Assembly: GCA_024655945.1 (NCBI GenBank) | Contig: JANLFK010000004.1 | Coordinates: forward strand, 130,370-194,369 | Source of the DNA: a candidate division KSB1 bacterium | GTDB taxonomy: Bacteria; Zhuqueibacterota; Zhuqueibacteria; JANLFK01; Oleimicrobiaceae | Direction: 5' to 3' | Length of the DNA stretch: 64,000 nucleotides | Shown here: piece by piece, positions 1-64,000 of the stretch | How positions within the stretch are numbered: position 1 is the first letter of the stretch | How the letters are laid out: each line of letters starts with the position of its first letter | The notes under the pieces: generated by a model | Told to the model about the DNA's origin: nothing | Database searches by the model: none | What the model saw: only the letters and a program-made list of their open reading frames with translations | Translations under genes and position numbers: made by a program

Positions 1-75
1 ACACGGTGCGCCCCTACACGGTGCGCCCCTACACCGTGCGCCCCTACACCGTGCGCCCCTACACCGTGCGCCCCT
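1..75. repeat. 15-bp tandem repeat, five copies
   Basis: Five consecutive 15-base units reading ACACSGTGCGCCCCT. Units 1-2 have G and units 3-5 have C at the fifth base. A degenerate partial unit may follow at 76-86. The array runs off the left edge, so the true copy number is unknown. It lies about 75 bases beyond the stop of the HEAT/WD40-like gene. Nothing else is recognisable in 76-150. Confidence 0.9.
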
Positions 76-150
76 ACGGGTGCGGTCGCGCCACGGGCCG
101 GTAGGAGCATGTGGTCGCCGGCGCAGCGCCGTGCTGGCCGGCCGCCAGCC

Positions 151-3100
151 TTAGAAGAGCGTCCGGTAGTAAGCAGGGCGAGGGTGCCCTGGGGAGAGAA
201 GCTCGTGATGGCTCAGCTCTTGCTGTACGTAGGAAGCCGCCCCCCAAATCTTGACCGTGTGCTTCTGGTCCGATTCCTGCGCACAGGTGATGATGCGCGG
301 GCCCATGGTCAGGCAGGAGGTGGTCGCCGTCCCGTGCCCACTGACCCAGGCGACCGCGGAAGAGCCCGGTCGCGGGTCCACCACACCCAAGGTCCCTTTC
401 TGGCCAACCGCGACTGCGCCGATGAAAAGGCGGCCGTCCGGGTAGGCAGTGAGGCAAGCGGACCTACCTTTGCCCACGCGATAAAGCTCCCCCTCACCAG
501 ACTCGTGGTCAAGAAGGGCGACGGCGATTTCCATCTCTTCCGTGGCCGGCTCGCAGAGAAGCGCCACGGCCACGCGACCGTCCGGGTAGGGTGCGATCTG
601 CTGGGGGATCCCTGGCAGGTTGCGCAGGGTGCGCAGCTCACCTCGCGCTAGGGTCCAGATGCGCATGCTACCATCATCGCTGGCTCCGTAAACTCGCCCG
701 CGGCGGTCGGCGGCCAGAGCGAGAAGGCGGGCGCCGCAGCCTGGCAGTTCCACGCTCAGCCCAGCATCCAGTTCCCACACCGTCAGGCGTCCGTCCCGGT
801 GGCCGGTTAGCATCCTGTGCGGCGGCAGGGCCACCACGTGACATGCAGGTGACTCGCAGCCTGGGAGCCGGCGGTGGGTGCCATTCTCGAAATTGCTGAG
901 GTGAACGTGCCCTTCCTGGTCCACGCTGCACAGGTGCGCACCGAGCACACTCAGGGCTTCGACCTTGCTTCGGTGAGCCCGGTGTGCGAAGAGACGGTCA
1001 TTAAATCCCACCATGATCCCCACCCGGCCGTCTTCGGCGCCAAAGGCCACCTGACCGTGAGTGTAGAAGGCGACCTTGGTGATTTCCAGCCCGCGGGTGT
1101 CGAGAGTTTCCAGCAAATGAGGTTCGCTCGCCAGGTCAGGGTTGGGGAGCCTGACAAAACTGCTCTCCTCCGGCAGGAAAGTTTCAGGGGGAGTGCCTTG
1201 CCATGGCCTCGGCACGATTTCCACGTGCTCCGTGCGCACGCTGGCATTGAACGTCTGGCGGCTCAGGGGGCTACGCCGTTCCAGGAAGGGGCCGATGCTG
1301 ATATGTTCCCCCCAGGCGCGAACCTTTCTGGCGGCGAACACTTGCTGTATCTCCGGCATGGTGAGCCGAGAGGGGATGGAGTTGTCCAAGTTGTAGATGA
1401 GCACCTCGCCTTCGCGATAGAGGCGCGTGCCCTCGATGGGGGGGTCCTCAACTAAGCTGAGGTGGGAGGAGACGCTCTCCAAATTCCCCTCGCGCTGCTC
1501 GAGATTGAGTCGCCGCGTCGAATAGGTGGTACGAAAGCTGACAATTACGTCGAGGAAGCCGCGCTCGTAGAACCTTTCGATGACGCGGTGGAAGTAGGCT
1601 TCGTCGCGCCAACCATCCAGGATGATCAGCTTCTTGCTGGCGTGTTGCGCCATGAATTCCTCAAAGTACCGCTCGGGGTCGTCCTCTTCCGGCGCGATGG
1701 AGTCGTCCTGGTAGTACTGCGGTTCGACGTGGGTACGGAGCCACTCCATGCCGAGGAGGCGGTTGAAAATTCTGTTTGCCGGTTTGTCCCGCATGAGGTA
1801 GAGGATATCGCTGGCGCGCAGGTGCGCAAAACCCTGCGCAATGGCCTGGCAGAAGTAGGTTTTTCCGGTGCCCGAGTCGCCTGTTACGGCCATGACCACG
1901 GGGTGCTTGACCTCCATGAGGTGGAAAAGGGTCTCGGAGAGCTCGTACAGCCCGGTGCTGCAAGGCTTGAGGGCCAGGATCGGCATTGCGGCGAAGTCGT
2001 GAAGATAGAGGGTGTGCAAGAAATCAGGAAGTTCCAGATTGCGCAGGGCAAAGGCCGCTTCTTCCACTGCGCGCGGCTCCCTGGAGGCAAGCAACCGCAG
2101 GAGGGCAATGACCACCTCGGCGTCGATGCCCCCTTGTTTTTCCTTTTGCGCTTTCCCGATCTGTCCCAATGACCAGGCAAGGGCTACGCGAAGGTCCCGG
2201 TCGGTGTGCTCGGCAAAGGAGCTGAGCAGAGGCAAGGCGGGGGAGGCTTCCGTCCCCAACTTGCCCAGTGCCCAGATCGCCTCGGTCTTTTCGCGGTGAA
2301 GGGGCTGCTCGTAACTTTGGCCTGTGCCTTCGTGCTGGACAGTGACGCACTCTGGGCCGCGCAGGATGTCCATGCAGATCTGGCAGGCTTGGGGGTCTCT
2401 AAGGTTGCCCAGGGCGAAGAGGGCGGCGCAGCGAAGGTTGGTGTAGCCGGCCGGCGTCCTCGCCAAAAGCCGGCGCAAGGCCCCTGCGCTGCGGCTATCG
2501 CAGAGCCGGCTGACAATGTTGACCGCCTCGAACTGCAGTCCGCTGGAGACGGGTACAGAAGCAAGCTCGAGGAGCCCCAGGCAGGGGCGCAGGAGGGCCT
2601 GTGGTGGTCCCAACCCCATGCCAATGGACGGGCCCAGCTGCTCGCCGAAAAACGTCCACGGCTCCTGTGGGCCCGGCGAAGAGAGGGGAGCTGATGCCAG
2701 CAGGTCGCCCAGCCGTTGCCGCAATTCCTCTTCGTGCACAAGGACACGCACGATCTCTGCAGTCAGCGGGAATTCCTCGCCGGCAAGGTGCTTGCTCGTG
2801 GTTACCAGCCACTCCTCCGCGCCGGCTTCCTCCCAGGCCCTCGCAAGGGTGTCCAGCGCCTGGCGGTGCCGCTCCCGGAAGGTTGCCGATGCTTCCTGCG
2901 CGCGCACATCCCATGGCGGCACGTAGCGGGTGACCAAGCGCTCAAGCACCGCCAGTTCCAAGAGGCGGACACACACATCGATGGTGGCTTGTACAGGCGA
3001 GAAGGGAACGCCCTCCCCGGCAAGGTGCTCGTGCAGGCGGCGGGTTCTGCTCCAGTGCTGGCGGTGTGCAGAGAAGAGGGCGAGGAGCTGGACAATCTGT

Positions 3101-3291
3101 TCCGACCCCTGCTCGTCGAGATGTGCCTGGTAGAGGCGATGCCAAAGCTCGTTGGCGATGCGTTCCTGCAAGGTGCGTGGCGGCCCTGTCCATTCACCTC
3201 GAGGGCTGCGATAGACGAGCTCCCAGGGCTCGTAGGTGGCCAGCACCTGCCTCAAGGACTTATGCAGGCCTGTTGTCTCAGGAAGCGGCAT
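151..3291 (-). CDS. HEAT-repeat / P-loop NTPase / WD40-like multidomain protein
   Basis: 1046 residues with no signal peptide. Residues about 240-430 are helical HEAT-like repeats (for example ALFALGNLRDP, AIWALGKLG, ALAWSLGQIG). A Walker A motif GDSGTGKT lies near residue 471, and a Walker B-like strand KLIILDG near 555. That region resembles uridine-kinase-like P-loop kinases more than classical AAA proteins. From about 730 to the end there are beta-propeller-like units (GAEDGRVGI, GHRDGRLTVWEL, GASDDGSMRIWTL) of WD40 type. The ATG is one base from the stop of the H-domain response regulator upstream, so the two are translationally coupled. The architecture suggests a signalling NTPase or scaffold at the end of the hydrogenase operon. 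Substrate and function are unknown. Confidence 0.8.
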   Translation of the reverse strand: MPLPETTGLHKSLRQVLATYEPWELVYRSPRGEWTGPPRTLQERIANELWHRLYQAHLDEQGSEQIVQLLALFSAHRQHWSRTRRLHEHLAGEGVPFSPVQATIDVCVRLLELAVLERLVTRYVPPWDVRAQEASATFRERHRQALDTLARAWEEAGAEEWLVTTSKHLAGEEFPLTAEIVRVLVHEEELRQRLGDLLASAPLSSPGPQEPWTFFGEQLGPSIGMGLGPPQALLRPCLGLLELASVPVSSGLQFEAVNIVSRLCDSRSAGALRRLLARTPAGYTNLRCAALFALGNLRDPQACQICMDILRGPECVTVQHEGTGQSYEQPLHREKTEAIWALGKLGTEASPALPLLSSFAEHTDRDLRVALAWSLGQIGKAQKEKQGGIDAEVVIALLRLLASREPRAVEEAAFALRNLELPDFLHTLYLHDFAAMPILALKPCSTGLYELSETLFHLMEVKHPVVMAVTGDSGTGKTYFCQAIAQGFAHLRASDILYLMRDKPANRIFNRLLGMEWLRTHVEPQYYQDDSIAPEEDDPERYFEEFMAQHASKKLIILDGWRDEAYFHRVIERFYERGFLDVIVSFRTTYSTRRLNLEQREGNLESVSSHLSLVEDPPIEGTRLYREGEVLIYNLDNSIPSRLTMPEIQQVFAARKVRAWGEHISIGPFLERRSPLSRQTFNASVRTEHVEIVPRPWQGTPPETFLPEESSFVRLPNPDLASEPHLLETLDTRGLEITKVAFYTHGQVAFGAEDGRVGIMVGFNDRLFAHRAHRSKVEALSVLGAHLCSVDQEGHVHLSNFENGTHRRLPGCESPACHVVALPPHRMLTGHRDGRLTVWELDAGLSVELPGCGARLLALAADRRGRVYGASDDGSMRIWTLARGELRTLRNLPGIPQQIAPYPDGRVAVALLCEPATEEMEIAVALLDHESGEGELYRVGKGRSACLTAYPDGRLFIGAVAVGQKGTLGVVDPRPGSSAVAWVSGHGTATTSCLTMGPRIITCAQESDQKHTVKIWGAASYVQQELSHHELLSPGHPRPAYYRTLF

Positions 3292-3292
3292 G

Positions 3293-4069
3293 TCAGGAGC
3301 GAACCAGGTTCCTGAGGTCGTCCTCTAAACGGCTTGGTTGCAGGAGGGCCAACCAGCCTTCGCCGTAAGGGGCGCGGGCGGTTATTTGGGGGTCTTCCTT
3401 CACCTTCTCGTTCACCCCAACCACCGTGCCGCTCACCGGCGTCCACAGCCTGTAGACGTTGCGGTCATAGCCGGACACACGGGCGATCACCTCGCCCTGG
3501 TTGACAACGCTGTTGACTTCCGGGAGCTGCACCGAGACCAGCCGCCTGATGCTCATCTGGAAGATGTGGTGCATCCCCACCTGCACGGTGCCATCCGGCA
3601 TGAGCCGCGCCCAGGAGTGCTCAGGGATGGCATACAGGCCTGGCGGCATGACCACCAACTTCTCCTCTGGAGGGGCCTCGCGGGCGGGACGCAGTACCCT
3701 CATGCGCTCCTCGGCGCGCGCCACCAGGCTGCGGAGCTCCGAGGGGGTAAAAGGCTTGGGGATGTAGTCGAAGGCCCCCAACTTGATTGCCTGTACCGCG
3801 CTCTTGATAGAGGGATAGCCGGTGACCATGATTACCGCCACGTCTGGCCGCCTCTCTTTGAGGGCCTTGAGCAAGTCCATGCCACTGAGTCCGGGCATCA
3901 TCAGGTCTGCGACGATAACGTCGTAAGGGGCGGCCAGGTCTTTGCTCAAAGCTTCCTCGCCGCTCAAGGCGGTGTCCACCTCGCGATTTTGGTCGGCGAT
4001 GGCCGCGGCCATGCTCTTGCAGACCGGCACCTCGTCGTCGACCACCAATACTCTGGAGCGAGCGCTCAT
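3293..4069 (-). CDS. Response regulator receiver fused to a glycine-cleavage-H-like domain
   Basis: 258 residues. Residues 1-125 are a receiver with acidic pair DDE, phospho-acceptor Asp55 (VADLMMPG) and the IPKPF lysine. Residues 140-258 align with the lipoyl-carrier H protein: PEHSWARL, QLPEVNSVV, TPVSGTVVGVNEKV and PYGEGWLALL are all recognisable. The lysine that carries lipoate in true H proteins is Arg203 here, so lipoylation is not expected at that position. The start was chosen because AGGAGG precedes this ATG, which overlaps the stop of the sensor kinase by four bases (ATGA). It is probably the phosphotransfer partner of that kinase. There is no DNA-binding domain, so the output is likely protein-protein or ligand binding. 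Confidence 0.9.
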   Translation of the reverse strand: MSARSRVLVVDDEVPVCKSMAAAIADQNREVDTALSGEEALSKDLAAPYDVIVADLMMPGLSGMDLLKALKERRPDVAVIMVTGYPSIKSAVQAIKLGAFDYIPKPFTPSELRSLVARAEERMRVLRPAREAPPEEKLVVMPPGLYAIPEHSWARLMPDGTVQVGMHHIFQMSIRRLVSVQLPEVNSVVNQGEVIARVSGYDRNVYRLWTPVSGTVVGVNEKVKEDPQITARAPYGEGWLALLQPSRLEDDLRNLVRS

Positions 4070-6054
4070 GATCGTCCTCCTTGCTGAGCTGCATCCGACA
4101 CTTGTACGGGTAGACGCACGGTCACCATGGTACCATTCTCCATTTCGCTTTCCACGGTGATTGTCCCGCCGTGCGCCTGCACAATGCCGTAACTGACCGA
4201 CAGCCCGAGTCCTGTACCCTTGCCCTGTTTGGTGGTGAAGAAGGGGTCGAAAATCCTGCCCAAGATGTGGCGCGGGATGCCGCACCCTGTATCGGCGAAG
4301 ATGACCTCCACGGCATCTTGCCCGTGAAGGCGAGAGATGACAGTGAGCGTGCCCCCGTCCGGCATGGCCTCGATGGCATTGATGACGAGATTGGTGAATA
4401 CCTGGGTCATTTTCTGCCGGTCAAGCAGCAACCGCGGCAGGTCATGGGCAAGAGAAGTGCGTACCTTGATCTTTGCCATGAGAATCTGGCTCTCGCAGAG
4501 TTGCAAGGTGCGGTTGACTATTTCGTTGACGTCCGTGGGCTCGCGCTGCGGGGGCTGCTGGCGAGAAAACTCCAAGAGGCCACGCACGATGGCGCTGCAG
4601 CGAGCGGTCTCATCGATGATGAGCTTCAGCGCCTCGCTGACCCGTTGGTCGCCAGCAAACTGTTCTGCCAAGAGGTGGCTGTTGAGCATGATCGAGGTGA
4701 GCGGGTTATTGATCTCGTGCGCGACGCCTGCAGCGAGTTTCCCCAGGGAGCTGAGCTTTTCCGACTGCACGAGCTGCTCTTGTGCCTGTTGCAGCTCCTT
4801 GGTGCGCTCCGCCACCTTGCGTTCGAGGTCTTCGGTGAGGGCCCGATAGCTTTGGGTCAGCTGTTCCAGCTGGGCAATCATCTGGTTGAAGGAATGGGCG
4901 AGGCGGCCCAATTCGTCCTTCGTGGAGACCGACACGCGCTGCGACAGGTCACCCTGCCCGACCTTTTGCATCGCGGCAAGAAGCTTGTCGATGGGCTTGA
5001 TGGCGGAGGTGGTGGAAAAGTAGGTGACGGCGGCAAGGAGGAGGATGCTGGCCAAAGCGGCGCCCAGGAAGCTGGCCATCACCTTGCGGCGCAGGTCGCG
5101 ATAGGGAGCCTCCAGCATGCCCACGTAAAGCATGCCGATGATGTCCCCCTTGAGATTGCGAATAGGCTCGTAGGCGGTGATGTACCAGTCGTGCACGACG
5201 AAGGCGCGGCTGGTCCAGGCAAGGCCCTTGCCCACCACGTGCTCGTACACCTCCTCGGACACACGCGTGCCTATGGCTCGGCCGCCGTCAGGAAAGGTCA
5301 CATTGGTGGCGATGCGCAGGTCATCTTGAAAGATGGTGGCGGTGCCGACGTCCTTGCCCTTGTAGCGCTCCCCTTGATAGACCGTGTTCTTGATGCGGTC
5401 GACAATCTCGAAGTTGCGGTTTAGCAACACGCCGCCGTAGAGCACGCCCAGAAGTGTGCCGTCCTCGCGGAGCACTGGCGCGGCGGCCTTGATCATCATG
5501 CCGGAAGTTTCCTCGTTCTCTGTCCGGACGCGGGCGCGCGGCGTGGGCAAGAGCTGCATCTTGGCTTGCTCGGCCAGCTCTGGGCTCTCCAGGAGCAACT
5601 GGGCACGTGATACCACCTCCGTTGCCCAGCAGTGCCGCTGGGAGGCGAGCACGGCCGCCACAAGGGGGTCATCTGCTTGCGAGTCCCCGGCGCAGACAGG
5701 GTTTGCCGCCCTGAACAGGACTCTGCCATGCGCGTCAGTGACAGTGAGGATATCCAGGCACTCGTGGTTGCGGGTGCGGATGATCTCTTCTTGCAGGCGG
5801 CGCACGTCCCCAGCGCGCAGCGCCTCCTGGAGGAAAAAGCGCGACGCAGTCAGGCGCACCACGTCGGTGATGTCGCCCGCGTTTTCCTCGTACAGCGCGC
5901 GCGCCGCATTGAGATCGCTGCGCACCTTCTCCTGGGCCTGCCTCACCAGCCGGTCGCCGATCAGGCGAAGGCCGAGCCAGGTCACCACGATGCCCGAGGC
6001 CACGACAACCGCGACCGACGAGGCAAGGAGCTTTGTGCGTAGCGAGAGCCTCAT
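4066..6054 (-). CDS. Membrane sensor histidine kinase (Cache-HAMP-HisKA-HATPase)
   Basis: 662 residues. An N-terminal transmembrane helix (about residues 10-30) is followed by a large periplasmic Cache-like sensor region containing MIKAAAPVL, GVLYGGVLLNR and WYITAYEPIRN. A second membrane segment (about 320-345), a HAMP domain, a coiled coil and the H-box AAGVAHEINNPLTS follow. The catalytic domain has N (NLVINAIEAMP), G1 (DTGCGIP), F and G2 (GTGLGLS) boxes. The start is supported by AGGGGG six bases upstream; an in-frame ATG 54 bases further up has no better signal. The gene overlaps the receiver/H-like gene by four bases. It is clearly homologous over its full length to the kinase at 15194-17155. 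The ligand is unknown. Confidence 0.93.
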   Translation of the reverse strand: MRLSLRTKLLASSVAVVVASGIVVTWLGLRLIGDRLVRQAQEKVRSDLNAARALYEENAGDITDVVRLTASRFFLQEALRAGDVRRLQEEIIRTRNHECLDILTVTDAHGRVLFRAANPVCAGDSQADDPLVAAVLASQRHCWATEVVSRAQLLLESPELAEQAKMQLLPTPRARVRTENEETSGMMIKAAAPVLREDGTLLGVLYGGVLLNRNFEIVDRIKNTVYQGERYKGKDVGTATIFQDDLRIATNVTFPDGGRAIGTRVSEEVYEHVVGKGLAWTSRAFVVHDWYITAYEPIRNLKGDIIGMLYVGMLEAPYRDLRRKVMASFLGAALASILLLAAVTYFSTTSAIKPIDKLLAAMQKVGQGDLSQRVSVSTKDELGRLAHSFNQMIAQLEQLTQSYRALTEDLERKVAERTKELQQAQEQLVQSEKLSSLGKLAAGVAHEINNPLTSIMLNSHLLAEQFAGDQRVSEALKLIIDETARCSAIVRGLLEFSRQQPPQREPTDVNEIVNRTLQLCESQILMAKIKVRTSLAHDLPRLLLDRQKMTQVFTNLVINAIEAMPDGGTLTVISRLHGQDAVEVIFADTGCGIPRHILGRIFDPFFTTKQGKGTGLGLSVSYGIVQAHGGTITVESEMENGTMVTVRLPVQVSDAAQQGGRS

Positions 6055-6145
6055 GTGGCCCCCTGTAACCTTTTCGCCCGCGCCTCCGCACGTGGCCCGC
6101 GCGGGCACGGTTTGGCGATGGTTGCGCTCGCCTCTGCCTTTTGGC

Positions 6146-6610
6146 TCACAGTTCGGCGCGTACCGCCTCGATTAGCCGGGGCAGAGCCGCGCGCACCTCT
6201 GGTGACATCTCCATCCCGCCAGATACGGTCGCCGGTTCCACCCCCAGCAGGATGACCTCAGCTTTGGCTAGAGCCGGCTCGGCAAGCCGCAGCAACCGGA
6301 GCGAGGAGAGCAAGCTGACCTGGTGGGCAAAACGTAGCCCGGCACCTGCCCGCTCCAGCTCCTCGTAGGTGAGGCGATGGATTGTCCCGGGCTTGCTGCC
6401 GGCACGCACCGCGTCGACGATGACCACCTTGCGTGCACCGCGGAGATGTGTGGCGGCTGCCATGAAGTTGGTGCCGCATTCCATGACCCGGACGTGCTCA
6501 GGCAGGCGCGCCGCCTGCAGCAGATTTGCCGCGTGCACCCCGACGCCCTCGTCGGCCAGGAGCACATTGCCGACGCCGACCACCAGGGTATGTGCCGGAC
6601 GATCACCCAT
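6146..6610 (-). CDS. NiFe hydrogenase maturation endopeptidase (HyaD/HycI family)
   Basis: 154 residues. The N-terminus has the family signature GVGNVLLADEGVGV, whose Glu is a nickel ligand in characterised members. The other expected ligands are visible as Asp in VDAVRAG and His in FAHQVSL. Such proteases clip the C-terminal tail from the hydrogenase large subunit once nickel is inserted. The ATG overlaps the end of the large-subunit gene by eight bases (ATGGGTGA), so enzyme and substrate are translationally coupled. The hypABCDEF accessory genes are not in this window. Ninety-one bases separate this gene from the downstream kinase. Confidence 0.93.
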   Translation of the reverse strand: MGDRPAHTLVVGVGNVLLADEGVGVHAANLLQAARLPEHVRVMECGTNFMAAATHLRGARKVVIVDAVRAGSKPGTIHRLTYEELERAGAGLRFAHQVSLLSSLRLLRLAEPALAKAEVILLGVEPATVSGGMEMSPEVRAALPRLIEAVRAEL

Positions 6611-7895
6611 TGCCCAGGTCCACCAGGTGCACCGAGCAGGACAGGCAGGGGTCATAGGCCCTGGCGACCATTTCCAGCTTGTGCGCCAACACCTCCTTCG
6701 GCTCGCTGGCCAATCGTTCCACCGCCACGCGCATGTCTTTCTCGATGTTGGCGGCGTTTTGCGACGTCGGCGCGATGACGTCTGCAGACGTCAAGCGTCC
6801 CTTGTCGTCGAAGGAGTAGCTGTGGTAAAGAATGCCGCGGGGCGCCTCGGCCGCGCCTGTGCCCTGGCCTGCTCTGAGCTCCACCGCTGCAGGCTTCTCC
6901 TGCTTGATGCCGGCCTGTAGCAGCTCATCAATCAGCGCGATGGAATGCTCCAGTGAATAGACCAGTTCCACCACTTGCGCCGTATTGTTGTGGAAGATGT
7001 TCTCGGTGAAGGTATTCAGCCCGAGACGTTCGGCCGCTTCCTTTGCCTTCCCGGTGAGGGCCTTGCCGTTGATCATCAATCTGGCCAAGGCACCCACCAT
7101 GAACGGCTGCCCTTTGTACATGCTGTGCTTGGAGTGCGAGTGTTTGACCACGAACTCGTTGCACACCTTGCGGTAGTCATGGGTCGGGAAGACCTCTCCG
7201 GTGGAGAGGCAGATCTGTTCGCCCACGAGCGAGAAAGAGCCGTCCGCGGGACGGAGGGCAGCGTAGACCGTGGGCGACTCGGTGAAGCGCGGCGTCTCCA
7301 GAGTGGCCATAAAGTCGACAGCTTTCTGGGCCAGGTCCATGCCCGCCACCAGCTGGGCACGCAGCTCCCGCAGCTCGGCCGCGCTGGGGACTTTGCCGAA
7401 TCCCCCGACCACGGTGTTCACCGGGTGCACGGCGCGACCGCCGACCACTTCCTGCACCGTGTTGCCAATTTTCTTCAGCTCCAGACCCAACTTGACTTTG
7501 TCCGGGTGGTCGGCGGCCATGGCGATGGCGCCGCTGTAGCCCAGGTAGTCAGGGAGCGCCAAGCAAAAGACGTGGAGCGCGTGGCTCTCGATGTTGCCGC
7601 CTTGCAAGAAGAGGTCGCGGAGCAGGGTGGTCTGCCGGCTGACCTTTACGCCAAAGGCGTCCTCCACAGCCAATTGCGAAGTGATGGTGTGCACGCCCGA
7701 GCAGATGGAGCAGATGCGGGAGACAATTGCCGGCACCTCACTGTAGATGCGCCCCTTGAGCAACGCTTCGAAAAACCGTGTGCCCTCCAGGATGTCCATA
7801 TGCACCCTGGTGGCTTTGCCGTTCTTGATCTCAACGATAATGCCGCCATGTCCTTCAATTCGACACAGATGATCGATGACGATAGACGTGCTCAT
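6603..7895 (-). CDS. hydA: NiFe (sulf)hydrogenase alpha subunit, catalytic large subunit
   Basis: 430 residues. It carries both nickel-binding motifs: RICSICSGVH (Cys62, Cys65) near the N-terminus and DPCLSCSVH (Cys417, Cys420, His423) at the C-terminus. N-terminal RIEGHGG is also typical. Subunit composition and gene order (beta, gamma, delta, alpha) match the cytoplasmic NAD(P)-linked group 3b sulfhydrogenases such as Pyrococcus hydBGDA. They oxidise H2 or reduce protons with NAD(P)(H), and some reduce sulfur. Only seven residues (LVDLGNG) follow the His after which the maturation protease would cut, a very short tail. The start ATG overlaps the delta-subunit stop by four bases, with GAGAGG upstream. 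Confidence 0.95.
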   Translation of the reverse strand: MSTSIVIDHLCRIEGHGGIIVEIKNGKATRVHMDILEGTRFFEALLKGRIYSEVPAIVSRICSICSGVHTITSQLAVEDAFGVKVSRQTTLLRDLFLQGGNIESHALHVFCLALPDYLGYSGAIAMAADHPDKVKLGLELKKIGNTVQEVVGGRAVHPVNTVVGGFGKVPSAAELRELRAQLVAGMDLAQKAVDFMATLETPRFTESPTVYAALRPADGSFSLVGEQICLSTGEVFPTHDYRKVCNEFVVKHSHSKHSMYKGQPFMVGALARLMINGKALTGKAKEAAERLGLNTFTENIFHNNTAQVVELVYSLEHSIALIDELLQAGIKQEKPAAVELRAGQGTGAAEAPRGILYHSYSFDDKGRLTSADVIAPTSQNAANIEKDMRVAVERLASEPKEVLAHKLEMVARAYDPCLSCSVHLVDLGNG

Positions 7896-8671
7896 TCGTT
7901 CTTTCCTCTCACAAGTTCCGCTTGCAGCGCCTGCGCGGGAGCGGCAAAGGTGCGCAGCGCATTGTGAACATCCACCAGGGTGAATCCTTTCTCCTGCAGA
8001 ATCTTCACCTCAGAGGCGACGTTGGCCTCGTCCACCGGGCCGCGGCAGCCGCAACAGGCCACCCCGTAGCCGGGACAGCGGGCGTTGCACCCGGCCTGGG
8101 TCAGCGGCCCCAGACAGAGCTGGCCGCGCGTGACCAGGAGGCATTCATTCTCGCGCATCTTGCACTCGGTGCAGACGGCGTAGTTGGGCAGGAGGGGCAG
8201 ATCGCCGTGCAGCAGCATGGGGATGGCGCGGAGAAAATCCTCCTTCTCCATCGGGCAGCCGGAGATGGCATAGTCCACTTTGACAAAAGTGCGCAAGGGT
8301 TGCGGCGGGATGGTCTCGAAGCAGTCGCCGTTGCCACCGTAGACTGCCTTGCACAGTTCCTCGCGCGCGAGCTCGTTGTGCATTGCCGGAATGCCGCCGC
8401 AGGTGGCGCAGGTGCCAATGGCCACGAGCAGCTTGGCGCGCTTGCGGATCTTCTTCAGCAGCTCCACCTCCTCGGGCTTGACCACCGAGCCTTCCACAAA
8501 GGCGATGTCCAACGGCCCTTCCTCGTCGTTGTCGGAGGTGGCAGTGTGAAACGCGCGTATGTCCACGGCGCCGGCGATGTCCAGCAGTTCATCCTCGCAG
8601 TTGAGGATGACAATCTGCTCGCCACTGCAGCCGGTCAGTCCGAAGATGCCAATCTTGGGTTTCACTATCAT
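7892..8671 (-). CDS. hydD: NiFe (sulf)hydrogenase delta subunit, FeS small subunit
   Basis: 259 residues. This is the electron-transfer small subunit carrying the proximal FeS cluster. Visible ligand segments are GCSGEQ (residues 14-19), GTCATCGG, GCPMEKEDF and a Cys-rich C-terminus (CTECKMRENEC, CLGP, GCNARCPGYG, CCGCRGP). In many relatives the first motif is CxGC; here the second Cys is Glu18. I recall an acidic residue at this place in some group 3 proteins but cannot verify it. No Tat signal is present, consistent with a cytoplasmic enzyme. The start follows GAGGAGG by nine bases and lies 14 bases after the gamma-subunit stop. Confidence 0.92.
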   Translation of the reverse strand: MIVKPKIGIFGLTGCSGEQIVILNCEDELLDIAGAVDIRAFHTATSDNDEEGPLDIAFVEGSVVKPEEVELLKKIRKRAKLLVAIGTCATCGGIPAMHNELAREELCKAVYGGNGDCFETIPPQPLRTFVKVDYAISGCPMEKEDFLRAIPMLLHGDLPLLPNYAVCTECKMRENECLLVTRGQLCLGPLTQAGCNARCPGYGVACCGCRGPVDEANVASEVKILQEKGFTLVDVHNALRTFAAPAQALQAELVRGKNE

Positions 8672-8685
8672 CGTCCGTTTCCTCC

Positions 8686-9534
8686 TCACACCACCTCTGG
8701 CAGGTTGATGACGTCCCAGTAGGTGAAAATGGGGCCGTCCAGGCAGGTGTACTTGTAGCCGATGGCACAGTGGCCGCACTTGCCCACGCCACACTTCATC
8801 TTGCGCTCCAAAGACATCAGGATGTGGTCCTTAGAAAAGTTGCGCTCCAAGAGCTTCTGCAGGACAAACTTGTACATCACCGGCGGGCCACATACCGCAG
8901 CGATGGTGGTCTTGGGGTCGAGTGTGACCTTGTCGAAGAGCTTGGGTACCACGCCGATGTGCGCCGGCCACCTGCCGGTGTCGTCACGGTCGACGGTGAG
9001 CAGACAGGTGATGTCCGGTTGGTCCAACAGGCCCAGGAGCTCGTACTTGAAGAGCATGTCGCCGGGCACGCGGGCGCCGTACATGAGGATGATGTCCTGG
9101 AACTTGCTGCGGTTGTCCATGGCATACCAGAGCAGGGAACGCAGCGGTGCCATGCCCAGGCCGCCGGCGACCAAGAGGAGGTTGTGCCCTTCCATCTCCT
9201 GGACCGGGTAGCCGTTGCCATACGGCCCCCTGATGCCGATTAGTGAATCAACTGGAAGCCTGAACAGCGCCTCGGTAACGCGTCCTACCTTGCGCACGCA
9301 GAGCTCCAGTACACCAGGCCTGGTCGGGGAGGACGAGATGGAGATGGGCGCCTCGCCGGTGCCGAGCACGCTCAATTCCACAAACTGGCCTGGCCGGTGC
9401 TTGAAGTTGCGCGCCACCTCATCGTCCTCAAAGCGCAACTGGAACAGGCGATGATCGGGTATCTGCGGCAGGATGCGCACGATCCGCGCCAGATGCGGCT
9501 GATAAGGGTTGTCCTTGGGTAGGTGGTCAGACAT
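8686..9534 (-). CDS. hydG: (Sulf)hydrogenase gamma subunit, FAD/NAD(P)-binding reductase
   Basis: 282 residues of the ferredoxin-NADP reductase fold. The FAD-binding beta-barrel contains RPGQFVELS and APISISSSP. The nucleotide domain contains LLVAGGLGMAPLRS and AVCGPPVMY. The C-terminus binds a 2Fe-2S cluster through CGVGKCGHC and a later Cys (YKYTC), as in dihydroorotate dehydrogenase electron-transfer subunits. It passes electrons between NAD(P)H and the hydrogenase FeS chain. The ATG overlaps the beta-subunit stop by eight bases. This start was preferred over an upstream in-frame one because it gives the normal family length. Confidence 0.93.
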   Translation of the reverse strand: MSDHLPKDNPYQPHLARIVRILPQIPDHRLFQLRFEDDEVARNFKHRPGQFVELSVLGTGEAPISISSSPTRPGVLELCVRKVGRVTEALFRLPVDSLIGIRGPYGNGYPVQEMEGHNLLLVAGGLGMAPLRSLLWYAMDNRSKFQDIILMYGARVPGDMLFKYELLGLLDQPDITCLLTVDRDDTGRWPAHIGVVPKLFDKVTLDPKTTIAAVCGPPVMYKFVLQKLLERNFSKDHILMSLERKMKCGVGKCGHCAIGYKYTCLDGPIFTYWDVINLPEVV

Positions 9535-10552
9535 GGGCCTCGCTCCGCAGTTTGGTGATGAGTTCGATGATGTTGATGTCCGCCGGGCATGCCTCGATGC
9601 AGCGTCCGCAACCGGTGCAGGCGGGTCGGCCGTACTCAGCAACAAAGCCGCGCTGCTTGTGGAAGAAGCGGTTCTTCACCCGAGAGGACCTCTCCTTGCG
9701 GAAGTTGTGTCCGCCGGCCACCAGCGCATAATCTTTGAAGAGGCAAGAGTCCCAACGGCGCTTGCGCACGCCCTGTTGCGCATTGAGTTCCAATAGGTCG
9801 AGCACGTCGTAGCAGTAGCAGGTGGGGCAGACCATCGAGCAAGCGCCGCAACTGAGGCACTTCTCCCCGGCCTCCTTCCACAGGCGACTCTCGTATTCCA
9901 GGTCGAAAATCTCCGGCAGGCCCCAAGTTTCCACCTCCACAGCAAAGTGCTCCCGCCTGGCATTGGACCGCCGTTTGAACTCTTCCTTTGCCCGTTCGTC
10001 TACCTCGCCAAAGAGGTGGTGCGAGGCATTGATCATGTCGTCGCCGAGGCTGGTACCTACCATCACCATGTAGCGGTCGCCGATGTCACTTAGAAACAGG
10101 TCAAAGCCATCCTCGGTAAAGTAGGTTCCCATGGAGTTGCAGAAGCAGAGCTGGTCGGGAATGCAGTCCAGGCCAATTATCGCCACGTGCTTTCGTCGCT
10201 CGAAGTAATAGGGGTCTGTGTACGCGCCGCTGAAGACCAGGTCCAGAATCTTAATGCCGTGAATATCGCAAGGGTGAAGGCCGAAAAGGACGTATCGCTT
10301 GCCTGCCTCTTCGTTCACTGGGGCGTAACCGTCCGTGGAGAAGGCAAACATCGTCTGCTCTGGCGGCATGAAGTACTTCTTGGGCGGCAGAATGGTGCGC
10401 AGGCAGCCAACTTGAATATCGGCTACGTCCTCGACTTGGGCAAAGGCGCAGCTCTTCTCACCTCTCTTGAGGGGCGCGTGGAGCTCGCCAAAGGACCTGC
10501 TGGCCTCGAGAAACGGAAGGAGATTGCTCTTGGACAAAGTGACGATCTTCAT
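9527..10552 (-). CDS. hydB: (Sulf)hydrogenase beta subunit, 4Fe-4S electron-transfer protein
   Basis: 341 residues. Two ferredoxin-like cluster motifs lie in the C-terminal third: CLSCGACSMVCPTCYC and CTGCGRCIEACP. The N-terminal part contains GLHPCDIHGI and other features of the HydB/AsrA family (sulfhydrogenase beta or anaerobic sulfite reductase A). Adjacent gamma, delta and alpha subunits settle the hydrogenase assignment. GAAAGG stands upstream of the ATG. The gene begins 24 bases after the single-domain receiver, so the regulators and the enzyme appear to be in one transcript. Confidence 0.93.
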   Translation of the reverse strand: MKIVTLSKSNLLPFLEASRSFGELHAPLKRGEKSCAFAQVEDVADIQVGCLRTILPPKKYFMPPEQTMFAFSTDGYAPVNEEAGKRYVLFGLHPCDIHGIKILDLVFSGAYTDPYYFERRKHVAIIGLDCIPDQLCFCNSMGTYFTEDGFDLFLSDIGDRYMVMVGTSLGDDMINASHHLFGEVDERAKEEFKRRSNARREHFAVEVETWGLPEIFDLEYESRLWKEAGEKCLSCGACSMVCPTCYCYDVLDLLELNAQQGVRKRRWDSCLFKDYALVAGGHNFRKERSSRVKNRFFHKQRGFVAEYGRPACTGCGRCIEACPADINIIELITKLRSEAHV

Positions 10553-10576
10553 CGGTCTACCTTTCGTGCAGGTGGG

Positions 10577-10972
10577 TCAGTTCTTCCTAAGGAGGTTTTC
10601 GACTCGTCGCAGGAGCTCATCGGCCTTTATCGGCTTTTCGGCAAAGTCGTCCGCCTCGAAGTATTCGCCGTCGGTCTCCGGCGAGAAGGTGAATCCGGTC
10701 ACCTGGTTCACCGAAGAGATGGCAAAGACCGGAATCGAACGCAAAGCCGGATCATGCTTCAGCTGGTAGCAGAGCTTGAACCCGTCGTTCATGCGGTCCA
10801 TGATGATGTCCAGGATGATGAGGTCGGGCCTGGACGTGGCAATCCTCTGCTCAGCTTCGGCCTTGGAATGGGCGGTTACCACCTCATAGTCCTTGCTCTC
10901 CAAGATACTCTTGGTAATCTCCACATAGTCTGGATCGTCATCGACTATCAAGATTTTCGGCCTCTGCGCCAT
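10577..10972 (-). CDS. Single-domain response regulator (CheY-like)
   Basis: 131 residues forming one receiver: acidic pocket VDDDPDY, phospho-acceptor Asp in LIILDIIMD, and KPIKADELL at the end. It has an insertion FTFSPETDGEYFEADDF between beta4 and beta5 that is almost repeated in the second receiver of the 12525-13442 protein, so the two are paralogues. It has no output domain, so it may be a phosphate shuttle or act by binding a partner. The chosen ATG has AAGGAG upstream. It sits between the hybrid kinase (49 bases upstream) and hydB (24 bases downstream). Confidence 0.93.
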   Translation of the reverse strand: MAQRPKILIVDDDPDYVEITKSILESKDYEVVTAHSKAEAEQRIATSRPDLIILDIIMDRMNDGFKLCYQLKHDPALRSIPVFAISSVNQVTGFTFSPETDGEYFEADDFAEKPIKADELLRRVENLLRKN

Positions 10973-11021
10973 GGACTGATTCTCCTTCTGCTTTGTGTGC
11001 GTCTTTCGCGCTAACCAAACT

Positions 11022-12509
11022 CTATGTCGTCTTGTACGCGGGCAGGTGAACTGCAAAGGTGCTGCCGCGATCTACCTCACTTTCCACTTCGATGTAGCCA
11101 CGGTGGCACTCCACAATGCGCTTGGCGATGGCCAGACCCAGGCCGGTGCCACAAATCTTCCGGGTGTGCTCGGTCTTCACCCGGTAGAACTCATCGAAGA
11201 TTCTGCTCTGCTCTTCTGGGGGGATGCCGAAGCCGGTGTCCTTGACCGCAACCACCAGGTAGGAGTCCTGGCTGCTGGCCGACACGGTGACCTCCCCGCC
11301 CGGACGATTGTACTTGATGGCATTGCTCACCAGATTGGTGAACACCCGCATCAAGTCCTCGCGATCCCCCACCACTTTGGGTAGGCGTTCGGCGGTGGAG
11401 AGCTTCAGGGTGACCTCCTGGGCGCGGGCCTCGCTGCCCATGAGTTCGACTACTTCCTTGAGGATTTTGTCCACTTCCACCGGGGCCATCTCCTGGGCCA
11501 CTTTGCCGGCTTCGATGGCGGAGAGGTCCAGCAGGTCGCGGATGAGGCTGAGCAGAGCAGCCGCGCGGTCCCGGCAGCGTTCGAGGATCTGCCTCTGCCG
11601 CGCCTGGTCGCCTTTGACCATGCCGTCCAGAATCAAGTTGAGGTAGCCTTCGATGGCTCCGATGGGCGCCTTCAGCTCATGGGCGACCATGCGCACAAAG
11701 TCGGACTTGCTCTTCTCGATCCGCTTTTGCTCGGAGATGTCCCGCAGGACCACCACAACGCCGATGACCTCGTTCGTGTCGCTCAGAATCGGCGAGAGGG
11801 TGGCCGCCAGCACCGTGTTGGGCTCATGTCCGCTGGGGATCTCCTTTCTGGCCAGTACCGGGTGGCTGCCATGTTGGGCCAGCGCACCGAGCATGAACTC
11901 CTCGAGGGCCTTGTTCTGGAGGAGTGCCTCGATTGGCTTGCCCAGCGCTTGGGCGTCGTGCAAGCGCAGCATCTTCTGGGCCACCGGGTTGAGAAGCACC
12001 AACTGCCGCTTTTGGTTCACGACGAGGAGCCCTTCCCCCATGGACTGGATGATAGTGGCCGTGCGCGACCGCTCCACCGCAAGCTCCAGCAGGTTGCGTT
12101 CCCGTTCTTTGCGCAGGCGCTCGGTCTCAAGCAGGAGGCGCCGCCTTTCCAGGCCGCGCAGGATGGCCGCGCGAAGTTCCTCCGGGCCGAACGGCTTGGG
12201 GAGGTAGTCGAACGCGCCCTTCTTCACTGCCTCCACTGCCGATTCGATGGTCGCGTAGCCGGTGATGACAATGGTCACGATCTTCTTGTCGTGCTGGTGG
12301 ATGGCCTCCAAGAGCTCCATGCCCCCCATCTCAGGCATGAGCAGGTCGACCAACACCAGGTCCGGCGATTTCTCTCTCACCAGCGCCAACCCGGCACAGC
12401 CGTCTCCAGCGGTGAGCACCTCATAGTATTCATCGCTTAGAATGCGTTGACAACCGAGGCGAATGATCTCCTCATCGTCAACGACCAGTATGCGCGGCGT
12501 GCTTCTCAT
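11022..12509 (-). CDS. Receiver-PAS-histidine kinase hybrid, soluble
   Basis: 495 residues, no membrane segment. Residues 1-120 are a receiver (VVDDEE, Asp in VLVDLLMPEMGG, PKPF). A coiled linker leads to a PAS domain (about 145-265, IIQSMGEGLLVVNQ to VVLRDISEQKR), a HisKA domain with FVRMVAHELKAPIGA and a HATPase domain with NLVSNAIKYN, DTGFGIP and GTGLGLAIAKR. An N-terminal receiver before a kinase suggests that the kinase is itself controlled by phosphorylation. It starts 15 bases after the double-receiver gene and precedes the single-domain receiver, so all three probably form a cytoplasmic phosphorelay. Confidence 0.93.
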   Translation of the reverse strand: MRSTPRILVVDDEEIIRLGCQRILSDEYYEVLTAGDGCAGLALVREKSPDLVLVDLLMPEMGGMELLEAIHQHDKKIVTIVITGYATIESAVEAVKKGAFDYLPKPFGPEELRAAILRGLERRRLLLETERLRKERERNLLELAVERSRTATIIQSMGEGLLVVNQKRQLVLLNPVAQKMLRLHDAQALGKPIEALLQNKALEEFMLGALAQHGSHPVLARKEIPSGHEPNTVLAATLSPILSDTNEVIGVVVVLRDISEQKRIEKSKSDFVRMVAHELKAPIGAIEGYLNLILDGMVKGDQARQRQILERCRDRAAALLSLIRDLLDLSAIEAGKVAQEMAPVEVDKILKEVVELMGSEARAQEVTLKLSTAERLPKVVGDREDLMRVFTNLVSNAIKYNRPGGEVTVSASSQDSYLVVAVKDTGFGIPPEEQSRIFDEFYRVKTEHTRKICGTGLGLAIAKRIVECHRGYIEVESEVDRGSTFAVHLPAYKTT

Positions 12510-12524
12510 CGACTCCCGCCATCC

Positions 12525-13442
12525 TTATGACTGTTTTTTCAAACCCATGCCCTTGTAGGTATCCACCTTCTCCCATGAGCTGCGGCGCGCCTTGGCAAGG
12601 AGCGATTCGATGCGCTGCACGAGCTCATCGGGGCGGACCGGCTTCTCCACAAAATCTTCGACCGGCAGAAAGTCGCCATCGGTCTCCGGGGAAAAGCGGA
12701 ACTCTGCCATCTGATTGATCTGAGTGACCATCAGCACGGGGATCTTTCGGTACTGCTGGTCAGCGCGCAGGCGATAGGCGAGGTGGAAACCTTCGGTGCC
12801 TTTGGGCATCATCACGTCCAACATGATGAGGTCGGGTTGCCAGGTGCCCAGTGCCTGCCATGCCTCTTCCGGAGTGTAGGCGGCTGCCGTCTGGAAGCCG
12901 TGTGTTTCCAGCACGGTCTTGTTGATTTCCACAAAGTCCGGGTCGTCGTCCACGATGAGGATTCTTGCTTTGGAGTCCATGGGGTGAACCTCTTTTGTTG
13001 CAGCCTGCAGTTCGGCCGTTGCTCCTTGCAATGCCGAAAGCACGGCCACCTTCAAATCTTCTATGCCGAAGCACTCGAGGTGGTAATAGTAGACCCGCGC
13101 CTTGCGGATCTCTGCCTCAAGCTCTCGGGTGTTGTGCGTGCTCTTGACGATGATTTTCGATTTTGGGTCCAGTCCGCGCAGGATGCTCACCGCGCGCTCG
13201 GGGCGCATCCCCTCCACCTTGGCATCCAGCACGATGACTTCGAACTTGTGCTCCTGCACGCGGCGAATGGCCTCGGCAATGTCGGCCTCTGCCTCGATGC
13301 AATAGCCGTGGGCGTAAACAAACTGCGTCAGCTCGCGTATGCACGGGTCCTGCTGGTCGCCGACCACCAGGATGTTGGCCAAGCAGTGGATGGGGGGCCT
13401 TACTTCGGCCTCGCCCCGTTCGTGTGTTCTTTCGCTTTCCAT
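12525..13442 (-). CDS. Double-receiver response regulator
   Basis: 305 residues. Receiver 1 (about 18-130) is degenerate: its N-terminal acidic pocket reads VVGDQQD, although VIVLDAKVEG keeps an Asp. Receiver 2 (from about 155) is complete (VDDDPDF, Asp in LIMLDVMMP, EKPVRPDEL) and carries the FRFSPETDG insertion shared with the 10577-10972 receiver. The start at 13442 has GAGG eight or nine bases upstream; an in-frame ATG 102 bases further up lacks a comparable signal. An internal ATG at 12980, preceded by AAGAGG, would produce receiver 2 alone. It is the first gene of the hydrogenase directon and has no DNA-binding domain. Confidence 0.85.
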   Translation of the reverse strand: MESERTHERGEAEVRPPIHCLANILVVGDQQDPCIRELTQFVYAHGYCIEAEADIAEAIRRVQEHKFEVIVLDAKVEGMRPERAVSILRGLDPKSKIIVKSTHNTRELEAEIRKARVYYYHLECFGIEDLKVAVLSALQGATAELQAATKEVHPMDSKARILIVDDDPDFVEINKTVLETHGFQTAAAYTPEEAWQALGTWQPDLIMLDVMMPKGTEGFHLAYRLRADQQYRKIPVLMVTQINQMAEFRFSPETDGDFLPVEDFVEKPVRPDELVQRIESLLAKARRSSWEKVDTYKGMGLKKQS

Positions 13443-13456
13443 TCCGCCGTCCTCTT

Positions 13457-13472
13457 TACAAGACCCGTGCCA
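13457..13472 (-). promoter_or_regulatory. Weak sigma54-like element
   Basis: On the minus strand this reads TGGCAC-N5-TTGTA against the consensus TGGCAC-N5-TTGCA, so the -24 box is perfect and the -12 GC is GT. A start 12 bases downstream would fall about five bases before the ATG of the double-receiver gene and would leave out its ribosome-binding site. Function is therefore doubtful. It is recorded because an NtrC-type activator is encoded next door. Confidence 0.2.
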
Positions 13473-13589
13473 GGAAGTGGGCACGATGAAGGCACGTCCA
13501 GCGCTCCATGCAACTCCTTGAATAACAAGGGATGGAAAGGGCACCTCTGGGGGACAATGGCACCTCCGAACTGCCGGCGCAGCAGCGCA

Positions 13590-13606
13590 GTGGGGTGTTT
13601 CTCCAC
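13590..13606. promoter_or_regulatory. Imperfect dyad GTGGGG...CTCCAC
   Basis: GTGGGG-N5-CTCCAC with five of six arm pairs. It shares its CGCAGTGGGGTRTTTYTCC context with the perfect dyad at 13708-13726. Such paired dyads 150-285 bases upstream of a gene resemble enhancers for NtrC-type activators. That role is inference only. Confidence 0.35.
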
Positions 13607-13707
13607 AGTCTCACTTGCCGGCGAGCGCCGCGGCCTTCAACGGGCCTGCAACTGAGCCTGGTTTGCGCATAAAACCAGCAGGAACCGAAGTGGGGCAATC
13701 CTCCGCA

Positions 13708-13726
13708 GTGGGGTATTTTTCCCCAC
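13708..13726. promoter_or_regulatory. Perfect dyad GTGGGG-N7-CCCCAC
   Basis: Six-base arms with the spacer TATTTTT. A third half-site (GTGGGG at 13690) lies just upstream. On the plus strand the element also resembles a short terminator hairpin, but no gene on that strand ends here. Candidate activator-binding site for the NtrC-type protein encoded at 13846-15222. Confidence 0.35.
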
Positions 13727-13845
13727 CTGGCGGCGAAGCAAGGTGTCCATGGTGGGGAGCTTGTGCGAGAGCCGAGCGGCCATGGCTCGGACCCTGAGGT
13801 GCGCGGTGAATTGACTGGACCGGGAGCCGATGTGGGCAGCGGCGA

Positions 13846-15222
13846 CTACATGGTCTTGATTTGGTAGCGCTTGATCTTCTCGTACAGCGTCTTGCGGTCG
13901 ATGCCCAGCAGTTGCGCGGCGCGGGAGCGATTCCAGTCGGTGGCAATGAGGGTGCGGATAATGTGTTCTTTCTCCAGCTCCTCCAAGGTGCGGATCTGGA
14001 ACTGCTCAGCGGGCTGGGCCTTCTCCTCGACGCGGAGATGCGCAGGGAGACTGTCGGGTGTGATCTGGTCGCTGTCTTCGATCACCACGGCCCGCTCGAT
14101 GACGTTTTCCAGCTCGCGCACGTTACCCGGCCAGTGATAGTTGCACAGCAGCTGCATCGCCGCGGGCGAGATGTCGTGGATGTCGCGCTTGCGCCGCTGG
14201 TTGTACTTCTGCAGGAAATGGCGTGCCAAGAGCGGAATGTCCTCCTTGCGCTCGCGCAACGAGGGCAGGTAGATGGGGATGACGCTCAGGCGGTAGTACA
14301 AGTCCTCGCGGAATGTCCCTTCCTGCACGCAGCGGCGGAGGTCGCGATTGGTGGCGGCGATGACGCGCACGTCCACCTTGATGGTGGTCGTACCGCCCAC
14401 GCGGCGGATCTCGCGCTCCTGAATTGCCCGCAGGATCTTGGCCTGCATGCTGAGCGAGATATTGCCGATTTCGTCGAACAGAAAGGTGCCGCCGTTTGCC
14501 AGCTCGAAGCTGCCATGTTTTGTCTCGATGGCGCCGGTGAACGCTCCCTTGACGTGCCCGAAGAGCTCGCTCTCGAACAGCGTCTCCACCAATGAGCCGC
14601 AATCGACCGTCAGGAAGGGCTTGTCGCGGCGGTGGCTATTGTAGTGGATGGCGCGCGCGATGAGCTCTTTGCCGGTGCCGCTTTCCCCGTAGATGAGCAC
14701 CGTGGAGTCGGTGGGAGCGACCTTTTTGACGAGCCGAAAGACCTCCCGCATGCGTGGGCTGTCGCCGACAATGATGTCGGTGCGGCCGTCCAACTCGATC
14801 TTCCACTCTTGCTCTGGCGGGCCGCTGAGCAGCTCCCGCTTCTTCAGGACCTTGGCGACCACCTGGCGCACTTCGCTGGGCGGGAAGGGCTTCGGGACGT
14901 AGTCGTAGGCGCCGAGGCGCATCGCTTCGACGGCGGTTTCCACGGTGGCATAGCCGGTGATCATCACCACGTCGGTGGCAAGGGCCTGGCGCTTGATTTG
15001 GCGCAGCACCTCAATGCCGTCTTGCCCCGGCATTTTCAGGTCCAAGAGGGCGATGTCGAAGTGTTCTGTCTGCAGCGCCCGCAACGCCTCGAGGCCGTCC
15101 GCTGCGGTGCGCACCCGATAGCCCTCGCCGCGCAACACCCGCTCGCACCCTTCGCGGATGCTCGCATCGTCGTCTGCAACCAAGATGTTGACGCTACCGC
15201 TTTGCTCGCTCATGCGCCGCAT
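13846..15222 (-). CDS. NtrC-family sigma54-dependent response regulator
   Basis: 458 residues. Receiver (VADDDAS, Asp in [17 protein letters not shown]), AAA+ domain (about 145-375) with Walker A GESGTGKE and an intact [15 protein letters not shown] sigma54-contact loop, the arginine-finger region YYRLSVIPI, and a C-terminal Fis-type helix-turn-helix ([21 protein letters not shown]). It activates sigma54 promoters when phosphorylated. It overlaps the upstream Cache kinase by about 20-29 bases, so the two form a cognate pair. The start is uncertain between ATGs at 15222 and 15213; neither has a strong Shine-Dalgarno sequence. Targets could include the hydrogenase operon immediately downstream. 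Confidence 0.93.
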
Positions 15223-17155
15223 CCATCACCGGCAGTTTGATGTGAAAGGTCGTCCCTTTGCCAACTTCGCTCTCCACCTTGATGATGCCATTGTGCTTCC
15301 TGATGATGCCGAAGGCGATGGAGAGTCCCAACCCGGTTGCCTTGCCCAGCGGTTTGGTGGTGAAGAAGGGGTCAAATATCTTGCTCCGGATCTCCTCGGG
15401 GATGCCTGGCCCAGTGTCCCGGATGGAAGTGACCACGTAACCGTTTTCCTCAGTCACCCAGGTGGCTACCTCGAGCGTGCCGCTGCCCGCCATGGCCTCG
15501 GCAGCGTTCATGATGATGTTGATGAGCACTTGCTGCATCTGCCCAACGTCCACCATCACCTTCGGCAACAACGGAGCAAGGTTGCGAGTGACGGTGATCC
15601 CTTTGAAGATAGCCTGGGTGACCACCAAGTCGAGGGTGGTGGTAACAATCTTGTTGAGGTCGGTGACGGTCATCTCCAGCCTGGTTTGTCTGGAAAAGTC
15701 TAACAGGCCGCGCACGATCTTGCGGCAGCGCTCTGTCTCCCGGACGATGACCTGCAAGTCCTCTTTGATCGGGTCACCGTCCTTAGCTTTCTCCAGAAGG
15801 AGGTTGGCGTAGAGAAGGATGCCGCCCAGCGGGTTGTTGAGCTCGTGGGCAACGCCGGCTGCCAACTGCCCGACCGTGGCCAAGCGCTCGGATTGCATGA
15901 TGGTCTGTTGCGCGCGCTGCTTGAGCTGTTCGTCGCGGTCGAGCAGCGAGGCGGCCATGAAGTTGAACATGTGCCCCAGCGTGCCGATCTCATCTCGCGA
16001 GTTCACGTGCACTTTGTGGCTAAGGTCGCCCTCGGCCAGCTGCCGTGTTGCCTCCGCCAGACGACGCAGCGGCTTAAGAATGCCGTTGGCCAGCACGATG
16101 CTGATGAGCAAGGCGCCCACCACTCCTGCCAGCGTGATGCCCATGAAAGTGAACAGGGTGGCGCGGCGCAGGTCGGCGAACTTTTGCTCCAGCATTCCCA
16201 CGTACAAAATGCCGATGATGTTGCCAGAAAGGTTGCGGATGGGCTCATAGGCGGTGATGTACCAGTGGCTGACGACAAAGGCACGCTCGATCCACGGCAG
16301 GCCCTGCACCAGCACGCGGTCATGTACTGCCGCCGAGACCTGCGTGCCGATGGCGCGCGTGCCATCCTCGCGCAAGACGTTCGTGGCGATCCGCAGGTCG
16401 CCCTGGAAAATGGTGGCCGAACCGATCTCCTTGCCCTTGTACACCTCTCCCTGGTAGACGGTCTGCTTGATGGTGTCGACGAGGTCGTAGTAGCGGTTGA
16501 GCAGCACGCCGCCATAGATGACGCCCAGCAGATTTCCGGCTTCATCGAGTACCGGAGCAGCGGCCTTGAGCATCATGCCGCTGGTCTCCTCGCCGGCTGG
16601 CCGGGGCTTGGCCATGGGCGTGGGGATGACGGTGAGGCGGGCCCGTTCGGCAAGGTTCTGGCCCTCCTTGAGCAGTTCCTCGCGCGGGATGATGGTGGTG
16701 CCAGCGACCGTTTGCCCGGTCAGCAGCACGCGCCGCACGATCTCGTCCTCCGTCTGGCTGTCACCGGCCAGTGCTGGGTTGCGCGCCCGGAAGATGACCC
16801 TGCCCCGCGCATCCGTGGCGCTCAGTACGTCCAGTGACTCCATTTCCAAGGTGCGCTGCAGCTCCCTGCCCAAGGCTTTGATGTTGCCGGCAATCATGCC
16901 TTCACGGACATAGTAGCGGATCGACGTGAGCTCCACCACGTCGCGGATGCGTTCCAACTTGTTGCGATACAAAGCCCGGGCGGTGTTGAGGTCGTTGCGC
17001 ACCTTGTCCTGCGCCTGTCGAACCACGACGTCGCCGATGAGACGGAAGCCGACCCATGCCGCAATCGTACCCGAAAGCAAGACCACCACGACAAAGCTGA
17101 GGATGAGCTTCGTGCGCAGAGAGATACTCAGCGGCGCCTTCGGAAGCAACGACAT
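15194..17155 (-). CDS. Membrane sensor histidine kinase (Cache-HAMP-HisKA-HATPase), cognate of the NtrC gene
   Basis: 653 residues. Transmembrane helix (about 18-40), periplasmic Cache-like region (MMLKAAAPVL, GVIYGGVLLNRY, WYITAYEPIRN), second membrane helix and HAMP domain, H-box AAGVAHELNNPLGG, then N (NIIMNAAEAM), G1 (DTGPGIP), F (FDPFFTTK) and G2 (GLGLSIAFG) boxes. It is similar in layout and motifs to the kinase at 4066-6054, implying a duplication with shared or related ligands. The ATG has GAGG eight bases upstream. It is transcribed divergently from the ABC transporter operon, sharing a 138-base intergenic region. Confidence 0.93.
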   Translation of the reverse strand: MSLLPKAPLSISLRTKLILSFVVVVLLSGTIAAWVGFRLIGDVVVRQAQDKVRNDLNTARALYRNKLERIRDVVELTSIRYYVREGMIAGNIKALGRELQRTLEMESLDVLSATDARGRVIFRARNPALAGDSQTEDEIVRRVLLTGQTVAGTTIIPREELLKEGQNLAERARLTVIPTPMAKPRPAGEETSGMMLKAAAPVLDEAGNLLGVIYGGVLLNRYYDLVDTIKQTVYQGEVYKGKEIGSATIFQGDLRIATNVLREDGTRAIGTQVSAAVHDRVLVQGLPWIERAFVVSHWYITAYEPIRNLSGNIIGILYVGMLEQKFADLRRATLFTFMGITLAGVVGALLISIVLANGILKPLRRLAEATRQLAEGDLSHKVHVNSRDEIGTLGHMFNFMAASLLDRDEQLKQRAQQTIMQSERLATVGQLAAGVAHELNNPLGGILLYANLLLEKAKDGDPIKEDLQVIVRETERCRKIVRGLLDFSRQTRLEMTVTDLNKIVTTTLDLVVTQAIFKGITVTRNLAPLLPKVMVDVGQMQQVLINIIMNAAEAMAGSGTLEVATWVTEENGYVVTSIRDTGPGIPEEIRSKIFDPFFTTKPLGKATGLGLSIAFGIIRKHNGIIKVESEVGKGTTFHIKLPVMDAAHERAKR

Positions 17156-17224
17156 GTGCAATTCCTCGGTGCGAAGCAGCGCCAGGCCTTCTTCACAGCC
17201 GGCCACCGCAATTTAAGAAAAAGC

Positions 17225-17253
17225 GTTGACTGGGTCAACAAAAATGTTATATT
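17225..17253 (+). promoter_or_regulatory. Sigma70-like promoter with overlapping palindrome
   Basis: TTGACT (17226-17231), 16 bases, then TATATT (17248-17253), giving a predicted start near 17260. A perfect inverted repeat GTTGAC-TGG-GTCAAC (17225-17239) covers the -35 box, a typical repressor position. It would drive the ATPase/transporter operon, with a leader of roughly 35 bases to the TTG start codon. Confidence 0.65.
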
Positions 17254-17293
17254 TGCAGAGACGAATGTGAGGCACCACTTTGCGAGGAGCCGC

Positions 17294-18112
17294 TTGATAG
17301 AAGTCGTCGAGGTCAGCCTTTCCTACCCCGGACAGGACGGAGGCAGTTGTCTGGCCTTAGATGGCGTGTCGTTGGTCATCGGCGCTGGCCAATCCCTTGG
17401 GCTGATGGGCGCCAACGGTTCGGGCAAGACCACCTTGGCCCGCTGTCTCAATGCTCTCCTGGTGCCCACGGCCGGCACGGTGCTCGTGGATGGCCTGGAC
17501 ACCAGAGACCCTGCCAATCACTTGGCCATTCGCCAAAAAGTGGGAATGGTTTTCCAGAATCCGGACAACCAGATCGTGTCGGCCACGGTGGAACGAGAGA
17601 TCGCCTTCGGCCTCGAAAACCTCGGCATCCCTTACGAGGAGATGCACGCGCGAGTGGAAGAGGCACTGCAGCGGTTCGACCTGGTAGGCTACCGCCAGCA
17701 CCCGCCGCATCTGCTTTCTGGCGGCGAAAAGCAGCGGTTAGCCTTGGCAGCGGTGATGGCCATGCGCCCCAAGTACCTGGTCCTGGATGAACCCACTTCG
17801 CTGCTTGATCCGCAGGGCCGGGAGGCGATGGTGGCCATGATCCAGAGTCTGCATCACGAGCAAGGGTCCGCCGCAAATGGGGAGCAGGTCTCTACGCTAC
17901 TCATCAGCCAGTATCCCGAGGAGCTCTTGGGCATGGACCGCGTGCTCGTCATGGATCGCGGACGGATTGTTATGGACGGGCCGCCGGCAGAGGTGTTTCG
18001 CGAAGTGGAAGCCCTGCACCGTCTCGGCCTGGAGGCCCCGGTTGAGTTCGAATTGGAGCGGCTATTTGCGCGCCACGGTCTGGAATGGCATGTCAGAAAT
18101 GGCGTGGAGTGA
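17294..18112 (+). CDS. ABC transporter ATP-binding protein, EcfA/CbiO type, altered H-loop
   Basis: 272 residues from a TTG start with GAGGAG four bases upstream. An in-frame GTG at 17267 is the alternative; earlier codons fall in or before the promoter. Walker A GANGSGKT (39-46), Q-loop VFQNPDNQ, signature LSGGEKQR, and Walker B YLVLDEPTSLLDP. QNPDNQIV and EIAFGLENLG are hallmarks of energy-coupling-factor ATPases. The H-loop position reads LLISQYPEE, with Gln where a His normally polarises the attacking water, so hydrolysis may be weakened or regulated. It lies 13 bases before a carbohydrate-type (CUT1-like) transporter, which normally uses a MalK/UgpC ATPase. No EcfT/CbiQ gene is nearby. 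Confidence 0.88.
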   Translation: MIEVVEVSLSYPGQDGGSCLALDGVSLVIGAGQSLGLMGANGSGKTTLARCLNALLVPTAGTVLVDGLDTRDPANHLAIRQKVGMVFQNPDNQIVSATVEREIAFGLENLGIPYEEMHARVEEALQRFDLVGYRQHPPHLLSGGEKQRLALAAVMAMRPKYLVLDEPTSLLDPQGREAMVAMIQSLHHEQGSAANGEQVSTLLISQYPEELLGMDRVLVMDRGRIVMDGPPAEVFREVEALHRLGLEAPVEFELERLFARHGLEWHVRNGVE

Positions 18113-18125
18113 GGCTGGAGTTGGC

Positions 18126-20429
18126 ATGAGGAGGCGGCGCTTGCTGGAGAATCGGTCGACTCGTTTTCGGATGCTCGCTTATCTCCTGGCGCTGTGGGGT
18201 GCGCTTTGGGGCAAGGTAGGGGCGGCGGAGACGGTGGTGTTGCGGGTGGCCAACTGGGGCGGTGCCGAGGAGGTGAAAAGCGAGCAGGCCATCGCCGATG
18301 AGTTTGCTCGTCGGCATCCGGGGGTGGTGGTCCGCGTCGAATCCATTCCCGCGTCCAACTATAAGGAAAAAGTGCTGTCGGCCATCGCCGCTGGCTCGCC
18401 ACCCGATGTGTTCCTTCTCGACTCGGTCATCATGCCCACGTTCATCAATCGCGGACTGCTCTTGGACCTCATGCCCTTTGCCCGGGCCAAGGGCATCGAC
18501 CTGTCGATGTACTTTTCCAACGTGCTCAACATCGGCATGCGCGACAGCGCGCTGTACGCCTTCCCCAAGGACTTTAATCCTATCGCGATGTACTACAATC
18601 GCCGCATGTTCGACGAGGCTGGTTTGCCGTATCCACAGCGGGGCTGGACGTGGGAGGACTACTTGCGGCTGGCCAAGCAGCTCACCAAGGACGTGGATGG
18701 CGACGGTCGGATTGACCAGTTTGGCACAGCATTTTCCACCTACCTCTTCTACTGGCAGCCATTTGTCTGGATGAACCACGGCGACATTCTCAGCCCAGAT
18801 GGCAGCAAAGCTACCGGATACTTAAACTCGCCGGCCACCGAGGAGGCAGTACAGTTCCTTATCGACCTGCGGGTGAAACATCAGGTTGCCCCGCACGCGC
18901 AGTACGCGGCAGCCGAGAGTGGCGGCATCACCCGGCTCTTCTTCACCGGACGGATCGGCATGGTCGTGAGCGGGCACTGGCTGCTGACCACCATCCAGGA
19001 GTACATGAGGCGCGGCGAGTTAGAAGTGGGCGTGGCGCCGCTGCCCACACCTGCCAACGGCGCACACGTCACGGTCATGTACGAAGCAGGGTGGTGCGTG
19101 CCGAAGGGGACGCCGCATCCGGAGCTCGCCATGGAGTTGGCGGCCTTTTTGGGCGGCAAGTGGGCCGGCATGCAGCGCATCGAGTCGCTGATCGCCATCC
19201 CGGCCATCGTCGAAGTCGCCCGGAAACAGGCGGAGCTCGACCCCTTCGGCTTGGAACAAGTCTTCCTGGACGAGGTGCCTTACTGCCGCCAACCGTGGGG
19301 AACGGTCCTAGAGCAGTTCCGCCGGGTGGAGGAGCTGGTCAAGGACGCCGTGGACCTGGTGCTCTATCGCGGTTGGGACCTGCACGCGATGTTCACCGAC
19401 GCGGCGCGGAAGATCGACAAGGAATTCGCCGAGGCGCGCGAGACGCCGGTGGTGGCCGCTACCCCAGGATCCGAGCGCGGGTTCGTGTTGCGCTTCTTGT
19501 TCATCGTGGGGCTCGTCTCCCTTGGAGCTGCTTTGGCCAATCTTGCCCTGACCCGCCACAGGGAACGGCGCGTGACCGCAGAGGGTTATGGCTTCTTGCT
19601 GCCCTCGTTTGCGCATCTGCTGGTGTTCGTGCTGGCCCCGCTGCTCTTCTCCCTTTACCTGAGCGTGCACCGCTGGGACGTGATCATGCCCAACAAGCCT
19701 TTCGTGGGCCTGGACAACTACAGGTCGATCTTCACCGACCGGCTGTTCCTGAACGCGTTGAAGAATACGGCGCTGTACACCTTGCAGGTGCCAGTGGCGA
19801 TGACCATCTCCTTGGCGGTGGCGATGATGATGAACCAGCGCATCAAAGGGGTGAACCTGCTGCGGACTCTTTACTTCTTGCCGAGCGTGTCCTCTTTTGT
19901 GGCCATCGCCATGGTGTGGCAGTGGCTTTATGAGCCGCAATTTGGACTCATAAACTACCTGCTGCGGCTGCTGGGGCTCGGTAGCTGGAGCGGCCTGAGT
20001 AGCCCGAGCACTGCCCTGGTGTCCCTCATGGTGATGACCGTCTGGATGCAGATCGGCTACCAGATGGTGATTTTTCTGGCTGGCCTGCAAGGGATACCCG
20101 ATTTTCTCTACGAGGCGGCAATCATCGACGGGGCTAACCCCTGGCAGCGCTTCCGCCGTGTGACCCTGCCTCTGCTTAAACCAACCACGTTCTTCATCCT
20201 CGTGACGGCCATCATCGGCTCCTTTCAGGTCTTCACCTCCGTGTGGGTGATGACCCAGGGCGGCCCGGCGCGCACCACCGACGTCGTGGTCTATCACATC
20301 TACCAAAATGCCTGGGAATACCTGCGCATGGGCAGAGCCTCGGCGATGGCCTGGGTGCTGTTTTCCATCATCTTGGTCATCACGCTCGTGCAGTTCCGCC
20401 TCATCGGCAGGCGGGTGGAGTATAGCTGA
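18126..20429 (+). CDS. Fused family-1 solute-binding protein and MalF-type permease
   Basis: 767 residues. After an N-terminal export or anchor segment (about 16-35) comes a complete extracellular solute-binding protein (to about 445), with family-1 features such as FARRHPGVVVRV, AAGSPPDVFLLD, FNPIAMYYNRRMFDEAGL and PLPTPANG. A transmembrane helix near 460 leads into a MalF/UgpA-like permease (about 480-767) with LLVFVLAPLLFSLYLS, LLRTLYFLPSV and the EAA loop YEAAIIDGANPWQRF. In most CUT1 importers these are separate genes. The reading frame is open throughout. GGAG lies five bases before the ATG. The substrate is probably an oligosaccharide or related polyol, not determinable from sequence. 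Confidence 0.9.
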   Translation: MRRRRLLENRSTRFRMLAYLLALWGALWGKVGAAETVVLRVANWGGAEEVKSEQAIADEFARRHPGVVVRVESIPASNYKEKVLSAIAAGSPPDVFLLDSVIMPTFINRGLLLDLMPFARAKGIDLSMYFSNVLNIGMRDSALYAFPKDFNPIAMYYNRRMFDEAGLPYPQRGWTWEDYLRLAKQLTKDVDGDGRIDQFGTAFSTYLFYWQPFVWMNHGDILSPDGSKATGYLNSPATEEAVQFLIDLRVKHQVAPHAQYAAAESGGITRLFFTGRIGMVVSGHWLLTTIQEYMRRGELEVGVAPLPTPANGAHVTVMYEAGWCVPKGTPHPELAMELAAFLGGKWAGMQRIESLIAIPAIVEVARKQAELDPFGLEQVFLDEVPYCRQPWGTVLEQFRRVEELVKDAVDLVLYRGWDLHAMFTDAARKIDKEFAEARETPVVAATPGSERGFVLRFLFIVGLVSLGAALANLALTRHRERRVTAEGYGFLLPSFAHLLVFVLAPLLFSLYLSVHRWDVIMPNKPFVGLDNYRSIFTDRLFLNALKNTALYTLQVPVAMTISLAVAMMMNQRIKGVNLLRTLYFLPSVSSFVAIAMVWQWLYEPQFGLINYLLRLLGLGSWSGLSSPSTALVSLMVMTVWMQIGYQMVIFLAGLQGIPDFLYEAAIIDGANPWQRFRRVTLPLLKPTTFFILVTAIIGSFQVFTSVWVMTQGGPARTTDVVVYHIYQNAWEYLRMGRASAMAWVLFSIILVITLVQFRLIGRRVEYS

Positions 20430-20512
20430 TGGTCCGGCTGGCCGGCCGCGCAAGCGTCGCGCGCGGCGTGTGCTGAGAGATCCGAAAGAGAGGCGACATC
20501 GCAGAGAGCCAT

Positions 20513-21358
20513 ATGAAAGTGACACGTGCGAAAGGGGTGGGAAGGGTGGTGGGGCGCGTGCTCATCTACGCGGCGCTCCTGGCCTTGGCCCTGTCCATGC
20601 TCGTTCCCTTCATCTGGATGGTGATGACCTCCTTCATGAACGAGCTGGAAGTGAGCCAGTATCCGCCCAAGCTGTGGCCGAGCAAGTTTCTCTGGTCCAA
20701 CTACCGCGAGGCGCTGACGCTGCTCCCGTTCGGGCGGTTCTTCTTGAATTCCGTGATCATGAGCGTCGGCGCGGTGGCCCTGCAGCTGCTGGTGTGTTCC
20801 ATGGCGGCATTTGCCTTTGCGCGGCTGCACTTCCGAGGACGGGATCGCCTCTTTGGCCTGTACATCGCCACGATGATGATCCCGGTGATCGTGACGATCA
20901 TTCCCGCTTTTCTCATCGTCGATGCCTTTGGCTGGGTGAACACCTACCAGGGACTCATTCTCTACTTTGCCAGCAGTGTGTGGGGCATATTTCTGCTGCG
21001 CCAGTTCTTCTTGACGCTGCCCAGGGATCTGGAGGATGCGGCGCGCATCGATGGCGCTTCGACCTTTCACATCTACTGGCGCATCGCCCTGCCGCTGTCC
21101 AAACCGGCGCTGGCCACTCTGGGCATCTTCTCGTTTATGGCCGTGTGGCGCGACTTTCTCTGGTCGTTGATCGTCACCACGCAGATGGACATGCGGCCGG
21201 TGGAGGTCGGGATTGCCTTTTTCCACAACATGCACGTCACCAAATGGCCCTACCAAATGGCCGCGGCCGTGTGCGTGATGTTGCCGATCGTCGTCATCTT
21301 TTTCGTGGCGCAGCGCTACTTCGTGAGGGGTATCACGCTCACGGGGCTGAAAGGGTAG
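20513..21358 (+). CDS. Carbohydrate ABC transporter permease, MalG type
   Basis: 281 residues, about six transmembrane helices. The cytoplasmic EAA loop reads LEDAARIDGASTFHIYWRIALP, followed by LSKPALATLG. The N-terminal VPFIWMVMTSFMNELEVSQ and the WPSKFLWSNYREA segment are typical of MalG/UgpE permeases. It pairs with the permease half of the preceding fusion to form the channel. The 83-base gap before it has no obvious terminator. GAGAG lies upstream of the ATG. Confidence 0.92.
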   Translation: MKVTRAKGVGRVVGRVLIYAALLALALSMLVPFIWMVMTSFMNELEVSQYPPKLWPSKFLWSNYREALTLLPFGRFFLNSVIMSVGAVALQLLVCSMAAFAFARLHFRGRDRLFGLYIATMMIPVIVTIIPAFLIVDAFGWVNTYQGLILYFASSVWGIFLLRQFFLTLPRDLEDAARIDGASTFHIYWRIALPLSKPALATLGIFSFMAVWRDFLWSLIVTTQMDMRPVEVGIAFFHNMHVTKWPYQMAAAVCVMLPIVVIFFVAQRYFVRGITLTGLKG

Positions 21359-21407
21359 GCACCGACAAGCTCAGCAGAGAGCGGAGCAAGTTCTCAGGAG
21401 GAATGCG

Positions 21408-23135
21408 ATGGGGAAGATGGCCTCGAAGATCGACGCTTCCGCGGCGGGCATAAGCAGGCGGGTGTTTGTGGGATTCTCGACGCTCGGCGCCTTGCTCGGA
21501 TTCTTTTTCGGGAGCGCCTGGGCGCGGTTGCAGGAAGCGCGTAGACAGCGGGTGGAGAAGGAGATGGTGAAGGGGGCCGAAGCGGTCGCTGGACTGGAGT
21601 TTACCGAGCCAGAGCGCGATCTGCTCATGGACGGCGTCAACGAGAACCTGGCTGCTTTCGAAAAACTGCGCGCCATCCCCTTGGACAACAGCGTACCTCC
21701 GGCGTTGCAGTTCAACCCAATTCCTGCGGGCGTGACCATCGCGACCAAGAAGGCCAAGAGCCGACGCAGTCGTGTGCAACTTCCGCCGCTGCCTTCTCGT
21801 TTGGAAGACGTAGCCTTTTGGCCGGTGACCTACCTGGGCGAGTTGCTGCGTACCCGCAAGGTGAGCTCGCGCGAGCTCACCCAAATGTATTTGGACCGAC
21901 TGCGCCGCTATGACCCCCATCTGAAATGTGCGGTCACGCTCACCGAGGAGCGCGCCTTGGAGCGGGCGAGGCGGGCGGACGAGGAGCTGGCCACAGGCAA
22001 GCGCCGTGGCCCCTTGCACGGGCTGCCCTGGGGTGCAAAAGACCTGTTGGCCACGCGCGGCTACAGGACCACCTGGGGCAGCGTGCCGTTCAAAGACCAA
22101 ATGCTCGACTATGATGCCACTGTGGTGCAGCGTTTGGATCAGGCCGGGGCTGTTCTGGTCGCCAAGCTCAGCTTGGGGGAGCTCGCCTGGGGCGACGTCT
22201 GGTTCGGCGGCCAGACGCGCAACCCATGGAACCTGGAACAGGGCTCCAGTGGCTCCTCTGCAGCTCCGGCATCAGCCACTGCCGCTGGGCTGGTGGCCTT
22301 TTCCATTGGCAGCGAGACCTACGGCTCCATCGTGTCGCCCTGTACGCGCTGCGGGGTCACCGGTCTTCGCCCCACCTTTGGCAGAGTGAGCCGCTTCGGC
22401 GCCATGGCGCTGAGCTGGAGCATGGACAAACTTGGTCCCATCTGCCGGTCTGTGGAAGATTGCGCCTTGGTGTTCCAAGCCATCTACGGACCGGACGGCA
22501 AGGACCTGACCGTGGTGGACGTTCCTTTTGCGTGGGATGCCCGCGCTGACCTGCGCAAGATCCGCGTGGGTTTTGTGCAGAGCGCCTTCGAGGACCCGCG
22601 CCGCGACCAGGAAGCCGCTCTGCGCGACGCCGCGGTCTTGGACACCCTCCGGTCTCTCGGCGTCGACCTGGTGCCGGTTGCGCTGCCGGATCTGCCCGTG
22701 GAGGCCTTGCAGTTCATCCTCAACGCGGAGGCGGCGGCTGCCTTCGACGAATTGACGCGCAGCAACCGCGACGACCTGATGGTGCGCCAGGTCAAGAACG
22801 CCTGGCCAAACGTGTTCAGGCATTCGCGACTCATCCCTGCGGTGGAATACATTCAGGCCAATCGCGTGCGCACCCTGCTTATGCAGGAGATGGCGAAGGT
22901 CATGGCTCAGGTCGACGTCTACGTGGTGCCAACCTTTGGCGGCAATAACCTTCTGCTCACCAATCTCACTGGCCATCCTTGCGTGGTGGTGCCAAACGGC
23001 TTCACCGAGAAAGGTACACCGACCAGCATCACGTTCGTGGGCAAATTGTTCGGCGAGGCGGATTTGTTAAGGGTGGCCAAGGCATATCAGGACGCCACTG
23101 ACTTTCATCTGCGGCACCCTGCGCTGCCCGACTAG
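21408..23135 (+). CDS. Amidase-signature family hydrolase with Tat signal
   Basis: 575 residues. The N-terminus ISRRVFVGFSTLG with a following hydrophobic stretch fits a twin-arginine signal, so the enzyme is probably exported or anchored in the periplasm. The amidase domain starts near 140. The catalytic triad is visible: Lys in WGAKDLL, cis-Ser in EQGSSGSSAAP and nucleophile Ser in GSETYGSIVSP. The canonical GGSSGGS and TGGSI motifs are slightly altered. Length exceeds GatA (about 480) because of the N-terminal extension. AGGAGG precedes the ATG. Export and lack of gatB/gatC argue against tRNA amidation; it may hydrolyse an amide imported by the neighbouring transporter. Confidence 0.87.
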   Translation: MGKMASKIDASAAGISRRVFVGFSTLGALLGFFFGSAWARLQEARRQRVEKEMVKGAEAVAGLEFTEPERDLLMDGVNENLAAFEKLRAIPLDNSVPPALQFNPIPAGVTIATKKAKSRRSRVQLPPLPSRLEDVAFWPVTYLGELLRTRKVSSRELTQMYLDRLRRYDPHLKCAVTLTEERALERARRADEELATGKRRGPLHGLPWGAKDLLATRGYRTTWGSVPFKDQMLDYDATVVQRLDQAGAVLVAKLSLGELAWGDVWFGGQTRNPWNLEQGSSGSSAAPASATAAGLVAFSIGSETYGSIVSPCTRCGVTGLRPTFGRVSRFGAMALSWSMDKLGPICRSVEDCALVFQAIYGPDGKDLTVVDVPFAWDARADLRKIRVGFVQSAFEDPRRDQEAALRDAAVLDTLRSLGVDLVPVALPDLPVEALQFILNAEAAAAFDELTRSNRDDLMVRQVKNAWPNVFRHSRLIPAVEYIQANRVRTLLMQEMAKVMAQVDVYVVPTFGGNNLLLTNLTGHPCVVVPNGFTEKGTPTSITFVGKLFGEADLLRVAKAYQDATDFHLRHPALPD

Positions 23136-23191
23136 GGGCAGAAACTTAACAGGAGTGAAAGGGGGCAAGTTATGGCAATGCGGAGGGGCCC

Positions 23192-23572
23192 ATGCAGAAG
23201 ATCAAGGAAGTATTCGCAGTCGTGGAGAACCGGCCTGGGGCCATTGGGCAGCTGTGCCAGGAGCTCGCGCGGCACAAAATCAACATTGAGGCCATCGGCG
23301 TGTTCGGCGACGTGGCCAAGCTGTGGGTCTCCAACACCAACAAGGCCTTGAAGACCCTCAGCGCCCTGGGCTACGAGGTTGAGGAGCGGGAGGTATTGGC
23401 CGCCGAGTTAGAGAACCAGCCCGGCGCCCTGGCAATGCTTACCCTCGCCTTGGGCGGAGCCGGGATCAACATTGAGTACTGCTACGGCACTATGAGCCCG
23501 GGACAAGAGCGCGGCGTGGTGATCCTGGATGTGTCGGACATCAACCGGGCACTGGCAGTGATGGGCAAGTAG
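23192..23572 (+). CDS. Small protein with two ACT domains
   Basis: 126 residues built of two tandem ACT folds, each opening with a typical ligand-loop motif: VVENRPGAIGQLCQEL and AELENQPGALAMLTLAL. Such proteins bind amino acids or other small metabolites and act as free-standing regulators. It follows the amidase by 56 bases, with GGAGGGG before the ATG. A regulatory role towards the amidase or transporter is possible but not shown. Confidence 0.88.
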   Translation: MQKIKEVFAVVENRPGAIGQLCQELARHKINIEAIGVFGDVAKLWVSNTNKALKTLSALGYEVEEREVLAAELENQPGALAMLTLALGGAGINIEYCYGTMSPGQERGVVILDVSDINRALAVMGK

Positions 23573-23816
23573 CTGGTGGGTTCTTCGGGCCATGCGGCGT
23601 GAACTCGGCCGTGAGTTCACCGGCGCGCCCCCAGGGTCACCTAAGCCCCCGTGGATGCCCTGGCGGGTCAGGCCTTGGCAAAGGGTAGCTGGTGCACGCC
23701 GCATTGGCGCGCGAGGGGGTGCATGCGCGAGCCGTGCCGCGCAAGGCGGGTGAATCTTTGCGCGCAGCACAGCACGGTAGACGCACGCCCCATTGACTCC
23801 TTACTCGGGAGGCTAC

Positions 23817-24938
23817 ATGGAGATCAGGGAGGTTCGCTCACGGCGGGAGGAGAGGGCTTTCGTGGCTCTGCCCTATCGCTTGTACAAGGGGCACCCCTAT
23901 TGGGTGCCACCATTGCGCAGCGAACAGCGGAAGCAGCTCCGTCCGGCGACTAACCCGCTGCTGCTGCATTGCGATTATGCGCTCTTCTTAGCCTGGGACG
24001 GCGGCCAGCCCGTGGGGCGCATCGCCGCCTTTGTGGATCGCCACGCCAACGCTTACTGGGGCGGCTCCATCGGCTTCTTCGGCTCCTACGAGTGCGTTGA
24101 TGACGATGAGGTCGCCACTGCCCTGCTGGGCGCGGCGCGGCAGTGGCTGCAGGCGCGGGGCATGACTGCCATGCGCGGGCCCATCAGCTTCGAGTCGCAG
24201 AACTGGGGCTTTGTCGTCGAAGGGTTCGACTACCCGCCCACGGTCATGTCGCCGTACAATCCGCCGTTCTACAACCGCCAGATGGAGGCGTTCGGCTTGC
24301 GCAAGGCGAAGGACCTGGAGGTATATCGGGGCGATGCCGCGCGCGGGTATGTGCTGCCGGAGCGCTTTGTGCGCCACCTGCAGCGCATCCAGGAGCGCCA
24401 TCAGGTGCGAGTGCGGACAATAGATGTGAAACGTCTGGACAGCGAAGTGAGGGTCATCGTCGACCTTGCCAATCGCTCTCTTGCGCATAACTGGGGCTAT
24501 GCTCCTGTGACTGACGCAGAGGCAGCCGAGATGGCGCGCAGCCTCAAACTCATCTTAGATCCGACGGTGGTCTTTATTGCGGAATCCGCCGGGCAGCCCA
24601 TCGGGTTTTCCATTGCCTTCCCGGACGTGAACGAGCTGCTGCGTGGCCTCAACGGGCGACTCTTCCCGTTCGGCATCTTTAGGCTGCTCTTTGGGCTCAA
24701 GAAGGTGAACAGCTACCGCATGTGGGCGCTGGGCATAGTGCCAGAATTCCACCGCCGGGGGATCGACACTCTGCTGTACGTGAAGACGTACGAGGCGCTG
24801 CAGCCGGGCGGCGCACGCCTAGAGGCCAACTATGTGCTGGAAGACAACTATGCAATGAAAGACGCCATCCTCAAGCTTGGCCTGCGATTGGTAAGGCGGT
24901 ATCGGGTCTACGAGATGCCACTTGCCCCGTCGTCCTGA
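23817..24938 (+). CDS. GNAT-like N-acetyltransferase family protein
   Basis: 373 residues. The N-terminal region (YKGHPYWVPPLRSEQR, PVGRIAAFVDRHAN, AMRGPISF) resembles a large uncharacterised GNAT-related family. The C-terminal half has a second GNAT-like fold with GQPIGFSIAFPDVNE and ALGIVPEFHRRGIDTLLY, the latter matching the acetyl-CoA binding turn. The start was chosen because GGGAGG lies four bases before this ATG, 24 bases inside the longest frame. The substrate is unknown. The 243-base gap upstream shows no feature. Confidence 0.8.
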   Translation: MEIREVRSRREERAFVALPYRLYKGHPYWVPPLRSEQRKQLRPATNPLLLHCDYALFLAWDGGQPVGRIAAFVDRHANAYWGGSIGFFGSYECVDDDEVATALLGAARQWLQARGMTAMRGPISFESQNWGFVVEGFDYPPTVMSPYNPPFYNRQMEAFGLRKAKDLEVYRGDAARGYVLPERFVRHLQRIQERHQVRVRTIDVKRLDSEVRVIVDLANRSLAHNWGYAPVTDAEAAEMARSLKLILDPTVVFIAESAGQPIGFSIAFPDVNELLRGLNGRLFPFGIFRLLFGLKKVNSYRMWALGIVPEFHRRGIDTLLYVKTYEALQPGGARLEANYVLEDNYAMKDAILKLGLRLVRRYRVYEMPLAPSS

Positions 24939-25029
24939 CGGGTGTGGCTCGCTCAGCAGCGGTGGAAAAGAATACGCAACAGTCCGTGAACCGCTGGAAA
25001 TGGGGTGGGGTAGGTGAGGAGAGACGCAT

Positions 25030-26118
25030 ATGACACGTTGGCTGCGCATAGCTTGTGTGGGCACGACATTTCTGAGCTTGCTTGGCACGATACGCGGCGG
25101 TTCAGTTGCGCGCGTGACGTTTTTTCAGGTGTGGGTGCTGGCCGGCTACGAAGGTTTGGCGGAATCGGCCTTCCCGGGCATGGCCAACGAGCCGACCATC
25201 ATGGTGGTGCGCCAGGACGAAGGCCAGCGGCTAGAGGTAGCCGCCTGGCTCAAGGAGCTGTTTCGCTTAGAGAGCGTCGACCTCCTTGATCTGGAGACCG
25301 TAGTGGAAGTGAACAGCGCAGAGGTCAGCGGCGCCCAGCCGCCCTTCTTTGATGCCGGGGAGTCTGGGGAGTTCCGCGTCTGGTGGCTCGGGGGGACCTC
25401 GTCTTCAGTAGAGGGCATGGTCGTTGTCTCCTTGGCGGCGGATTTCTTAGGCCAGGACCTGGTTCCGGCCATGCAGGTGCTGTGTGCACCAGGCGAAATG
25501 GTCCTGGTGGCCAGGCGGGTGGGTCTGCAGAGCGAAGGGGAGGAGCTTGGCTCGCTGGCAGCGCTGGGAAAGCCGGGCATGATTTTCATACTTGCCGCAA
25601 AGGGCGAGCTAATGGAAGTTGACCAGAACAGCTGCCGCAAGGCGGTGGACCACTACCTGCGGCTGCGCGGTCAGCAGAAACCCACCGGCGGCACCATCAA
25701 ACTGGTCGAGGACCCTGGCTATGTTCTCATGCGCCAGCTGTTCGCGCAGAGCCTGCAGCTCAGCGACCTCGACTATGGGGAGGACAAGCGCGTACCCGTC
25801 AGCTCCGGTTTTCCGCGGCCGGAAGTGATGCCCTACGACACCCCGCCGCAACTGAACAAAGGCGGGGAGGCTCTCATGGCCGCCTTGGAGCGGGTTTTCA
25901 CGGCTGAGGAGCTGGCTACGTTTGTCAAGACGACGGTGACGGTTTTGGTGAACGAGAAGGGGCAGGCGGAGGAGGTGCGCATTACGCCGCCGGTGAACCA
26001 GGAGATGCGCAGGCGCTGGCTCCGGGCGCTGAAACTCCTACGCTGGCAGCCGGCAACCCTGCACGGCAAAGATGTACACGCCTGGACGGTGCTGCCCGTA
26101 GGGGAGATGTTGAAATGA
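25030..26118 (+). CDS. Secreted protein with C-terminal TonB-C-like domain
   Basis: 362 residues with an N-terminal signal peptide (hydrophobic about 5-25). The middle has no recognised domain. The last 95 residues resemble a TonB C-terminal fold: MPYDTPPQLNKGGEALM, VTVLVNEKGQAEEVRI and ALKLLRWQPATLHGKDV are typical strands. The protein lacks the proline-rich spacer and membrane anchor geometry of real TonB, so it is probably periplasmic. AGGAGAG lies six bases before the ATG. Function unknown. Confidence 0.75.
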   Translation: MTRWLRIACVGTTFLSLLGTIRGGSVARVTFFQVWVLAGYEGLAESAFPGMANEPTIMVVRQDEGQRLEVAAWLKELFRLESVDLLDLETVVEVNSAEVSGAQPPFFDAGESGEFRVWWLGGTSSSVEGMVVVSLAADFLGQDLVPAMQVLCAPGEMVLVARRVGLQSEGEELGSLAALGKPGMIFILAAKGELMEVDQNSCRKAVDHYLRLRGQQKPTGGTIKLVEDPGYVLMRQLFAQSLQLSDLDYGEDKRVPVSSGFPRPEVMPYDTPPQLNKGGEALMAALERVFTAEELATFVKTTVTVLVNEKGQAEEVRITPPVNQEMRRRWLRALKLLRWQPATLHGKDVHAWTVLPVGEMLK

Positions 26119-26272
26119 ATGCTGTACCGAGCCGACAGCGACGCTTCGGCCAAGGGGCACCGACCCAGTGACTTTGAAAACCTTTTGGTTTTTTCGCGCG
26201 GTTTTATAGATTTGAATGGCGCGTTAGGACTGGTGTGGAAGGAGAGGCATTTACTCAGGCGAGGAGAGCATC

Positions 26273-28630
26273 ATGGGTCAGGCGGGCACGGTGAAGACTT
26301 ACGAACAGCTGCAAGCGGAGTTTGCCCATTGGGAAAAGATAAAGGACATGGTCGATCAGTGCATTGATTTTATGCTCAATCTGCGGCAGAGTGGCCACCC
26401 CGGGGGCTCGCGCTCCAAGGTGCATGCCTTCGTGGTCACCGCGCTGAGTGGCGTCATGCGCTGGGATCCCCGCCATCCGGAGAAGCGCTTTGCCGACCGT
26501 TTCATCCTGGTGGGTGGTCACACCAATCCGCTGGTGTACGCTGCGTTGGCGGTCCTCAATGAGGCCTTGCGGCGCAAGTATGAACGCACCAAAGACAGAC
26601 GCTACCTGATTCCGGATGCCCAAAAGCGGGCGGTCTTTTCCGAAGACCTGCTCACGCTCCGCCGGCGTGGCGGACTACCTGGTCACGCAGAAATGGCCGG
26701 CAAGACGCTCTTTTTCAAGTTCAACACTGGACCCTCTGCGCACGGCTCCCCTGTGGCCGCCGGCCAGGCACTGGCCCTCAAGCTGGCCGGGGCCGAGGAC
26801 GTGCGCGTGTTCGCCATGGAGGGCGACGGCGGCCTCACGCCGGGAGCAGCCCACGAAACGCAAAACAACGCCTACGGTCTGGGGCTCAACAATCTCTTCT
26901 ACCTCATCGACTGGAACGACTTTGGCATCGACGACCATCGCATTAGTTCCATCGTGCATGGTTCTCCGCAGGAGTGGTTTGCAGCCCACGGCTGGCGGGT
27001 GATGGGCACTGAGCAGGGCATGGAGTGGGGCCCTGTGGCCAAGACGATTTGGGACCTTGTGTACGGCGACAACCCGCACAAGCTGCCCAACGCCGCCTGG
27101 TTCAAGACGCGCAAGGGACGTGGTTATGGGATCTTTGACAACAAGTCCCATGGCATGCCGCACACGCCCATGAATAGCCCTGTTTTCTGGGAGTGGCGAA
27201 AAGAGTTCATGGAGCGCTATGCCATTACCTTCGATGGCTACGGCAGCCCGGCGCCGGCCACCGAGGAAGAACGACGGGAGCAGACGCGCCGTAACCTGCG
27301 CCACGTCATGGAGGTGTACGACCAAGATCCCGACCTGGTCGACTATGTGGCCGACAGACTGGTCGAGCTGGGTGATGCCATCCCCGAGGACAAGCCCTCG
27401 CTGCGATTTTCCTTCGAGCAGAACCCGACTGCCGATCCGGTGATCACCGACTACCGCCGCTACCCGGCGGAGCTTTTTGCCAAGCCGGGCGAGAAGCTTC
27501 CCAATCGCGCGGCTCTAGCTAAATTTGGTGCCTGGGTCAACGCCTACGCGCACCAGAAGTACGGCAGACCGCTGTTCATCGCCATGTCCGCTGACCTGGC
27601 CGAGTCGACCAACATCGCGGGTTTTGCCAAAAAGTGGGGCGATTTCCCTGGCTTTGGCGTCTACAACCGCGACACAAACCTGACTGGTGCACTGCTGCCC
27701 CAGGCCATCACGGAATTTGCCAACGCAGGAATCTGCGCCGGACTGGCATGCGTCAACCTCGCCCGCGACCCCTTTGCCGAATTCAACGGCTTTTACGGCG
27801 CCTGCTCGACCTATGGGTCGTTTGTCTACCTCAAGTACGGCCCTCTGCGCCTGCTCAGCCAGCTGGCGCAGGACTGCGACATCAAAATCGGCAAGGTGCT
27901 CTGGGTGGTTGGCCATTCTGGCCCGGAGACGGCTGATGATTCCCGCACCCACTTTGGTATCTTTGCGCCCGGAGTGACGCAGCTCTTCCCAGAGGGGCAA
28001 GTGGTCAACGTCTGTCCTTGGGAGCACAATGAAGTGCCGGTGGTGATAGGAGCAGCTCTTGCCACCGACGCGCACATCATTGCCTTGCACCTCACGCGCC
28101 CGCCCATCGAAATACCGGACCGTGAGGCATTGGGCCTCCCCTCGTTCTTCGAAGCGGCCAAAGGGGCTTACGTCCTTCGCGACTACGTGCCTGGGCAAAA
28201 GGTTGGCGGAACCATCTTCGTCCAGGGGACCAGTACCACTTCCAACATGATCAAGATTCTGCCGGAGCTGGCGCGGGAGAAGCTGAACGTGAAGATTGTC
28301 GCGGCCATCAGTCCTGAGCTCTTCCGCCTGCAACCGGCCTCCTACCGGGAGTCGGTGGTCTCCCCGGCAGAGTGGCTGGACTCCACGGTGATCACCAATG
28401 CGGCGCGGCGGGGCATGTACGACTGGATCGCCCATCGCGTGGCCATCGACTATGCCATGTCCGCCGACTGGGACAATCGCTGGCGCACCGGCGGTACGGT
28501 GGACGAAATCTGCGAAGAGGCGCACATCTCGCCGGAATGGCTGCTCAGAGGCATCGAGCGCTTTGTGCGGGACCGGGAGAAGCGGCTGCGCACCATCCGT
28601 GATGCGGCCGACAAAGCGCTGCAACTTTAG
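26273..28630 (+). CDS. Transketolase-like thiamine-diphosphate enzyme, long form
   Basis: 785 residues, compared with about 660 in ordinary transketolases. Substrate-side RQSGHPGGSRSKVH and the ThDP/Mg motif GDGGLTPGAAHETQNN are present. The pyrimidine domain begins near 415 with AMSADLAESTN, and a C-terminal domain follows. A transketolase or dehydrogenase-E1-like reaction on sugar phosphates or 2-oxoacids is likely. Many positions differ from classical TktA, so exact specificity is uncertain. GAGGAGAG precedes the ATG. The following dehydrogenase and phosphatase genes start within ten bases, so these three form an operon. Confidence 0.82.
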   Translation: MGQAGTVKTYEQLQAEFAHWEKIKDMVDQCIDFMLNLRQSGHPGGSRSKVHAFVVTALSGVMRWDPRHPEKRFADRFILVGGHTNPLVYAALAVLNEALRRKYERTKDRRYLIPDAQKRAVFSEDLLTLRRRGGLPGHAEMAGKTLFFKFNTGPSAHGSPVAAGQALALKLAGAEDVRVFAMEGDGGLTPGAAHETQNNAYGLGLNNLFYLIDWNDFGIDDHRISSIVHGSPQEWFAAHGWRVMGTEQGMEWGPVAKTIWDLVYGDNPHKLPNAAWFKTRKGRGYGIFDNKSHGMPHTPMNSPVFWEWRKEFMERYAITFDGYGSPAPATEEERREQTRRNLRHVMEVYDQDPDLVDYVADRLVELGDAIPEDKPSLRFSFEQNPTADPVITDYRRYPAELFAKPGEKLPNRAALAKFGAWVNAYAHQKYGRPLFIAMSADLAESTNIAGFAKKWGDFPGFGVYNRDTNLTGALLPQAITEFANAGICAGLACVNLARDPFAEFNGFYGACSTYGSFVYLKYGPLRLLSQLAQDCDIKIGKVLWVVGHSGPETADDSRTHFGIFAPGVTQLFPEGQVVNVCPWEHNEVPVVIGAALATDAHIIALHLTRPPIEIPDREALGLPSFFEAAKGAYVLRDYVPGQKVGGTIFVQGTSTTSNMIKILPELAREKLNVKIVAAISPELFRLQPASYRESVVSPAEWLDSTVITNAARRGMYDWIAHRVAIDYAMSADWDNRWRTGGTVDEICEEAHISPEWLLRGIERFVRDREKRLRTIRDAADKALQL

Positions 28631-28639
28631 GGCTATGCC

Positions 28640-29680
28640 ATGAGTTCTCCTCTTGCCCAAACGAAGGTAAGTCGACCGCCCATCAAGTTGGGCATCATCG
28701 GTACCGGGCTGGCCGCGCGCAACCTGCACTGGCCGGTGCTCAAAGAGCTCCCGGACCTGTTTCGGGTGACTGCCGTGTGTAATCGGGGGGAGGAGAAGGC
28801 AGCAGAGTTCGCGCGGCTGGTGGGACTGAGCCGCTACTACCTGGATTATGGCCAGATGCTTGCAGAGGCAGATGTCGAGGCCGTGCTGGTGGCGGTGCCC
28901 ATTGCCCTCAACTATCCGGTCAGCCTGGAGTGCGCCAAGGCAGGCAAGCACGTGATGTGCGAAAAGCCGGTTGCCGTCGACCTCGCCCAGGGACGCAAGA
29001 TGATGCACCTCTCGGCCGAATACGGCGTGGTGGGGCAGATCGCCGAGCAGTTCTACTACCGCGAGGACATCTTGCGTGCCAAGGAGCTGATCGAGGGCGG
29101 CGAGCTCGGCGAAGTCTTCCAGATCCGCATGGACGTCACGGTGAGGATTGACCCAGACTCTGGTTCTGGCGCCACCGGCTGGCGCATTGCGCCGGCCCAC
29201 CGCGGCGGCTTTGTGACCGATGCGGGGGTGCACCACATGGCGCAACTGCGGCTGCTCGCCGGCGAGGTGGCGCGCGTGCACGCCTTTGCCCGACGGCAAA
29301 GCCCGCACTTTGGCGGCGTGGACAACGTGTGCATCAACCTTCTGTTTAGATCCGGAGCCATCGGCCACTATGCGGCGTCGTACACGGCAGCAAGCAGCGA
29401 GCGCTGGTGGGTGAAAACGGTCGTGTTCGGGACCAAAGGCACCCTGGAGATTGGCCATGGCCAGCTCTGGCTGCAGCCGGCAGGCAAGCGCAAGCGGCAG
29501 CACCTGCGCTGGGAAGGGTTCGACGGCGGCTACCGGAACCAGTGGATCGCGTTCTATCGCGCCCTCACTGAAGGCGAAGTGCCCTTAGCCTCGCCTGCGC
29601 AGACCTATCGCGACCTGCAGCTCATTCTGGCGGCTCTGGATGCAGCCGAAAGGGGCCAGGTCGTGTCTTTAGAGGAGTGA
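28640..29680 (+). CDS. Gfo/Idh/MocA-family NAD(P)-dependent oxidoreductase
   Basis: 346 residues. The N-terminal Rossmann fold has GIIGTGLAARN, the family motif CEKPVAVDL is present, and the C-terminal domain contains DAGVHHMAQLRLL with the catalytic-type Asp and His. These enzymes oxidise or reduce sugar or inositol carbons. It starts nine bases after the transketolase stop with only a weak ribosome-binding site, which suggests translational coupling. Together with the transketolase and the HAD phosphatase it points to a sugar or sugar-phosphate pathway. Confidence 0.9.
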   Translation: MSSPLAQTKVSRPPIKLGIIGTGLAARNLHWPVLKELPDLFRVTAVCNRGEEKAAEFARLVGLSRYYLDYGQMLAEADVEAVLVAVPIALNYPVSLECAKAGKHVMCEKPVAVDLAQGRKMMHLSAEYGVVGQIAEQFYYREDILRAKELIEGGELGEVFQIRMDVTVRIDPDSGSGATGWRIAPAHRGGFVTDAGVHHMAQLRLLAGEVARVHAFARRQSPHFGGVDNVCINLLFRSGAIGHYAASYTAASSERWWVKTVVFGTKGTLEIGHGQLWLQPAGKRKRQHLRWEGFDGGYRNQWIAFYRALTEGEVPLASPAQTYRDLQLILAALDAAERGQVVSLEE

Positions 29681-29685
29681 GGAGC

Positions 29686-30402
29686 ATGAAGACACGGCAC
29701 CTCTTGGCGTTGTTCGACATCGACGGCACCCTGCTCCACTCCGGCGGGGCGGGCAAGCGTGCCATGATCGCCGCCTTCCGCGACGTGTTCGGGTGCGAGA
29801 ACGGCTTTGCCGACGTACAGATGGCCGGCCGCACCGATCCGGAGATTGTGCGCGAGGCGTTGGCCAAACAAGGTCTGCCGTGGGATGCAGACCTGGTGGA
29901 GGCCTTCCGCAGGCGCTACCTGGAGCTCATCGGCCCAGAGCTGGCGGTTCCTTCTGCAGCAAAGCGCCTGCTGCCAGGAATTCCGGCAGTGCTGGATGCG
30001 CTGCAAGGGCTCGGCTTTGTGACCCTTGGTCTGCTCACCGGAAACTGGAAGGAAGGCGCCCACGCCAAGCTCGCCCACTGCGGGATTGACGGCTACTTTC
30101 GGCTGGGCGCCTTTGCCGATGATGCCGAAGAGCGCGACCGGCTCTTGCCCTTTGCCTTGGCCCGGATGCGGCAACTGACCGGCATCGCCATTGCGCCTCG
30201 GGATGTGGTGGTTGTTGGCGACACCATCCGCGACATCGAGTGTGCGCGTCCCCACGGGGCGGTGACGGTAGCGGTGGCCACCGGCGGCAACACCATGGCC
30301 GAACTGGCCGAAGCCCACCCGGACTTCCTGCTTGCCGACCTATCTGACTGTGGGGCGGTGGCAAAGATGTTCACGGCGCTGGCTACGTCCCTGGGGCGCT
30401 GA
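29686..30402 (+). CDS. HAD-superfamily phosphatase, phosphoglycolate-phosphatase-like
   Basis: 238 residues. Motif I FDIDGTLLHSGG, motif II LLTGNWKEGA, the Lys region and motif IV VVVGDTIRDIECA are all visible, with a helical cap domain between motifs I and II. It resembles Gph/PGP phosphatases. The ATG was preferred over a GTG nine bases earlier because the GAGGAG sequence fits the ATG better. It is the last gene of the plus-strand operon that begins with the transketolase. Confidence 0.9.
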   Translation: MKTRHLLALFDIDGTLLHSGGAGKRAMIAAFRDVFGCENGFADVQMAGRTDPEIVREALAKQGLPWDADLVEAFRRRYLELIGPELAVPSAAKRLLPGIPAVLDALQGLGFVTLGLLTGNWKEGAHAKLAHCGIDGYFRLGAFADDAEERDRLLPFALARMRQLTGIAIAPRDVVVVGDTIRDIECARPHGAVTVAVATGGNTMAELAEAHPDFLLADLSDCGAVAKMFTALATSLGR

Positions 30403-30427
30403 GTCAGTGCCGAGCCGCTGTTCCTTC

Positions 30428-30450
30428 CAGGGCCAAAGAAACCTGCCCTG
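30428..30450. terminator. Short GC hairpin between convergent genes
   Basis: CAGGGC-N11-GCCCTG lies between the phosphatase stop (30402) and the convergent secreted-protein stop (30451). There is no T-run on either side, so intrinsic termination is only possible, not clear. Confidence 0.25.
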
Positions 30451-33277
30451 TCAGCGAATCAATATCATCTTCCGCGTCAGCGTGCCGTGAGTTCCGGCCA
30501 CCAGGCGGTAAAGGTACACGCCGGAGTGAAGCGGGTACCCGGCCTCGTCTTTCCCGTCAAGGTGGAACTGGTAGGTACCTGGCTCCAAGCTACCCGCGAA
30601 CGCGGTTCGCACCATTTCCCCTCGGGCGTTGTACAGCCTGAGACTCACCTGGGTCTTGGCAGGAATAGCCACAGGAATAGTCGTGGTCGCGTTGAAGGGG
30701 TTCGGGAAATTGCTGCCAAGGTACAGCGCCGTGGGGACCGGTGAGGTCAGTTCCCCCTCTATGGCCCCCTGCTGCCCCACCAAAATCGTGAACTTTGATG
30801 TTTGCGCGGTGGGGGTGAAGGAGTAGCCAGGCCTCTGGCGGAGGTCTACGCGAAAACCGAAGCGCTCGTCCACGAGCCAAATTGCGAGATCGCTTGGGAC
30901 CTGCTCAAGGCCGAGGAAGGTGAGCTCTGAGGATTGGTGCACCGGTGTTGCCACCTCAAGCTGCCATTTCTCGAGGCTCTCCACAGGGGGACGAATGTCG
31001 GATGCGGAAATCGGGTACTGCTCATCCCACTCCGGGTGGCGGAAGCACAGCAAAGGCACAGGGCCAATGGCGCGCGGCTTGCGAAAGTCCAATGCGTCCA
31101 ACCCGCTACTGGCCTGGTCAGAGACTCCGAACCACGCGGCGCTGTCGGTGCAGGCGCCTGTGGTGAGCACCACCTGGACCTGCCAACCGCCGGCGCCTGA
31201 CTCCTGGGTGACCGCGGATCTGGGGAGCGCACCAGGGTAGGGAACTTTGAGGAGCGTCAACTGGGCAGCGGTGTTGTCAAAGTAGTACCCTTCATAAGGA
31301 GAGAACTGTGACGTTATGGTGAAGGTGCCATTGAACGCCCAGATGGGTTGGCTGACGGCGTTGGCCGCCTGAACCGCGGACCAGGCAATGGACTGGGTGA
31401 ACGGGTTGGTGATGAGGTTCCAGCCAGCGTGCAAGGGGACTTCGGCCTGGTTCGAGGCGTTCAGGGGGGGCGAGGCGACGGTGGTATTCACCGTCCAGGG
31501 GCCTTTGTGGATCAGCCAAAAGGCCCTGCCCACCGAGAAGATGAACACATCGCTGCCATCAAAGGGTACGAAATAGTCGCTGGCGGCGCCGTTATCCCAG
31601 TAGGCTTGCCAGTCCTTTTCCTGCACGCCTGGCATCAGGGTGCTTAGTTTGGCATTGCTTGCCCCTGGAAGCCCGAGGATACGGTAATCGGTAGGCTGAT
31701 AGTCCGACCCGCGGGCATGAGAGGGAAAGTTGACGGCGTGCCCGAGTGTGAAGCTGGAGGGGTAGAGGAAGGACGTTCTAAAGCTTTCATCCTCCCCATA
31801 GGTGGTCCCCAAGCTGTCGGTCGCCACCACCCGATAGTGATAGGTGGTATTTGGCGAAAGCCCGGATAGTTGGGCGGACACGGATGTGGAACTGGTGCCG
31901 CTCACCGAGCTGGGCGGTGCAGCGATCTCACTGCCATAGCTGGTGCTGGTGCCGTATTGAAACTTGACCGTGGTGCTGAGCCCATTGGGGTTGACCGTGC
32001 CGTTGAACTTGGCCGAGTTGGCCGTGACATTGCTCGCCGCCGCCGTTGTTGCCGTGGGCGAGGCAACAATGGTGAATTTCCATGAGGTGGAGCTACTCCC
32101 ATAGGCCCGACCATCCCAGGCGCTCACTCGCCACCAATAGTCTCCGATCCCCAGCGCCGCGGGCACGGTAAACGTGCAGGTTCCCGTGCCCGAGGGCAAC
32201 GGCGGTGTCGGACTGAAGCCGCTGGTGTTGTTTTTGCTCTCGAACGAGCTGCCGGTAATGGGGCTGGTGAAACCGCTGGTGCGGGAGATTTCCACTCTAA
32301 AGTGCAGCACATCGTTATGGGCGTCGGCTGGAACCGTGAAGGTGAGTGCCGGTGGGTTCGTGGTGAGGGTACTGTTATTCTGCGGGGAGCTCAAGCCGGG
32401 CGCTGCCGGCACAAAGTCATCTACCCGGGCAAAGATATCCCACCCCTGGCCTTCGATGCGGTCATCCTGCCGGGTGGTATAGATATGACCGTTCACCAAT
32501 TTGACATCGGGATCACGTTGGAGTTTCGTACCCGTATCGTTGTTCACCCGATAGTTTGCGCCGATTTTCTGTCCCTGGCTATCGAAAAGCTGAGCATAAA
32601 TGTCGGCATCCCCATTCCGCTCATCCATCCACACCACCACAACATGGCCGCTGCCGTCGGCAGCAATGGCGGGATACCGTTGCTCACTGCTGCCGCCCTC
32701 ATCATTGACCCGAAAATTCGCCCCCTGCGTGGCGCCGCTGCTATTGTAGCGCTGGGTATAAACGTCATCATTTCCATTCCGCTCATCCTGCCACACCACC
32801 ACAAAATTGCCGTTAGCGTCAACGGCGATGGCGGGTTCATATTGCACACATCCCCCAACATTTTCATTGACCTGAAAATCTTCCAGCACCTGGGCAATGA
32901 CCGCCTGTTGCGCCGCAGTGAGCGGCTGGTCATTGGCGGTGCTAATGGGAAGGGATGGTCGTGGTAACTTCCCCAACTGCCGGCGGTCATACCGGTCCCC
33001 CAGGGTCATTCGCTGCAATAACCGGCGCAGCATGTCGTCAGGGATGCGCCGCTGCAGCAAGCGGGAGAGGCGCGTCACCTCCACCGGCGAGAGGGCATCA
33101 AAGCCGGATTCCGCCAGAATCTGCCGCACCCGTCGCTCGGCGTCCGGGGCATTCGGCGGCAACTGCCGGAGCTGCGCTACCGCTTTCTCTATTTCGCCCC
33201 TCGCTGAGACCCTGCTGCGAAAAAGCCAGTGCCGGAACGAGAAGCATGATGAAACCAACGATGAGTTTCGATTTCAT
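30451..33277 (-). CDS. Large secreted repeat protein with T9SS-like C-terminal sorting domain; apparent frameshift after signal peptide
   Basis: The frame open from 33258 encodes 935 residues. It has two propeller-like repeats (VVVWQDERNGNDDVYTQ and VVVWMDERNGDADIYAQ), Ig/FN3-like domains (LSPNTTYHYRVVATDS), and a C-terminal FlgD/Por-sorting-like domain (NFPNPFNATTTIPV, SGVYLYRL, TRKMILIR). The good start is at 33277, nine bases after GGAGG, and encodes signal peptide MKSKLIVGFIMLLVPALAFS in another frame. Reading three instead of four C residues at 33197-33200 would join the frames (GLSEG then EIEKAVAQL). So the gene is broken, or the base is a sequence error. Part of the gene (about 32400-32950) looks less GC-rich than its neighbours. 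Confidence 0.78.
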
Positions 33278-33492
33278 GGTAAGGTTCCTCCGTTCTTAAG
33301 ATCCAGTATGTCTTTTCCAAAGTAACGTGGTAGTAAGTATGTCCTTGCCAGGTTCCGCCGACTGGCAGAGACGACTAATGCCGTCAATGGGCGTGCCTGC
33401 TTTCGCTCAATCCAGAGATTCTTCGTCCGCCGAGAGGCAGAGGGAGAGCGAAGAACCCCCTGACTTATCGAAGATATGTGCGTTTCTCGAAA

Positions 33493-33524
33493 GGGTTCTT
33501 CGTCGCTTCGCTCCTCAGAATGAC
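33493..33524 (-). repeat. Dispersed-repeat-like element GTCATTCTGAG...GAAGAACCC
   Basis: On the minus strand this reads GTCATTCTGAGGAGCGAAGC and continues GACGAAGAACCC. It closely resembles a short intergenic repeat I have seen in many bacterial genomes, which yields spurious SEERSDEE-type peptides. A partial inverted partner, CGAAGAACCC, occurs near 33448. No second full copy was noticed in this window. Confidence 0.55.
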
Positions 33525-33598
33525 AGCCTCTCCCCATTCACGCGCTTAGCTTGATGCCAAGGGCTAAGACGCGGGTCGCAATCACATTCCCACAGCTG

Positions 33599-33658
33599 TC
33601 ATGCGGTGAAGAGCACCGCCAGTTTTGAAAAACCAAAAACCCGCCTAGGACCGCATGA
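33599..33658. other. Overlapping alternative hairpins between two minus-strand genes
   Basis: TCATGCGGT (33599-33607) can pair with ACCGCATGA (33650-33658). The overlapping GCGGTG (33603-33608) can instead pair with CACCGC (33614-33619) across AAGAG. The intervening minus strand has T-rich runs. It may be a terminator of the damaged PEGA gene or an attenuator-like leader. The rest of 33278-33681 holds only the dispersed-repeat-like element. Confidence 0.35.
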
Positions 33659-33681
33659 AGGAGTCTGTTGTCGCTCACCCA

Positions 33682-35135
33682 TTACGGTCTGCCCGGTGGC
33701 CGGGGAAACCCCGTATCCTTTTCTTCGTGGTCTCGTTGCCATAGGACATAGGTGACCGCGCCGCCGGCGGCCACGGCGGCGGCGCCGCCCAGCCAGAGCC
33801 GGGTCTTCTTCTTACCCCTCAGTTCAGCAGTGACGTGCATGTCGGTGACTAAGGTGAACATACGCCGCCAGGGGCGGTGCTTGTCCATGGTCAGCTCCAA
33901 CTGGAGTTCCGTTCCCGCCGGTGCCTGAAAGCGGAACGGTGTCTGACCTGCGACCTGACCGTTGATAAAGAGTTTAGCGCCGGGCGGGTAGACTCTATCT
34001 CCAGCAAACAGAGCCTGGTCAGCGTGTAGTCGCGCTCGGCTACTCTTCCCATCTCGACGGCCACCTTGTCCTCAATTGGCACGTATCCGTGGGCTTCGAT
34101 GTGCAGGACATGCTCACCTGCGGCCACTTGCTCTTGTCGCACCGGGGATATGCCGATCCCCTGGCCGTCCAAGTATACCTTCGCCCCGGCAGGCGTAGTG
34201 GTGATGCTTAGCGTGCCCCCGGCGAGGGCCAACTTGGCGGAAATGGTGGTGTCGCCCGAGAGCACAACTTCCTCTGTCCAGTCAACATGCTCATCTTTGG
34301 TGATTCGTATGGCTAATCGGGTGCCCGCCACATACTCCTGCGCCCAAGGACTTTTTCCCACCGGACGGCCATTTATGAACAGCGATGCGTCCGCCGGGAT
34401 GGACAAGATACGCACCGTTGCCAGTTTTTCTAGCCGGATGCTGCATTCGCTGACTTCTCCGTTGCGCACAGTGACGTGCTCCTCGGCAGGTGCCTACTCC
34501 CTTACCGAAACCCTGACGACATGCTCGCCGGGCGTTAGGGTATCGATCTGAACAGGAGATTCCCCTACCGGATTTCCGTCCAGGAAGACCTCTGCCGGCA
34601 CGGGCAGGGTCAGCACCTTGAGTGTCCCTACCTCGGGGAGCACGGGACGATGTTTCTCCATGAAATCGGCCAGCTGATCAGCGATGGGGCGCATCAGATC
34701 CAGCAGGCCTTCGATCTCGCCGCGATAGTCCTCGGAGATGGAATTGACGATGCTCGCACTCTCGACGTCGATTACGTTGATGTCGATGGTGTACACGCGA
34801 CCGATCCTGCCCACGGAACCGCTGATCATGAACTCTGCGTTGAGAATTCTGCCGACCTGCACGGCACACTCGGTGGTGGTACAGCCGGTTTGCTGGAAGC
34901 CGGCTTCGCGCAAGAGGTCCTCCATCTTGCCACGCTCCACTACACTGAGCCGGCGAGTGCGCACGAGCATGGAACGGAGACGGTCGGTGAGGGTTCCTGC
35001 TTCGGCACGCGAGACCGCCATGCGGGTGTCCAATTCCAGGACGGCGGCAGTTCGCAGGCGCGCGGTTTGGGAGTAAAGCGACGGAGCCAGTAGGGCAGCA
35101 GCGAGAACGGCAGCGCACAGGAGCGATTTCTTCAT
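33682..35135 (-). pseudogene. CsgG/TolB-like plus PEGA-repeat envelope protein, interrupted
   Basis: Start ATG at 35135 after GGGAGGG. A signal peptide (MKKSLLCAAVLAAALLAPS) leads to a CsgG/TolB-N-like domain (RLSVVERGKMEDLLREAGF, GRILNAEFMISGSV). Four PEGA repeats follow (AEVFLDGNPVGESP, ASLFINGRPVGKSP, AKVYLDGQGIGISP, AKLFINGQVAGQTP), then a membrane helix near the end. An in-frame TAG (34494-34496) stands where Tyr is expected in repeat 1 (SVRE-stop-APAEEH), and the same frame continues beyond it. A one-base deletion at the G run 33986-33988 shifts the fourth repeat into another frame. Two lesions in otherwise conserved sequence suggest a recent pseudogene, or errors. Confidence 0.82.
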
Positions 35136-35594
35136 GGTGTCCCTCCCTCGGGAAAGGTATGCCTTCTGTTTGAGCAATATGGCAACCTTTCCGCAAAATG
35201 CGACAACTTTTTCGGGCGAGGCACGGCCGCGCAGGAGCATTCGGTTACTGCTGGGGTGCACGGCTGGAGGGAGCTGGCGAGGCAACAAGGGGGTCTTGCT
35301 GCTCCACTCACACTCTTCCTGTTGGCCGCGCCATCCCTTGCAAGTTGGCCAACCAAGGCACTGACAAAGGCTCTCGGGATTTGAGCGCACGCCGGCGCCG
35401 AGCTCAGCTACCAAAGATGCGGGCAGTTCTTTTTCGCGCGGGCCGCAGGGCTCGTCGAGGCGGAGAATTTCGGCGACCTCTGCGCTGTGCGCCGCGAGGG
35501 ACCGATTTGGTCGGCGACGCCAAAGCGTCTCGGCAGAGGTCGTCTCAGGAATTGCACGGAGGCTCATTTTTCTCCCCTTGCCAGCAAATTTCGC
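35136..35594. other. Intergenic region between divergent PEGA pseudogene and nikR
   Basis: About 460 bases with no ORF I can support on either strand. Apart from the nikR promoter and operator at its right border, and a ribosome-binding site for the pseudogene at its left, I see no recognisable element. Confidence 0.5.
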
Positions 35595-35640
35595 TTGCTT
35601 TTCTGACATCGCCGTGGTATCTTTGGCAAAAACGTAGCAC
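35595..35640 (+). promoter_or_regulatory. nikR promoter with NikR-operator-like dyad
   Basis: TTGCTT (35595-35600), 17 bases, then TATCTT (35618-35623) makes a plausible sigma70 promoter. A dyad GTGGTAT-N13-GTAGCAC (35614-35640) overlaps the -10 region. From memory, NikR sites in some Deltaproteobacteria read GTGTTAC-N13/14-GTAACAC; the halves here match 5/7 and 6/7. The position suggests autorepression by nickel-loaded NikR. Confidence 0.5.
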
Positions 35641-35658
35641 GAGGGAGGACTGGCGCAC

Positions 35659-36072
35659 ATGCTCACGAGATTCGGCATTTCGCTGGACAGCGAGCTTCTG
35701 GCCCGCTTCGACAAGATGATCGCGGAGATGGGCTACGACAACCGCTCTGAAGCCATCCGTGACCTCATCCGCGACGCGCTAGTGCAGCGCGAGTGGCAAG
35801 AGGAGAGAGGCGACCGCGTCGGGACGATTACCCTCATCTACGACCACCACTCAGGTGAGCTGCCCGAGCGGCTGACTGAGTTGCAACACGACCACGCCGA
35901 GCAGATCATCTCCACGATGCACGTGCACCTGGACCACGACAACTGCTTGGAGGTGCTGGCGGTGCGCGGCGAGGCGCGCGCTATCCGTGCCATAGCCGAC
36001 CAGCTCATCGGGACCAAAGGGGTAAAGCACGGCAAGCTCGTGGCCACTACCACCGGTCGCGAGCTGAGGTGA
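35659..36072 (+). CDS. nikR: Nickel-responsive transcriptional regulator NikR
   Basis: 137 residues. An N-terminal ribbon-helix-helix ([32 protein letters not shown]) is followed by an ACT-like metal-binding domain. The four high-affinity nickel ligands of E. coli NikR (His76, His87, His89, Cys95) are all conserved at a +1 offset as His77, His88, His90 and Cys96 (HVHLDHDNC). GAGGGAGG precedes the ATG. It represses Ni-uptake genes when nickel is plentiful. The next gene, a TonB-dependent receptor with a matching operator-like site, is the likely target. Confidence 0.96.
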
Positions 36073-36088
36073 GTTTTTTGCTGCCGAG

Positions 36089-36115
36089 GTAGCACGAAGA
36101 GAATACTTGTAACAC
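36089..36115 (+). promoter_or_regulatory. Candidate NikR site before the TonB receptor gene
   Basis: GTAGCAC-N13-GTAACAC. The right half is identical to the NikR half-site I recall from Deltaproteobacteria (GTAACAC). The left half is identical to the GTAGCAC in the nikR promoter but in direct rather than inverted orientation. Spacing equals that of the nikR site. It lies 30 bases before the receptor ATG. Confidence 0.4.
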
Positions 36116-36145
36116 AGGTCGCTGAACGGTCAGTAGGAGGTAGAG

Positions 36146-38023
36146 ATGAGATTGAACCGCTTCTTGCTGCTGGGGTTCGCTATGGGGCTGATCGGCACGC
36201 AGGGCAGGGCTGAGGTCAAGGAGGAGGCAGCGGCGGATTCGGTGCGGTACCGCTTCAACCCGGTCGTGGTGACGGCCACCAAGGTGCGGGAGGCGCAGCG
36301 GGACGTGGCGGCCAGCATCACGCTCATCGATGGGGCCAAAACTACGCTTGCTCCCAGTGCGGCGGTGTTTGACTTAGTGCAGACTCATGTGCCCAGCCTT
36401 TACCTGACGCAATGGGGCGTGATGGGGTATGGCGTCGCCGGCAGCGCGGCAGGCAAGATAGCCATGCGCGGTCTCGGCGGCACTGCCGATACGCACGTGC
36501 TCATCCTGCGCAATGGCAGGCCGGACTTTATGGGCCTTATGGGGTGCACAATTGGCGACGAGTTTGTCACCGACGGCATCGAGCGGGTGGAGGTAGTGCG
36601 CGGGCCAGCTTCTTTCCTGTACGGCACCAATGCCACTGCCGGGGTGATCAACATCGTCACCCAAGGGCTGGAGCGCCCCGGCTTTGCCACAAGTTTCTCC
36701 GGAGGCGTGGGCAGTTTTGCCACACGGCACCTCTCGGCACGCCATGCCGGCCGCCTCAGCAAGTTCAACTACCAATTTACGGCGGCTCGGCGCAACACCG
36801 ACGGTCATCGCCAGGATGGCAATGCTGCCTACGAAGGTAACTTTTTCACCGCCCACTTCGGCTACGATGTGGCGCCGCGCACCGCCATAGAGGCGAATGC
36901 CACGCTCGCCGACCTTTACCTCTATGACCCCGGGCCGGTCAGCAAGCCAGTCAAGGATCAGTGGTACGACATCCGCCGCTGGGGAGGCGATTTGACAGTC
37001 AATCACGCGAGCTCGCTTGGGGAAAGTTACCTCAAGCTTCACGCCAACTACGGTCGGCACCGCTTCTTCGACGGGTGGCGGTCCTTCGATCGCATGGTCG
37101 GGTTCATGGTCTACCACAACCTGCGCCTGCGACGCGGCAACACGACCACCATGGGCTTTGACCTGAAACGCTATGGCGGCGACGCCCACAACAGCCTCAG
37201 TGGCACCGACTATGGGCGCTACTATCTCAGCGAGTGGGCCCCGTACGTGCATGTGCAGCAGCTCCTGTTCGGCCGCTTGATTGCCTCTGCCGGTGTGCGG
37301 GTGGAACATCACGAGCTCTACGGCTGGGAGGTGCTGCCCAAAGCCGGGTTGGTGGCCCACGTCACGCGCCGCACATCCGTGCGTGCCGCGGTAGCCAAAG
37401 GGTTCCGGAGCCCATCGATTCGCGAGCTCTATTTTTTCCCGCCTCACAATCCTGACCTGCTGCCCGAAGAAATTTGGAACTATGAGCTCGGGGTCGAACA
37501 GCATCTGAGCTCGCGGCTTCGTGTCGAGGGGACCTTGTATCGGCTGCGCGGCGACAACCTGATCGTCATCGCCAAGAACGCGACCCCTCCACCCATGTTC
37601 AAGCTGGACAATTCCGGGCGGGTGGCGAATACCGGATACGAAATGGTCTGGCAATGGGAGCCAGTGGAGAGATTGGAGCTGGGCGGCTCGTGGTCGCACA
37701 TTGTGGACATGGAGGTCACCGTTGCCAACGCGCCGCGCCAGAAGCTGACCGCCTATGCCTCGGGACAGATAGGGCGTTTCTCATTCATTGTCGATGCCAC
37801 CGGGGTGAAAGACTGGTACGGCAGGGACAACGCCTCGCCCAAACCGAATCTTTACCGGATGGACGACTATTTCGTGGTCAACCTGAGCGGCAAGGTGAAT
37901 TTGTTTGGCCCGCTGGCCTTGCGCGTGAACGCGCGCAACCTGTTGGACCCGCGGTACCAAGCGATGTGGGATTACCCGATGCCGGGAAGAACCCTGGACG
38001 GCGAGCTTGTGGTCACCTTCTGA
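36146..38023 (+). CDS. TonB-dependent outer-membrane receptor, probably for nickel
   Basis: 625 residues with a signal peptide (MRLNRFLLLGFAMGLIG). A TonB-box-like FNPVVVTATKVRE is followed by a plug domain (AMRGLGGTADTHVLIL, GIERVEVVRGPASFLYGTNATAGVINIV) and a C-terminal 22-strand-type barrel ending in an aromatic residue (ELVVTF). Substrate assignment rests on context only: it follows nikR, a NikR-like site lies in front, and an ECF S-component-like gene is next. AGGAGG precedes the ATG. It could carry free nickel chelates or a nickelophore across the outer membrane. Confidence 0.9.
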   Translation: MRLNRFLLLGFAMGLIGTQGRAEVKEEAAADSVRYRFNPVVVTATKVREAQRDVAASITLIDGAKTTLAPSAAVFDLVQTHVPSLYLTQWGVMGYGVAGSAAGKIAMRGLGGTADTHVLILRNGRPDFMGLMGCTIGDEFVTDGIERVEVVRGPASFLYGTNATAGVINIVTQGLERPGFATSFSGGVGSFATRHLSARHAGRLSKFNYQFTAARRNTDGHRQDGNAAYEGNFFTAHFGYDVAPRTAIEANATLADLYLYDPGPVSKPVKDQWYDIRRWGGDLTVNHASSLGESYLKLHANYGRHRFFDGWRSFDRMVGFMVYHNLRLRRGNTTTMGFDLKRYGGDAHNSLSGTDYGRYYLSEWAPYVHVQQLLFGRLIASAGVRVEHHELYGWEVLPKAGLVAHVTRRTSVRAAVAKGFRSPSIRELYFFPPHNPDLLPEEIWNYELGVEQHLSSRLRVEGTLYRLRGDNLIVIAKNATPPPMFKLDNSGRVANTGYEMVWQWEPVERLELGGSWSHIVDMEVTVANAPRQKLTAYASGQIGRFSFIVDATGVKDWYGRDNASPKPNLYRMDDYFVVNLSGKVNLFGPLALRVNARNLLDPRYQAMWDYPMPGRTLDGELVVTF

Positions 38024-38030
38024 GGCCGCC

Positions 38031-38549
38031 ATGGCGGCGCGCGACCTGAGTCTTGCCGCCCTGTTCGTCGGGTTGGGTGTGCTCATCCCGATTCTGTTTC
38101 ATGCCGTCGGGTTGGGGAGCGTGTTCTTGCCGATGTTTCTGCCCCTGGCCGCGGCCGGATTCTATCTGCCCTTGGGCGTAGCCATGGCGGTGGGCGTGCT
38201 CACGCCGGTGGTCTCGGCCTTGGCCACCGGCATGCCGCCCCTGTCGCCGCCGGTGGCGCAACTCATGGCCTTGGAGGGGCTGGCGCTGACCGGCGTAGTG
38301 GGGGCATTGGCGCGCAGAGAGCGGGTTCCGGTGCTCGTGGCACTGGTCGCCGGGCTTGCGGCTTCGCGGGCGGTGATGGTCATCTGGGTGGCGGCTTTGG
38401 TCCCGCTCCTGGGCCTGCCGGCGAAGAGCATGTCCTTGGCGGCGCTGCTCCAGGGTGTGCCGGGCATCGTTCTCATCCTCGTGCTGGTGCCGATTGTGGT
38501 CAAGCGCCTTCGCCCATCGCAGGTGAGAAAGGGGGCAGCTCATGCGTGA
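38031..38549 (+). CDS. ECF transporter S-component-like membrane protein
   Basis: 172 residues, about five or six hydrophobic helices. The pattern VGLGVLIPILFHAVGLG, FLPMFLPLAAAGFYLPLG, SALATGMPPLSPPVAQLMALEGL is typical of one group of energy-coupling-factor substrate-binding (S) components. The ATG is seven bases after the receptor stop. Context suggests nickel or a nickel chelate crossing the inner membrane. The matching T component is absent, and the only EcfA-like ATPase in the window is at 17294-18112, far away. The C-terminus overlaps the methyltransferase start by eight bases. Confidence 0.75.
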   Translation: MAARDLSLAALFVGLGVLIPILFHAVGLGSVFLPMFLPLAAAGFYLPLGVAMAVGVLTPVVSALATGMPPLSPPVAQLMALEGLALTGVVGALARRERVPVLVALVAGLAASRAVMVIWVAALVPLLGLPAKSMSLAALLQGVPGIVLILVLVPIVVKRLRPSQVRKGAAHA

Positions 38550-39132
38550 CGAGCGGCAGGCGTTCTTTGACCAGCTTGCTACCTCGTGGGATAGCGAAGC
38601 CGCGCCTGATCTGGTACCCGTGATCGTGGCGCGTCTGCAACTGCGGCCAGGCGAGCGCATCCTGGACGTGGGGGCGGGCACGGGGAGGTTGTCGCGGGCC
38701 CTGGCGGCTGCTGTCGGCCCCGCGGGGTTGGTGCTCAGCCTGGACTTTTCGCGCAAAATGCTGCAGGTGGCGCGTCAGCACACAGGCGGTGCGTGGCGGC
38801 ACCTTGTGTGCGCGGATGTTCTGCACCTGCCCGTGCTGCCCTCTTCCTTTGACCGCGTGGTCTGTTTCTGCTGCTTCCCGCACTTTCGCAACCAGCCTGG
38901 TGCGCTTCGAGAGCTGCGAGCTGCCCTCGTTCCCGGGGGGAGAATCCACGTCATTCATGAGGAGAGCAGTGAGGCAGTCAACATGCGGCATCGACGCATC
39001 GGCGGCGCGGTGGCCCATGACTTTCTCCCCTCAGGGGAGGCGATGCGCGCCATGCTTCACGGCTCTGGTCTGAGGGGCATGGTGTGCGAGGACCGGCCCG
39101 GTCTCTTTTGGGCCGAGGCGGTCAAGGAGTGA
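38542..39132 (+). CDS. Class I SAM-dependent methyltransferase
   Basis: 196 residues of the Methyltransf_11 type. Motif I ILDVGAGTGRLSRAL, motif II-like VLSLDFSRKML, the acidic VCADVLHLPV, and post-motif RELRAALVPGGRIHVIH are clear. It overlaps the S-component gene by eight bases (ATGCGTGA), so it belongs to the nickel-uptake operon. It may modify a metal chelator or another transported compound, but nothing in the sequence fixes the substrate. Confidence 0.9.
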   Translation: MRDERQAFFDQLATSWDSEAAPDLVPVIVARLQLRPGERILDVGAGTGRLSRALAAAVGPAGLVLSLDFSRKMLQVARQHTGGAWRHLVCADVLHLPVLPSSFDRVVCFCCFPHFRNQPGALRELRAALVPGGRIHVIHEESSEAVNMRHRRIGGAVAHDFLPSGEAMRAMLHGSGLRGMVCEDRPGLFWAEAVKE

Positions 39133-39179
39133 GGCAGTTGTTGCCGCAGAAGCTTTGGGCGAAGGCGGTCGTCTGCAGC

Positions 39180-39893
39180 TCATGCCGTGGTACGAAGGCT
39201 CGCCTGGTGATAGGTGGCCCCCACCAGCAGGTCGGCACGCACGGTCAGTTCATTGAGGATGCGATCCAACTCGGCGGTTGTGGCCTGAGCAGCAAGCGAG
39301 CGAGGAGGGATGGGCTTACCCAGAACGGCCACGCAGCGGGCAAACGGTTTGGGCAAGAGGTAGCGGCACCAGGTGGACTCCAGTGTCCACGCTGGTTTGG
39401 CACTGGTGGCAACCGGGGCCAAGGGGAGGCCCAGCTTCTCAGCTAAGAAGAGGATGCCCGGTTTGGCGTGAAAGGCGGGCCCGCGCGGCCCATCCACAGC
39501 AAAGGCGGCCGGGTGGCCCGCCTCGATTGCCTTCTTCAGGGTGAGCAAGGCGCGCATCCCTCCGTGGCTGCTGGACCCGCGCACCACCGTGTAGCCGAAG
39601 CGCTGCAGTATGCGCGTCTGAATATCCCCAGCCCAGCTCAGATCGCTCATCAGCGCGATATTCCAGGAAGGGAAATGGGGTACCAGCAAGAACTGCCGCC
39701 CGTGCCAGAAGGCAAAGAGCAGAGGCCCGCGGTGCAGTTGCTCTTGTACGCTGGGGTGGATGTAGAGGCGCACGCGCAAGGTGCTGGTGAGGAGCTTCAT
39801 CGCGGCAAAGCCGCAGAAGGCCAGCGCCTCCACAAAGACGCGTGAGTAGCTTATCCTGCGACGTATGTTCTTCAGCCGTTGGCGAAAGGGCAT
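39180..39893 (-). CDS. DUF374-type lysophospholipid acyltransferase family protein
   Basis: 237 residues. Acyltransferase-like motifs are LLFAFWHGRQFLL, the VRGSSSHGG loop and AVDGPRGPAFHAKPG, typical of DUF374 relatives of LpxL that modify lipid A or other envelope lipids. A hydrophobic N-terminal segment (about 20-40) probably associates it with the inner membrane. The start has only a weak Shine-Dalgarno sequence. It lies downstream of a hairpin terminator. Confidence 0.88.
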   Translation of the reverse strand: MPFRQRLKNIRRRISYSRVFVEALAFCGFAAMKLLTSTLRVRLYIHPSVQEQLHRGPLLFAFWHGRQFLLVPHFPSWNIALMSDLSWAGDIQTRILQRFGYTVVRGSSSHGGMRALLTLKKAIEAGHPAAFAVDGPRGPAFHAKPGILFLAEKLGLPLAPVATSAKPAWTLESTWCRYLLPKPFARCVAVLGKPIPPRSLAAQATTAELDRILNELTVRADLLVGATYHQASLRTTA

Positions 39894-39947
39894 GTCGCTC
39901 GTGGTTCTTCCCCTCCACGCGCAGGGCGGCAGGGGCCTGCAAACAGA

Positions 39948-39981
39948 AGCGCCGTCTGAGCGAGTCCATTCAGACGGCGCT
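39948..39981 (-). terminator. Hairpin terminator after the barrel/TPR gene
   Basis: Perfect 12-base stem AGCGCCGTCTGA / TCAGACGGCGCT with a ten-base loop, 20 bases beyond the stop of the 40002-41279 gene. The minus-strand sequence after it is T-rich (TCTGTTT), though not a full U-tract. Confidence 0.7.
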
Positions 39982-40001
39982 CTCGCGTCATCTCCTGGGT
40001 G

Positions 40002-41279
40002 TTACCCCTTCAATCGCCGCAAATAGGACTCTGCCTTGGGCGCATACTCGCTGTCGGGATAGTCGCGCAGCAAGGCTTCCAGTGAGGAGCGGGCGCGCTC
40101 GTTGTCGCCAAGCTTCATGTAGCAGCGTCCCAACATGAGAGCGGCGTCGTCTTTCTTGTAGGAAAAGTCGTAACTGAAGACCTTGTCGAAAGCGTATTTG
40201 GCTGCAGTGTAGTCGCCAAGGCCGAAGTGGGACTCGCCAATCCAGTACTGGCAGTTGCTGGCCAGGCGATGGTCGGGATACTCCCTGAGCAGTGCACTAA
40301 AGATCTCGATGGCACCGGTATAGTTCCGGGCGTAGAAGGCGCGCAGGCCCTCTTCGTAGGAAGCCGAAAAGTCGCCGGCCACCGCGGTCGAACCGGCCGC
40401 AGGAGCACTCACTCGCTTCTTTCTGAGCTCATCCTCCAGCTCGGCGATCCTGTCCACCCGGAAATCCAGTTCCGTACGCAGGGCTTCGATCTCTCGCTCT
40501 TTTTCGGCGATCACCCGGTTGAGCTCATCCAACTTGGACTTGAGCGCCAGGTATTGCTCCATGGTGACTTTGCTCTCGCTGGCCTCGGTGGCCGCCAGTT
40601 TTTCCTCGAAGGCATGGAACTTGGCGGTGTCAGCGGCTTCTTCCTTCCCCAGCCAGGCGGCGAGGTCTTTCTCGTCCATGGCGATGAGCTCGGAGGGCTT
40701 TTCCTGCGGCGCGCGCCTATCCTTGAAGTAGTAAGTAAAGCCGGCGCGCACCTGCAAATAACCGTCCTTTTCCTGGCGGACGATTCCATCGTAGCCGTCG
40801 CCCGTGGTGTGGCGATAGTCCGCATAGAGCTCCAAGGAGGTGCGGGGCTGCAGCACTACTTCCAGGCCTCCGCCGAAGATGAGCGACCCATCGAAGTAGC
40901 GGGGGTTGCTCTGGTACTGCCAATTGAACACACCCAGGCCAAGCGTGAGGTAAGGAATGATGCGACGGGGGCTGGTGAGGGCAAGGTGTCCCTTGAGGTC
41001 GGCATTGATCAGGTTGGTGGTGAAGCTGGAGCGCCTTGTCTCGGTGAGCTCCCCGTACCCGATTGCCCCCACCAGGCTGAACTTGGAACCGACAAGGTAC
41101 CTCACGGTTCCCTCCGCACCGAACGCGAAGCTGGTGTGGTGGATGTCGCAATACAGCTTCTGCGCCCCAACATTAAAGCCCAGTCCTAAGCGATCTTTGA
41201 ACCCTTGCCCAGGGACTTTCCCTGGCAGGAGTGCCAGGGACATTGCCGCAACAAGGACAATGGCAGTCTTCCGTCTCAT
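40002..41279 (-). CDS. Outer-membrane barrel / coiled-coil / TPR fusion protein
   Basis: 425 residues. After the signal peptide (MRRKTAIVLVAAMSLALLPG), about 25-185 looks like an eight-stranded outer-membrane barrel (VGAIGYGELTETRR, LYADYRHTTGDG, LQVRAGFTYYF). A helical coiled coil follows (about 215-285, ELNRVIAEKEREIEALRTEL). The C-terminal 120 residues are TPR repeats resembling CpoB/YbgF (SYEEGLRAFYARNYTGAIEIFSALLREYPDHRLA, NCQYWIGESHFGLGDYTAAKYAF). The combination suggests a periplasmic coordinator tethered to the outer membrane. It is followed by a strong hairpin. Confidence 0.82.
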   Translation of the reverse strand: MRRKTAIVLVAAMSLALLPGKVPGQGFKDRLGLGFNVGAQKLYCDIHHTSFAFGAEGTVRYLVGSKFSLVGAIGYGELTETRRSSFTTNLINADLKGHLALTSPRRIIPYLTLGLGVFNWQYQSNPRYFDGSLIFGGGLEVVLQPRTSLELYADYRHTTGDGYDGIVRQEKDGYLQVRAGFTYYFKDRRAPQEKPSELIAMDEKDLAAWLGKEEAADTAKFHAFEEKLAATEASESKVTMEQYLALKSKLDELNRVIAEKEREIEALRTELDFRVDRIAELEDELRKKRVSAPAAGSTAVAGDFSASYEEGLRAFYARNYTGAIEIFSALLREYPDHRLASNCQYWIGESHFGLGDYTAAKYAFDKVFSYDFSYKKDDAALMLGRCYMKLGDNERARSSLEALLRDYPDSEYAPKAESYLRRLKG

Positions 41280-41330
41280 AATCTGGTGTCCTCAATGGTG
41301 AAGGCGTTACCTTCGCTCTCCCCGTTGACC

Positions 41331-41846
41331 TCACAGGTAGTCGTGCAAATCAGCGGGGAGCACGTCCTTCAGCGAAAGCCTCTGGTCGGAGTACAGGTTA
41401 TAAGCGCCCAGAAGCTGGGAAATGCGCACCTTGGCATCCCGAATCCGCTCCGGCACACACCCCTGTTGCACCTCGCGACGAAAGGCCAAAACCTCCTCGC
41501 CCAGCTGCTCAAAGTAGTAAGCTTTCATGGAGGCTTTGATGGCCGCCTTGACCTCCGCTTCAACCTGTTCCTCACGCCCCATTGTTTCGCGAAGTGTTTC
41601 CTGTGCCCGCTTCGTTTCCAATTCGTTGCTGAGCTGGGGGTCGATGCCCATGCAGATAAAGAGCGACGGCGCGCGGTCGTAGTAGCCGACGCGCGCGGCA
41701 AACTCTGATAGCAGGTATTGCTCAACTAGGCGGCGCTCGGTGGCCTCTGTCTCCCGATTGGTCCAATAGCGGAGGGCATTGGTGTCTGGGCTGTAGTCCA
41801 CCCTGATCAGCAAGTCCACGGATGAGAAGTAGAGGAGCTCGTTCAT
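41331..41846 (-). CDS. Uncharacterised soluble protein
   Basis: 171 residues, no signal peptide or membrane segment, charged and mostly helical (for example EEQVEAEVKAAIKASMKAYYFEQL). I recognise no family. It starts MNELLYFSSVDLLIRVDYS, with a weak ribosome-binding site (GAGCTGAAAG). It lies 51 bases upstream of the barrel/TPR gene on the same strand, so it may be co-transcribed with it. Codon use looks like that of its neighbours, so I consider it a real gene. Confidence 0.65.
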   Translation of the reverse strand: MNELLYFSSVDLLIRVDYSPDTNALRYWTNRETEATERRLVEQYLLSEFAARVGYYDRAPSLFICMGIDPQLSNELETKRAQETLRETMGREEQVEAEVKAAIKASMKAYYFEQLGEEVLAFRREVQQGCVPERIRDAKVRISQLLGAYNLYSDQRLSLKDVLPADLHDYL

Positions 41847-42153
41847 CTTTCAGCTCACGCCGGGTTTTTCCGTGCATCGACACGCCCGTCTCATGAGGAC
41901 CTGCAAAGAGCATGCCCGTGCTACAGAGCTAACCCAGTTGTGGAGTAATCGGGAAATCAAAGAGTTGCAACCTCCCTTGGTGGCGCCCGAGAAGCAGGTG
42001 CTGACCCTCATGCGCCACACTGTCTCATGCTGGGCCACGCGCCGAAACCGTCCTCCACCTCCGACCGCTCGCATTCTCTGTGCCCACAAGCGACACCTGG
42101 CGCTGTCCTCTTTCGCTTGCGGACCGCCTCGCAGGAGCCACGGCAGCTTTTCC
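41847..42153. other. Intergenic region, 307 bases
   Basis: Between two minus-strand genes (the alcohol dehydrogenase and the unknown protein). I see no ORF with family resemblance, no clear hairpin and no promoter match. Confidence 0.5.
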
Positions 42154-43107
42154 TTAGCCAGACATGTCAAGCTGCACCTTGAAGGTCTGCTCCTCCTGAG
42201 CGAAGGCGAATGCCTCGAGTGCCTCGCTAAATGGAAACGTCTTTGTGACGAACGGCGCCACTTCCACCAGCCTCTGCTGCAGCAGGCGGATGGCGGCCGG
42301 AAAAGGGCCGCAGCGGGAGCCCACCACCGTGATTTCGTCCACGACGATGCGCGAAACGTCGACGCTGGGGCGGTCGTTATACGTGCTCTTCAGAATGAGG
42401 GTTCCTCTGGGCTCCACAAGGTGCAGGGCCAATTCCAGGCCGCTGGGCGACCCCGATGCCTCCACGACCACGGAGTACGACCGCTTTGGCAAATTGTTGC
42501 GCAGCGCAGTGGGGATGCCGATCTGCGAAAAGAGGCCCAGTTTCGTTTGGTGTTTGCCTACCACAATCAGCGCGCACCCGGTGAGCCTGAGCACCTGGGC
42601 AATGAGTGCCGACAGTTTCCCATCACCTATGATGGCTACCCGATCCTCGGGCCCAATGTGTACCTGCTCGAGGATCTCGACACTGGCCGCCAGCGGCTCG
42701 ACGAAGACAGCTTCCACATCCGATACGGTAGCAGGCACCTCAATGAGGTTTGCGGTCGGAATGGCGACGTATTCGGCAAACACGCCACTCCGACCTTGAA
42801 TGCCCAGCACTGTCCGATTCAGGCAATGGCGCGCCAAGCCCCGCGCGCAGAAGCGACACTTGCCGCAGGCGACGTTGATCTCGGCAACCACGCGCTTGTT
42901 GAGCCAGCGCGCGTCTGCACACTGTTCCACCACGCCGACGAACTCGTGCCCCAGTACCCCTTCAAAGCCCATGTAGCCGCGGACGATTTCGAGATCCGTG
43001 TTGCAAATGCCCGCGCGTAGCACCCGCACCAGCGCTTCGCCTAAGTCGGGCTGGGGGCGTTGCAGCTCCGTTAGCCGGAGCGATCTCTCCATGACCAGAG
43101 CCTTCAT
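42154..43107 (-). CDS. Zinc-dependent medium-chain alcohol dehydrogenase family protein
   Basis: 317 residues, slightly short for the family (about 340-350). Catalytic zinc ligands are seen as Cys in AGICNTD, His-Glu in LGHEFVGVV and a later Glu. The structural zinc loop is CGKCRFCARGLARHC. The Rossmann region (VAIIGDGKLSALIAQVL) has GDGKLS instead of the usual GxGxxG spacing. GVLGHEFVGVVE and VEPLAASVEIL place it with sorbitol or threonine dehydrogenase-like enzymes. GAGGAACGG lies before the ATG. A strong promoter about 390 bases upstream gives it a very long leader. Confidence 0.9.
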   Translation of the reverse strand: MKALVMERSLRLTELQRPQPDLGEALVRVLRAGICNTDLEIVRGYMGFEGVLGHEFVGVVEQCADARWLNKRVVAEINVACGKCRFCARGLARHCLNRTVLGIQGRSGVFAEYVAIPTANLIEVPATVSDVEAVFVEPLAASVEILEQVHIGPEDRVAIIGDGKLSALIAQVLRLTGCALIVVGKHQTKLGLFSQIGIPTALRNNLPKRSYSVVVEASGSPSGLELALHLVEPRGTLILKSTYNDRPSVDVSRIVVDEITVVGSRCGPFPAAIRLLQQRLVEVAPFVTKTFPFSEALEAFAFAQEEQTFKVQLDMSG

Positions 43108-43498
43108 TGCCGTTCCTCACAGGTCACAAGGAGCCTTTCTTCGAGCATCGTGGAGCGCATCGTGCACCATCTACCGAGTGCAAGAAAGATGCCGTACCTG
43201 TGAGCTGGGCAGTGCATCAAGCACCGACAACCCCCGCAGTCAACCGGTCAGGTGTTCAACATTTTGCCATTGTCTCGTGCAGACAGCGATCGCGCGCCTG
43301 GCGCCTGGGCGTTTCAACAAGACTGCACTGCGCGGTGAACAACCTGGCCGCCCGCTTTGGCCAAAAAGTGGCCACCTCCCGGGTCGTGAGCGTTTCGCCA
43401 GCTCCGCAGTCTCTGGTGGCACGCGCTCGCTGGCGGAGCTCCTTTTCGCAAGACCAAGACGCGCCCAAGCGTCCGAAAGCAATCGAAACGGCTGCGCT
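43108..43498 (-). other. Long untranslated leader before the alcohol dehydrogenase gene
   Basis: About 385 bases separate the predicted start of transcription from the ATG. I see no convincing ORF or known riboswitch consensus. The minus strand contains GGCCACTTTTTGGCC (a seven-base AT-loop hairpin near 43360) and other GC-rich potential stems. Confidence 0.35.
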
Positions 43499-43527
43499 AA
43501 AATAACAATATTTCCCCCCTTTGTCAA
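43499..43527 (-). promoter_or_regulatory. Strong sigma70-like promoter
   Basis: Minus strand: perfect -35 TTGACA (43527-43522), 17-base spacer, -10 TATTTT (43504-43499). Immediately upstream is an AT palindrome TTTTTG-TT-CAAAAA (43532-43545) that could be an UP-like or operator element. It points to the alcohol dehydrogenase gene. Confidence 0.7.
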
Positions 43528-43574
43528 GCTCTTTTTGTTCAAAAACGGCACAGCGCACGCGGACAGAGCCCTGC

Positions 43575-45317
43575 CTACCTCACCACCGCCAGCTTCTCCA
43601 CGCAGACCTTGTCTGCGAAACGCGCCACAATCAGATAGACGCCCGAGGCAACCTTTTCGTCGCTGTGATTGCGCCCGTCCCAGACCCATGGGTGGGTGCG
43701 TTGCGCGGAAAGGACGCCCAGGGACTCCTGGAACACCCGCGCTCCCTGGAGGTCGTGGACAGACATGCTTACTTCCTGCTCAGTTTCCAAATGGAGCAGC
43801 ACTGTCAGGAAAGCGTCCTGGTCAACGCGAAAGGGATTGCTCGAAACGCCGACGATGGCATTCCCCTTTGGGTGGTCCTCGGAGAGCGAGCCGGGCTCAA
43901 TCAGCGCCGAGAAGGGGTAGTGGCTATTTTCGCTGCGGTCGCCGTCCAAGTTTGTACGGGATGCAGCGACCAGCACTGTGTCGCTCGGATAGAGATACCC
44001 CAAGGCAGTTGCCGCGCCGCCAGGAGCATAGTCGAAGGTCGCTCTTCTCAGGCTCAGGACCGCCACGGAAAACCGCCACCTGCTCGGCTCCGGACTCAGG
44101 AGTTGGCCCGTGTAGGGGGCAGGTATTTGGGGAACTAAGGAGTAGTACTTTGTGGACAAGCGTCTGCAAGAATCGGCGACTTCGGCCCTCTCCTCGAAAG
44201 TCTCGCGCCGTTGCAAGCGGATGGCCGGGTAGTGCTTGCCCTCGGGATAGAAAGTCACCGTGTCCGCGCGACTTCCGGTGAAGATGTTCCAGATGGCGAA
44301 CTCGGCAAGCGCGTCCTCGAAGGTCAGACCGCGCTCGACAAGGGCCTGGCGGATGGCGAGCATGCCATTGGTGGCGCGCATGTACAACCAGGAGTCGCGT
44401 ATTGCCTCAGGCCCCACTCTCTTTGCCACAAAGTGGTTCCACACCGCCATGCCGTATTCCTTCCTGCCGTCGGCGGCATTGAACGGCAGATGCGGAGCGT
44501 TGAAAAAACCGGAAAGGTAGTTGTAATAGTCGTTCACAGCATCCCACACCACGTCTTCCATCCAGGTGGCGGAGACTTCGTAGTAGAAGAGGTCAGCGCT
44601 TGCCGGAGGTTCCCGCAGCGGCTCGCGAATGCCAAAGTGGATGGCGTGGAAAAACTCGTGGGCAGCAGTCACGTGCAGGCCGTCCAGCCCTTTGCTGTAA
44701 AAGCCCCTGGAGTAGTCGTTGTCTACGACGATGTAGGACGTCCAGTCCGAGGCCGGGGTCTCGGGCACGGGCATCTCCGGGTAGGTCCAGCCGTAGTCAG
44801 CGATATTCTGGATGTACACGTCGTACTCAGGGCCGTCGATGCCGTTGTCGGCAGGTGGGGGAGGGTAGCCCATTTGCACGACCTCGAGCTCGTAGGCACG
44901 GTCAAAGGCAAGGGCAGCTTCCCAAGCGAAAGAGTCCGTGGTCTGGTGAGCGCCCGAAGTGGCGTAGTGAATCTTGAATCGCCCACTGGGACTGACCAAC
45001 GACAGCGGGAGGTTGGGCCGCGCCAAATAGGGGGCAAGGATGCTCTGCTGGGCAGGCGTGAACTCAGGCCACTGCGTCTTAGCTTCCCACAGGGTCGGGG
45101 TGCCGCACTTGCCCGGTTCGCGGGGCAAGGAGCGATACGGCTCGGGCAGTGCTGCAGGGTTCGCGGTGGCCAGCACTCGCAGCACGAGCTCTTCTTGCCT
45201 GCTCAAGAGCCCGGCTGCGCATTGCTGCCGAAGGAAAGTGGCAAAATCTTCTGCGCCCCCGGGAGCGACGGCCAACAGCGTCAGCAGAATCGAGATGAGG
45301 TATCGGTGGGCTTTCAT
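43575..45317 (-). CDS. Secreted zinc metalloprotease-like protein with C-terminal sorting-like domain
   Basis: 580 residues. Signal peptide at about 1-22. A zinc motif HEFFH (His220, Glu221, His224) sits in TAAHEFFHAIHFG. A Glu-rich segment with YYEVSATWMEDVVWD follows, where a third ligand may lie. This pattern resembles the MXAN_6640-type putative metalloproteases. The last 85 residues form a FlgD/Por-sorting-like domain (NPFRVDQDAFLTVLLHL, GVYLIVARFADKVCVEKLAVVR), suggesting outer-membrane export. AGGAAG precedes the ATG. It starts five bases after the der stop, so it is co-transcribed with der. Confidence 0.83.
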   Translation of the reverse strand: MKAHRYLISILLTLLAVAPGGAEDFATFLRQQCAAGLLSRQEELVLRVLATANPAALPEPYRSLPREPGKCGTPTLWEAKTQWPEFTPAQQSILAPYLARPNLPLSLVSPSGRFKIHYATSGAHQTTDSFAWEAALAFDRAYELEVVQMGYPPPPADNGIDGPEYDVYIQNIADYGWTYPEMPVPETPASDWTSYIVVDNDYSRGFYSKGLDGLHVTAAHEFFHAIHFGIREPLREPPASADLFYYEVSATWMEDVVWDAVNDYYNYLSGFFNAPHLPFNAADGRKEYGMAVWNHFVAKRVGPEAIRDSWLYMRATNGMLAIRQALVERGLTFEDALAEFAIWNIFTGSRADTVTFYPEGKHYPAIRLQRRETFEERAEVADSCRRLSTKYYSLVPQIPAPYTGQLLSPEPSRWRFSVAVLSLRRATFDYAPGGAATALGYLYPSDTVLVAASRTNLDGDRSENSHYPFSALIEPGSLSEDHPKGNAIVGVSSNPFRVDQDAFLTVLLHLETEQEVSMSVHDLQGARVFQESLGVLSAQRTHPWVWDGRNHSDEKVASGVYLIVARFADKVCVEKLAVVR

Positions 45318-45322
45318 GCGTG

Positions 45323-46639
45323 CTACTTCCTGCGAAACGACAGTGTGAGTGGGACTCCCATGAAGCCAAAGCGTTGGCGCAGCTGCTTTTCCAAATAGGT
45401 GCGATAGTTGGGCTGTACGCCCCGTGGATGATTGCAGTAGAACGCAAACACCGGTGGGGCGGCATTCACCTGGGCGCAGAACCTGATTTTCACTTCCCGG
45501 GTGCCGTAGGCTGCAGGCGCATGCTGGGCGACCGCCTCCTGGAGAAACTGGTTGAGCTCCCGCGTGCGCACGACCTTGCGCCTTTCTGCAGCGACGGCCG
45601 ATGCCACGTCCAACACCTGTGTGACGTTATGCCCGGTTTTTGCGGAGACAAAGAGCACAGGCACGTAGTTCAGCGTGCGAAGTTCCTCGCGCACGGCCTG
45701 TTCGAACTTGACGCCGGTGCGTGCCCCAACAGAGACGAGGTCCCACTTGTTGGCGACCAAGAACACTCCCTTGCGGTGTTGCACCACTTGCTCGAGAATC
45801 CTCTTGTCCTGATCGAACAGGCCCTGGCTGGCGTCGATGACCACTGCCACGGCGTCCGCTCGCCGCATGGCGCGCAAGGCGCGCTGCGTGCTGTAGTACT
45901 CCACCGCCTCGCTGATACGGCTCTTGCGGCGCAGGCCTGCAGTGTCGATGAGAATGAGCCGCTGCCCCTTGTAGGTGAACTCGGTGTCGATGGCGTCCCT
46001 GGTTGTGCCGGGGATTTCCGTAACTACCAGCTTGGGTGTGCCGAGTATGACATTGATGAGCGAGGACTTGCCCACATTAGGACGGCCCACGATCGCTAAG
46101 CGCAGCGCAGTGCCTTCGTCAGGGGAGATTTCCGGCAACTGCTCCGGCAGCCTCTGCACGATCTCGTCCATGAGCTCGCCTGTGCGGCGGCCCAGCGCGG
46201 CGGAGATAGGAAGCGGGGTGCCGAGCCCAAGGCGGAAGAACTCGGCGCACAGCTCCTCGTGAGCGGCCGTGTCGATTTTGTTTACCACCAAGAGGATGGC
46301 CTTGCCGCCCTTGCGCAGCATGTGCGCCAACTCCTCGTCTTCGCCGGTCACTCCGGCTCGTCCGTCAACGAGGAAGACCACAAGGTCCGCCTCTTGGATC
46401 CCCCGGGCCAGCTGTTCCATGACCGCGCGGTGGATGGGTTCATCGGTGCCGATCACAAACCCACCGGTGTCTACCAGCAGAAAGCGCCTTCCGGTCCATT
46501 CTGCCTCCGCGTAGTTGCGGTCACGGGTTACCCCGGGCGTGGGGTCAACGATTGCCTCGCGGCGGCCCACGATGCGATTGAAGAGGGTGGACTTGCCCAC
46601 ATTGGGGCGGCCGACGATGGCGACGATGGGCAGGCTCAT
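45323..46639 (-). CDS. der: Ribosome-assembly GTPase Der (EngA)
   Basis: 438 residues with the diagnostic tandem GTPase domains: G1 motifs GRPNVGKST (about 9-17) and GRPNVGKSS (about 184-192), DxxG motifs DTGG and DTAGL, and NKID/NKWD motifs. A C-terminal KH-like domain ends in RQRFGFMGVPLTLSFR. Der is needed for maturation of the 50S subunit. Its start overlaps the DUF512 gene stop by four bases; der-DUF512 adjacency is familiar from other bacteria. Confidence 0.97.
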   Translation of the reverse strand: MSLPIVAIVGRPNVGKSTLFNRIVGRREAIVDPTPGVTRDRNYAEAEWTGRRFLLVDTGGFVIGTDEPIHRAVMEQLARGIQEADLVVFLVDGRAGVTGEDEELAHMLRKGGKAILLVVNKIDTAAHEELCAEFFRLGLGTPLPISAALGRRTGELMDEIVQRLPEQLPEISPDEGTALRLAIVGRPNVGKSSLINVILGTPKLVVTEIPGTTRDAIDTEFTYKGQRLILIDTAGLRRKSRISEAVEYYSTQRALRAMRRADAVAVVIDASQGLFDQDKRILEQVVQHRKGVFLVANKWDLVSVGARTGVKFEQAVREELRTLNYVPVLFVSAKTGHNVTQVLDVASAVAAERRKVVRTRELNQFLQEAVAQHAPAAYGTREVKIRFCAQVNAAPPVFAFYCNHPRGVQPNYRTYLEKQLRQRFGFMGVPLTLSFRRK

Positions 46640-47937
46640 GCCGCGCGCTCCCGCAGCAGAGGCGCTGCGAACATCTGGGCAATGCGTTCATAGTCGACCA
46701 CTTCCACTGGGACGCCCAGCATCTGCGAAAGTCGCTCCGGCGTCCAATCGTCAAGGAAGAGCCCGTCGACGTTGAGGCAGTTGGCAGGCACCAGTACCAG
46801 GTCCCCACACTCACGACCGCTCAGGGCAGCAAAGATATCTTGGCCGGTGAGGAGCCCGCTCACGGTGACCGTGTCGCCGTAGAAGCGATTGGTGACGGCG
46901 ACCACGTCTATGCGCAAGCTCGCCACTCGCTGCGTGATCTGCGCACAGGCCTCCTCCACAAGCGGCGCGGCCAGCATTCCGGTCACGAGGGTGAGGCGAG
47001 TGGCGCTCTTCATCGCCCGCGGCAAGTGGTGTATGTCGCTCTGCAGCTGATCAAGAAATCTGCGCACCATGCCCACACCGTTTTCGACTTGCGGAAAATC
47101 TTCGTAGCGCTCAGCGGTCGGTACGTTCCGGCCGGCCATCAGGTACAGTTCGTCTGCCAGGTAGACAAAATGACTGCCGAAAAGGTTCCGCAGTTGGTGT
47201 GCGCGCTGTTCGTATCGTTCCACCAGCAGTGCTGCATCCTCAGGTTGCACAGGGCCGAGTGGGGCCAAGCCTTTCCGATGTCGGGTCAGTCCTACGGGCA
47301 CGAGCGCCACGGAGGCCATCTGTGGAAAGAACTCCAGCAGGGTGGCGGTCGTCTGGTCCAAGAAGGGCCCGTCGTTGTAACCGGGGCAGATGACCACCTG
47401 CGCGTGCAGGGTGATCCCGGATCCGGCCAAAAATGCAAGTTTTTCGAGGAGGCGATCGTCCTGGCGCAAGCCGAGGAGCTTTTTCCGCACCTGGGGGTCA
47501 ATGGCATGTACCGAGACGTACAGAGGCGAGAGGCGCAGCTCGGCGATGCGCAACAAATCCCGGCGTCCCACGTTGGAGAGAGTCACATAGTTGCCGTGGA
47601 AGAACGACAGACGATAGTCCTCGTCCTTCACATAGAGCGCCGGCCGCATGCCCGGCGGATTCTGGTCGACGAAACAGAAGAGGCAGGCGTTGCCGCAGGT
47701 GCGGACGCGCATCGGTTCCAGGTCCAGGCCAAGCTCCTCTGCCGCCTCCGCCCGGCATCTGAACTCATGCCGCTGGCCATCACGCTCAACCTCAAGGTGC
47801 CGCACGGTCTCGGCCGACCAGAAAAGAAGGTCGAGCTCATCGCTCACCGGGTGACCGTTGATGGAAAGCAGCCTGTCCCCTGGACGAAGACCCAACTTTT
47901 CTCCCGCTCCTCCGCTGTGGACTGCAACGATTTTCAT
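46636..47937 (-). CDS. DUF512 family protein with PDZ and radical-SAM-like domain
   Basis: 433 residues. N-terminal PDZ-like domain (GEKLGLRPGDRLLSINGHPVSD), then a cysteine motif CGNACLFCFVDQNPPGMR with CxxxCxxC spacing as in radical SAM FeS clusters, and a C-terminal DUF512 region (LVTGMLAAPLVEE, NRFYGDTVTVSGLL). The function of this conserved family is not established; a redox or RNA-linked role has been suggested by its der neighbourhood. It overlaps the genes on both sides by four bases (ATGA), so it is in the middle of an operon. Confidence 0.92.
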   Translation of the reverse strand: MKIVAVHSGGAGEKLGLRPGDRLLSINGHPVSDELDLLFWSAETVRHLEVERDGQRHEFRCRAEAAEELGLDLEPMRVRTCGNACLFCFVDQNPPGMRPALYVKDEDYRLSFFHGNYVTLSNVGRRDLLRIAELRLSPLYVSVHAIDPQVRKKLLGLRQDDRLLEKLAFLAGSGITLHAQVVICPGYNDGPFLDQTTATLLEFFPQMASVALVPVGLTRHRKGLAPLGPVQPEDAALLVERYEQRAHQLRNLFGSHFVYLADELYLMAGRNVPTAERYEDFPQVENGVGMVRRFLDQLQSDIHHLPRAMKSATRLTLVTGMLAAPLVEEACAQITQRVASLRIDVVAVTNRFYGDTVTVSGLLTGQDIFAALSGRECGDLVLVPANCLNVDGLFLDDWTPERLSQMLGVPVEVVDYERIAQMFAAPLLRERAA

Positions 47938-49151
47938 GGAGCTTCAGGAGCAGTGGCAGTGCGCGGGGCGCGGGACCGGGCGAACCAGCCTCGGAGCAAT
48001 GCGGCAATGACGCCGGCGGTGGGCACCGCAATGACCAGGCCGAGAAAGCCCCAAAGCTTCGAGAACGTCAGGATGGCAAACATCACCCAGGCCGGGTGGA
48101 GCCCCACCTTGTCGCCCACGATTTTCGGGGACAGGAAGGAGCCCTCGAGAATCTGCACGCTCTCGATGAGAATCACGATCTTGATGGTGGTGACGAGCGG
48201 ATTGGGGCTGAACAGTCCCACCAAAACTCCAACCAGCAAGGTGATCGCCAGTCCCACATAGGGGACGAGGTTCAGTACGCCGGCCAACACGCCCAGCAGG
48301 AGCGCATAGGGGATGCGAAAGATGCTCAGCAGAGTGGCCGTGAGCGTGCCGACGATCAGGCAAACCAATAGCTCACCGCGGAAGAAGCCCACCAAGACTC
48401 TGTCGACGCTGTGCACCACTTCGACGGCGCGACTCTGCTGCCGCTCCGGTAGAAGGCGGCGCACCGCAGTTCTGAGTCGGTCAAAATCCTTGAGGAGAAA
48501 GAAGGTCAGGAACGGGATGAGCACCAAGTTCAGGAGCTGACCGAGCAACGAGGAGACGCTCGAGGTGAGCTGCAGAAGGCTCTGAAAGAGAAACTTGAGG
48601 AAACCTTCTGCCTGATTGGCAATCTTTGGCACAAGATGCTCCTGAATCTGCACGCTCCCTATGCCCAGACGCCCCAATGCGGCAACCAGGTCTCGTTCCA
48701 CCCAGGTACTGGCTTGCCCGGCGAACGCAATACTTGCCTCTACCATGCCACCTACTTCGTCCAGGATCCTGGGGACGATGAGGGCCAAGGCCAGCACAAC
48801 GAGGCCTACCAGGAGGACGACGATAATGGCCACCGCGGCAGTCCGCGGCAGGCGCCAACGCTGCAAGCGGTCCACTACCGGGTCAAGAAGGTACGCCAGG
48901 AGCAAGGATGCAGCGAAAGGAAACAACACGTCCCGCAGCTCATGGGCCACCCAAATGACAAAGAGCAGGAGCAAGACCAGAAGGAGGTGGCGAGCCACGG
49001 GCTGGCGGCGCAGCGGAAACAAGAGCGCGACAATGGCCAGTGCTACCACCAGGGGCGACAGGTGGCTGCGCACCGTATAGAGCAGCGCCCCCATGAGAAC
49101 GGAGGCGCTGACGATGAGCAGGGCGTCAAATCGGTCCTTTTTCTCGGGCAT
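47934..49151 (-). CDS. AI-2E family transporter (PerM/YdiK-like membrane protein)
   Basis: 405 residues with about eight transmembrane helices. Typical segments are LLLAYLLDPVVDRLQRW, FLTFFLLKDFDRLR and the C-terminal PYVGLAITLLVGVLVGL and EGSFLSPKIVGDKVGLHPAWVMFAIL. Family members export autoinducer-2 or Na+/Li+, so the name is not a substrate assignment. It starts 39 bases after the FecR-domain gene and overlaps the DUF512 gene by four bases. Confidence 0.93.
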   Translation of the reverse strand: MPEKKDRFDALLIVSASVLMGALLYTVRSHLSPLVVALAIVALLFPLRRQPVARHLLLVLLLLFVIWVAHELRDVLFPFAASLLLAYLLDPVVDRLQRWRLPRTAAVAIIVVLLVGLVVLALALIVPRILDEVGGMVEASIAFAGQASTWVERDLVAALGRLGIGSVQIQEHLVPKIANQAEGFLKFLFQSLLQLTSSVSSLLGQLLNLVLIPFLTFFLLKDFDRLRTAVRRLLPERQQSRAVEVVHSVDRVLVGFFRGELLVCLIVGTLTATLLSIFRIPYALLLGVLAGVLNLVPYVGLAITLLVGVLVGLFSPNPLVTTIKIVILIESVQILEGSFLSPKIVGDKVGLHPAWVMFAILTFSKLWGFLGLVIAVPTAGVIAALLRGWFARSRAPRTATAPEAP

Positions 49152-49190
49152 AGGGCGGTCGCTGTCTCTATGGCTCAGCGCGCACGCTCG

Positions 49191-49946
49191 CTACCGTTGG
49201 CGGGCCTGACGATCGCGCTCCTTGTTCCACCGCACCCACTCCAGCTTGGCGTCTTCTGCTTCGTCGAAACGGCTCTTGTGGTATTTGCCGTCTGGTCGCA
49301 CAGTTACTTGAAAGCCCTTCACAATGCGAATCCACTCCTCGAGGGTAACCTGATAGGGGGGAGGCACCTCGTAGGGCCCTGGTATTTGGTAGGGTTGCAA
49401 GGAGCGGGGGCCCGGTTTTTCCCGCTTGGGCTCGAGTTTGCTCAGGGGACCGACGTCCACTGCGCCTTGGTACACCAGCAGGGTGGTGACCGAGTCCGCG
49501 TCAATGCGATAGACCGTGCCGCGCACCGCGCAAACTGCCGTGGGCGCCTTCACCTGAAAAGTGCGCCTGCCTTCTGCCTGGGCGATATTTGCCCAAAGCT
49601 TTCCCTTGTTCAGATTGGACTGCACTTCCTTGACCTTCTTGGCGATCGTTGCCTTGTTAAGTTCTAGCTCGGTTTGCTCACCGACGCGGAGAATGCTCTT
49701 GTCGAAAAGGGTGATCTCCGCGCGCGACTCTTTCGCGGTGCGGATGACATCGCCCTCATACAGCTCCATTTTCAACTTGGCCGGCAGCCATTCGTTGCTG
49801 GCCTGGCGTCGCACGGTGATGTCGTTCGCATTGCCCACGAGGAAGGTAATCGTGCCGAGCTTGGGCGGCTGAGGATAAGCGGGCAGAGAGTGAACAAGTA
49901 TCAGCGTCATGACAGCAAGGGGTAACCAATGCCGCATCTTTTCCAT
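49191..49946 (-). CDS. Secreted FecR-domain protein
   Basis: 251 residues with a signal peptide (LPLAVMTLILVHSLPAYP). A FecR fold covers about 35-165 (ELYEGDVIRTAKESRAEITLFDKSILRVGE, KLWANIAQ, FQVKAPTAVCAVRGTVYRI). It has no anti-sigma N-terminus, so it is not a classical FecR anti-sigma regulator but an envelope protein of the LysM/FecR kind. A charged C-terminal tail follows. AGGAGG lies nine bases before this ATG. It is downstream of the CsgG gene but separated by a hairpin terminator. Confidence 0.88.
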   Translation of the reverse strand: MEKMRHWLPLAVMTLILVHSLPAYPQPPKLGTITFLVGNANDITVRRQASNEWLPAKLKMELYEGDVIRTAKESRAEITLFDKSILRVGEQTELELNKATIAKKVKEVQSNLNKGKLWANIAQAEGRRTFQVKAPTAVCAVRGTVYRIDADSVTTLLVYQGAVDVGPLSKLEPKREKPGPRSLQPYQIPGPYEVPPPYQVTLEEWIRIVKGFQVTVRPDGKYHKSRFDEAEDAKLEWVRWNKERDRQARQR

Positions 49947-50160
49947 CCTTTACTGTCCTCCTGTTCCTCTCCGTTCCCAGATCTGCCGAGCTGGCTGCGG
50001 TGCGGTGAGCCTGGCAACCCATGCTCCCACGATCCGCAGTGGCGTCTACGCACAGGCGTATGGCGAAGCATCCCCGCGAACCTGGTTGTTGGTCAGCAAC
50101 CGGTCTTGCGCCGCGGCAAGGTAGCCCGTGCCGATGGGTGCAGGAGTACCGAAAAGCAAT

Positions 50161-50191
50161 AGGGGAGGCTACTCGGTCAAGCGCCTCCCCT
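50161..50191 (-). terminator. Hairpin terminator after the CsgG-family gene
   Basis: AGGGGAGGC / GCCTCCCCT, nine-base perfect stem with a 13-base loop, 90 bases beyond the CsgG stop. On the minus strand it is followed by ATTGCTTTTC, a moderate T-tract. It separates the envelope cassette from the FecR gene. The rest of the 336-base gap shows nothing. Confidence 0.65.
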
Positions 50192-50282
50192 GCGGGTGCT
50201 TTGCTCCTTTGAGGTAAGATCACACACGCAAGTGGCCTTGCCGGTCAGGGCCCCGCCCTGGTTCCGGTATCTGCAGCACGAC

Positions 50283-51212
50283 CTACTGGAGGCGCACCAT
50301 GTCATCCCGCTGAAAGCCAGAGCCCTCCAGCACGACGCACTCAGAGGCCTTCCCGTTGCCGAGGCTGTTGTTGGTGACCTTGATCCTGCCTATCTTCTGG
50401 TCCACCGAGCCCAGCGAAAGGCCAGTGTCCGGGTCTACCAGCTCTTCGCCCTTGCGGTAGACCACAAACACGTCGCCGTTTTGCACGCCAGCCTCTGCGC
50501 CTGCGTTGATGAACACCGAGCCGTTAGCCTTGATGATTTTGGCCTGCCAGGGGACGTTAGCTGCGGACTTCTCCACCAGCTCCACAAGTGCATCGATGGC
50601 GTCGCGGGTGGCCTTGCCGACCAAGGATTCGTCGAACTTGTCGCGGTTGTCGAAGCTGATCTCCGGGGTGTCGACGCCGAGCCCTTTGGAGGAGCGCTCC
50701 TTGCGCACCGTCTCGGCCACGAGGATCTCCCCGGTGGTGGTATTGATGAAGCGCACATCGATGGCCACCGTCGCCTTCGTCGACTTGACGCCGACGCCGA
50801 TTCCCTTGACGCGTCCGCCCACGCCGCCTTCGCTGTAGCCGAACTCGGTCACCGCGCCGATGATAGCCAGCTCAACACCCAGCATCTTGCCTGCCTGTGC
50901 TGCGCTCTCTGGGGTGACAATGCCAGCCATGCCAAGCGCCTGCTCTTTGAGCAGCGACTCCATCTCCTTGCGCTCAAATACGCGGTAGTTGCCTGTTTTG
51001 ACCAAGGCGGTGACCAGCATGTCGGCCATGCCCTCGCCCACCGGCTGCCCGGTCCACCAGTGGTAGTGATGCGCCGTCTTGTCCTGGAAGTCGAATACGG
51101 CCACACGCCTCTTGAGGCGCTTTGTCGGTTCGCTGGTCTGGGCTGTGCTGAGCACCGGCAGCTGCGCAAGCAGCAGGCCGCACAATACAAGGGCGATCAG
51201 TCCTCTCTTCAT
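50283..51212 (-). CDS. CsgG-family outer-membrane protein
   Basis: 309 residues. Signal peptide about 1-24, then a CsgG domain (about 35-235): RRVAVFDFQDKT, GEGMADMLVTALVKTGNYRVFER, AAQAGKMLGVELAIIGAVTEFG, GRVKGIGVGVKSTKATVAIDVRFINTTTG. Curli CsgG forms a nine-fold export pore, but no curlin or csgEF gene is nearby, and there is no normal lipobox. The C-terminal part (about 240-309) is an extra beta-domain (NAGAEAGVQNGDVFVVYRKGEELVD). The chosen ATG has GGAGG seven bases upstream. It is in a run with LPP20-like, TPR-SLH and FlgT-like genes. Confidence 0.9.
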   Translation of the reverse strand: MKRGLIALVLCGLLLAQLPVLSTAQTSEPTKRLKRRVAVFDFQDKTAHHYHWWTGQPVGEGMADMLVTALVKTGNYRVFERKEMESLLKEQALGMAGIVTPESAAQAGKMLGVELAIIGAVTEFGYSEGGVGGRVKGIGVGVKSTKATVAIDVRFINTTTGEILVAETVRKERSSKGLGVDTPEISFDNRDKFDESLVGKATRDAIDALVELVEKSAANVPWQAKIIKANGSVFINAGAEAGVQNGDVFVVYRKGEELVDPDTGLSLGSVDQKIGRIKVTNNSLGNGKASECVVLEGSGFQRDDMVRLQ

Positions 51213-51248
51213 AGCATCACCTCCGTGGGATAGGAAGTGGATATGCAC

Positions 51249-52457
51249 CTACTCAGGCTCAGCGACAGGTTGCACTTTCGGCACGAAGCGAGCTGTGATC
51301 CGGTTGGCAGAGACGCTCTCCACCGTGATGGTGAAGCGACCAAAGTCGCGCCGCTCGAATTCCCGCGCCAGCTGGGTGGCATTGCCACTGATCTTCACAT
51401 CCAGCTCGGCAGAGCCACCGCCATAGTTGCGCTGGTAGATGTTCTTGACGCCACGCAGGTAGAACTTGGCGGTGGTGACGAAATCGCTCAACTGGGCCAT
51501 AGACTCCAGCCCGCGCAGCACGATCTTCACCTCGCCGACGTTGTAGTACTTGTCCCGCCACTTGGCGAGGATCTTGGCAATGAGTCCTTCGGCGAACTTG
51601 TTCGCGGCCTTCTGAATGGCCATAGTGCCGCCGGTCACTTCGTCGATGTGCGGGTAGGCGGCGTGCTCGCTGGCTGTGGCCAGCACGCGGCCCACATCGG
51701 CCTCGACCACCCGCGCCGTGATGTTCGCCTGGCAGGACTTCATGCCCGCCATGTTGAAACCGCTGGCCACCGTTGCCACCGCCTTGCCGGTGATGACGAT
51801 TTCGGCGCCAAAGGAGAGGCCTATGGCGGCGGCCGCTTTGTCGTCTCCTTGCAGGGCGGCCATCACCTGCTCGCGCTTGATGTTCTCGCGCACCGTGCCG
51901 GGGTCCACCACGGGGAAGTCGCTGTCCACGAACTTTTGCATGATCGCCGTCTCGGCGGCGGTCATGTTGACGTCAAACCATCGGAAGTGCCCGGTCGGGT
52001 CGCCGATGTTCTGCTCGTCGATAATGACCATCACCCGCGGGTTGCCCATGCGCTCGATAAGGTTCTTGACCGCCTCAGCGTCGCGCTGCAGCTCGCCCAG
52101 TGCCACCTCTGCCTTGAGGCGCACCTCGTAGAGCTCCGGGGTCTTCTTGTAATCGGAAAGGATGGTGTAGTTTTGCACATAGCCGCGCGTCCAGCTGAGG
52201 ATGTTGTCATCGACGACCTGGTAGTTCTGCACCTTGGTCTCGGACTCGATGAAGGTGCCAAGGGCCTGTTCTACTGCCTGGCGCAAGGCGTCATCGATGG
52301 CACGGTCGCGGGCGCCTGCCACGTCGCCCTCAAAGATGCTGCCGGTGCCGACTGCTTCGATCACCTTGGTCATAGGGGGCGGTACTTGGCAGATGCCAGA
52401 GACGCCACCGATGAGCAGCGTGAGCGATAGCAGTACGACGGTTGCGAGAGTCTTCAC
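51249..52457 (-). CDS. FlgT-like secreted protein
   Basis: 402 residues. A GTG start is chosen because GAGGAGG lies six bases upstream; an ATG 24 bases earlier has no such signal. Signal peptide (KTLATVVLLSLTLLIGG). Residues about 30-125 match the FlgT N-terminal fold (GSIFEGDVAGARDRAIDDALRQAVEQALGTFI, SWTRGYVQNYTILSDYK). The middle and C-terminal domains resemble CsgG/TolB-like and secretin-associated folds. FlgT proper belongs to the Vibrio flagellar H-ring; no flagellar gene is present here, so this is a related envelope module. It starts 36 bases before the CsgG gene. Confidence 0.8.
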   Translation of the reverse strand: MKTLATVVLLSLTLLIGGVSGICQVPPPMTKVIEAVGTGSIFEGDVAGARDRAIDDALRQAVEQALGTFIESETKVQNYQVVDDNILSWTRGYVQNYTILSDYKKTPELYEVRLKAEVALGELQRDAEAVKNLIERMGNPRVMVIIDEQNIGDPTGHFRWFDVNMTAAETAIMQKFVDSDFPVVDPGTVRENIKREQVMAALQGDDKAAAAIGLSFGAEIVITGKAVATVASGFNMAGMKSCQANITARVVEADVGRVLATASEHAAYPHIDEVTGGTMAIQKAANKFAEGLIAKILAKWRDKYYNVGEVKIVLRGLESMAQLSDFVTTAKFYLRGVKNIYQRNYGGGSAELDVKISGNATQLAREFERRDFGRFTITVESVSANRITARFVPKVQPVAEPE

Positions 52458-52504
52458 CTGCAACCTCCTCTCCGTCTGCATGCGCGCATGAGTAGGACGG
52501 ACAA

Positions 52505-52535
52505 GAAGGGGATCCCAGAGTTAGGGATCCCCTTC
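52505..52535 (-). terminator. 12-bp perfect hairpin inside the envelope cassette
   Basis: GAAGGGGATCCC-N7-GGGATCCCCTTC lies between the TPR-SLH and FlgT-like genes. On the minus strand it is followed by TTGTCCGTCC, not a good T-tract. It may attenuate transcription or protect the 3' end of the upstream message. Confidence 0.5.
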
Positions 52536-52540
52536 GTCAG

Positions 52541-53698
52541 TTAGAACGTCATGCGCATTGCGTTCTGGAAGTCACGTATGGCCAGAAGGGCATCAGCCCC
52601 GGACATGTGGTCGTTGAGCCGGAACTCGCCGGTCATCTTGTCGGCCGCCATGATGCCGCGGCTGACCATGAGCATGATGGAGTTGAACGCCCAGTGGCTT
52701 GGGTTGACATCCGGGAAGGGCGACGACTCGCCGATAAACTTGGTGGCCAGCGTCTGGTCGCCTGTGGCCAGGATCATGATGTCCTGCATGATTTTGGCGT
52801 AGTTGGCTCTGGTGATCTTCTCGTCCGGGCGGAAGGTATGGTCGGGGAAGACATCCATGCCCTGGGCCGCCACGATGTCTTTGATCCAGTTCTTAGCCCA
52901 ATGCCCCTCGATGTCCGTCACATCGGGAAGCTTCGCTTCGGGCTGTGCCATCTTGGTGACGTCTTCGGGCGGGCGGAAGCCAGTGTCGTACGTCTTGGCG
53001 CGCTTCTTCTCCAGCAGCTCCATGAGCTTGAGCTCTTCCATCAGCAGCACCCCCAGGTCCGCCCGGCTGATCTCAGGGATGAGGGCGATCTTGGCGCCGA
53101 CTTTGGTGCCAGGAGCGGCGCGTTGAATCTTTTGCACCAAGGCCCACTCCTTGTCGGCAGCTGCCGCATAGTTGCCCTTCATCTCGATCACCTTGGCGAA
53201 AGCAGCGGCCGCCTGACCAAAGTCATAGCCTTCCTTGTAGGTGATGCCCATGAAGTACAGCGGCTTGTCGCTGCTTGGGTACTGCTCGGCTGCCTTCTTG
53301 AACTCCTTGACCGCCTCCTCCATCCAGTCATCACCTTTGCGACGCATGGTGATGATGCGTCCCTTGATGATGCGCGCCTCAAGGGAGTTCTTGTTCTTGG
53401 CGAGGGCTTGGTCAACCAGCTCCATCGCCTTCTGGAAGTCCTGCTTGCTGGCATGCACCAGGGCCAGGCCGGCGTAAGCCTCGGCGTACTTCGGGTCCAG
53501 TGACTTGGCGCGCTCGAACTCCTGCACCGCCAGGTCGAGATTGCCACGGTCCAGCTCCCGCATGCCCTGGTTGAAGTGGTTGTCCGGCGTGTCCAGCACC
53601 GACTTGGGCTTGATTGCCTTCGGGCCGCATCCAACCAGCCAGAGGACAAGCACGCTTGCCAGCAGCGTTGCGACGAACTTTAGACTTCTGTTCTGCAT
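52541..53698 (-). CDS. Lipoprotein with TPR repeats and SLH-like domain
   Basis: 385 residues. The signal peptide ends at lipobox LVGC (Cys24), so it is probably a lipoprotein. TPR repeats cover about 45-190 (NHFNQGMRELDRGNLDLAVQEFERAKSLDPKYAEAYAGLA). The C-terminal part has SLH-type units (PDVTDIEGHWAKNWIKDIVAAQGMDVFPDHTFRPDEKITRANYAKI and a second, PFPDVNPSHWAFNSI). SLH domains bind peptidoglycan-linked polymers and are found in some outer-membrane-tethering proteins of deep Gram-negative lineages. GGAG lies upstream of the ATG. It starts 51 bases after the LPP20-like stop. Confidence 0.87.
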   Translation of the reverse strand: MQNRSLKFVATLLASVLVLWLVGCGPKAIKPKSVLDTPDNHFNQGMRELDRGNLDLAVQEFERAKSLDPKYAEAYAGLALVHASKQDFQKAMELVDQALAKNKNSLEARIIKGRIITMRRKGDDWMEEAVKEFKKAAEQYPSSDKPLYFMGITYKEGYDFGQAAAAFAKVIEMKGNYAAAADKEWALVQKIQRAAPGTKVGAKIALIPEISRADLGVLLMEELKLMELLEKKRAKTYDTGFRPPEDVTKMAQPEAKLPDVTDIEGHWAKNWIKDIVAAQGMDVFPDHTFRPDEKITRANYAKIMQDIMILATGDQTLATKFIGESSPFPDVNPSHWAFNSIMLMVSRGIMAADKMTGEFRLNDHMSGADALLAIRDFQNAMRMTF

Positions 53699-53749
53699 AG
53701 TGCTCTCCTTGCAGCAAAGGCCCAACGCTCCGTCGACGTGCCGTGGCGA

Positions 53750-54664
53750 TCAGTCGACGACGAACATGACCCGACACTTGTCCAGGAAGCTCTGGGTGCT
53801 GGAGGCCGCATGGATGGCCGCCGCATCGGCGTTGGAGATGACCACATCCGCCTTGTTGGCACCCGTGGCCTTAATGGCCTTGACGATGAGAGGATTGTTC
53901 GTCACCCGCTCGTTCGTGCGTGCACGGTTGACGTCCTTGTCGTAGCCCACCATGCCGATCTGCACGGCCCAGTCCCTGCTCACGAACTTGGAGCCGTACA
54001 CTTCCTGGCCGTTCTCATCCAGGACTTTTGGCGCCATGGCAGGGCGGACACCCAGCCCCTTGGTGTCGATGATCAGACCAGTGTAAGTCCCTGCCGCAGC
54101 TGCTTGTGCCTGTACGCCGGGTGCTCCGGGCTGGATGAGCTGCACACCGGGAGGCACCGGCTTGCCCGCGGGCCACGGTTGGCCGCAGACCGGGCAGAGG
54201 GGTTGAGCCGCCCCGGGGTAGACACCGCCGCCCAAGTGCGCCGGCAACAAGACGTCTGCCAACGCGCCGGTCAGGGGCATCTCGACGGTGACCTCCACAT
54301 CGCCGGTGGACATGTACTTGGTGTCCACGATGGTGAAGTTGCGCAGGACGCCCTGCACGCGGGTGTTGATGACGTCATTTTCCACCATGGCGTTGCGGAC
54401 TGTCACTTCCGAGGTAAGCTGAACCCCTTGCACGGCTTCGAGGAGATTGCGGAAGGCGGCTCGCTTGGCTGCCTCGATAGCCCCTGCGCGCTGCGCTGCC
54501 AAGGGGTGGTCAGGATTCGGTGCCCCTATGCCGGTGGCCCGCACGACCTGTCGACTCCAATCGACGCTGCCCGCCGGCCCCACCGGCTGGGTGAGGTACT
54601 GTCCCCACGCGAGCGTCGCGCACGCTACCAGCACGCACACGAACATTGCACGGACCGCTCTCAT
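53750..54664 (-). CDS. LPP20-like secreted envelope protein with CxxC motif
   Basis: 304 residues, signal peptide about 1-21 (ending WGQ). Residues about 35-130 match the LPP20/FlgP-like fold (VVRATGIGAPNP, AAQRAGAIEAAKRAAFRNLLEAVQGVQL, DVEVTVEMPL). A short CPVCGQPW motif at about 160 could bind zinc or form a disulfide. The C-terminal domain is unfamiliar (GLIIDTKGLGVRPAMAPKVLDENGQEVYG). It is the first gene of the envelope cassette. GGAG precedes the ATG. A CRP/FNR-like palindrome lies about 125 bases upstream. Confidence 0.82.
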   Translation of the reverse strand: MRAVRAMFVCVLVACATLAWGQYLTQPVGPAGSVDWSRQVVRATGIGAPNPDHPLAAQRAGAIEAAKRAAFRNLLEAVQGVQLTSEVTVRNAMVENDVINTRVQGVLRNFTIVDTKYMSTGDVEVTVEMPLTGALADVLLPAHLGGGVYPGAAQPLCPVCGQPWPAGKPVPPGVQLIQPGAPGVQAQAAAAGTYTGLIIDTKGLGVRPAMAPKVLDENGQEVYGSKFVSRDWAVQIGMVGYDKDVNRARTNERVTNNPLIVKAIKATGANKADVVISNADAAAIHAASSTQSFLDKCRVMFVVD

Positions 54665-54788
54665 AGTGCTCCTCCTTCACAGCTGGTTCCAAAAGCCTTG
54701 CCCGCCACCGGTGTGGCCACAGCTGGCGGCGGCCCCACCTCTGCCATTCTTCGCCAGTGCAAATTTCCCATTTTGGAGCAACCCCGGG

Positions 54789-54804
54789 CGTGACGACGGT
54801 CACA
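54789..54804. promoter_or_regulatory. CRP/FNR-type palindrome
   Basis: On the minus strand TGTGA-CCGTCG-TCACG, one base from the classical CRP site TGTGA-N6-TCACA. It lies between tRNA-Gly and the LPP20-like gene. No recognised CRP-family regulator is encoded in this window. Confidence 0.35.
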
Positions 54805-54832
54805 AGAGGTGCATTCCGCCCAAAAAAAATAG

Positions 54833-54905
54833 AGCGAATGACGGGATTCGAACCCGCGACAGCTGGCTTGGGAAGCCAGTGCTCTACCAGCTGAGCTACA
54901 TTCGC
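54833..54905 (-). tRNA. tRNA-Gly (anticodon CCC)
   Basis: 73 bases on the minus strand. Acceptor stem GCGAATG / CATTCGC, D-arm AGCTCAGCTGGTAGAGC, anticodon stem CTGGC / GCCAG around loop TTCCCAA with anticodon CCC, and T-arm GCGGG-TTCGAAT-CCCGT. Discriminator base T. The CCA end is not encoded. A run of eight T residues follows the 3' end on the minus strand and could terminate the transcript. Confidence 0.95.
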
Positions 54906-54932
54906 CTCTCAAGGGGTATCCAGTTTTTTTCG

Positions 54933-54966
54933 ATTATAAAGATATAGGATTTTTTGCAAATGTCAA
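54933..54966 (-). promoter_or_regulatory. Promoter for tRNA-Gly
   Basis: A perfect -10 TATAAT (minus strand, 54938-54933) with TTTGCA 16 bases upstream (54960-54955). A perfect TTGACA (54966-54961) is also present but is 22 bases from TATAAT and 16 from an alternative TATCTT. The predicted start is near 54926. It overlaps the end of miaA. Confidence 0.6.
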
Positions 54967-55928
54967 GAGGAAAATTCGCCAATGTATCTCGCGATGATCT
55001 CCTCCACCTGGCGCTCCGCCTGGGCCAGCCCCTCGGCTTCGTTCACGTCCACCCACCCCACGCGGGCGTCGCGCCGGAACCAAGTCATTTGCCTCTTGGC
55101 GTAGTTGCGCGTGTGCTGCTTGATCTGCACAACCGCTTCCTCCAGTGACAATTCTCCCCTGATAAAGGCGAACATCTCTTTGTAGCCCACGGTGCGCAGG
55201 CTGACGAGGCGCTCGTCATAGCCCAAAGCCAGCAACTGGCGGACCTCCTGCTCCAACCCTTCGGCCATCATCTCGTCCACGCGTCGCTCTATGCGCGCGT
55301 ACAGCTCCTGGCGCGGCCAGCGCAAGCCGAGGAAATGCCAACCAAAGGACGGCTCGGGCCGATGTCGCGCCTGGTGCAGGGAAATCGGCACCCCGGTGGA
55401 TTCGTAGACCTCCAGGGCGCGGATGATGCGCTGGGCATCGTTGGGATGGAGGCAGGCAGCGCTGACGGGGTCGACATCTGCCAGGCGCTGCCAAAGTGCT
55501 TGCACGCCAAGGTCTTGCGCTTCCTGGCGCAGGCGCGCGCGCAGGGCGGGGTCCGCCACCTTCGGCCCGAACAGGCCGTCCACCAGCGCCTTGATGTAGA
55601 AGCCAGACCCACCCACGACAATGGGGAAGCGCCCTCTGGCCAATATCCCGGCGACGGCCGCCGCTGCGTCGCGCGCATATTCGCCGGCGCTGTAGTACTC
55701 ATCAGGCTGGCGAATGTCAATGAGGTGGTGAGGGACGAGGGCGCGCTCTTCCAAAGTGGGCTTGGCTGTACCGATGTCCATGAACTTGTACACCTGCCGG
55801 GAATCGGCGGAGACGATCTCTGCGCCCAGGCGTGATGCCACATTGAGTGCCACCGCGCTCTTTCCGGCAGCGGTGGGGCCAACGATCACCGGGATGGTGA
55901 CCCGCCCGCGCTCTACCCGAGCCCGCAT
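54963..55928 (-). CDS. miaA: tRNA dimethylallyltransferase MiaA
   Basis: 321 residues, normal for the family. P-loop GPTAAGKS (about 17-24), DSRQVYKFMDIGTAKP, GGSGFYIKALVDGL, and the tRNA-binding NYAKRQMTWFRRD near the C-terminus. It attaches a dimethylallyl group to A37 of tRNAs that read codons starting with U. GGGGAGG precedes the ATG, which lies 18 bases after the mutL stop; mutL-miaA is a common bacterial pair. Confidence 0.97.
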   Translation of the reverse strand: MRARVERGRVTIPVIVGPTAAGKSAVALNVASRLGAEIVSADSRQVYKFMDIGTAKPTLEERALVPHHLIDIRQPDEYYSAGEYARDAAAAVAGILARGRFPIVVGGSGFYIKALVDGLFGPKVADPALRARLRQEAQDLGVQALWQRLADVDPVSAACLHPNDAQRIIRALEVYESTGVPISLHQARHRPEPSFGWHFLGLRWPRQELYARIERRVDEMMAEGLEQEVRQLLALGYDERLVSLRTVGYKEMFAFIRGELSLEEAVVQIKQHTRNYAKRQMTWFRRDARVGWVDVNEAEGLAQAERQVEEIIARYIGEFSS

Positions 55929-55946
55929 GCCGCCTCCCCTTGCAGG

Positions 55947-57680
55947 TTACCTCTGGAAGCGCCGGGTGAGTTCATCCAGGGAGATGTTGATGATGGTGGG
56001 ACGACCGTGCGGACAGTAGTAGGGGTTCTCGGTGGCGAAGAGTTGATCGATGAGCGCATTCATGGCCTCCACTGACAGCCGCTCCCCTGCACGCACCGCC
56101 GCGTGGCAGGCGTAGGAGCGAGCCACGCTCTCGCGCAGCTCTATCCCGGAGCGGCGGTTCTCGCGGTACTCGTCAATGACCTCTACCAAGAGGCGCGCCT
56201 CGTCGCCGCCTCGATACCCGGAGGGAACCCCTTCCACGACGACCGTCTGCTTGCCAAAGCTGCGAATGAGAAAGCCAAGCATTTCCAGAAAGGGGAGCAT
56301 CTCCATCAACAGATCATAGTCCTCCGCTGACAGCTGCACCGTCTGGGGGAAGAGAAGCTGCTGCGACGAAGGCTTCGAGTCGCTCAGGTCGCGCATTGCC
56401 TGCTCGAAGAGGATGCGCTCATGGGCGGCGTGTTGGTCGATGATGACCAAACCGCTCTTGATCTCGGACAAGATGTAGGTGTCGTGGAACTGCCACACAT
56501 TGGGCCGTTCCGACGCCAGGGGGATGCGCGGTACAGCAAGGCTCTCGGTCACGGGAGCAGCCCCGCTTGCTTGACTGCTTCGCCCCACCTCAGCAGGGAC
56601 GAGAAACTCCATGGGCAGAGCTGCTTGCTGCCGTGGGGTCAATGGTTGGCGGAGGTGGCTGTCGATCCCTGGTCGTGGTGGGGCTTCAGCGCGCTGCGTC
56701 AGGGCGCGGCGCACTGCCCCGCGCAAGAGGTCATAGGCCAACTGCGCATCCGCCAACTTGACTTCCGTCTTGGTGGGATGCACATTGACGTCCACGCGGC
56801 TGGGGTCCAACTCCAGGAAGAGCACATAACTGGGGAACAGCCCCCCCGGGACGCTCTCGCCGTAGCCGGCCATCACCGCATGGTTGAGCGCGCGGTCGAC
56901 TACATAGCGGCGGTTGAGAAAGAGGTACTGGTTTCCTCTCGACTTGCGGGCTTCTTCCGGCTTGCCCACCATGCCGTGGATGCGCAAGACCGAGCCCTGA
57001 TCCTCCACGGGCAGCATCGTCGCAGCGGTGCGATCGCCGAGCACAGCCGCAATGCGCGCCTGCAGGCTGCTCGGTTGCAGAGCAAAAACCTCCACGTCAC
57101 CATTGATCAGCGAAAAGCCGACTTCCGGAAAGGCGAGGGTGAAATGGGTCAGCACGGTGAGAATATGGCGGTACTCAGTCTCGTCGGAGCGAAGGAATTT
57201 GCGTCGCGCCGGAGTGTTGTAGAACAGGTTCTTCACCGCCACCGAGGTTCCCTTGCGGAAAGCCTCTTTGCCAATCTCGACGAGTGTCCCCCCCTCGACC
57301 CGCACCACGGTACTCTCGCCTGCGTCTTCCTCAGCCGAAGCCAGTTCCACGCGCGCCACCGAGGCGATGCTGGCAAGGGCCTCGCCGCGGAAGCCGAGGG
57401 TTGTGATGTTCTCCAGGTCAGCAGCAGTGGCAATTTTGCTGGTGGAATGGCGCTGAAAGGCCAACGGGGCATCCTGGGCGCTCATCCCGCAGCCATCGTC
57501 AATCACTTGCACCAGCAGCTTACCACCGCCTTTGATGACGATGTCGATCTGGCGCGCACCTGCGTCCAAGGCGTTTTCCACGAGCTCCTTCACCACCGAC
57601 GCCGGGCGATCAACCACCTCGCCGGCGGCAATCTTGTTGGCCACATGCTCGGGCAGTACATGTATGCGGTTTTCGGGCAT
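55947..57680 (-). CDS. mutL: DNA mismatch repair protein MutL, endonuclease type
   Basis: 577 residues. GHKL ATPase motifs are all present: ENALDAGA, IDDGCGM, RHSTSKI and GFRGEALASI. The C-terminal domain has the metal-binding endonuclease motif DQHAAHERILFE and the CPHGRP motif, so it nicks DNA itself rather than depending on MutH. It links MutS mismatch recognition to strand incision. GTG/ATG start at 57680 is supported by the conserved N-terminus IHVLPEHVANKIAAGEVV. Confidence 0.97.
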   Translation of the reverse strand: MPENRIHVLPEHVANKIAAGEVVDRPASVVKELVENALDAGARQIDIVIKGGGKLLVQVIDDGCGMSAQDAPLAFQRHSTSKIATAADLENITTLGFRGEALASIASVARVELASAEEDAGESTVVRVEGGTLVEIGKEAFRKGTSVAVKNLFYNTPARRKFLRSDETEYRHILTVLTHFTLAFPEVGFSLINGDVEVFALQPSSLQARIAAVLGDRTAATMLPVEDQGSVLRIHGMVGKPEEARKSRGNQYLFLNRRYVVDRALNHAVMAGYGESVPGGLFPSYVLFLELDPSRVDVNVHPTKTEVKLADAQLAYDLLRGAVRRALTQRAEAPPRPGIDSHLRQPLTPRQQAALPMEFLVPAEVGRSSQASGAAPVTESLAVPRIPLASERPNVWQFHDTYILSEIKSGLVIIDQHAAHERILFEQAMRDLSDSKPSSQQLLFPQTVQLSAEDYDLLMEMLPFLEMLGFLIRSFGKQTVVVEGVPSGYRGGDEARLLVEVIDEYRENRRSGIELRESVARSYACHAAVRAGERLSVEAMNALIDQLFATENPYYCPHGRPTIINISLDELTRRFQR

Positions 57681-58074
57681 CTTGACTCGCTGGCTTGTCT
57701 GATTTTTGTGGCGTTGAAAATCTATCGAATTCGGCCACCATTTTCAAGGACAATTTCGGCAGCCGACGAGAGGGCCGACTGCGCTCTCGCGGTGGGGGGA
57801 CGGAGTCTCCGGATGCGTGGCAGGAGCGATAAGCCGACGGTGGGGCTTGCCTGTTGCGCCTCGTCTTTGCGAAGCCGCAGCCCTGCTCGCTGGCGCGCCG
57901 ACGGCGAGCAAGCGCCACGCGTGCCTGTCAAGGCGTGTGAGGCGGCGGGGCTGAGCACATTCTTGCCCGTGGCGATCGGAGCGGCACCAGCGTGCTGTTG
58001 ATGTAACCTTTTCCGCATTCTCCTCGTCTAAGGCAGTGTAGCGCGCAGGAAAGCAGAACAGGAGGGAAACATAC
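57681..58074. other. Divergent intergenic region, 394 bases
   Basis: Between mutL (minus) and the DUF5916 gene (plus). It should contain promoters for both, but I find no good match to -35/-10 boxes and no ORF I can support. Several GC-rich potential stems occur near 57770-57930. Confidence 0.45.
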
Positions 58075-60654
58075 GTGCTTTGTCGGGCCCTGGCGATTGC
58101 GTTGCCCACATCCATTGCCACAGTGACTGGCATTGCTGCTCGTCCTGCCCTCCAGGAGGTGGCCGCGGTGCCGCCCCGCGTGTTACAAGCAGTGCGCCTG
58201 GAGGGCGGCAAGGTGCGCCTCGACGGGCGCCTGGATGACCCTGTCTGGCAGGTGGCGCCCCTCGGTAGCGACTTTGTGCAAATGGAACCGGACGAAGGTG
58301 CGCCTGCCACCGAGCCGACTACGGTGCAGGTCGCCTATGATGATGAACACCTCTACGTGGCGGTGCGCGCATTCGATTCGGAGCCGGACAAGATCCGTGG
58401 GCTGCTGACCCGTCGCGATGTCGCATCTCCCTCCGACTGGATCCTCGTCGCCATCGATAGCTACGGCGACCATCGCACCGCCTTCCAATTTGGCGTGAAC
58501 CCCGCCGGCACGCGCAGCGACCTCTACCGCTCCGACGACGTCAACGAGGACCCGAGCTGGGATGCCGTTTGGGATGTGGCAGTGGCCCGCGACTCCTCCG
58601 GGTGGACGGCCGAGTTCTGCATCCCCTTCAGCCAGCTCCGCTTCCCGCAGGGACACCATCGCTGGGGGTTTCAGGTCGGGCGCATCATCAGCCGGAAAAA
58701 GGAAACGGACTTGTGGCGCCTCATTCCGCGCAACGCCAACAGCGTGGTGGCCCTGTTCGGTGAACTTGAGGGGATCGAGGACGTTCCTGCGCCGCGCCGC
58801 CTCCAGCTGCTGCCGTACAGCGTGGGCAGCCTTGAGCGCCGGCCAGTGGAGCAGGGCAATCCCTTCTCCAGCGCGAAGACCTGGGCGGGCAGCGTGGGAG
58901 GGGACCTCAAGTACGGCCTCTCTTCAAACCTCACGCTTGACCTCACCGTTAACCCCGACTTTGGCCAGGTGGAGGCCGATCCCTCGGAATTCAACCTGAC
59001 GGCCTATGAGAGCTACTTCGAGGAAAAGCGCCCCTTCTTTCTCGAGGGCAACAACATCTTCAATTTCGGCGTGGGAGTAGGCGATGGCGACATGGGCAAC
59101 GAGACGCTCTTCTACTCGCGGCGCATTGGAAGGACTCCCCAACACTATCCGGACGTGTCCGATGAGGGCTATGTGAGCCTGCCTCGCCTGACGACCATCC
59201 TCTTCGCCGGCAAGGTGACCGGCAAGAGCCGCCACGGCTGGTCCATCGGCGTCCTTGAGGCGCTCACGGACCGCGAGGTCGCAGAGGTGGATGAGCAGGG
59301 GAGGCGGTACACCGAGACGGTGGAGCCGCGTGCCAACTACCTGGCCCTCCGCACGCAGAAGGATTTCCGGCAGGGCAGAAGCACGCTCGGCGCCATGTTC
59401 ACCAGTGTCGTACGCGACATGGACAGCCCCGCGGTGCAGAGCTTGAACCGGCAGTCCTTCGCCGGTGGGGTCGACTTTAGCCATCGCTGGAACCAGGACC
59501 GCTTCTTCCTGGAGCTGAAGGTGGCTGCCAGCCACATTCGCGGTCACCGGGAGGCCATCGCTGAGGCGCAGACGAGCTCGGCCCGCTACTTTCAACGGCC
59601 GGATGCGCGGCACGTCAAGTTCGATCCTTCGCGCACCACACTCTCGGGTGTGGCCGCCTCCTACGTCGTCGGGAAAATGGCCGGCGGCAACTGGTCGTAT
59701 GGGGTGGGAGGCGTTGTGCGCAGCCCAGGCTTTGAGGTCAACGACCTGGGCTACCAGCGCGATGCTGACTTTGTCATCCACTTCGGTTTTCTGGGCTACA
59801 ACTGGTACCGTCCGGGAAGGGTCCTGCGAGACTACGGGGCGAATGTGAACCTCTGGCACGTGACCAACTGCGGGGGTGAAAAGCTGGGCATCGGGGGCAG
59901 TGCCAACTTCCGCTTTCGTTTTCTCAACTACTGGGGCGGGTTCGTGGGCGTCAATGGCAACGGCCCTCGCCTGTCGACCTCGAGCCTGCGGGGTGGGCCG
60001 GCTATCTTGGTGCCAGCCAACTTCAACCTCTTTGCCCGCTTTTTCACCGACGAGCAAAAAGCGCTTTCCTTGAGCGTACAGGCAATGTGGTCCGCAGACA
60101 GGTTCGGGACGCACTGGTTGCGGCTGATGCCTTCACTGGCAGTGCGGCCGGATGGCCGTGTGCAGTGCTCGTTGGGCTTCGGCATTGTGCCGCAGGTGGA
60201 TGACAGGCAGTATGTGGACGAAATCGCCCAGCCGAGCGGCAGCAACTACATCTTCGCACGGCTGGACCAGAAGACGATTTTCGCTACCCTCAGGCTCGGT
60301 TACACGTTCACCCCAACGCTCAGTGTGCAGTTCTACGGTATGCCGTTTCTCACTGCGGGAGCCTACTCGCGCTTCCGCACGGTCGTCTCGCCTCGGGCGG
60401 CAGTCTATGAAGAGCGCTACGCCCCTTATGACTACCCGGACAACCCGAATTTCAACTTCCGCCAGTTCCGGAGTAACCTGGTGCTCCGCTGGGAGTACCG
60501 CCCAGGTTCCACTCTGTTTCTGGTGTGGTCGCAAGGGAGAACCAGCGTAGATGACCGGGGGACCTTTTCTCTGACTGGCGACGGCCGTGCGCTCTTCGAC
60601 ACCCAGTCAGAGAACGTCTTCCTAGTGAAAGTCAACCGCTGGCTCAGCTTCTGA
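58075..60654 (+). CDS. DUF5916 protein: CBM9-like domain plus outer-membrane barrel
   Basis: 859 residues from a GTG start preceded by AGGAGGG at eight bases. After the signal peptide comes a carbohydrate-binding family-9-like domain (about 40-235: GKVRLDGRLDDPVWQVAP, VAYDDEHLYVAVRAFDSEPDKI, WTAEFCIPFSQLRF). Next is the DUF5916 barrel (LDLTVNPDFGQVEADPSEFNLT, EEKRPFFLEGNNIF, LFYSRRIGR) ending in aromatic LSF. Such proteins are common in Bacteroidetes-related lineages. The barrel suggests a role in outer-membrane uptake or secretion of carbohydrate or peptide material, but no function has been established. Confidence 0.92.
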   Translation: MLCRALAIALPTSIATVTGIAARPALQEVAAVPPRVLQAVRLEGGKVRLDGRLDDPVWQVAPLGSDFVQMEPDEGAPATEPTTVQVAYDDEHLYVAVRAFDSEPDKIRGLLTRRDVASPSDWILVAIDSYGDHRTAFQFGVNPAGTRSDLYRSDDVNEDPSWDAVWDVAVARDSSGWTAEFCIPFSQLRFPQGHHRWGFQVGRIISRKKETDLWRLIPRNANSVVALFGELEGIEDVPAPRRLQLLPYSVGSLERRPVEQGNPFSSAKTWAGSVGGDLKYGLSSNLTLDLTVNPDFGQVEADPSEFNLTAYESYFEEKRPFFLEGNNIFNFGVGVGDGDMGNETLFYSRRIGRTPQHYPDVSDEGYVSLPRLTTILFAGKVTGKSRHGWSIGVLEALTDREVAEVDEQGRRYTETVEPRANYLALRTQKDFRQGRSTLGAMFTSVVRDMDSPAVQSLNRQSFAGGVDFSHRWNQDRFFLELKVAASHIRGHREAIAEAQTSSARYFQRPDARHVKFDPSRTTLSGVAASYVVGKMAGGNWSYGVGGVVRSPGFEVNDLGYQRDADFVIHFGFLGYNWYRPGRVLRDYGANVNLWHVTNCGGEKLGIGGSANFRFRFLNYWGGFVGVNGNGPRLSTSSLRGGPAILVPANFNLFARFFTDEQKALSLSVQAMWSADRFGTHWLRLMPSLAVRPDGRVQCSLGFGIVPQVDDRQYVDEIAQPSGSNYIFARLDQKTIFATLRLGYTFTPTLSVQFYGMPFLTAGAYSRFRTVVSPRAAVYEERYAPYDYPDNPNFNFRQFRSNLVLRWEYRPGSTLFLVWSQGRTSVDDRGTFSLTGDGRALFDTQSENVFLVKVNRWLSF

Positions 60655-60721
60655 AGGAGTCCTCCGCTTCAGCTGGTCTTCGCCGATGTCCGCGAACGCC
60701 CCTTTGTGTGGGTAAATAGAC

Positions 60722-62806
60722 ATGCGTTTGCGGAAACGCCAGGCCACGTGTGGCCCGTGGTGGTGGGAGTGGCGGAAACAAGGAAGAGGCCTGCGCACGG
60801 TGAAGCTCCAGGCGAAGATTGTCCTGCTTCTGGCAGTGCTCATCTTCTTCTTCACCACGGTGGAGTATGGCATCCTGCGGTTGCGCATCGCGCAGTACCA
60901 CCGCGCCGTGGATCGCGACTACGCAGAGGCCAATTTCCGCCGGTGTGCGGCCTTGCTGCAGCAAGAGGAGCGGCAATTGCGCGCGGCGGCCCGTGCGCTC
61001 GCCGGACAGGGCGTCGCCAGGGTCAAGGCGCTCACTTTTTCTTGCCGCAGCATGCAGTCCGCGATGGGGTCGCTCGTCCCGCCGTTTGACTTTGCCGCCT
61101 TAGCTGACCGCGGGAGCCTGGAGTGGTTGATGTTCGCCGATTCGGCCACCGCCGCGCGGTGTGGGCAGAGTGTGCAGGTTGCTCTTGCTCCCCTGCTTCC
61201 GCTCTCCGCCGCCGACACCTCCGGCCTCCTCAATACCACGTCCGGTCCGGTGGCCTTGGCAATTGCTCCCTGTTGGCGAGAAGGCCAGCGGCTTGTAGTC
61301 GGTCGCTTCCTGCCGCAGCGCATCGCGCGCGCAGCCACGCCATGGGAGTTAGAGGCTACCTTCGGCAGCGTCGAAGACACAGGCGGTCCTCAAGAGGTAG
61401 TGATCGACTACGGCCGCCCGGCGCAGCTTGTGGCACGCGGCGTACTGCTTGACATCGCCGGCAGACCCACCATCCGCTTAGAGGTCGCTATCCCGAAGGT
61501 CTTCTTGGCGCGCGGCGAGCAGACGCTCCTTCTTGCTCTGCTGGCCAACACGGCCATCGGCCTGGCCGTAGCCTTCATCGTCATGGCCTTGTTCCAAAAG
61601 CTTGTCATCAAGCGCATTAACTCCCTGGTCGACCAGGTGGCGGCGATTCGTGCCACGGGGGACTTTGGGCTGCGCGTGCAAGTGGCCGGCACGGACGAAG
61701 TCGGCACCTTAGCGACGGCTTTCAACGAGGCACTGGCGCGGCTCCACCAAATGGCGCAGCGCATCGAAGAGTCCGAGCAGCGCTATGCCACGCTGGTCGA
61801 ACAGTCCCGGGACGGCGTGGCCATTGTCGTGGACGGCAAGGTGCGATTTGCCAATCGCCGGCTGATGGACATGGCAGGGTGTACAGACCTCGAACAGTTG
61901 GCTGCGGGCGGCTTGAGCTCCTTGCCTGAGGAGGTACGTCAGCAGCTGAGCGCTTCCTCGCCTGGAGCACCGCCATCGTCGGGGACCGCGCCCGTTCGCC
62001 TCCTGGCTTCCAGCGGAGAGGAGATGGAGTTGGAGGTGGACCTGGTGCGCGGAACCTATGAGGGCCAACAGGCCACCTTCCTCTACCTGCGCGATGTTAG
62101 CGAGGAGAAGCGCATGGAGCGCCATCTGCAGCGGGTGGATAAGCTCACCTCGCTGGGCCAGCTTTCCTCTGGGATCGCCCACGAGATCCGCACGCCCCTT
62201 GGCAGCATCCAGCTCAACCTCGACCACCTCCTGCAATGCACGCAACTCACCAAAGAGCAGCGGCATGTGCTGGAGAGCAGTATGGAGGCCGTCAACCGCA
62301 TCTCCAGCATTGTGCAACGCACCCTGGATTTTGCCCGGCCGGCCGAGCCGAGCCTCGAAAAGCTCCAGATCCGGCAGGTGGTTGACAATGTGCTGAAAAT
62401 GATGGCTACCAACCTGAGCAAGGCTAAAGTCGCGGTGGTGCAAGAGTGGGCAGATGACCTTCCCCTGGTTCAAGCTGACTGGCAGAAGCTCAATCAGGCG
62501 TTTGTCAACATTGTGCTCAATGCCGTACAGGCTATGCCACGTGGCGGGCGTCTGCGCATTTGGGGCAAGCGACGCGCCGCCGGAGAGACGCCCATGGTGG
62601 AGGTCGGGTTTGAGGATACGGGCGTGGGGATTGCACCGGAGGACCTCCGCCGCGTCTTTGACCCCTTCTTCACCACCAAGTACGAAGGGGTCGGCTTGGG
62701 CCTCTCGGTGGTGCACCGCATCGTTGAATCGCATCGGGCCACCATTGGTATCACGAGCAAGCTTGGGGAAGGGACCACAGTCTGCATCCTTTTCCCGGCT
62801 GCCTGA
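60722..62806 (+). CDS. Membrane sensor histidine kinase with CHASE4-like, HAMP and PAS domains
   Basis: 694 residues from ATG 60722; a GTG at 60800 (GGAAGAGG upstream) is an alternative that would remove 26 charged or Trp-rich residues. Membrane helix about 33-52, a periplasmic CHASE4-like domain (to about 280), a second helix, a HAMP domain, a PAS domain (YATLVEQSRDGVAIVVDGKV), H-box SSGIAHEIRTPLGS, and N (NIVLNAVQAMP), G1 (DTGVGIA), F and G2 (GVGLGLSVV) boxes. It is followed after 16 bases by an NtrC-type regulator, its probable partner. Confidence 0.92.
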   Translation: MRLRKRQATCGPWWWEWRKQGRGLRTVKLQAKIVLLLAVLIFFFTTVEYGILRLRIAQYHRAVDRDYAEANFRRCAALLQQEERQLRAAARALAGQGVARVKALTFSCRSMQSAMGSLVPPFDFAALADRGSLEWLMFADSATAARCGQSVQVALAPLLPLSAADTSGLLNTTSGPVALAIAPCWREGQRLVVGRFLPQRIARAATPWELEATFGSVEDTGGPQEVVIDYGRPAQLVARGVLLDIAGRPTIRLEVAIPKVFLARGEQTLLLALLANTAIGLAVAFIVMALFQKLVIKRINSLVDQVAAIRATGDFGLRVQVAGTDEVGTLATAFNEALARLHQMAQRIEESEQRYATLVEQSRDGVAIVVDGKVRFANRRLMDMAGCTDLEQLAAGGLSSLPEEVRQQLSASSPGAPPSSGTAPVRLLASSGEEMELEVDLVRGTYEGQQATFLYLRDVSEEKRMERHLQRVDKLTSLGQLSSGIAHEIRTPLGSIQLNLDHLLQCTQLTKEQRHVLESSMEAVNRISSIVQRTLDFARPAEPSLEKLQIRQVVDNVLKMMATNLSKAKVAVVQEWADDLPLVQADWQKLNQAFVNIVLNAVQAMPRGGRLRIWGKRRAAGETPMVEVGFEDTGVGIAPEDLRRVFDPFFTTKYEGVGLGLSVVHRIVESHRATIGITSKLGEGTTVCILFPAA

Positions 62807-62822
62807 GAGCAGAGAGGAGAAG

Positions 62823-64000
<1,178 letters not shown>

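Follow-up and report, generated by a model that had tools for sequence, protein, structure and literature searches.

A conserved four-gene envelope cassette in candidate division KSB1 and relatives: a putative flagellum-independent collar with the domain set of the Vibrio H-ring

On balance, we slightly favor the view that four adjoining genes of a candidate division KSB1 bacterium encode a flagellum-independent periplasmic collar, lying under the outer membrane and built from the domain set of the Vibrio H-ring. We read the cassette in this way because three of its four proteins map, by profile and by fold, to ring proteins of Vibrio and Campylobacter. The genes form an invariant operon whose distribution is independent of flagella, and since this four-gene unit occurs mostly in genomes that lack them, it is probably a separate ring or scaffold between the outer membrane and the cell wall. 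Its role would most likely be that of a scaffold joining the outer membrane to the peptidoglycan, or of a collar around some envelope machine, rather than that of an export pore.

The cassette occupies positions 50283-54664 of the window (the whole 64,000-nucleotide stretch of DNA that was analyzed) and consists of four consecutive minus-strand open reading frames with signal peptides. In order, these are P0001 (53750..54664), which combines an LPP20/SHS2 (FlgP-like) domain (Pfam LPP20, 1.1e-6) with a C-terminal domain akin to domain 2 of Treponema Tp0624; P0002 (52541..53698), a lipoprotein that carries TPR repeats and a pair of SLH domains (Pfam TPR_2, 2.5e-12; SLH, 3.4e-12); P0003 (51249..52481), a LipL46-like protein with FlgT_N (Pfam, 2.3e-7), a CsgG/FlgT-middle-like domain and a C-terminal alpha/beta domain; and P0004 (50283..51212), which has a CsgG-fold domain (Pfam CsgG, 2.2e-43) and a FlgT_C-like tail that also resembles the C-terminal part of TsaP (Pfam FlgT_C, 1.9e-4, under Pfam's own cut-off). 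The initial annotation had placed four secreted proteins side by side here, and the reading frames, signal peptides and Pfam domains agree with it. Immediately upstream lies a tRNA-Gly(ccc) gene (54832-54905, minus strand), itself preceded by a promoter-like site (34-61 bases away); co-transcription of the tRNA and the cassette is possible. On the 3' side of the fourth gene, in the gap between the CsgG and FecR genes, a strong minus-strand hairpin (50161-50191; stem AGGGGAGGC/GCCTCCCCT, then AUUGCUUUU on the minus strand) has a U-containing tail and a region z-score of -1.5. It was missed by a consensus terminator scan because its loop is long, and it is a plausible terminator. The FecR protein that had been described as following a terminator is present beyond it (P0005, 49191..49946, minus strand), and is an exported, Lsa33/LipL45-like protein (FecR, 1e-16; Lsa33, 4.9e-18); the terminator itself is supported as far as the hairpin makes it plausible. 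Elsewhere in the window, the damaged PEGA protein for which a CsgG-like domain had been reported does carry one (about 34812-35012, 1.2e-6). The gene, encoding a CsgG domain and PEGA repeats (33600-35714, minus strand), is broken by frame changes, and no close copy was found in two congeneric genomes, where the best match has 29% identity.

Across the phylum (candidate division KSB1/Calditrichota), all four genes were found in the same order and on one strand in 37 of 37 untruncated loci, with median intergenic gaps of 51, 77 and 81 bp (44 regions were read, and the seven cut by contig ends were left out). The scattering of the genes in relatives, which the initial annotation had named as a reason to abandon the idea of a cassette, was thus not observed, and the grouping exceeds chance. 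Relatives of P0003 were detected in 51 of the 82 genomes of the phylum (E <= 0.001); we counted 50 carriers, dropping G014, which has weak fragments only, and keeping G070 on a short fragment at a contig edge. Identity to the window proteins among the phylum members aligned is at least 51% for P0001, P0002 and P0004, and at least 37% for P0003. Many loci continue on the 3' side with FecR, a PerM-size gene, a DUF512-size gene and Der, and a FecR gene of the P0005 type often adjoins the cassette in KSB1, as it adjoins FlgT in other phyla. In some KSB1 families, a second, diverged CsgG gene stands after the first (L039, L044, L045, L049, L128). Five cassette-less relatives retain the TPR-SLH gene alone at the same locus, which suggests that the TPR-SLH protein does not need the ring genes to function. 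At loci L155-L159, where the ring genes are absent, a diverged TPR-SLH lipoprotein is found mostly beside DUF512-size and Der genes.

Searched with Foldseek, the AF2 model of P0004 (pLDDT 83) matched Vibrio FlgT first (3w1e, 3.1e-14, TM 0.63 over 292 columns), then the FlgT-like chain of the LPHT ring and then CsgG; PelC and LpoB structures were matched as well, the latter more weakly and over a shorter length than FlgT. The family profile of P0004 matched CsgG (7e-11), in an alignment that covers the TM1 region and the beginning of TM2, and TsaP (3jc8, 4.3e-8). Judged by its model, P0004 would be nearer overall to Vibrio FlgT (middle and C domains) than to CsgG. The best match of the P0003 model (pLDDT 89) was FlgT 8z5n_0 of the LPHT ring (9.7e-10), then 3w1e (8e-9); its full-length TM-score against FlgT is low (0.29), and the match is therefore one of domain by domain. 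By fold, the N, middle and C domains of FlgT are split over two proteins, with N and middle in P0003 and middle and C in P0004. P0003 also matched the NCBIfam family LipL46 over residues 39-321 (3.5e-18, 65.5 bits against a cut-off of 400).

Among structures, the family profile of P0001 matched 9hmf_C (3.8e-8), whose entry calls it a putative lipoprotein and which we take to be a Campylobacter-type FlgP, as well as Vibrio FlgP (8z5n_2, 4.4e-5) and Tp0624 (5jir, 9.6e-8). P0001 aligns with 9hmf_C and Vibrio FlgP, with one gap, through the segment bearing the insert after the SHS2 helix. In the FlgP family, this insert correlates with ring formation (PMC12222027). The Tp0624 match falls in the C-terminal part of P0001 and concerns domain 2, a domain of unknown function beside an OmpA-like domain (PMC5104382). 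Matches of P0001 to MoaC were under the cut-off and were disregarded. The linker of P0001 (window about 54170-54215) contains a CxxC knuckle, LCPVCGQPWP, shared by most family members and absent in several; in an exported protein, it could be an inter-subunit metal or disulfide site.

P0002 carries the lipobox LVGC, whose cysteine is invariant in 24 aligned members, and no outer-membrane beta-barrel domain was found in this TPR lipoprotein. It is the sole SLH protein of this genome, as is the TPR-SLH protein in most carriers (exceptions include G055 and G065). Two of its SLH domains are clear by Pfam; a third repeat is not established, with a motif remnant at most. OmpA-type domains, present in every one of the phylum's 82 genomes, offer other possible tethers, and we therefore rule out that the SLH protein is the only one at the outer membrane.

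The model that we infer for ring formation, location and cargo would begin with the SHS2 domain of P0001 (perhaps also FlgT_N of P0003) multimerizing into a ring, as in FlgP. P0003 and P0004, with their FlgT/CsgG folds, would stack on the P0001 ring and jointly supply the N, middle and C domains of FlgT. P0002 would then act as a fixed bridge, with its lipid anchor in the outer membrane, its SLH domains reaching the cell wall and its TPR repeats contacting the ring. Several points argue against such a collar. P0003 has a segment similar in length to the FlgP insert that is predicted to be helical in the monomer model, and not a beta-hairpin. SHS2 and CsgG folds are shared by proteins that do not assemble into large rings (Lpp20, LpoB), the clear SLH domains are only two, and OmpA-type domains offer an alternative. 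The low full-length score of P0003 against FlgT and the retention of the TPR-SLH gene alone in five relatives count on the same side.

Outside the phylum, where we combined an alignment scan of named genomes with profile annotation of the neighbors, FlgT relatives accompanied by some of the other genes were found in Zixibacteria, Latescibacteria, Nitrospirota, Nitrospinota, Myxococcota, Thermodesulfobacteriota and Planctomycetota. Zixibacteria have the arrangement LPP20-FlgT-CsgG, Latescibacteria and Myxococcota have LPP20-FlgT-FecR, some Desulfobacterales have LPP20-TPR/SLH-FlgT-FecR, and Nitrospirota have LPP20-LPP20-FlgT and a CsgG gene nearby; Pfam confirms the SLH domains in two TPR-SLH proteins from outside the phylum. 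The FlgT tree mostly tracks phyla, with KSB1, Zixibacteria and Latescibacteria grouped (100/99) and one transfer between Syntrophaceae and Nitrospirota, and the family therefore looks old. At L118, L132 and L133, a FecR gene and then a gene for CHASE2 and an adenylate/guanylate cyclase adjoin LPP20-FlgT, hinting at envelope sensing. In Desulfobacterales and Nitrospinota, genes for a GNA1162-like lipoprotein and a CsgG protein stand together next to the cassette (as at L109, 7154-8798), and this pair appears to be a second conserved CsgG-fold set.

The relation of the cassette to flagella can be judged from its distribution. Among the 82 genomes, 15 have both the cassette and FlhA, 35 the cassette only, 18 FlhA only and 14 neither (10, 18, 12 and 9, in the same order, when completeness is 90% or more and contamination 5% or less), and FlgI is distributed alike and was found in none of the 35 cassette-only genomes; that is, 35 of the 50 cassette genomes lack both FlhA and FlgI. 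Some nearly complete carriers (G055, G063) have no match to FlhA, FlgI or a secretin. No positive link between the cassette and FlhA emerges; a Fisher test gave a negative link (p 0.02), a raw value, uncorrected for shared ancestry, on which we do not rely. These counts exclude a dedicated flagellar role as the general function, and they largely refute, in that sense, the proposal that the cassette is the H-ring or basal disk of this organism's flagellum, encoded apart from the flagellar cluster. Such a cluster does exist: contig C2 of the same genome carries FlhA, FlhB, FliR, FlgI, FlgA, FlgG, FlgK and flagellin, so that the initial statement of no flagellar genes is true locally only, and the possible use of the cassette by flagellar genes elsewhere in the genome has part of its premise. 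The genome's only LPP20 and FlgT_N domains, moreover, sit in P0001 and P0003, so that in flagellated members the cassette may still serve the flagellum, and relatives of these two proteins belong to the flagellar rings of Vibrio and Campylobacter. Nevertheless, we consider this proposal highly improbable: the counts speak against it, and no flagellar genes are among the recurrent neighbors in the other phyla. Since the flagellar association fails and no Pfam match to FlgO was found among the four proteins, we do not count the cassette among the flagellar H-rings.

An outer-membrane export channel of the CsgG type (curli-like, or for another amyloid or a polysaccharide), with accessory lipoproteins, is also improbable in our view. 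The full-length CsgG Pfam match of P0004, its profile alignment to the CsgG hairpin regions and its Foldseek matches to PelC and CsgG would fit a channel, but its best overall fold is that of FlgT, and several CsgG-fold proteins, such as LpoB and FlgT, are soluble. A pore is made less likely by the family alignment, in which no lipobox cysteine is conserved, and by a rough hydropathy test, in which the hairpin segments are long enough and TM2 lacks the alternating lipid-facing pattern of an amphipathic hairpin in most members. Neither CsgF nor a curlin repeat was found in a genome-wide search, which extends the initial statement on curli genes to the whole genome for these two. The idea of a separate outer-membrane export or tethering complex is thereby divided: its export half is not supported, given the FlgT-like fold, the lack of a conserved lipobox, the TM2 pattern and the missing curli partners, and its tethering half is supported by the invariant unit, the ring-protein folds, the SLH lipoprotein and the occurrence mostly without flagella. 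Dependence on a secretin (type IV pili or type II secretion) was ruled out as a general role: secretins are common, and nearly complete carriers exist without a secretin match. Unlikely, if somewhat less so than export, is a ring-free role in envelope maintenance, either peptidoglycan-synthase activation by an LpoB-like CsgG fold, or loosely grouped outer-membrane lipoproteins linked through FecR to the sensing of envelope stress. It draws on the LpoB matches of P0004 and of the neighboring CsgG/GNA1162 proteins in Desulfobacterales, and on the recurrence of FecR with CHASE2-cyclase genes in Latescibacteria. However, the LpoB matches of P0004 fall behind that to FlgT, and the FlgP-type domain and the invariant four-gene unit are left unexplained.

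More tentatively, and less likely than not, the cassette may be an ancient non-flagellar outer-membrane ring machine, present in several phyla and sharing ancestry with flagellar H-rings and basal disks, which might have been recruited from a free-standing collar of this type. We found no description of the cassette in the open-access literature, and none pairing LPP20 with CsgG. Recent structural work describes the FlgP family as a broad one and the disk as comparatively ancient (PMC12222027). For the question of how flagellar outer-membrane disks arose, a conserved operon of FlgP-like and FlgT-like genes in bacteria that lack flagella brings a non-flagellar relative of these rings within reach of a direct test.

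The closest known system is the Vibrio H-ring (FlgO, FlgP, FlgT), with which the cassette shares the FlgP-type SHS2/LPP20 domain, the three FlgT domains by fold, a periplasmic, outer-membrane-side placement (predicted for the cassette) and gene adjacency (V. fischeri VF_1883-1885, PMC6375700). It differs in that its FlgT domains lie in two proteins instead of one chain, in the added TPR-SLH lipoprotein and Tp0624-like domain, in having no recognized FlgO domain, and in occurring mainly in genomes without flagella. With the Campylobacter basal disk, the likeness is the alignment of the P0001 SHS2 domain across the ring-forming-insert segment of FlgP; unlike this single-domain protein, P0001 has a second, C-terminal domain and a non-flagellar setting. 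The curli secretion channel CsgG has its CsgG domain in common with P0004, which differs by its extra FlgT_C domain, its mostly non-amphipathic TM2 and the lack of a conserved lipobox, in a genome where the curli components CsgF and curlin were not found. P0003 resembles LipL46 and P0005 resembles Lsa33/LipL45 of Leptospira, in each case far under the curated cut-offs. Finally, P0002 is like OmpM, the SLH tether of diderm Terrabacteria, in bearing SLH on a protein anchored in the outer membrane, with a lipoprotein anchor and TPR repeats where OmpM has a beta-barrel. In a Gracilicutes phylum, a group from which OmpM is reported absent (PMC10628300), SLH domains are thus carried by a lipoprotein.
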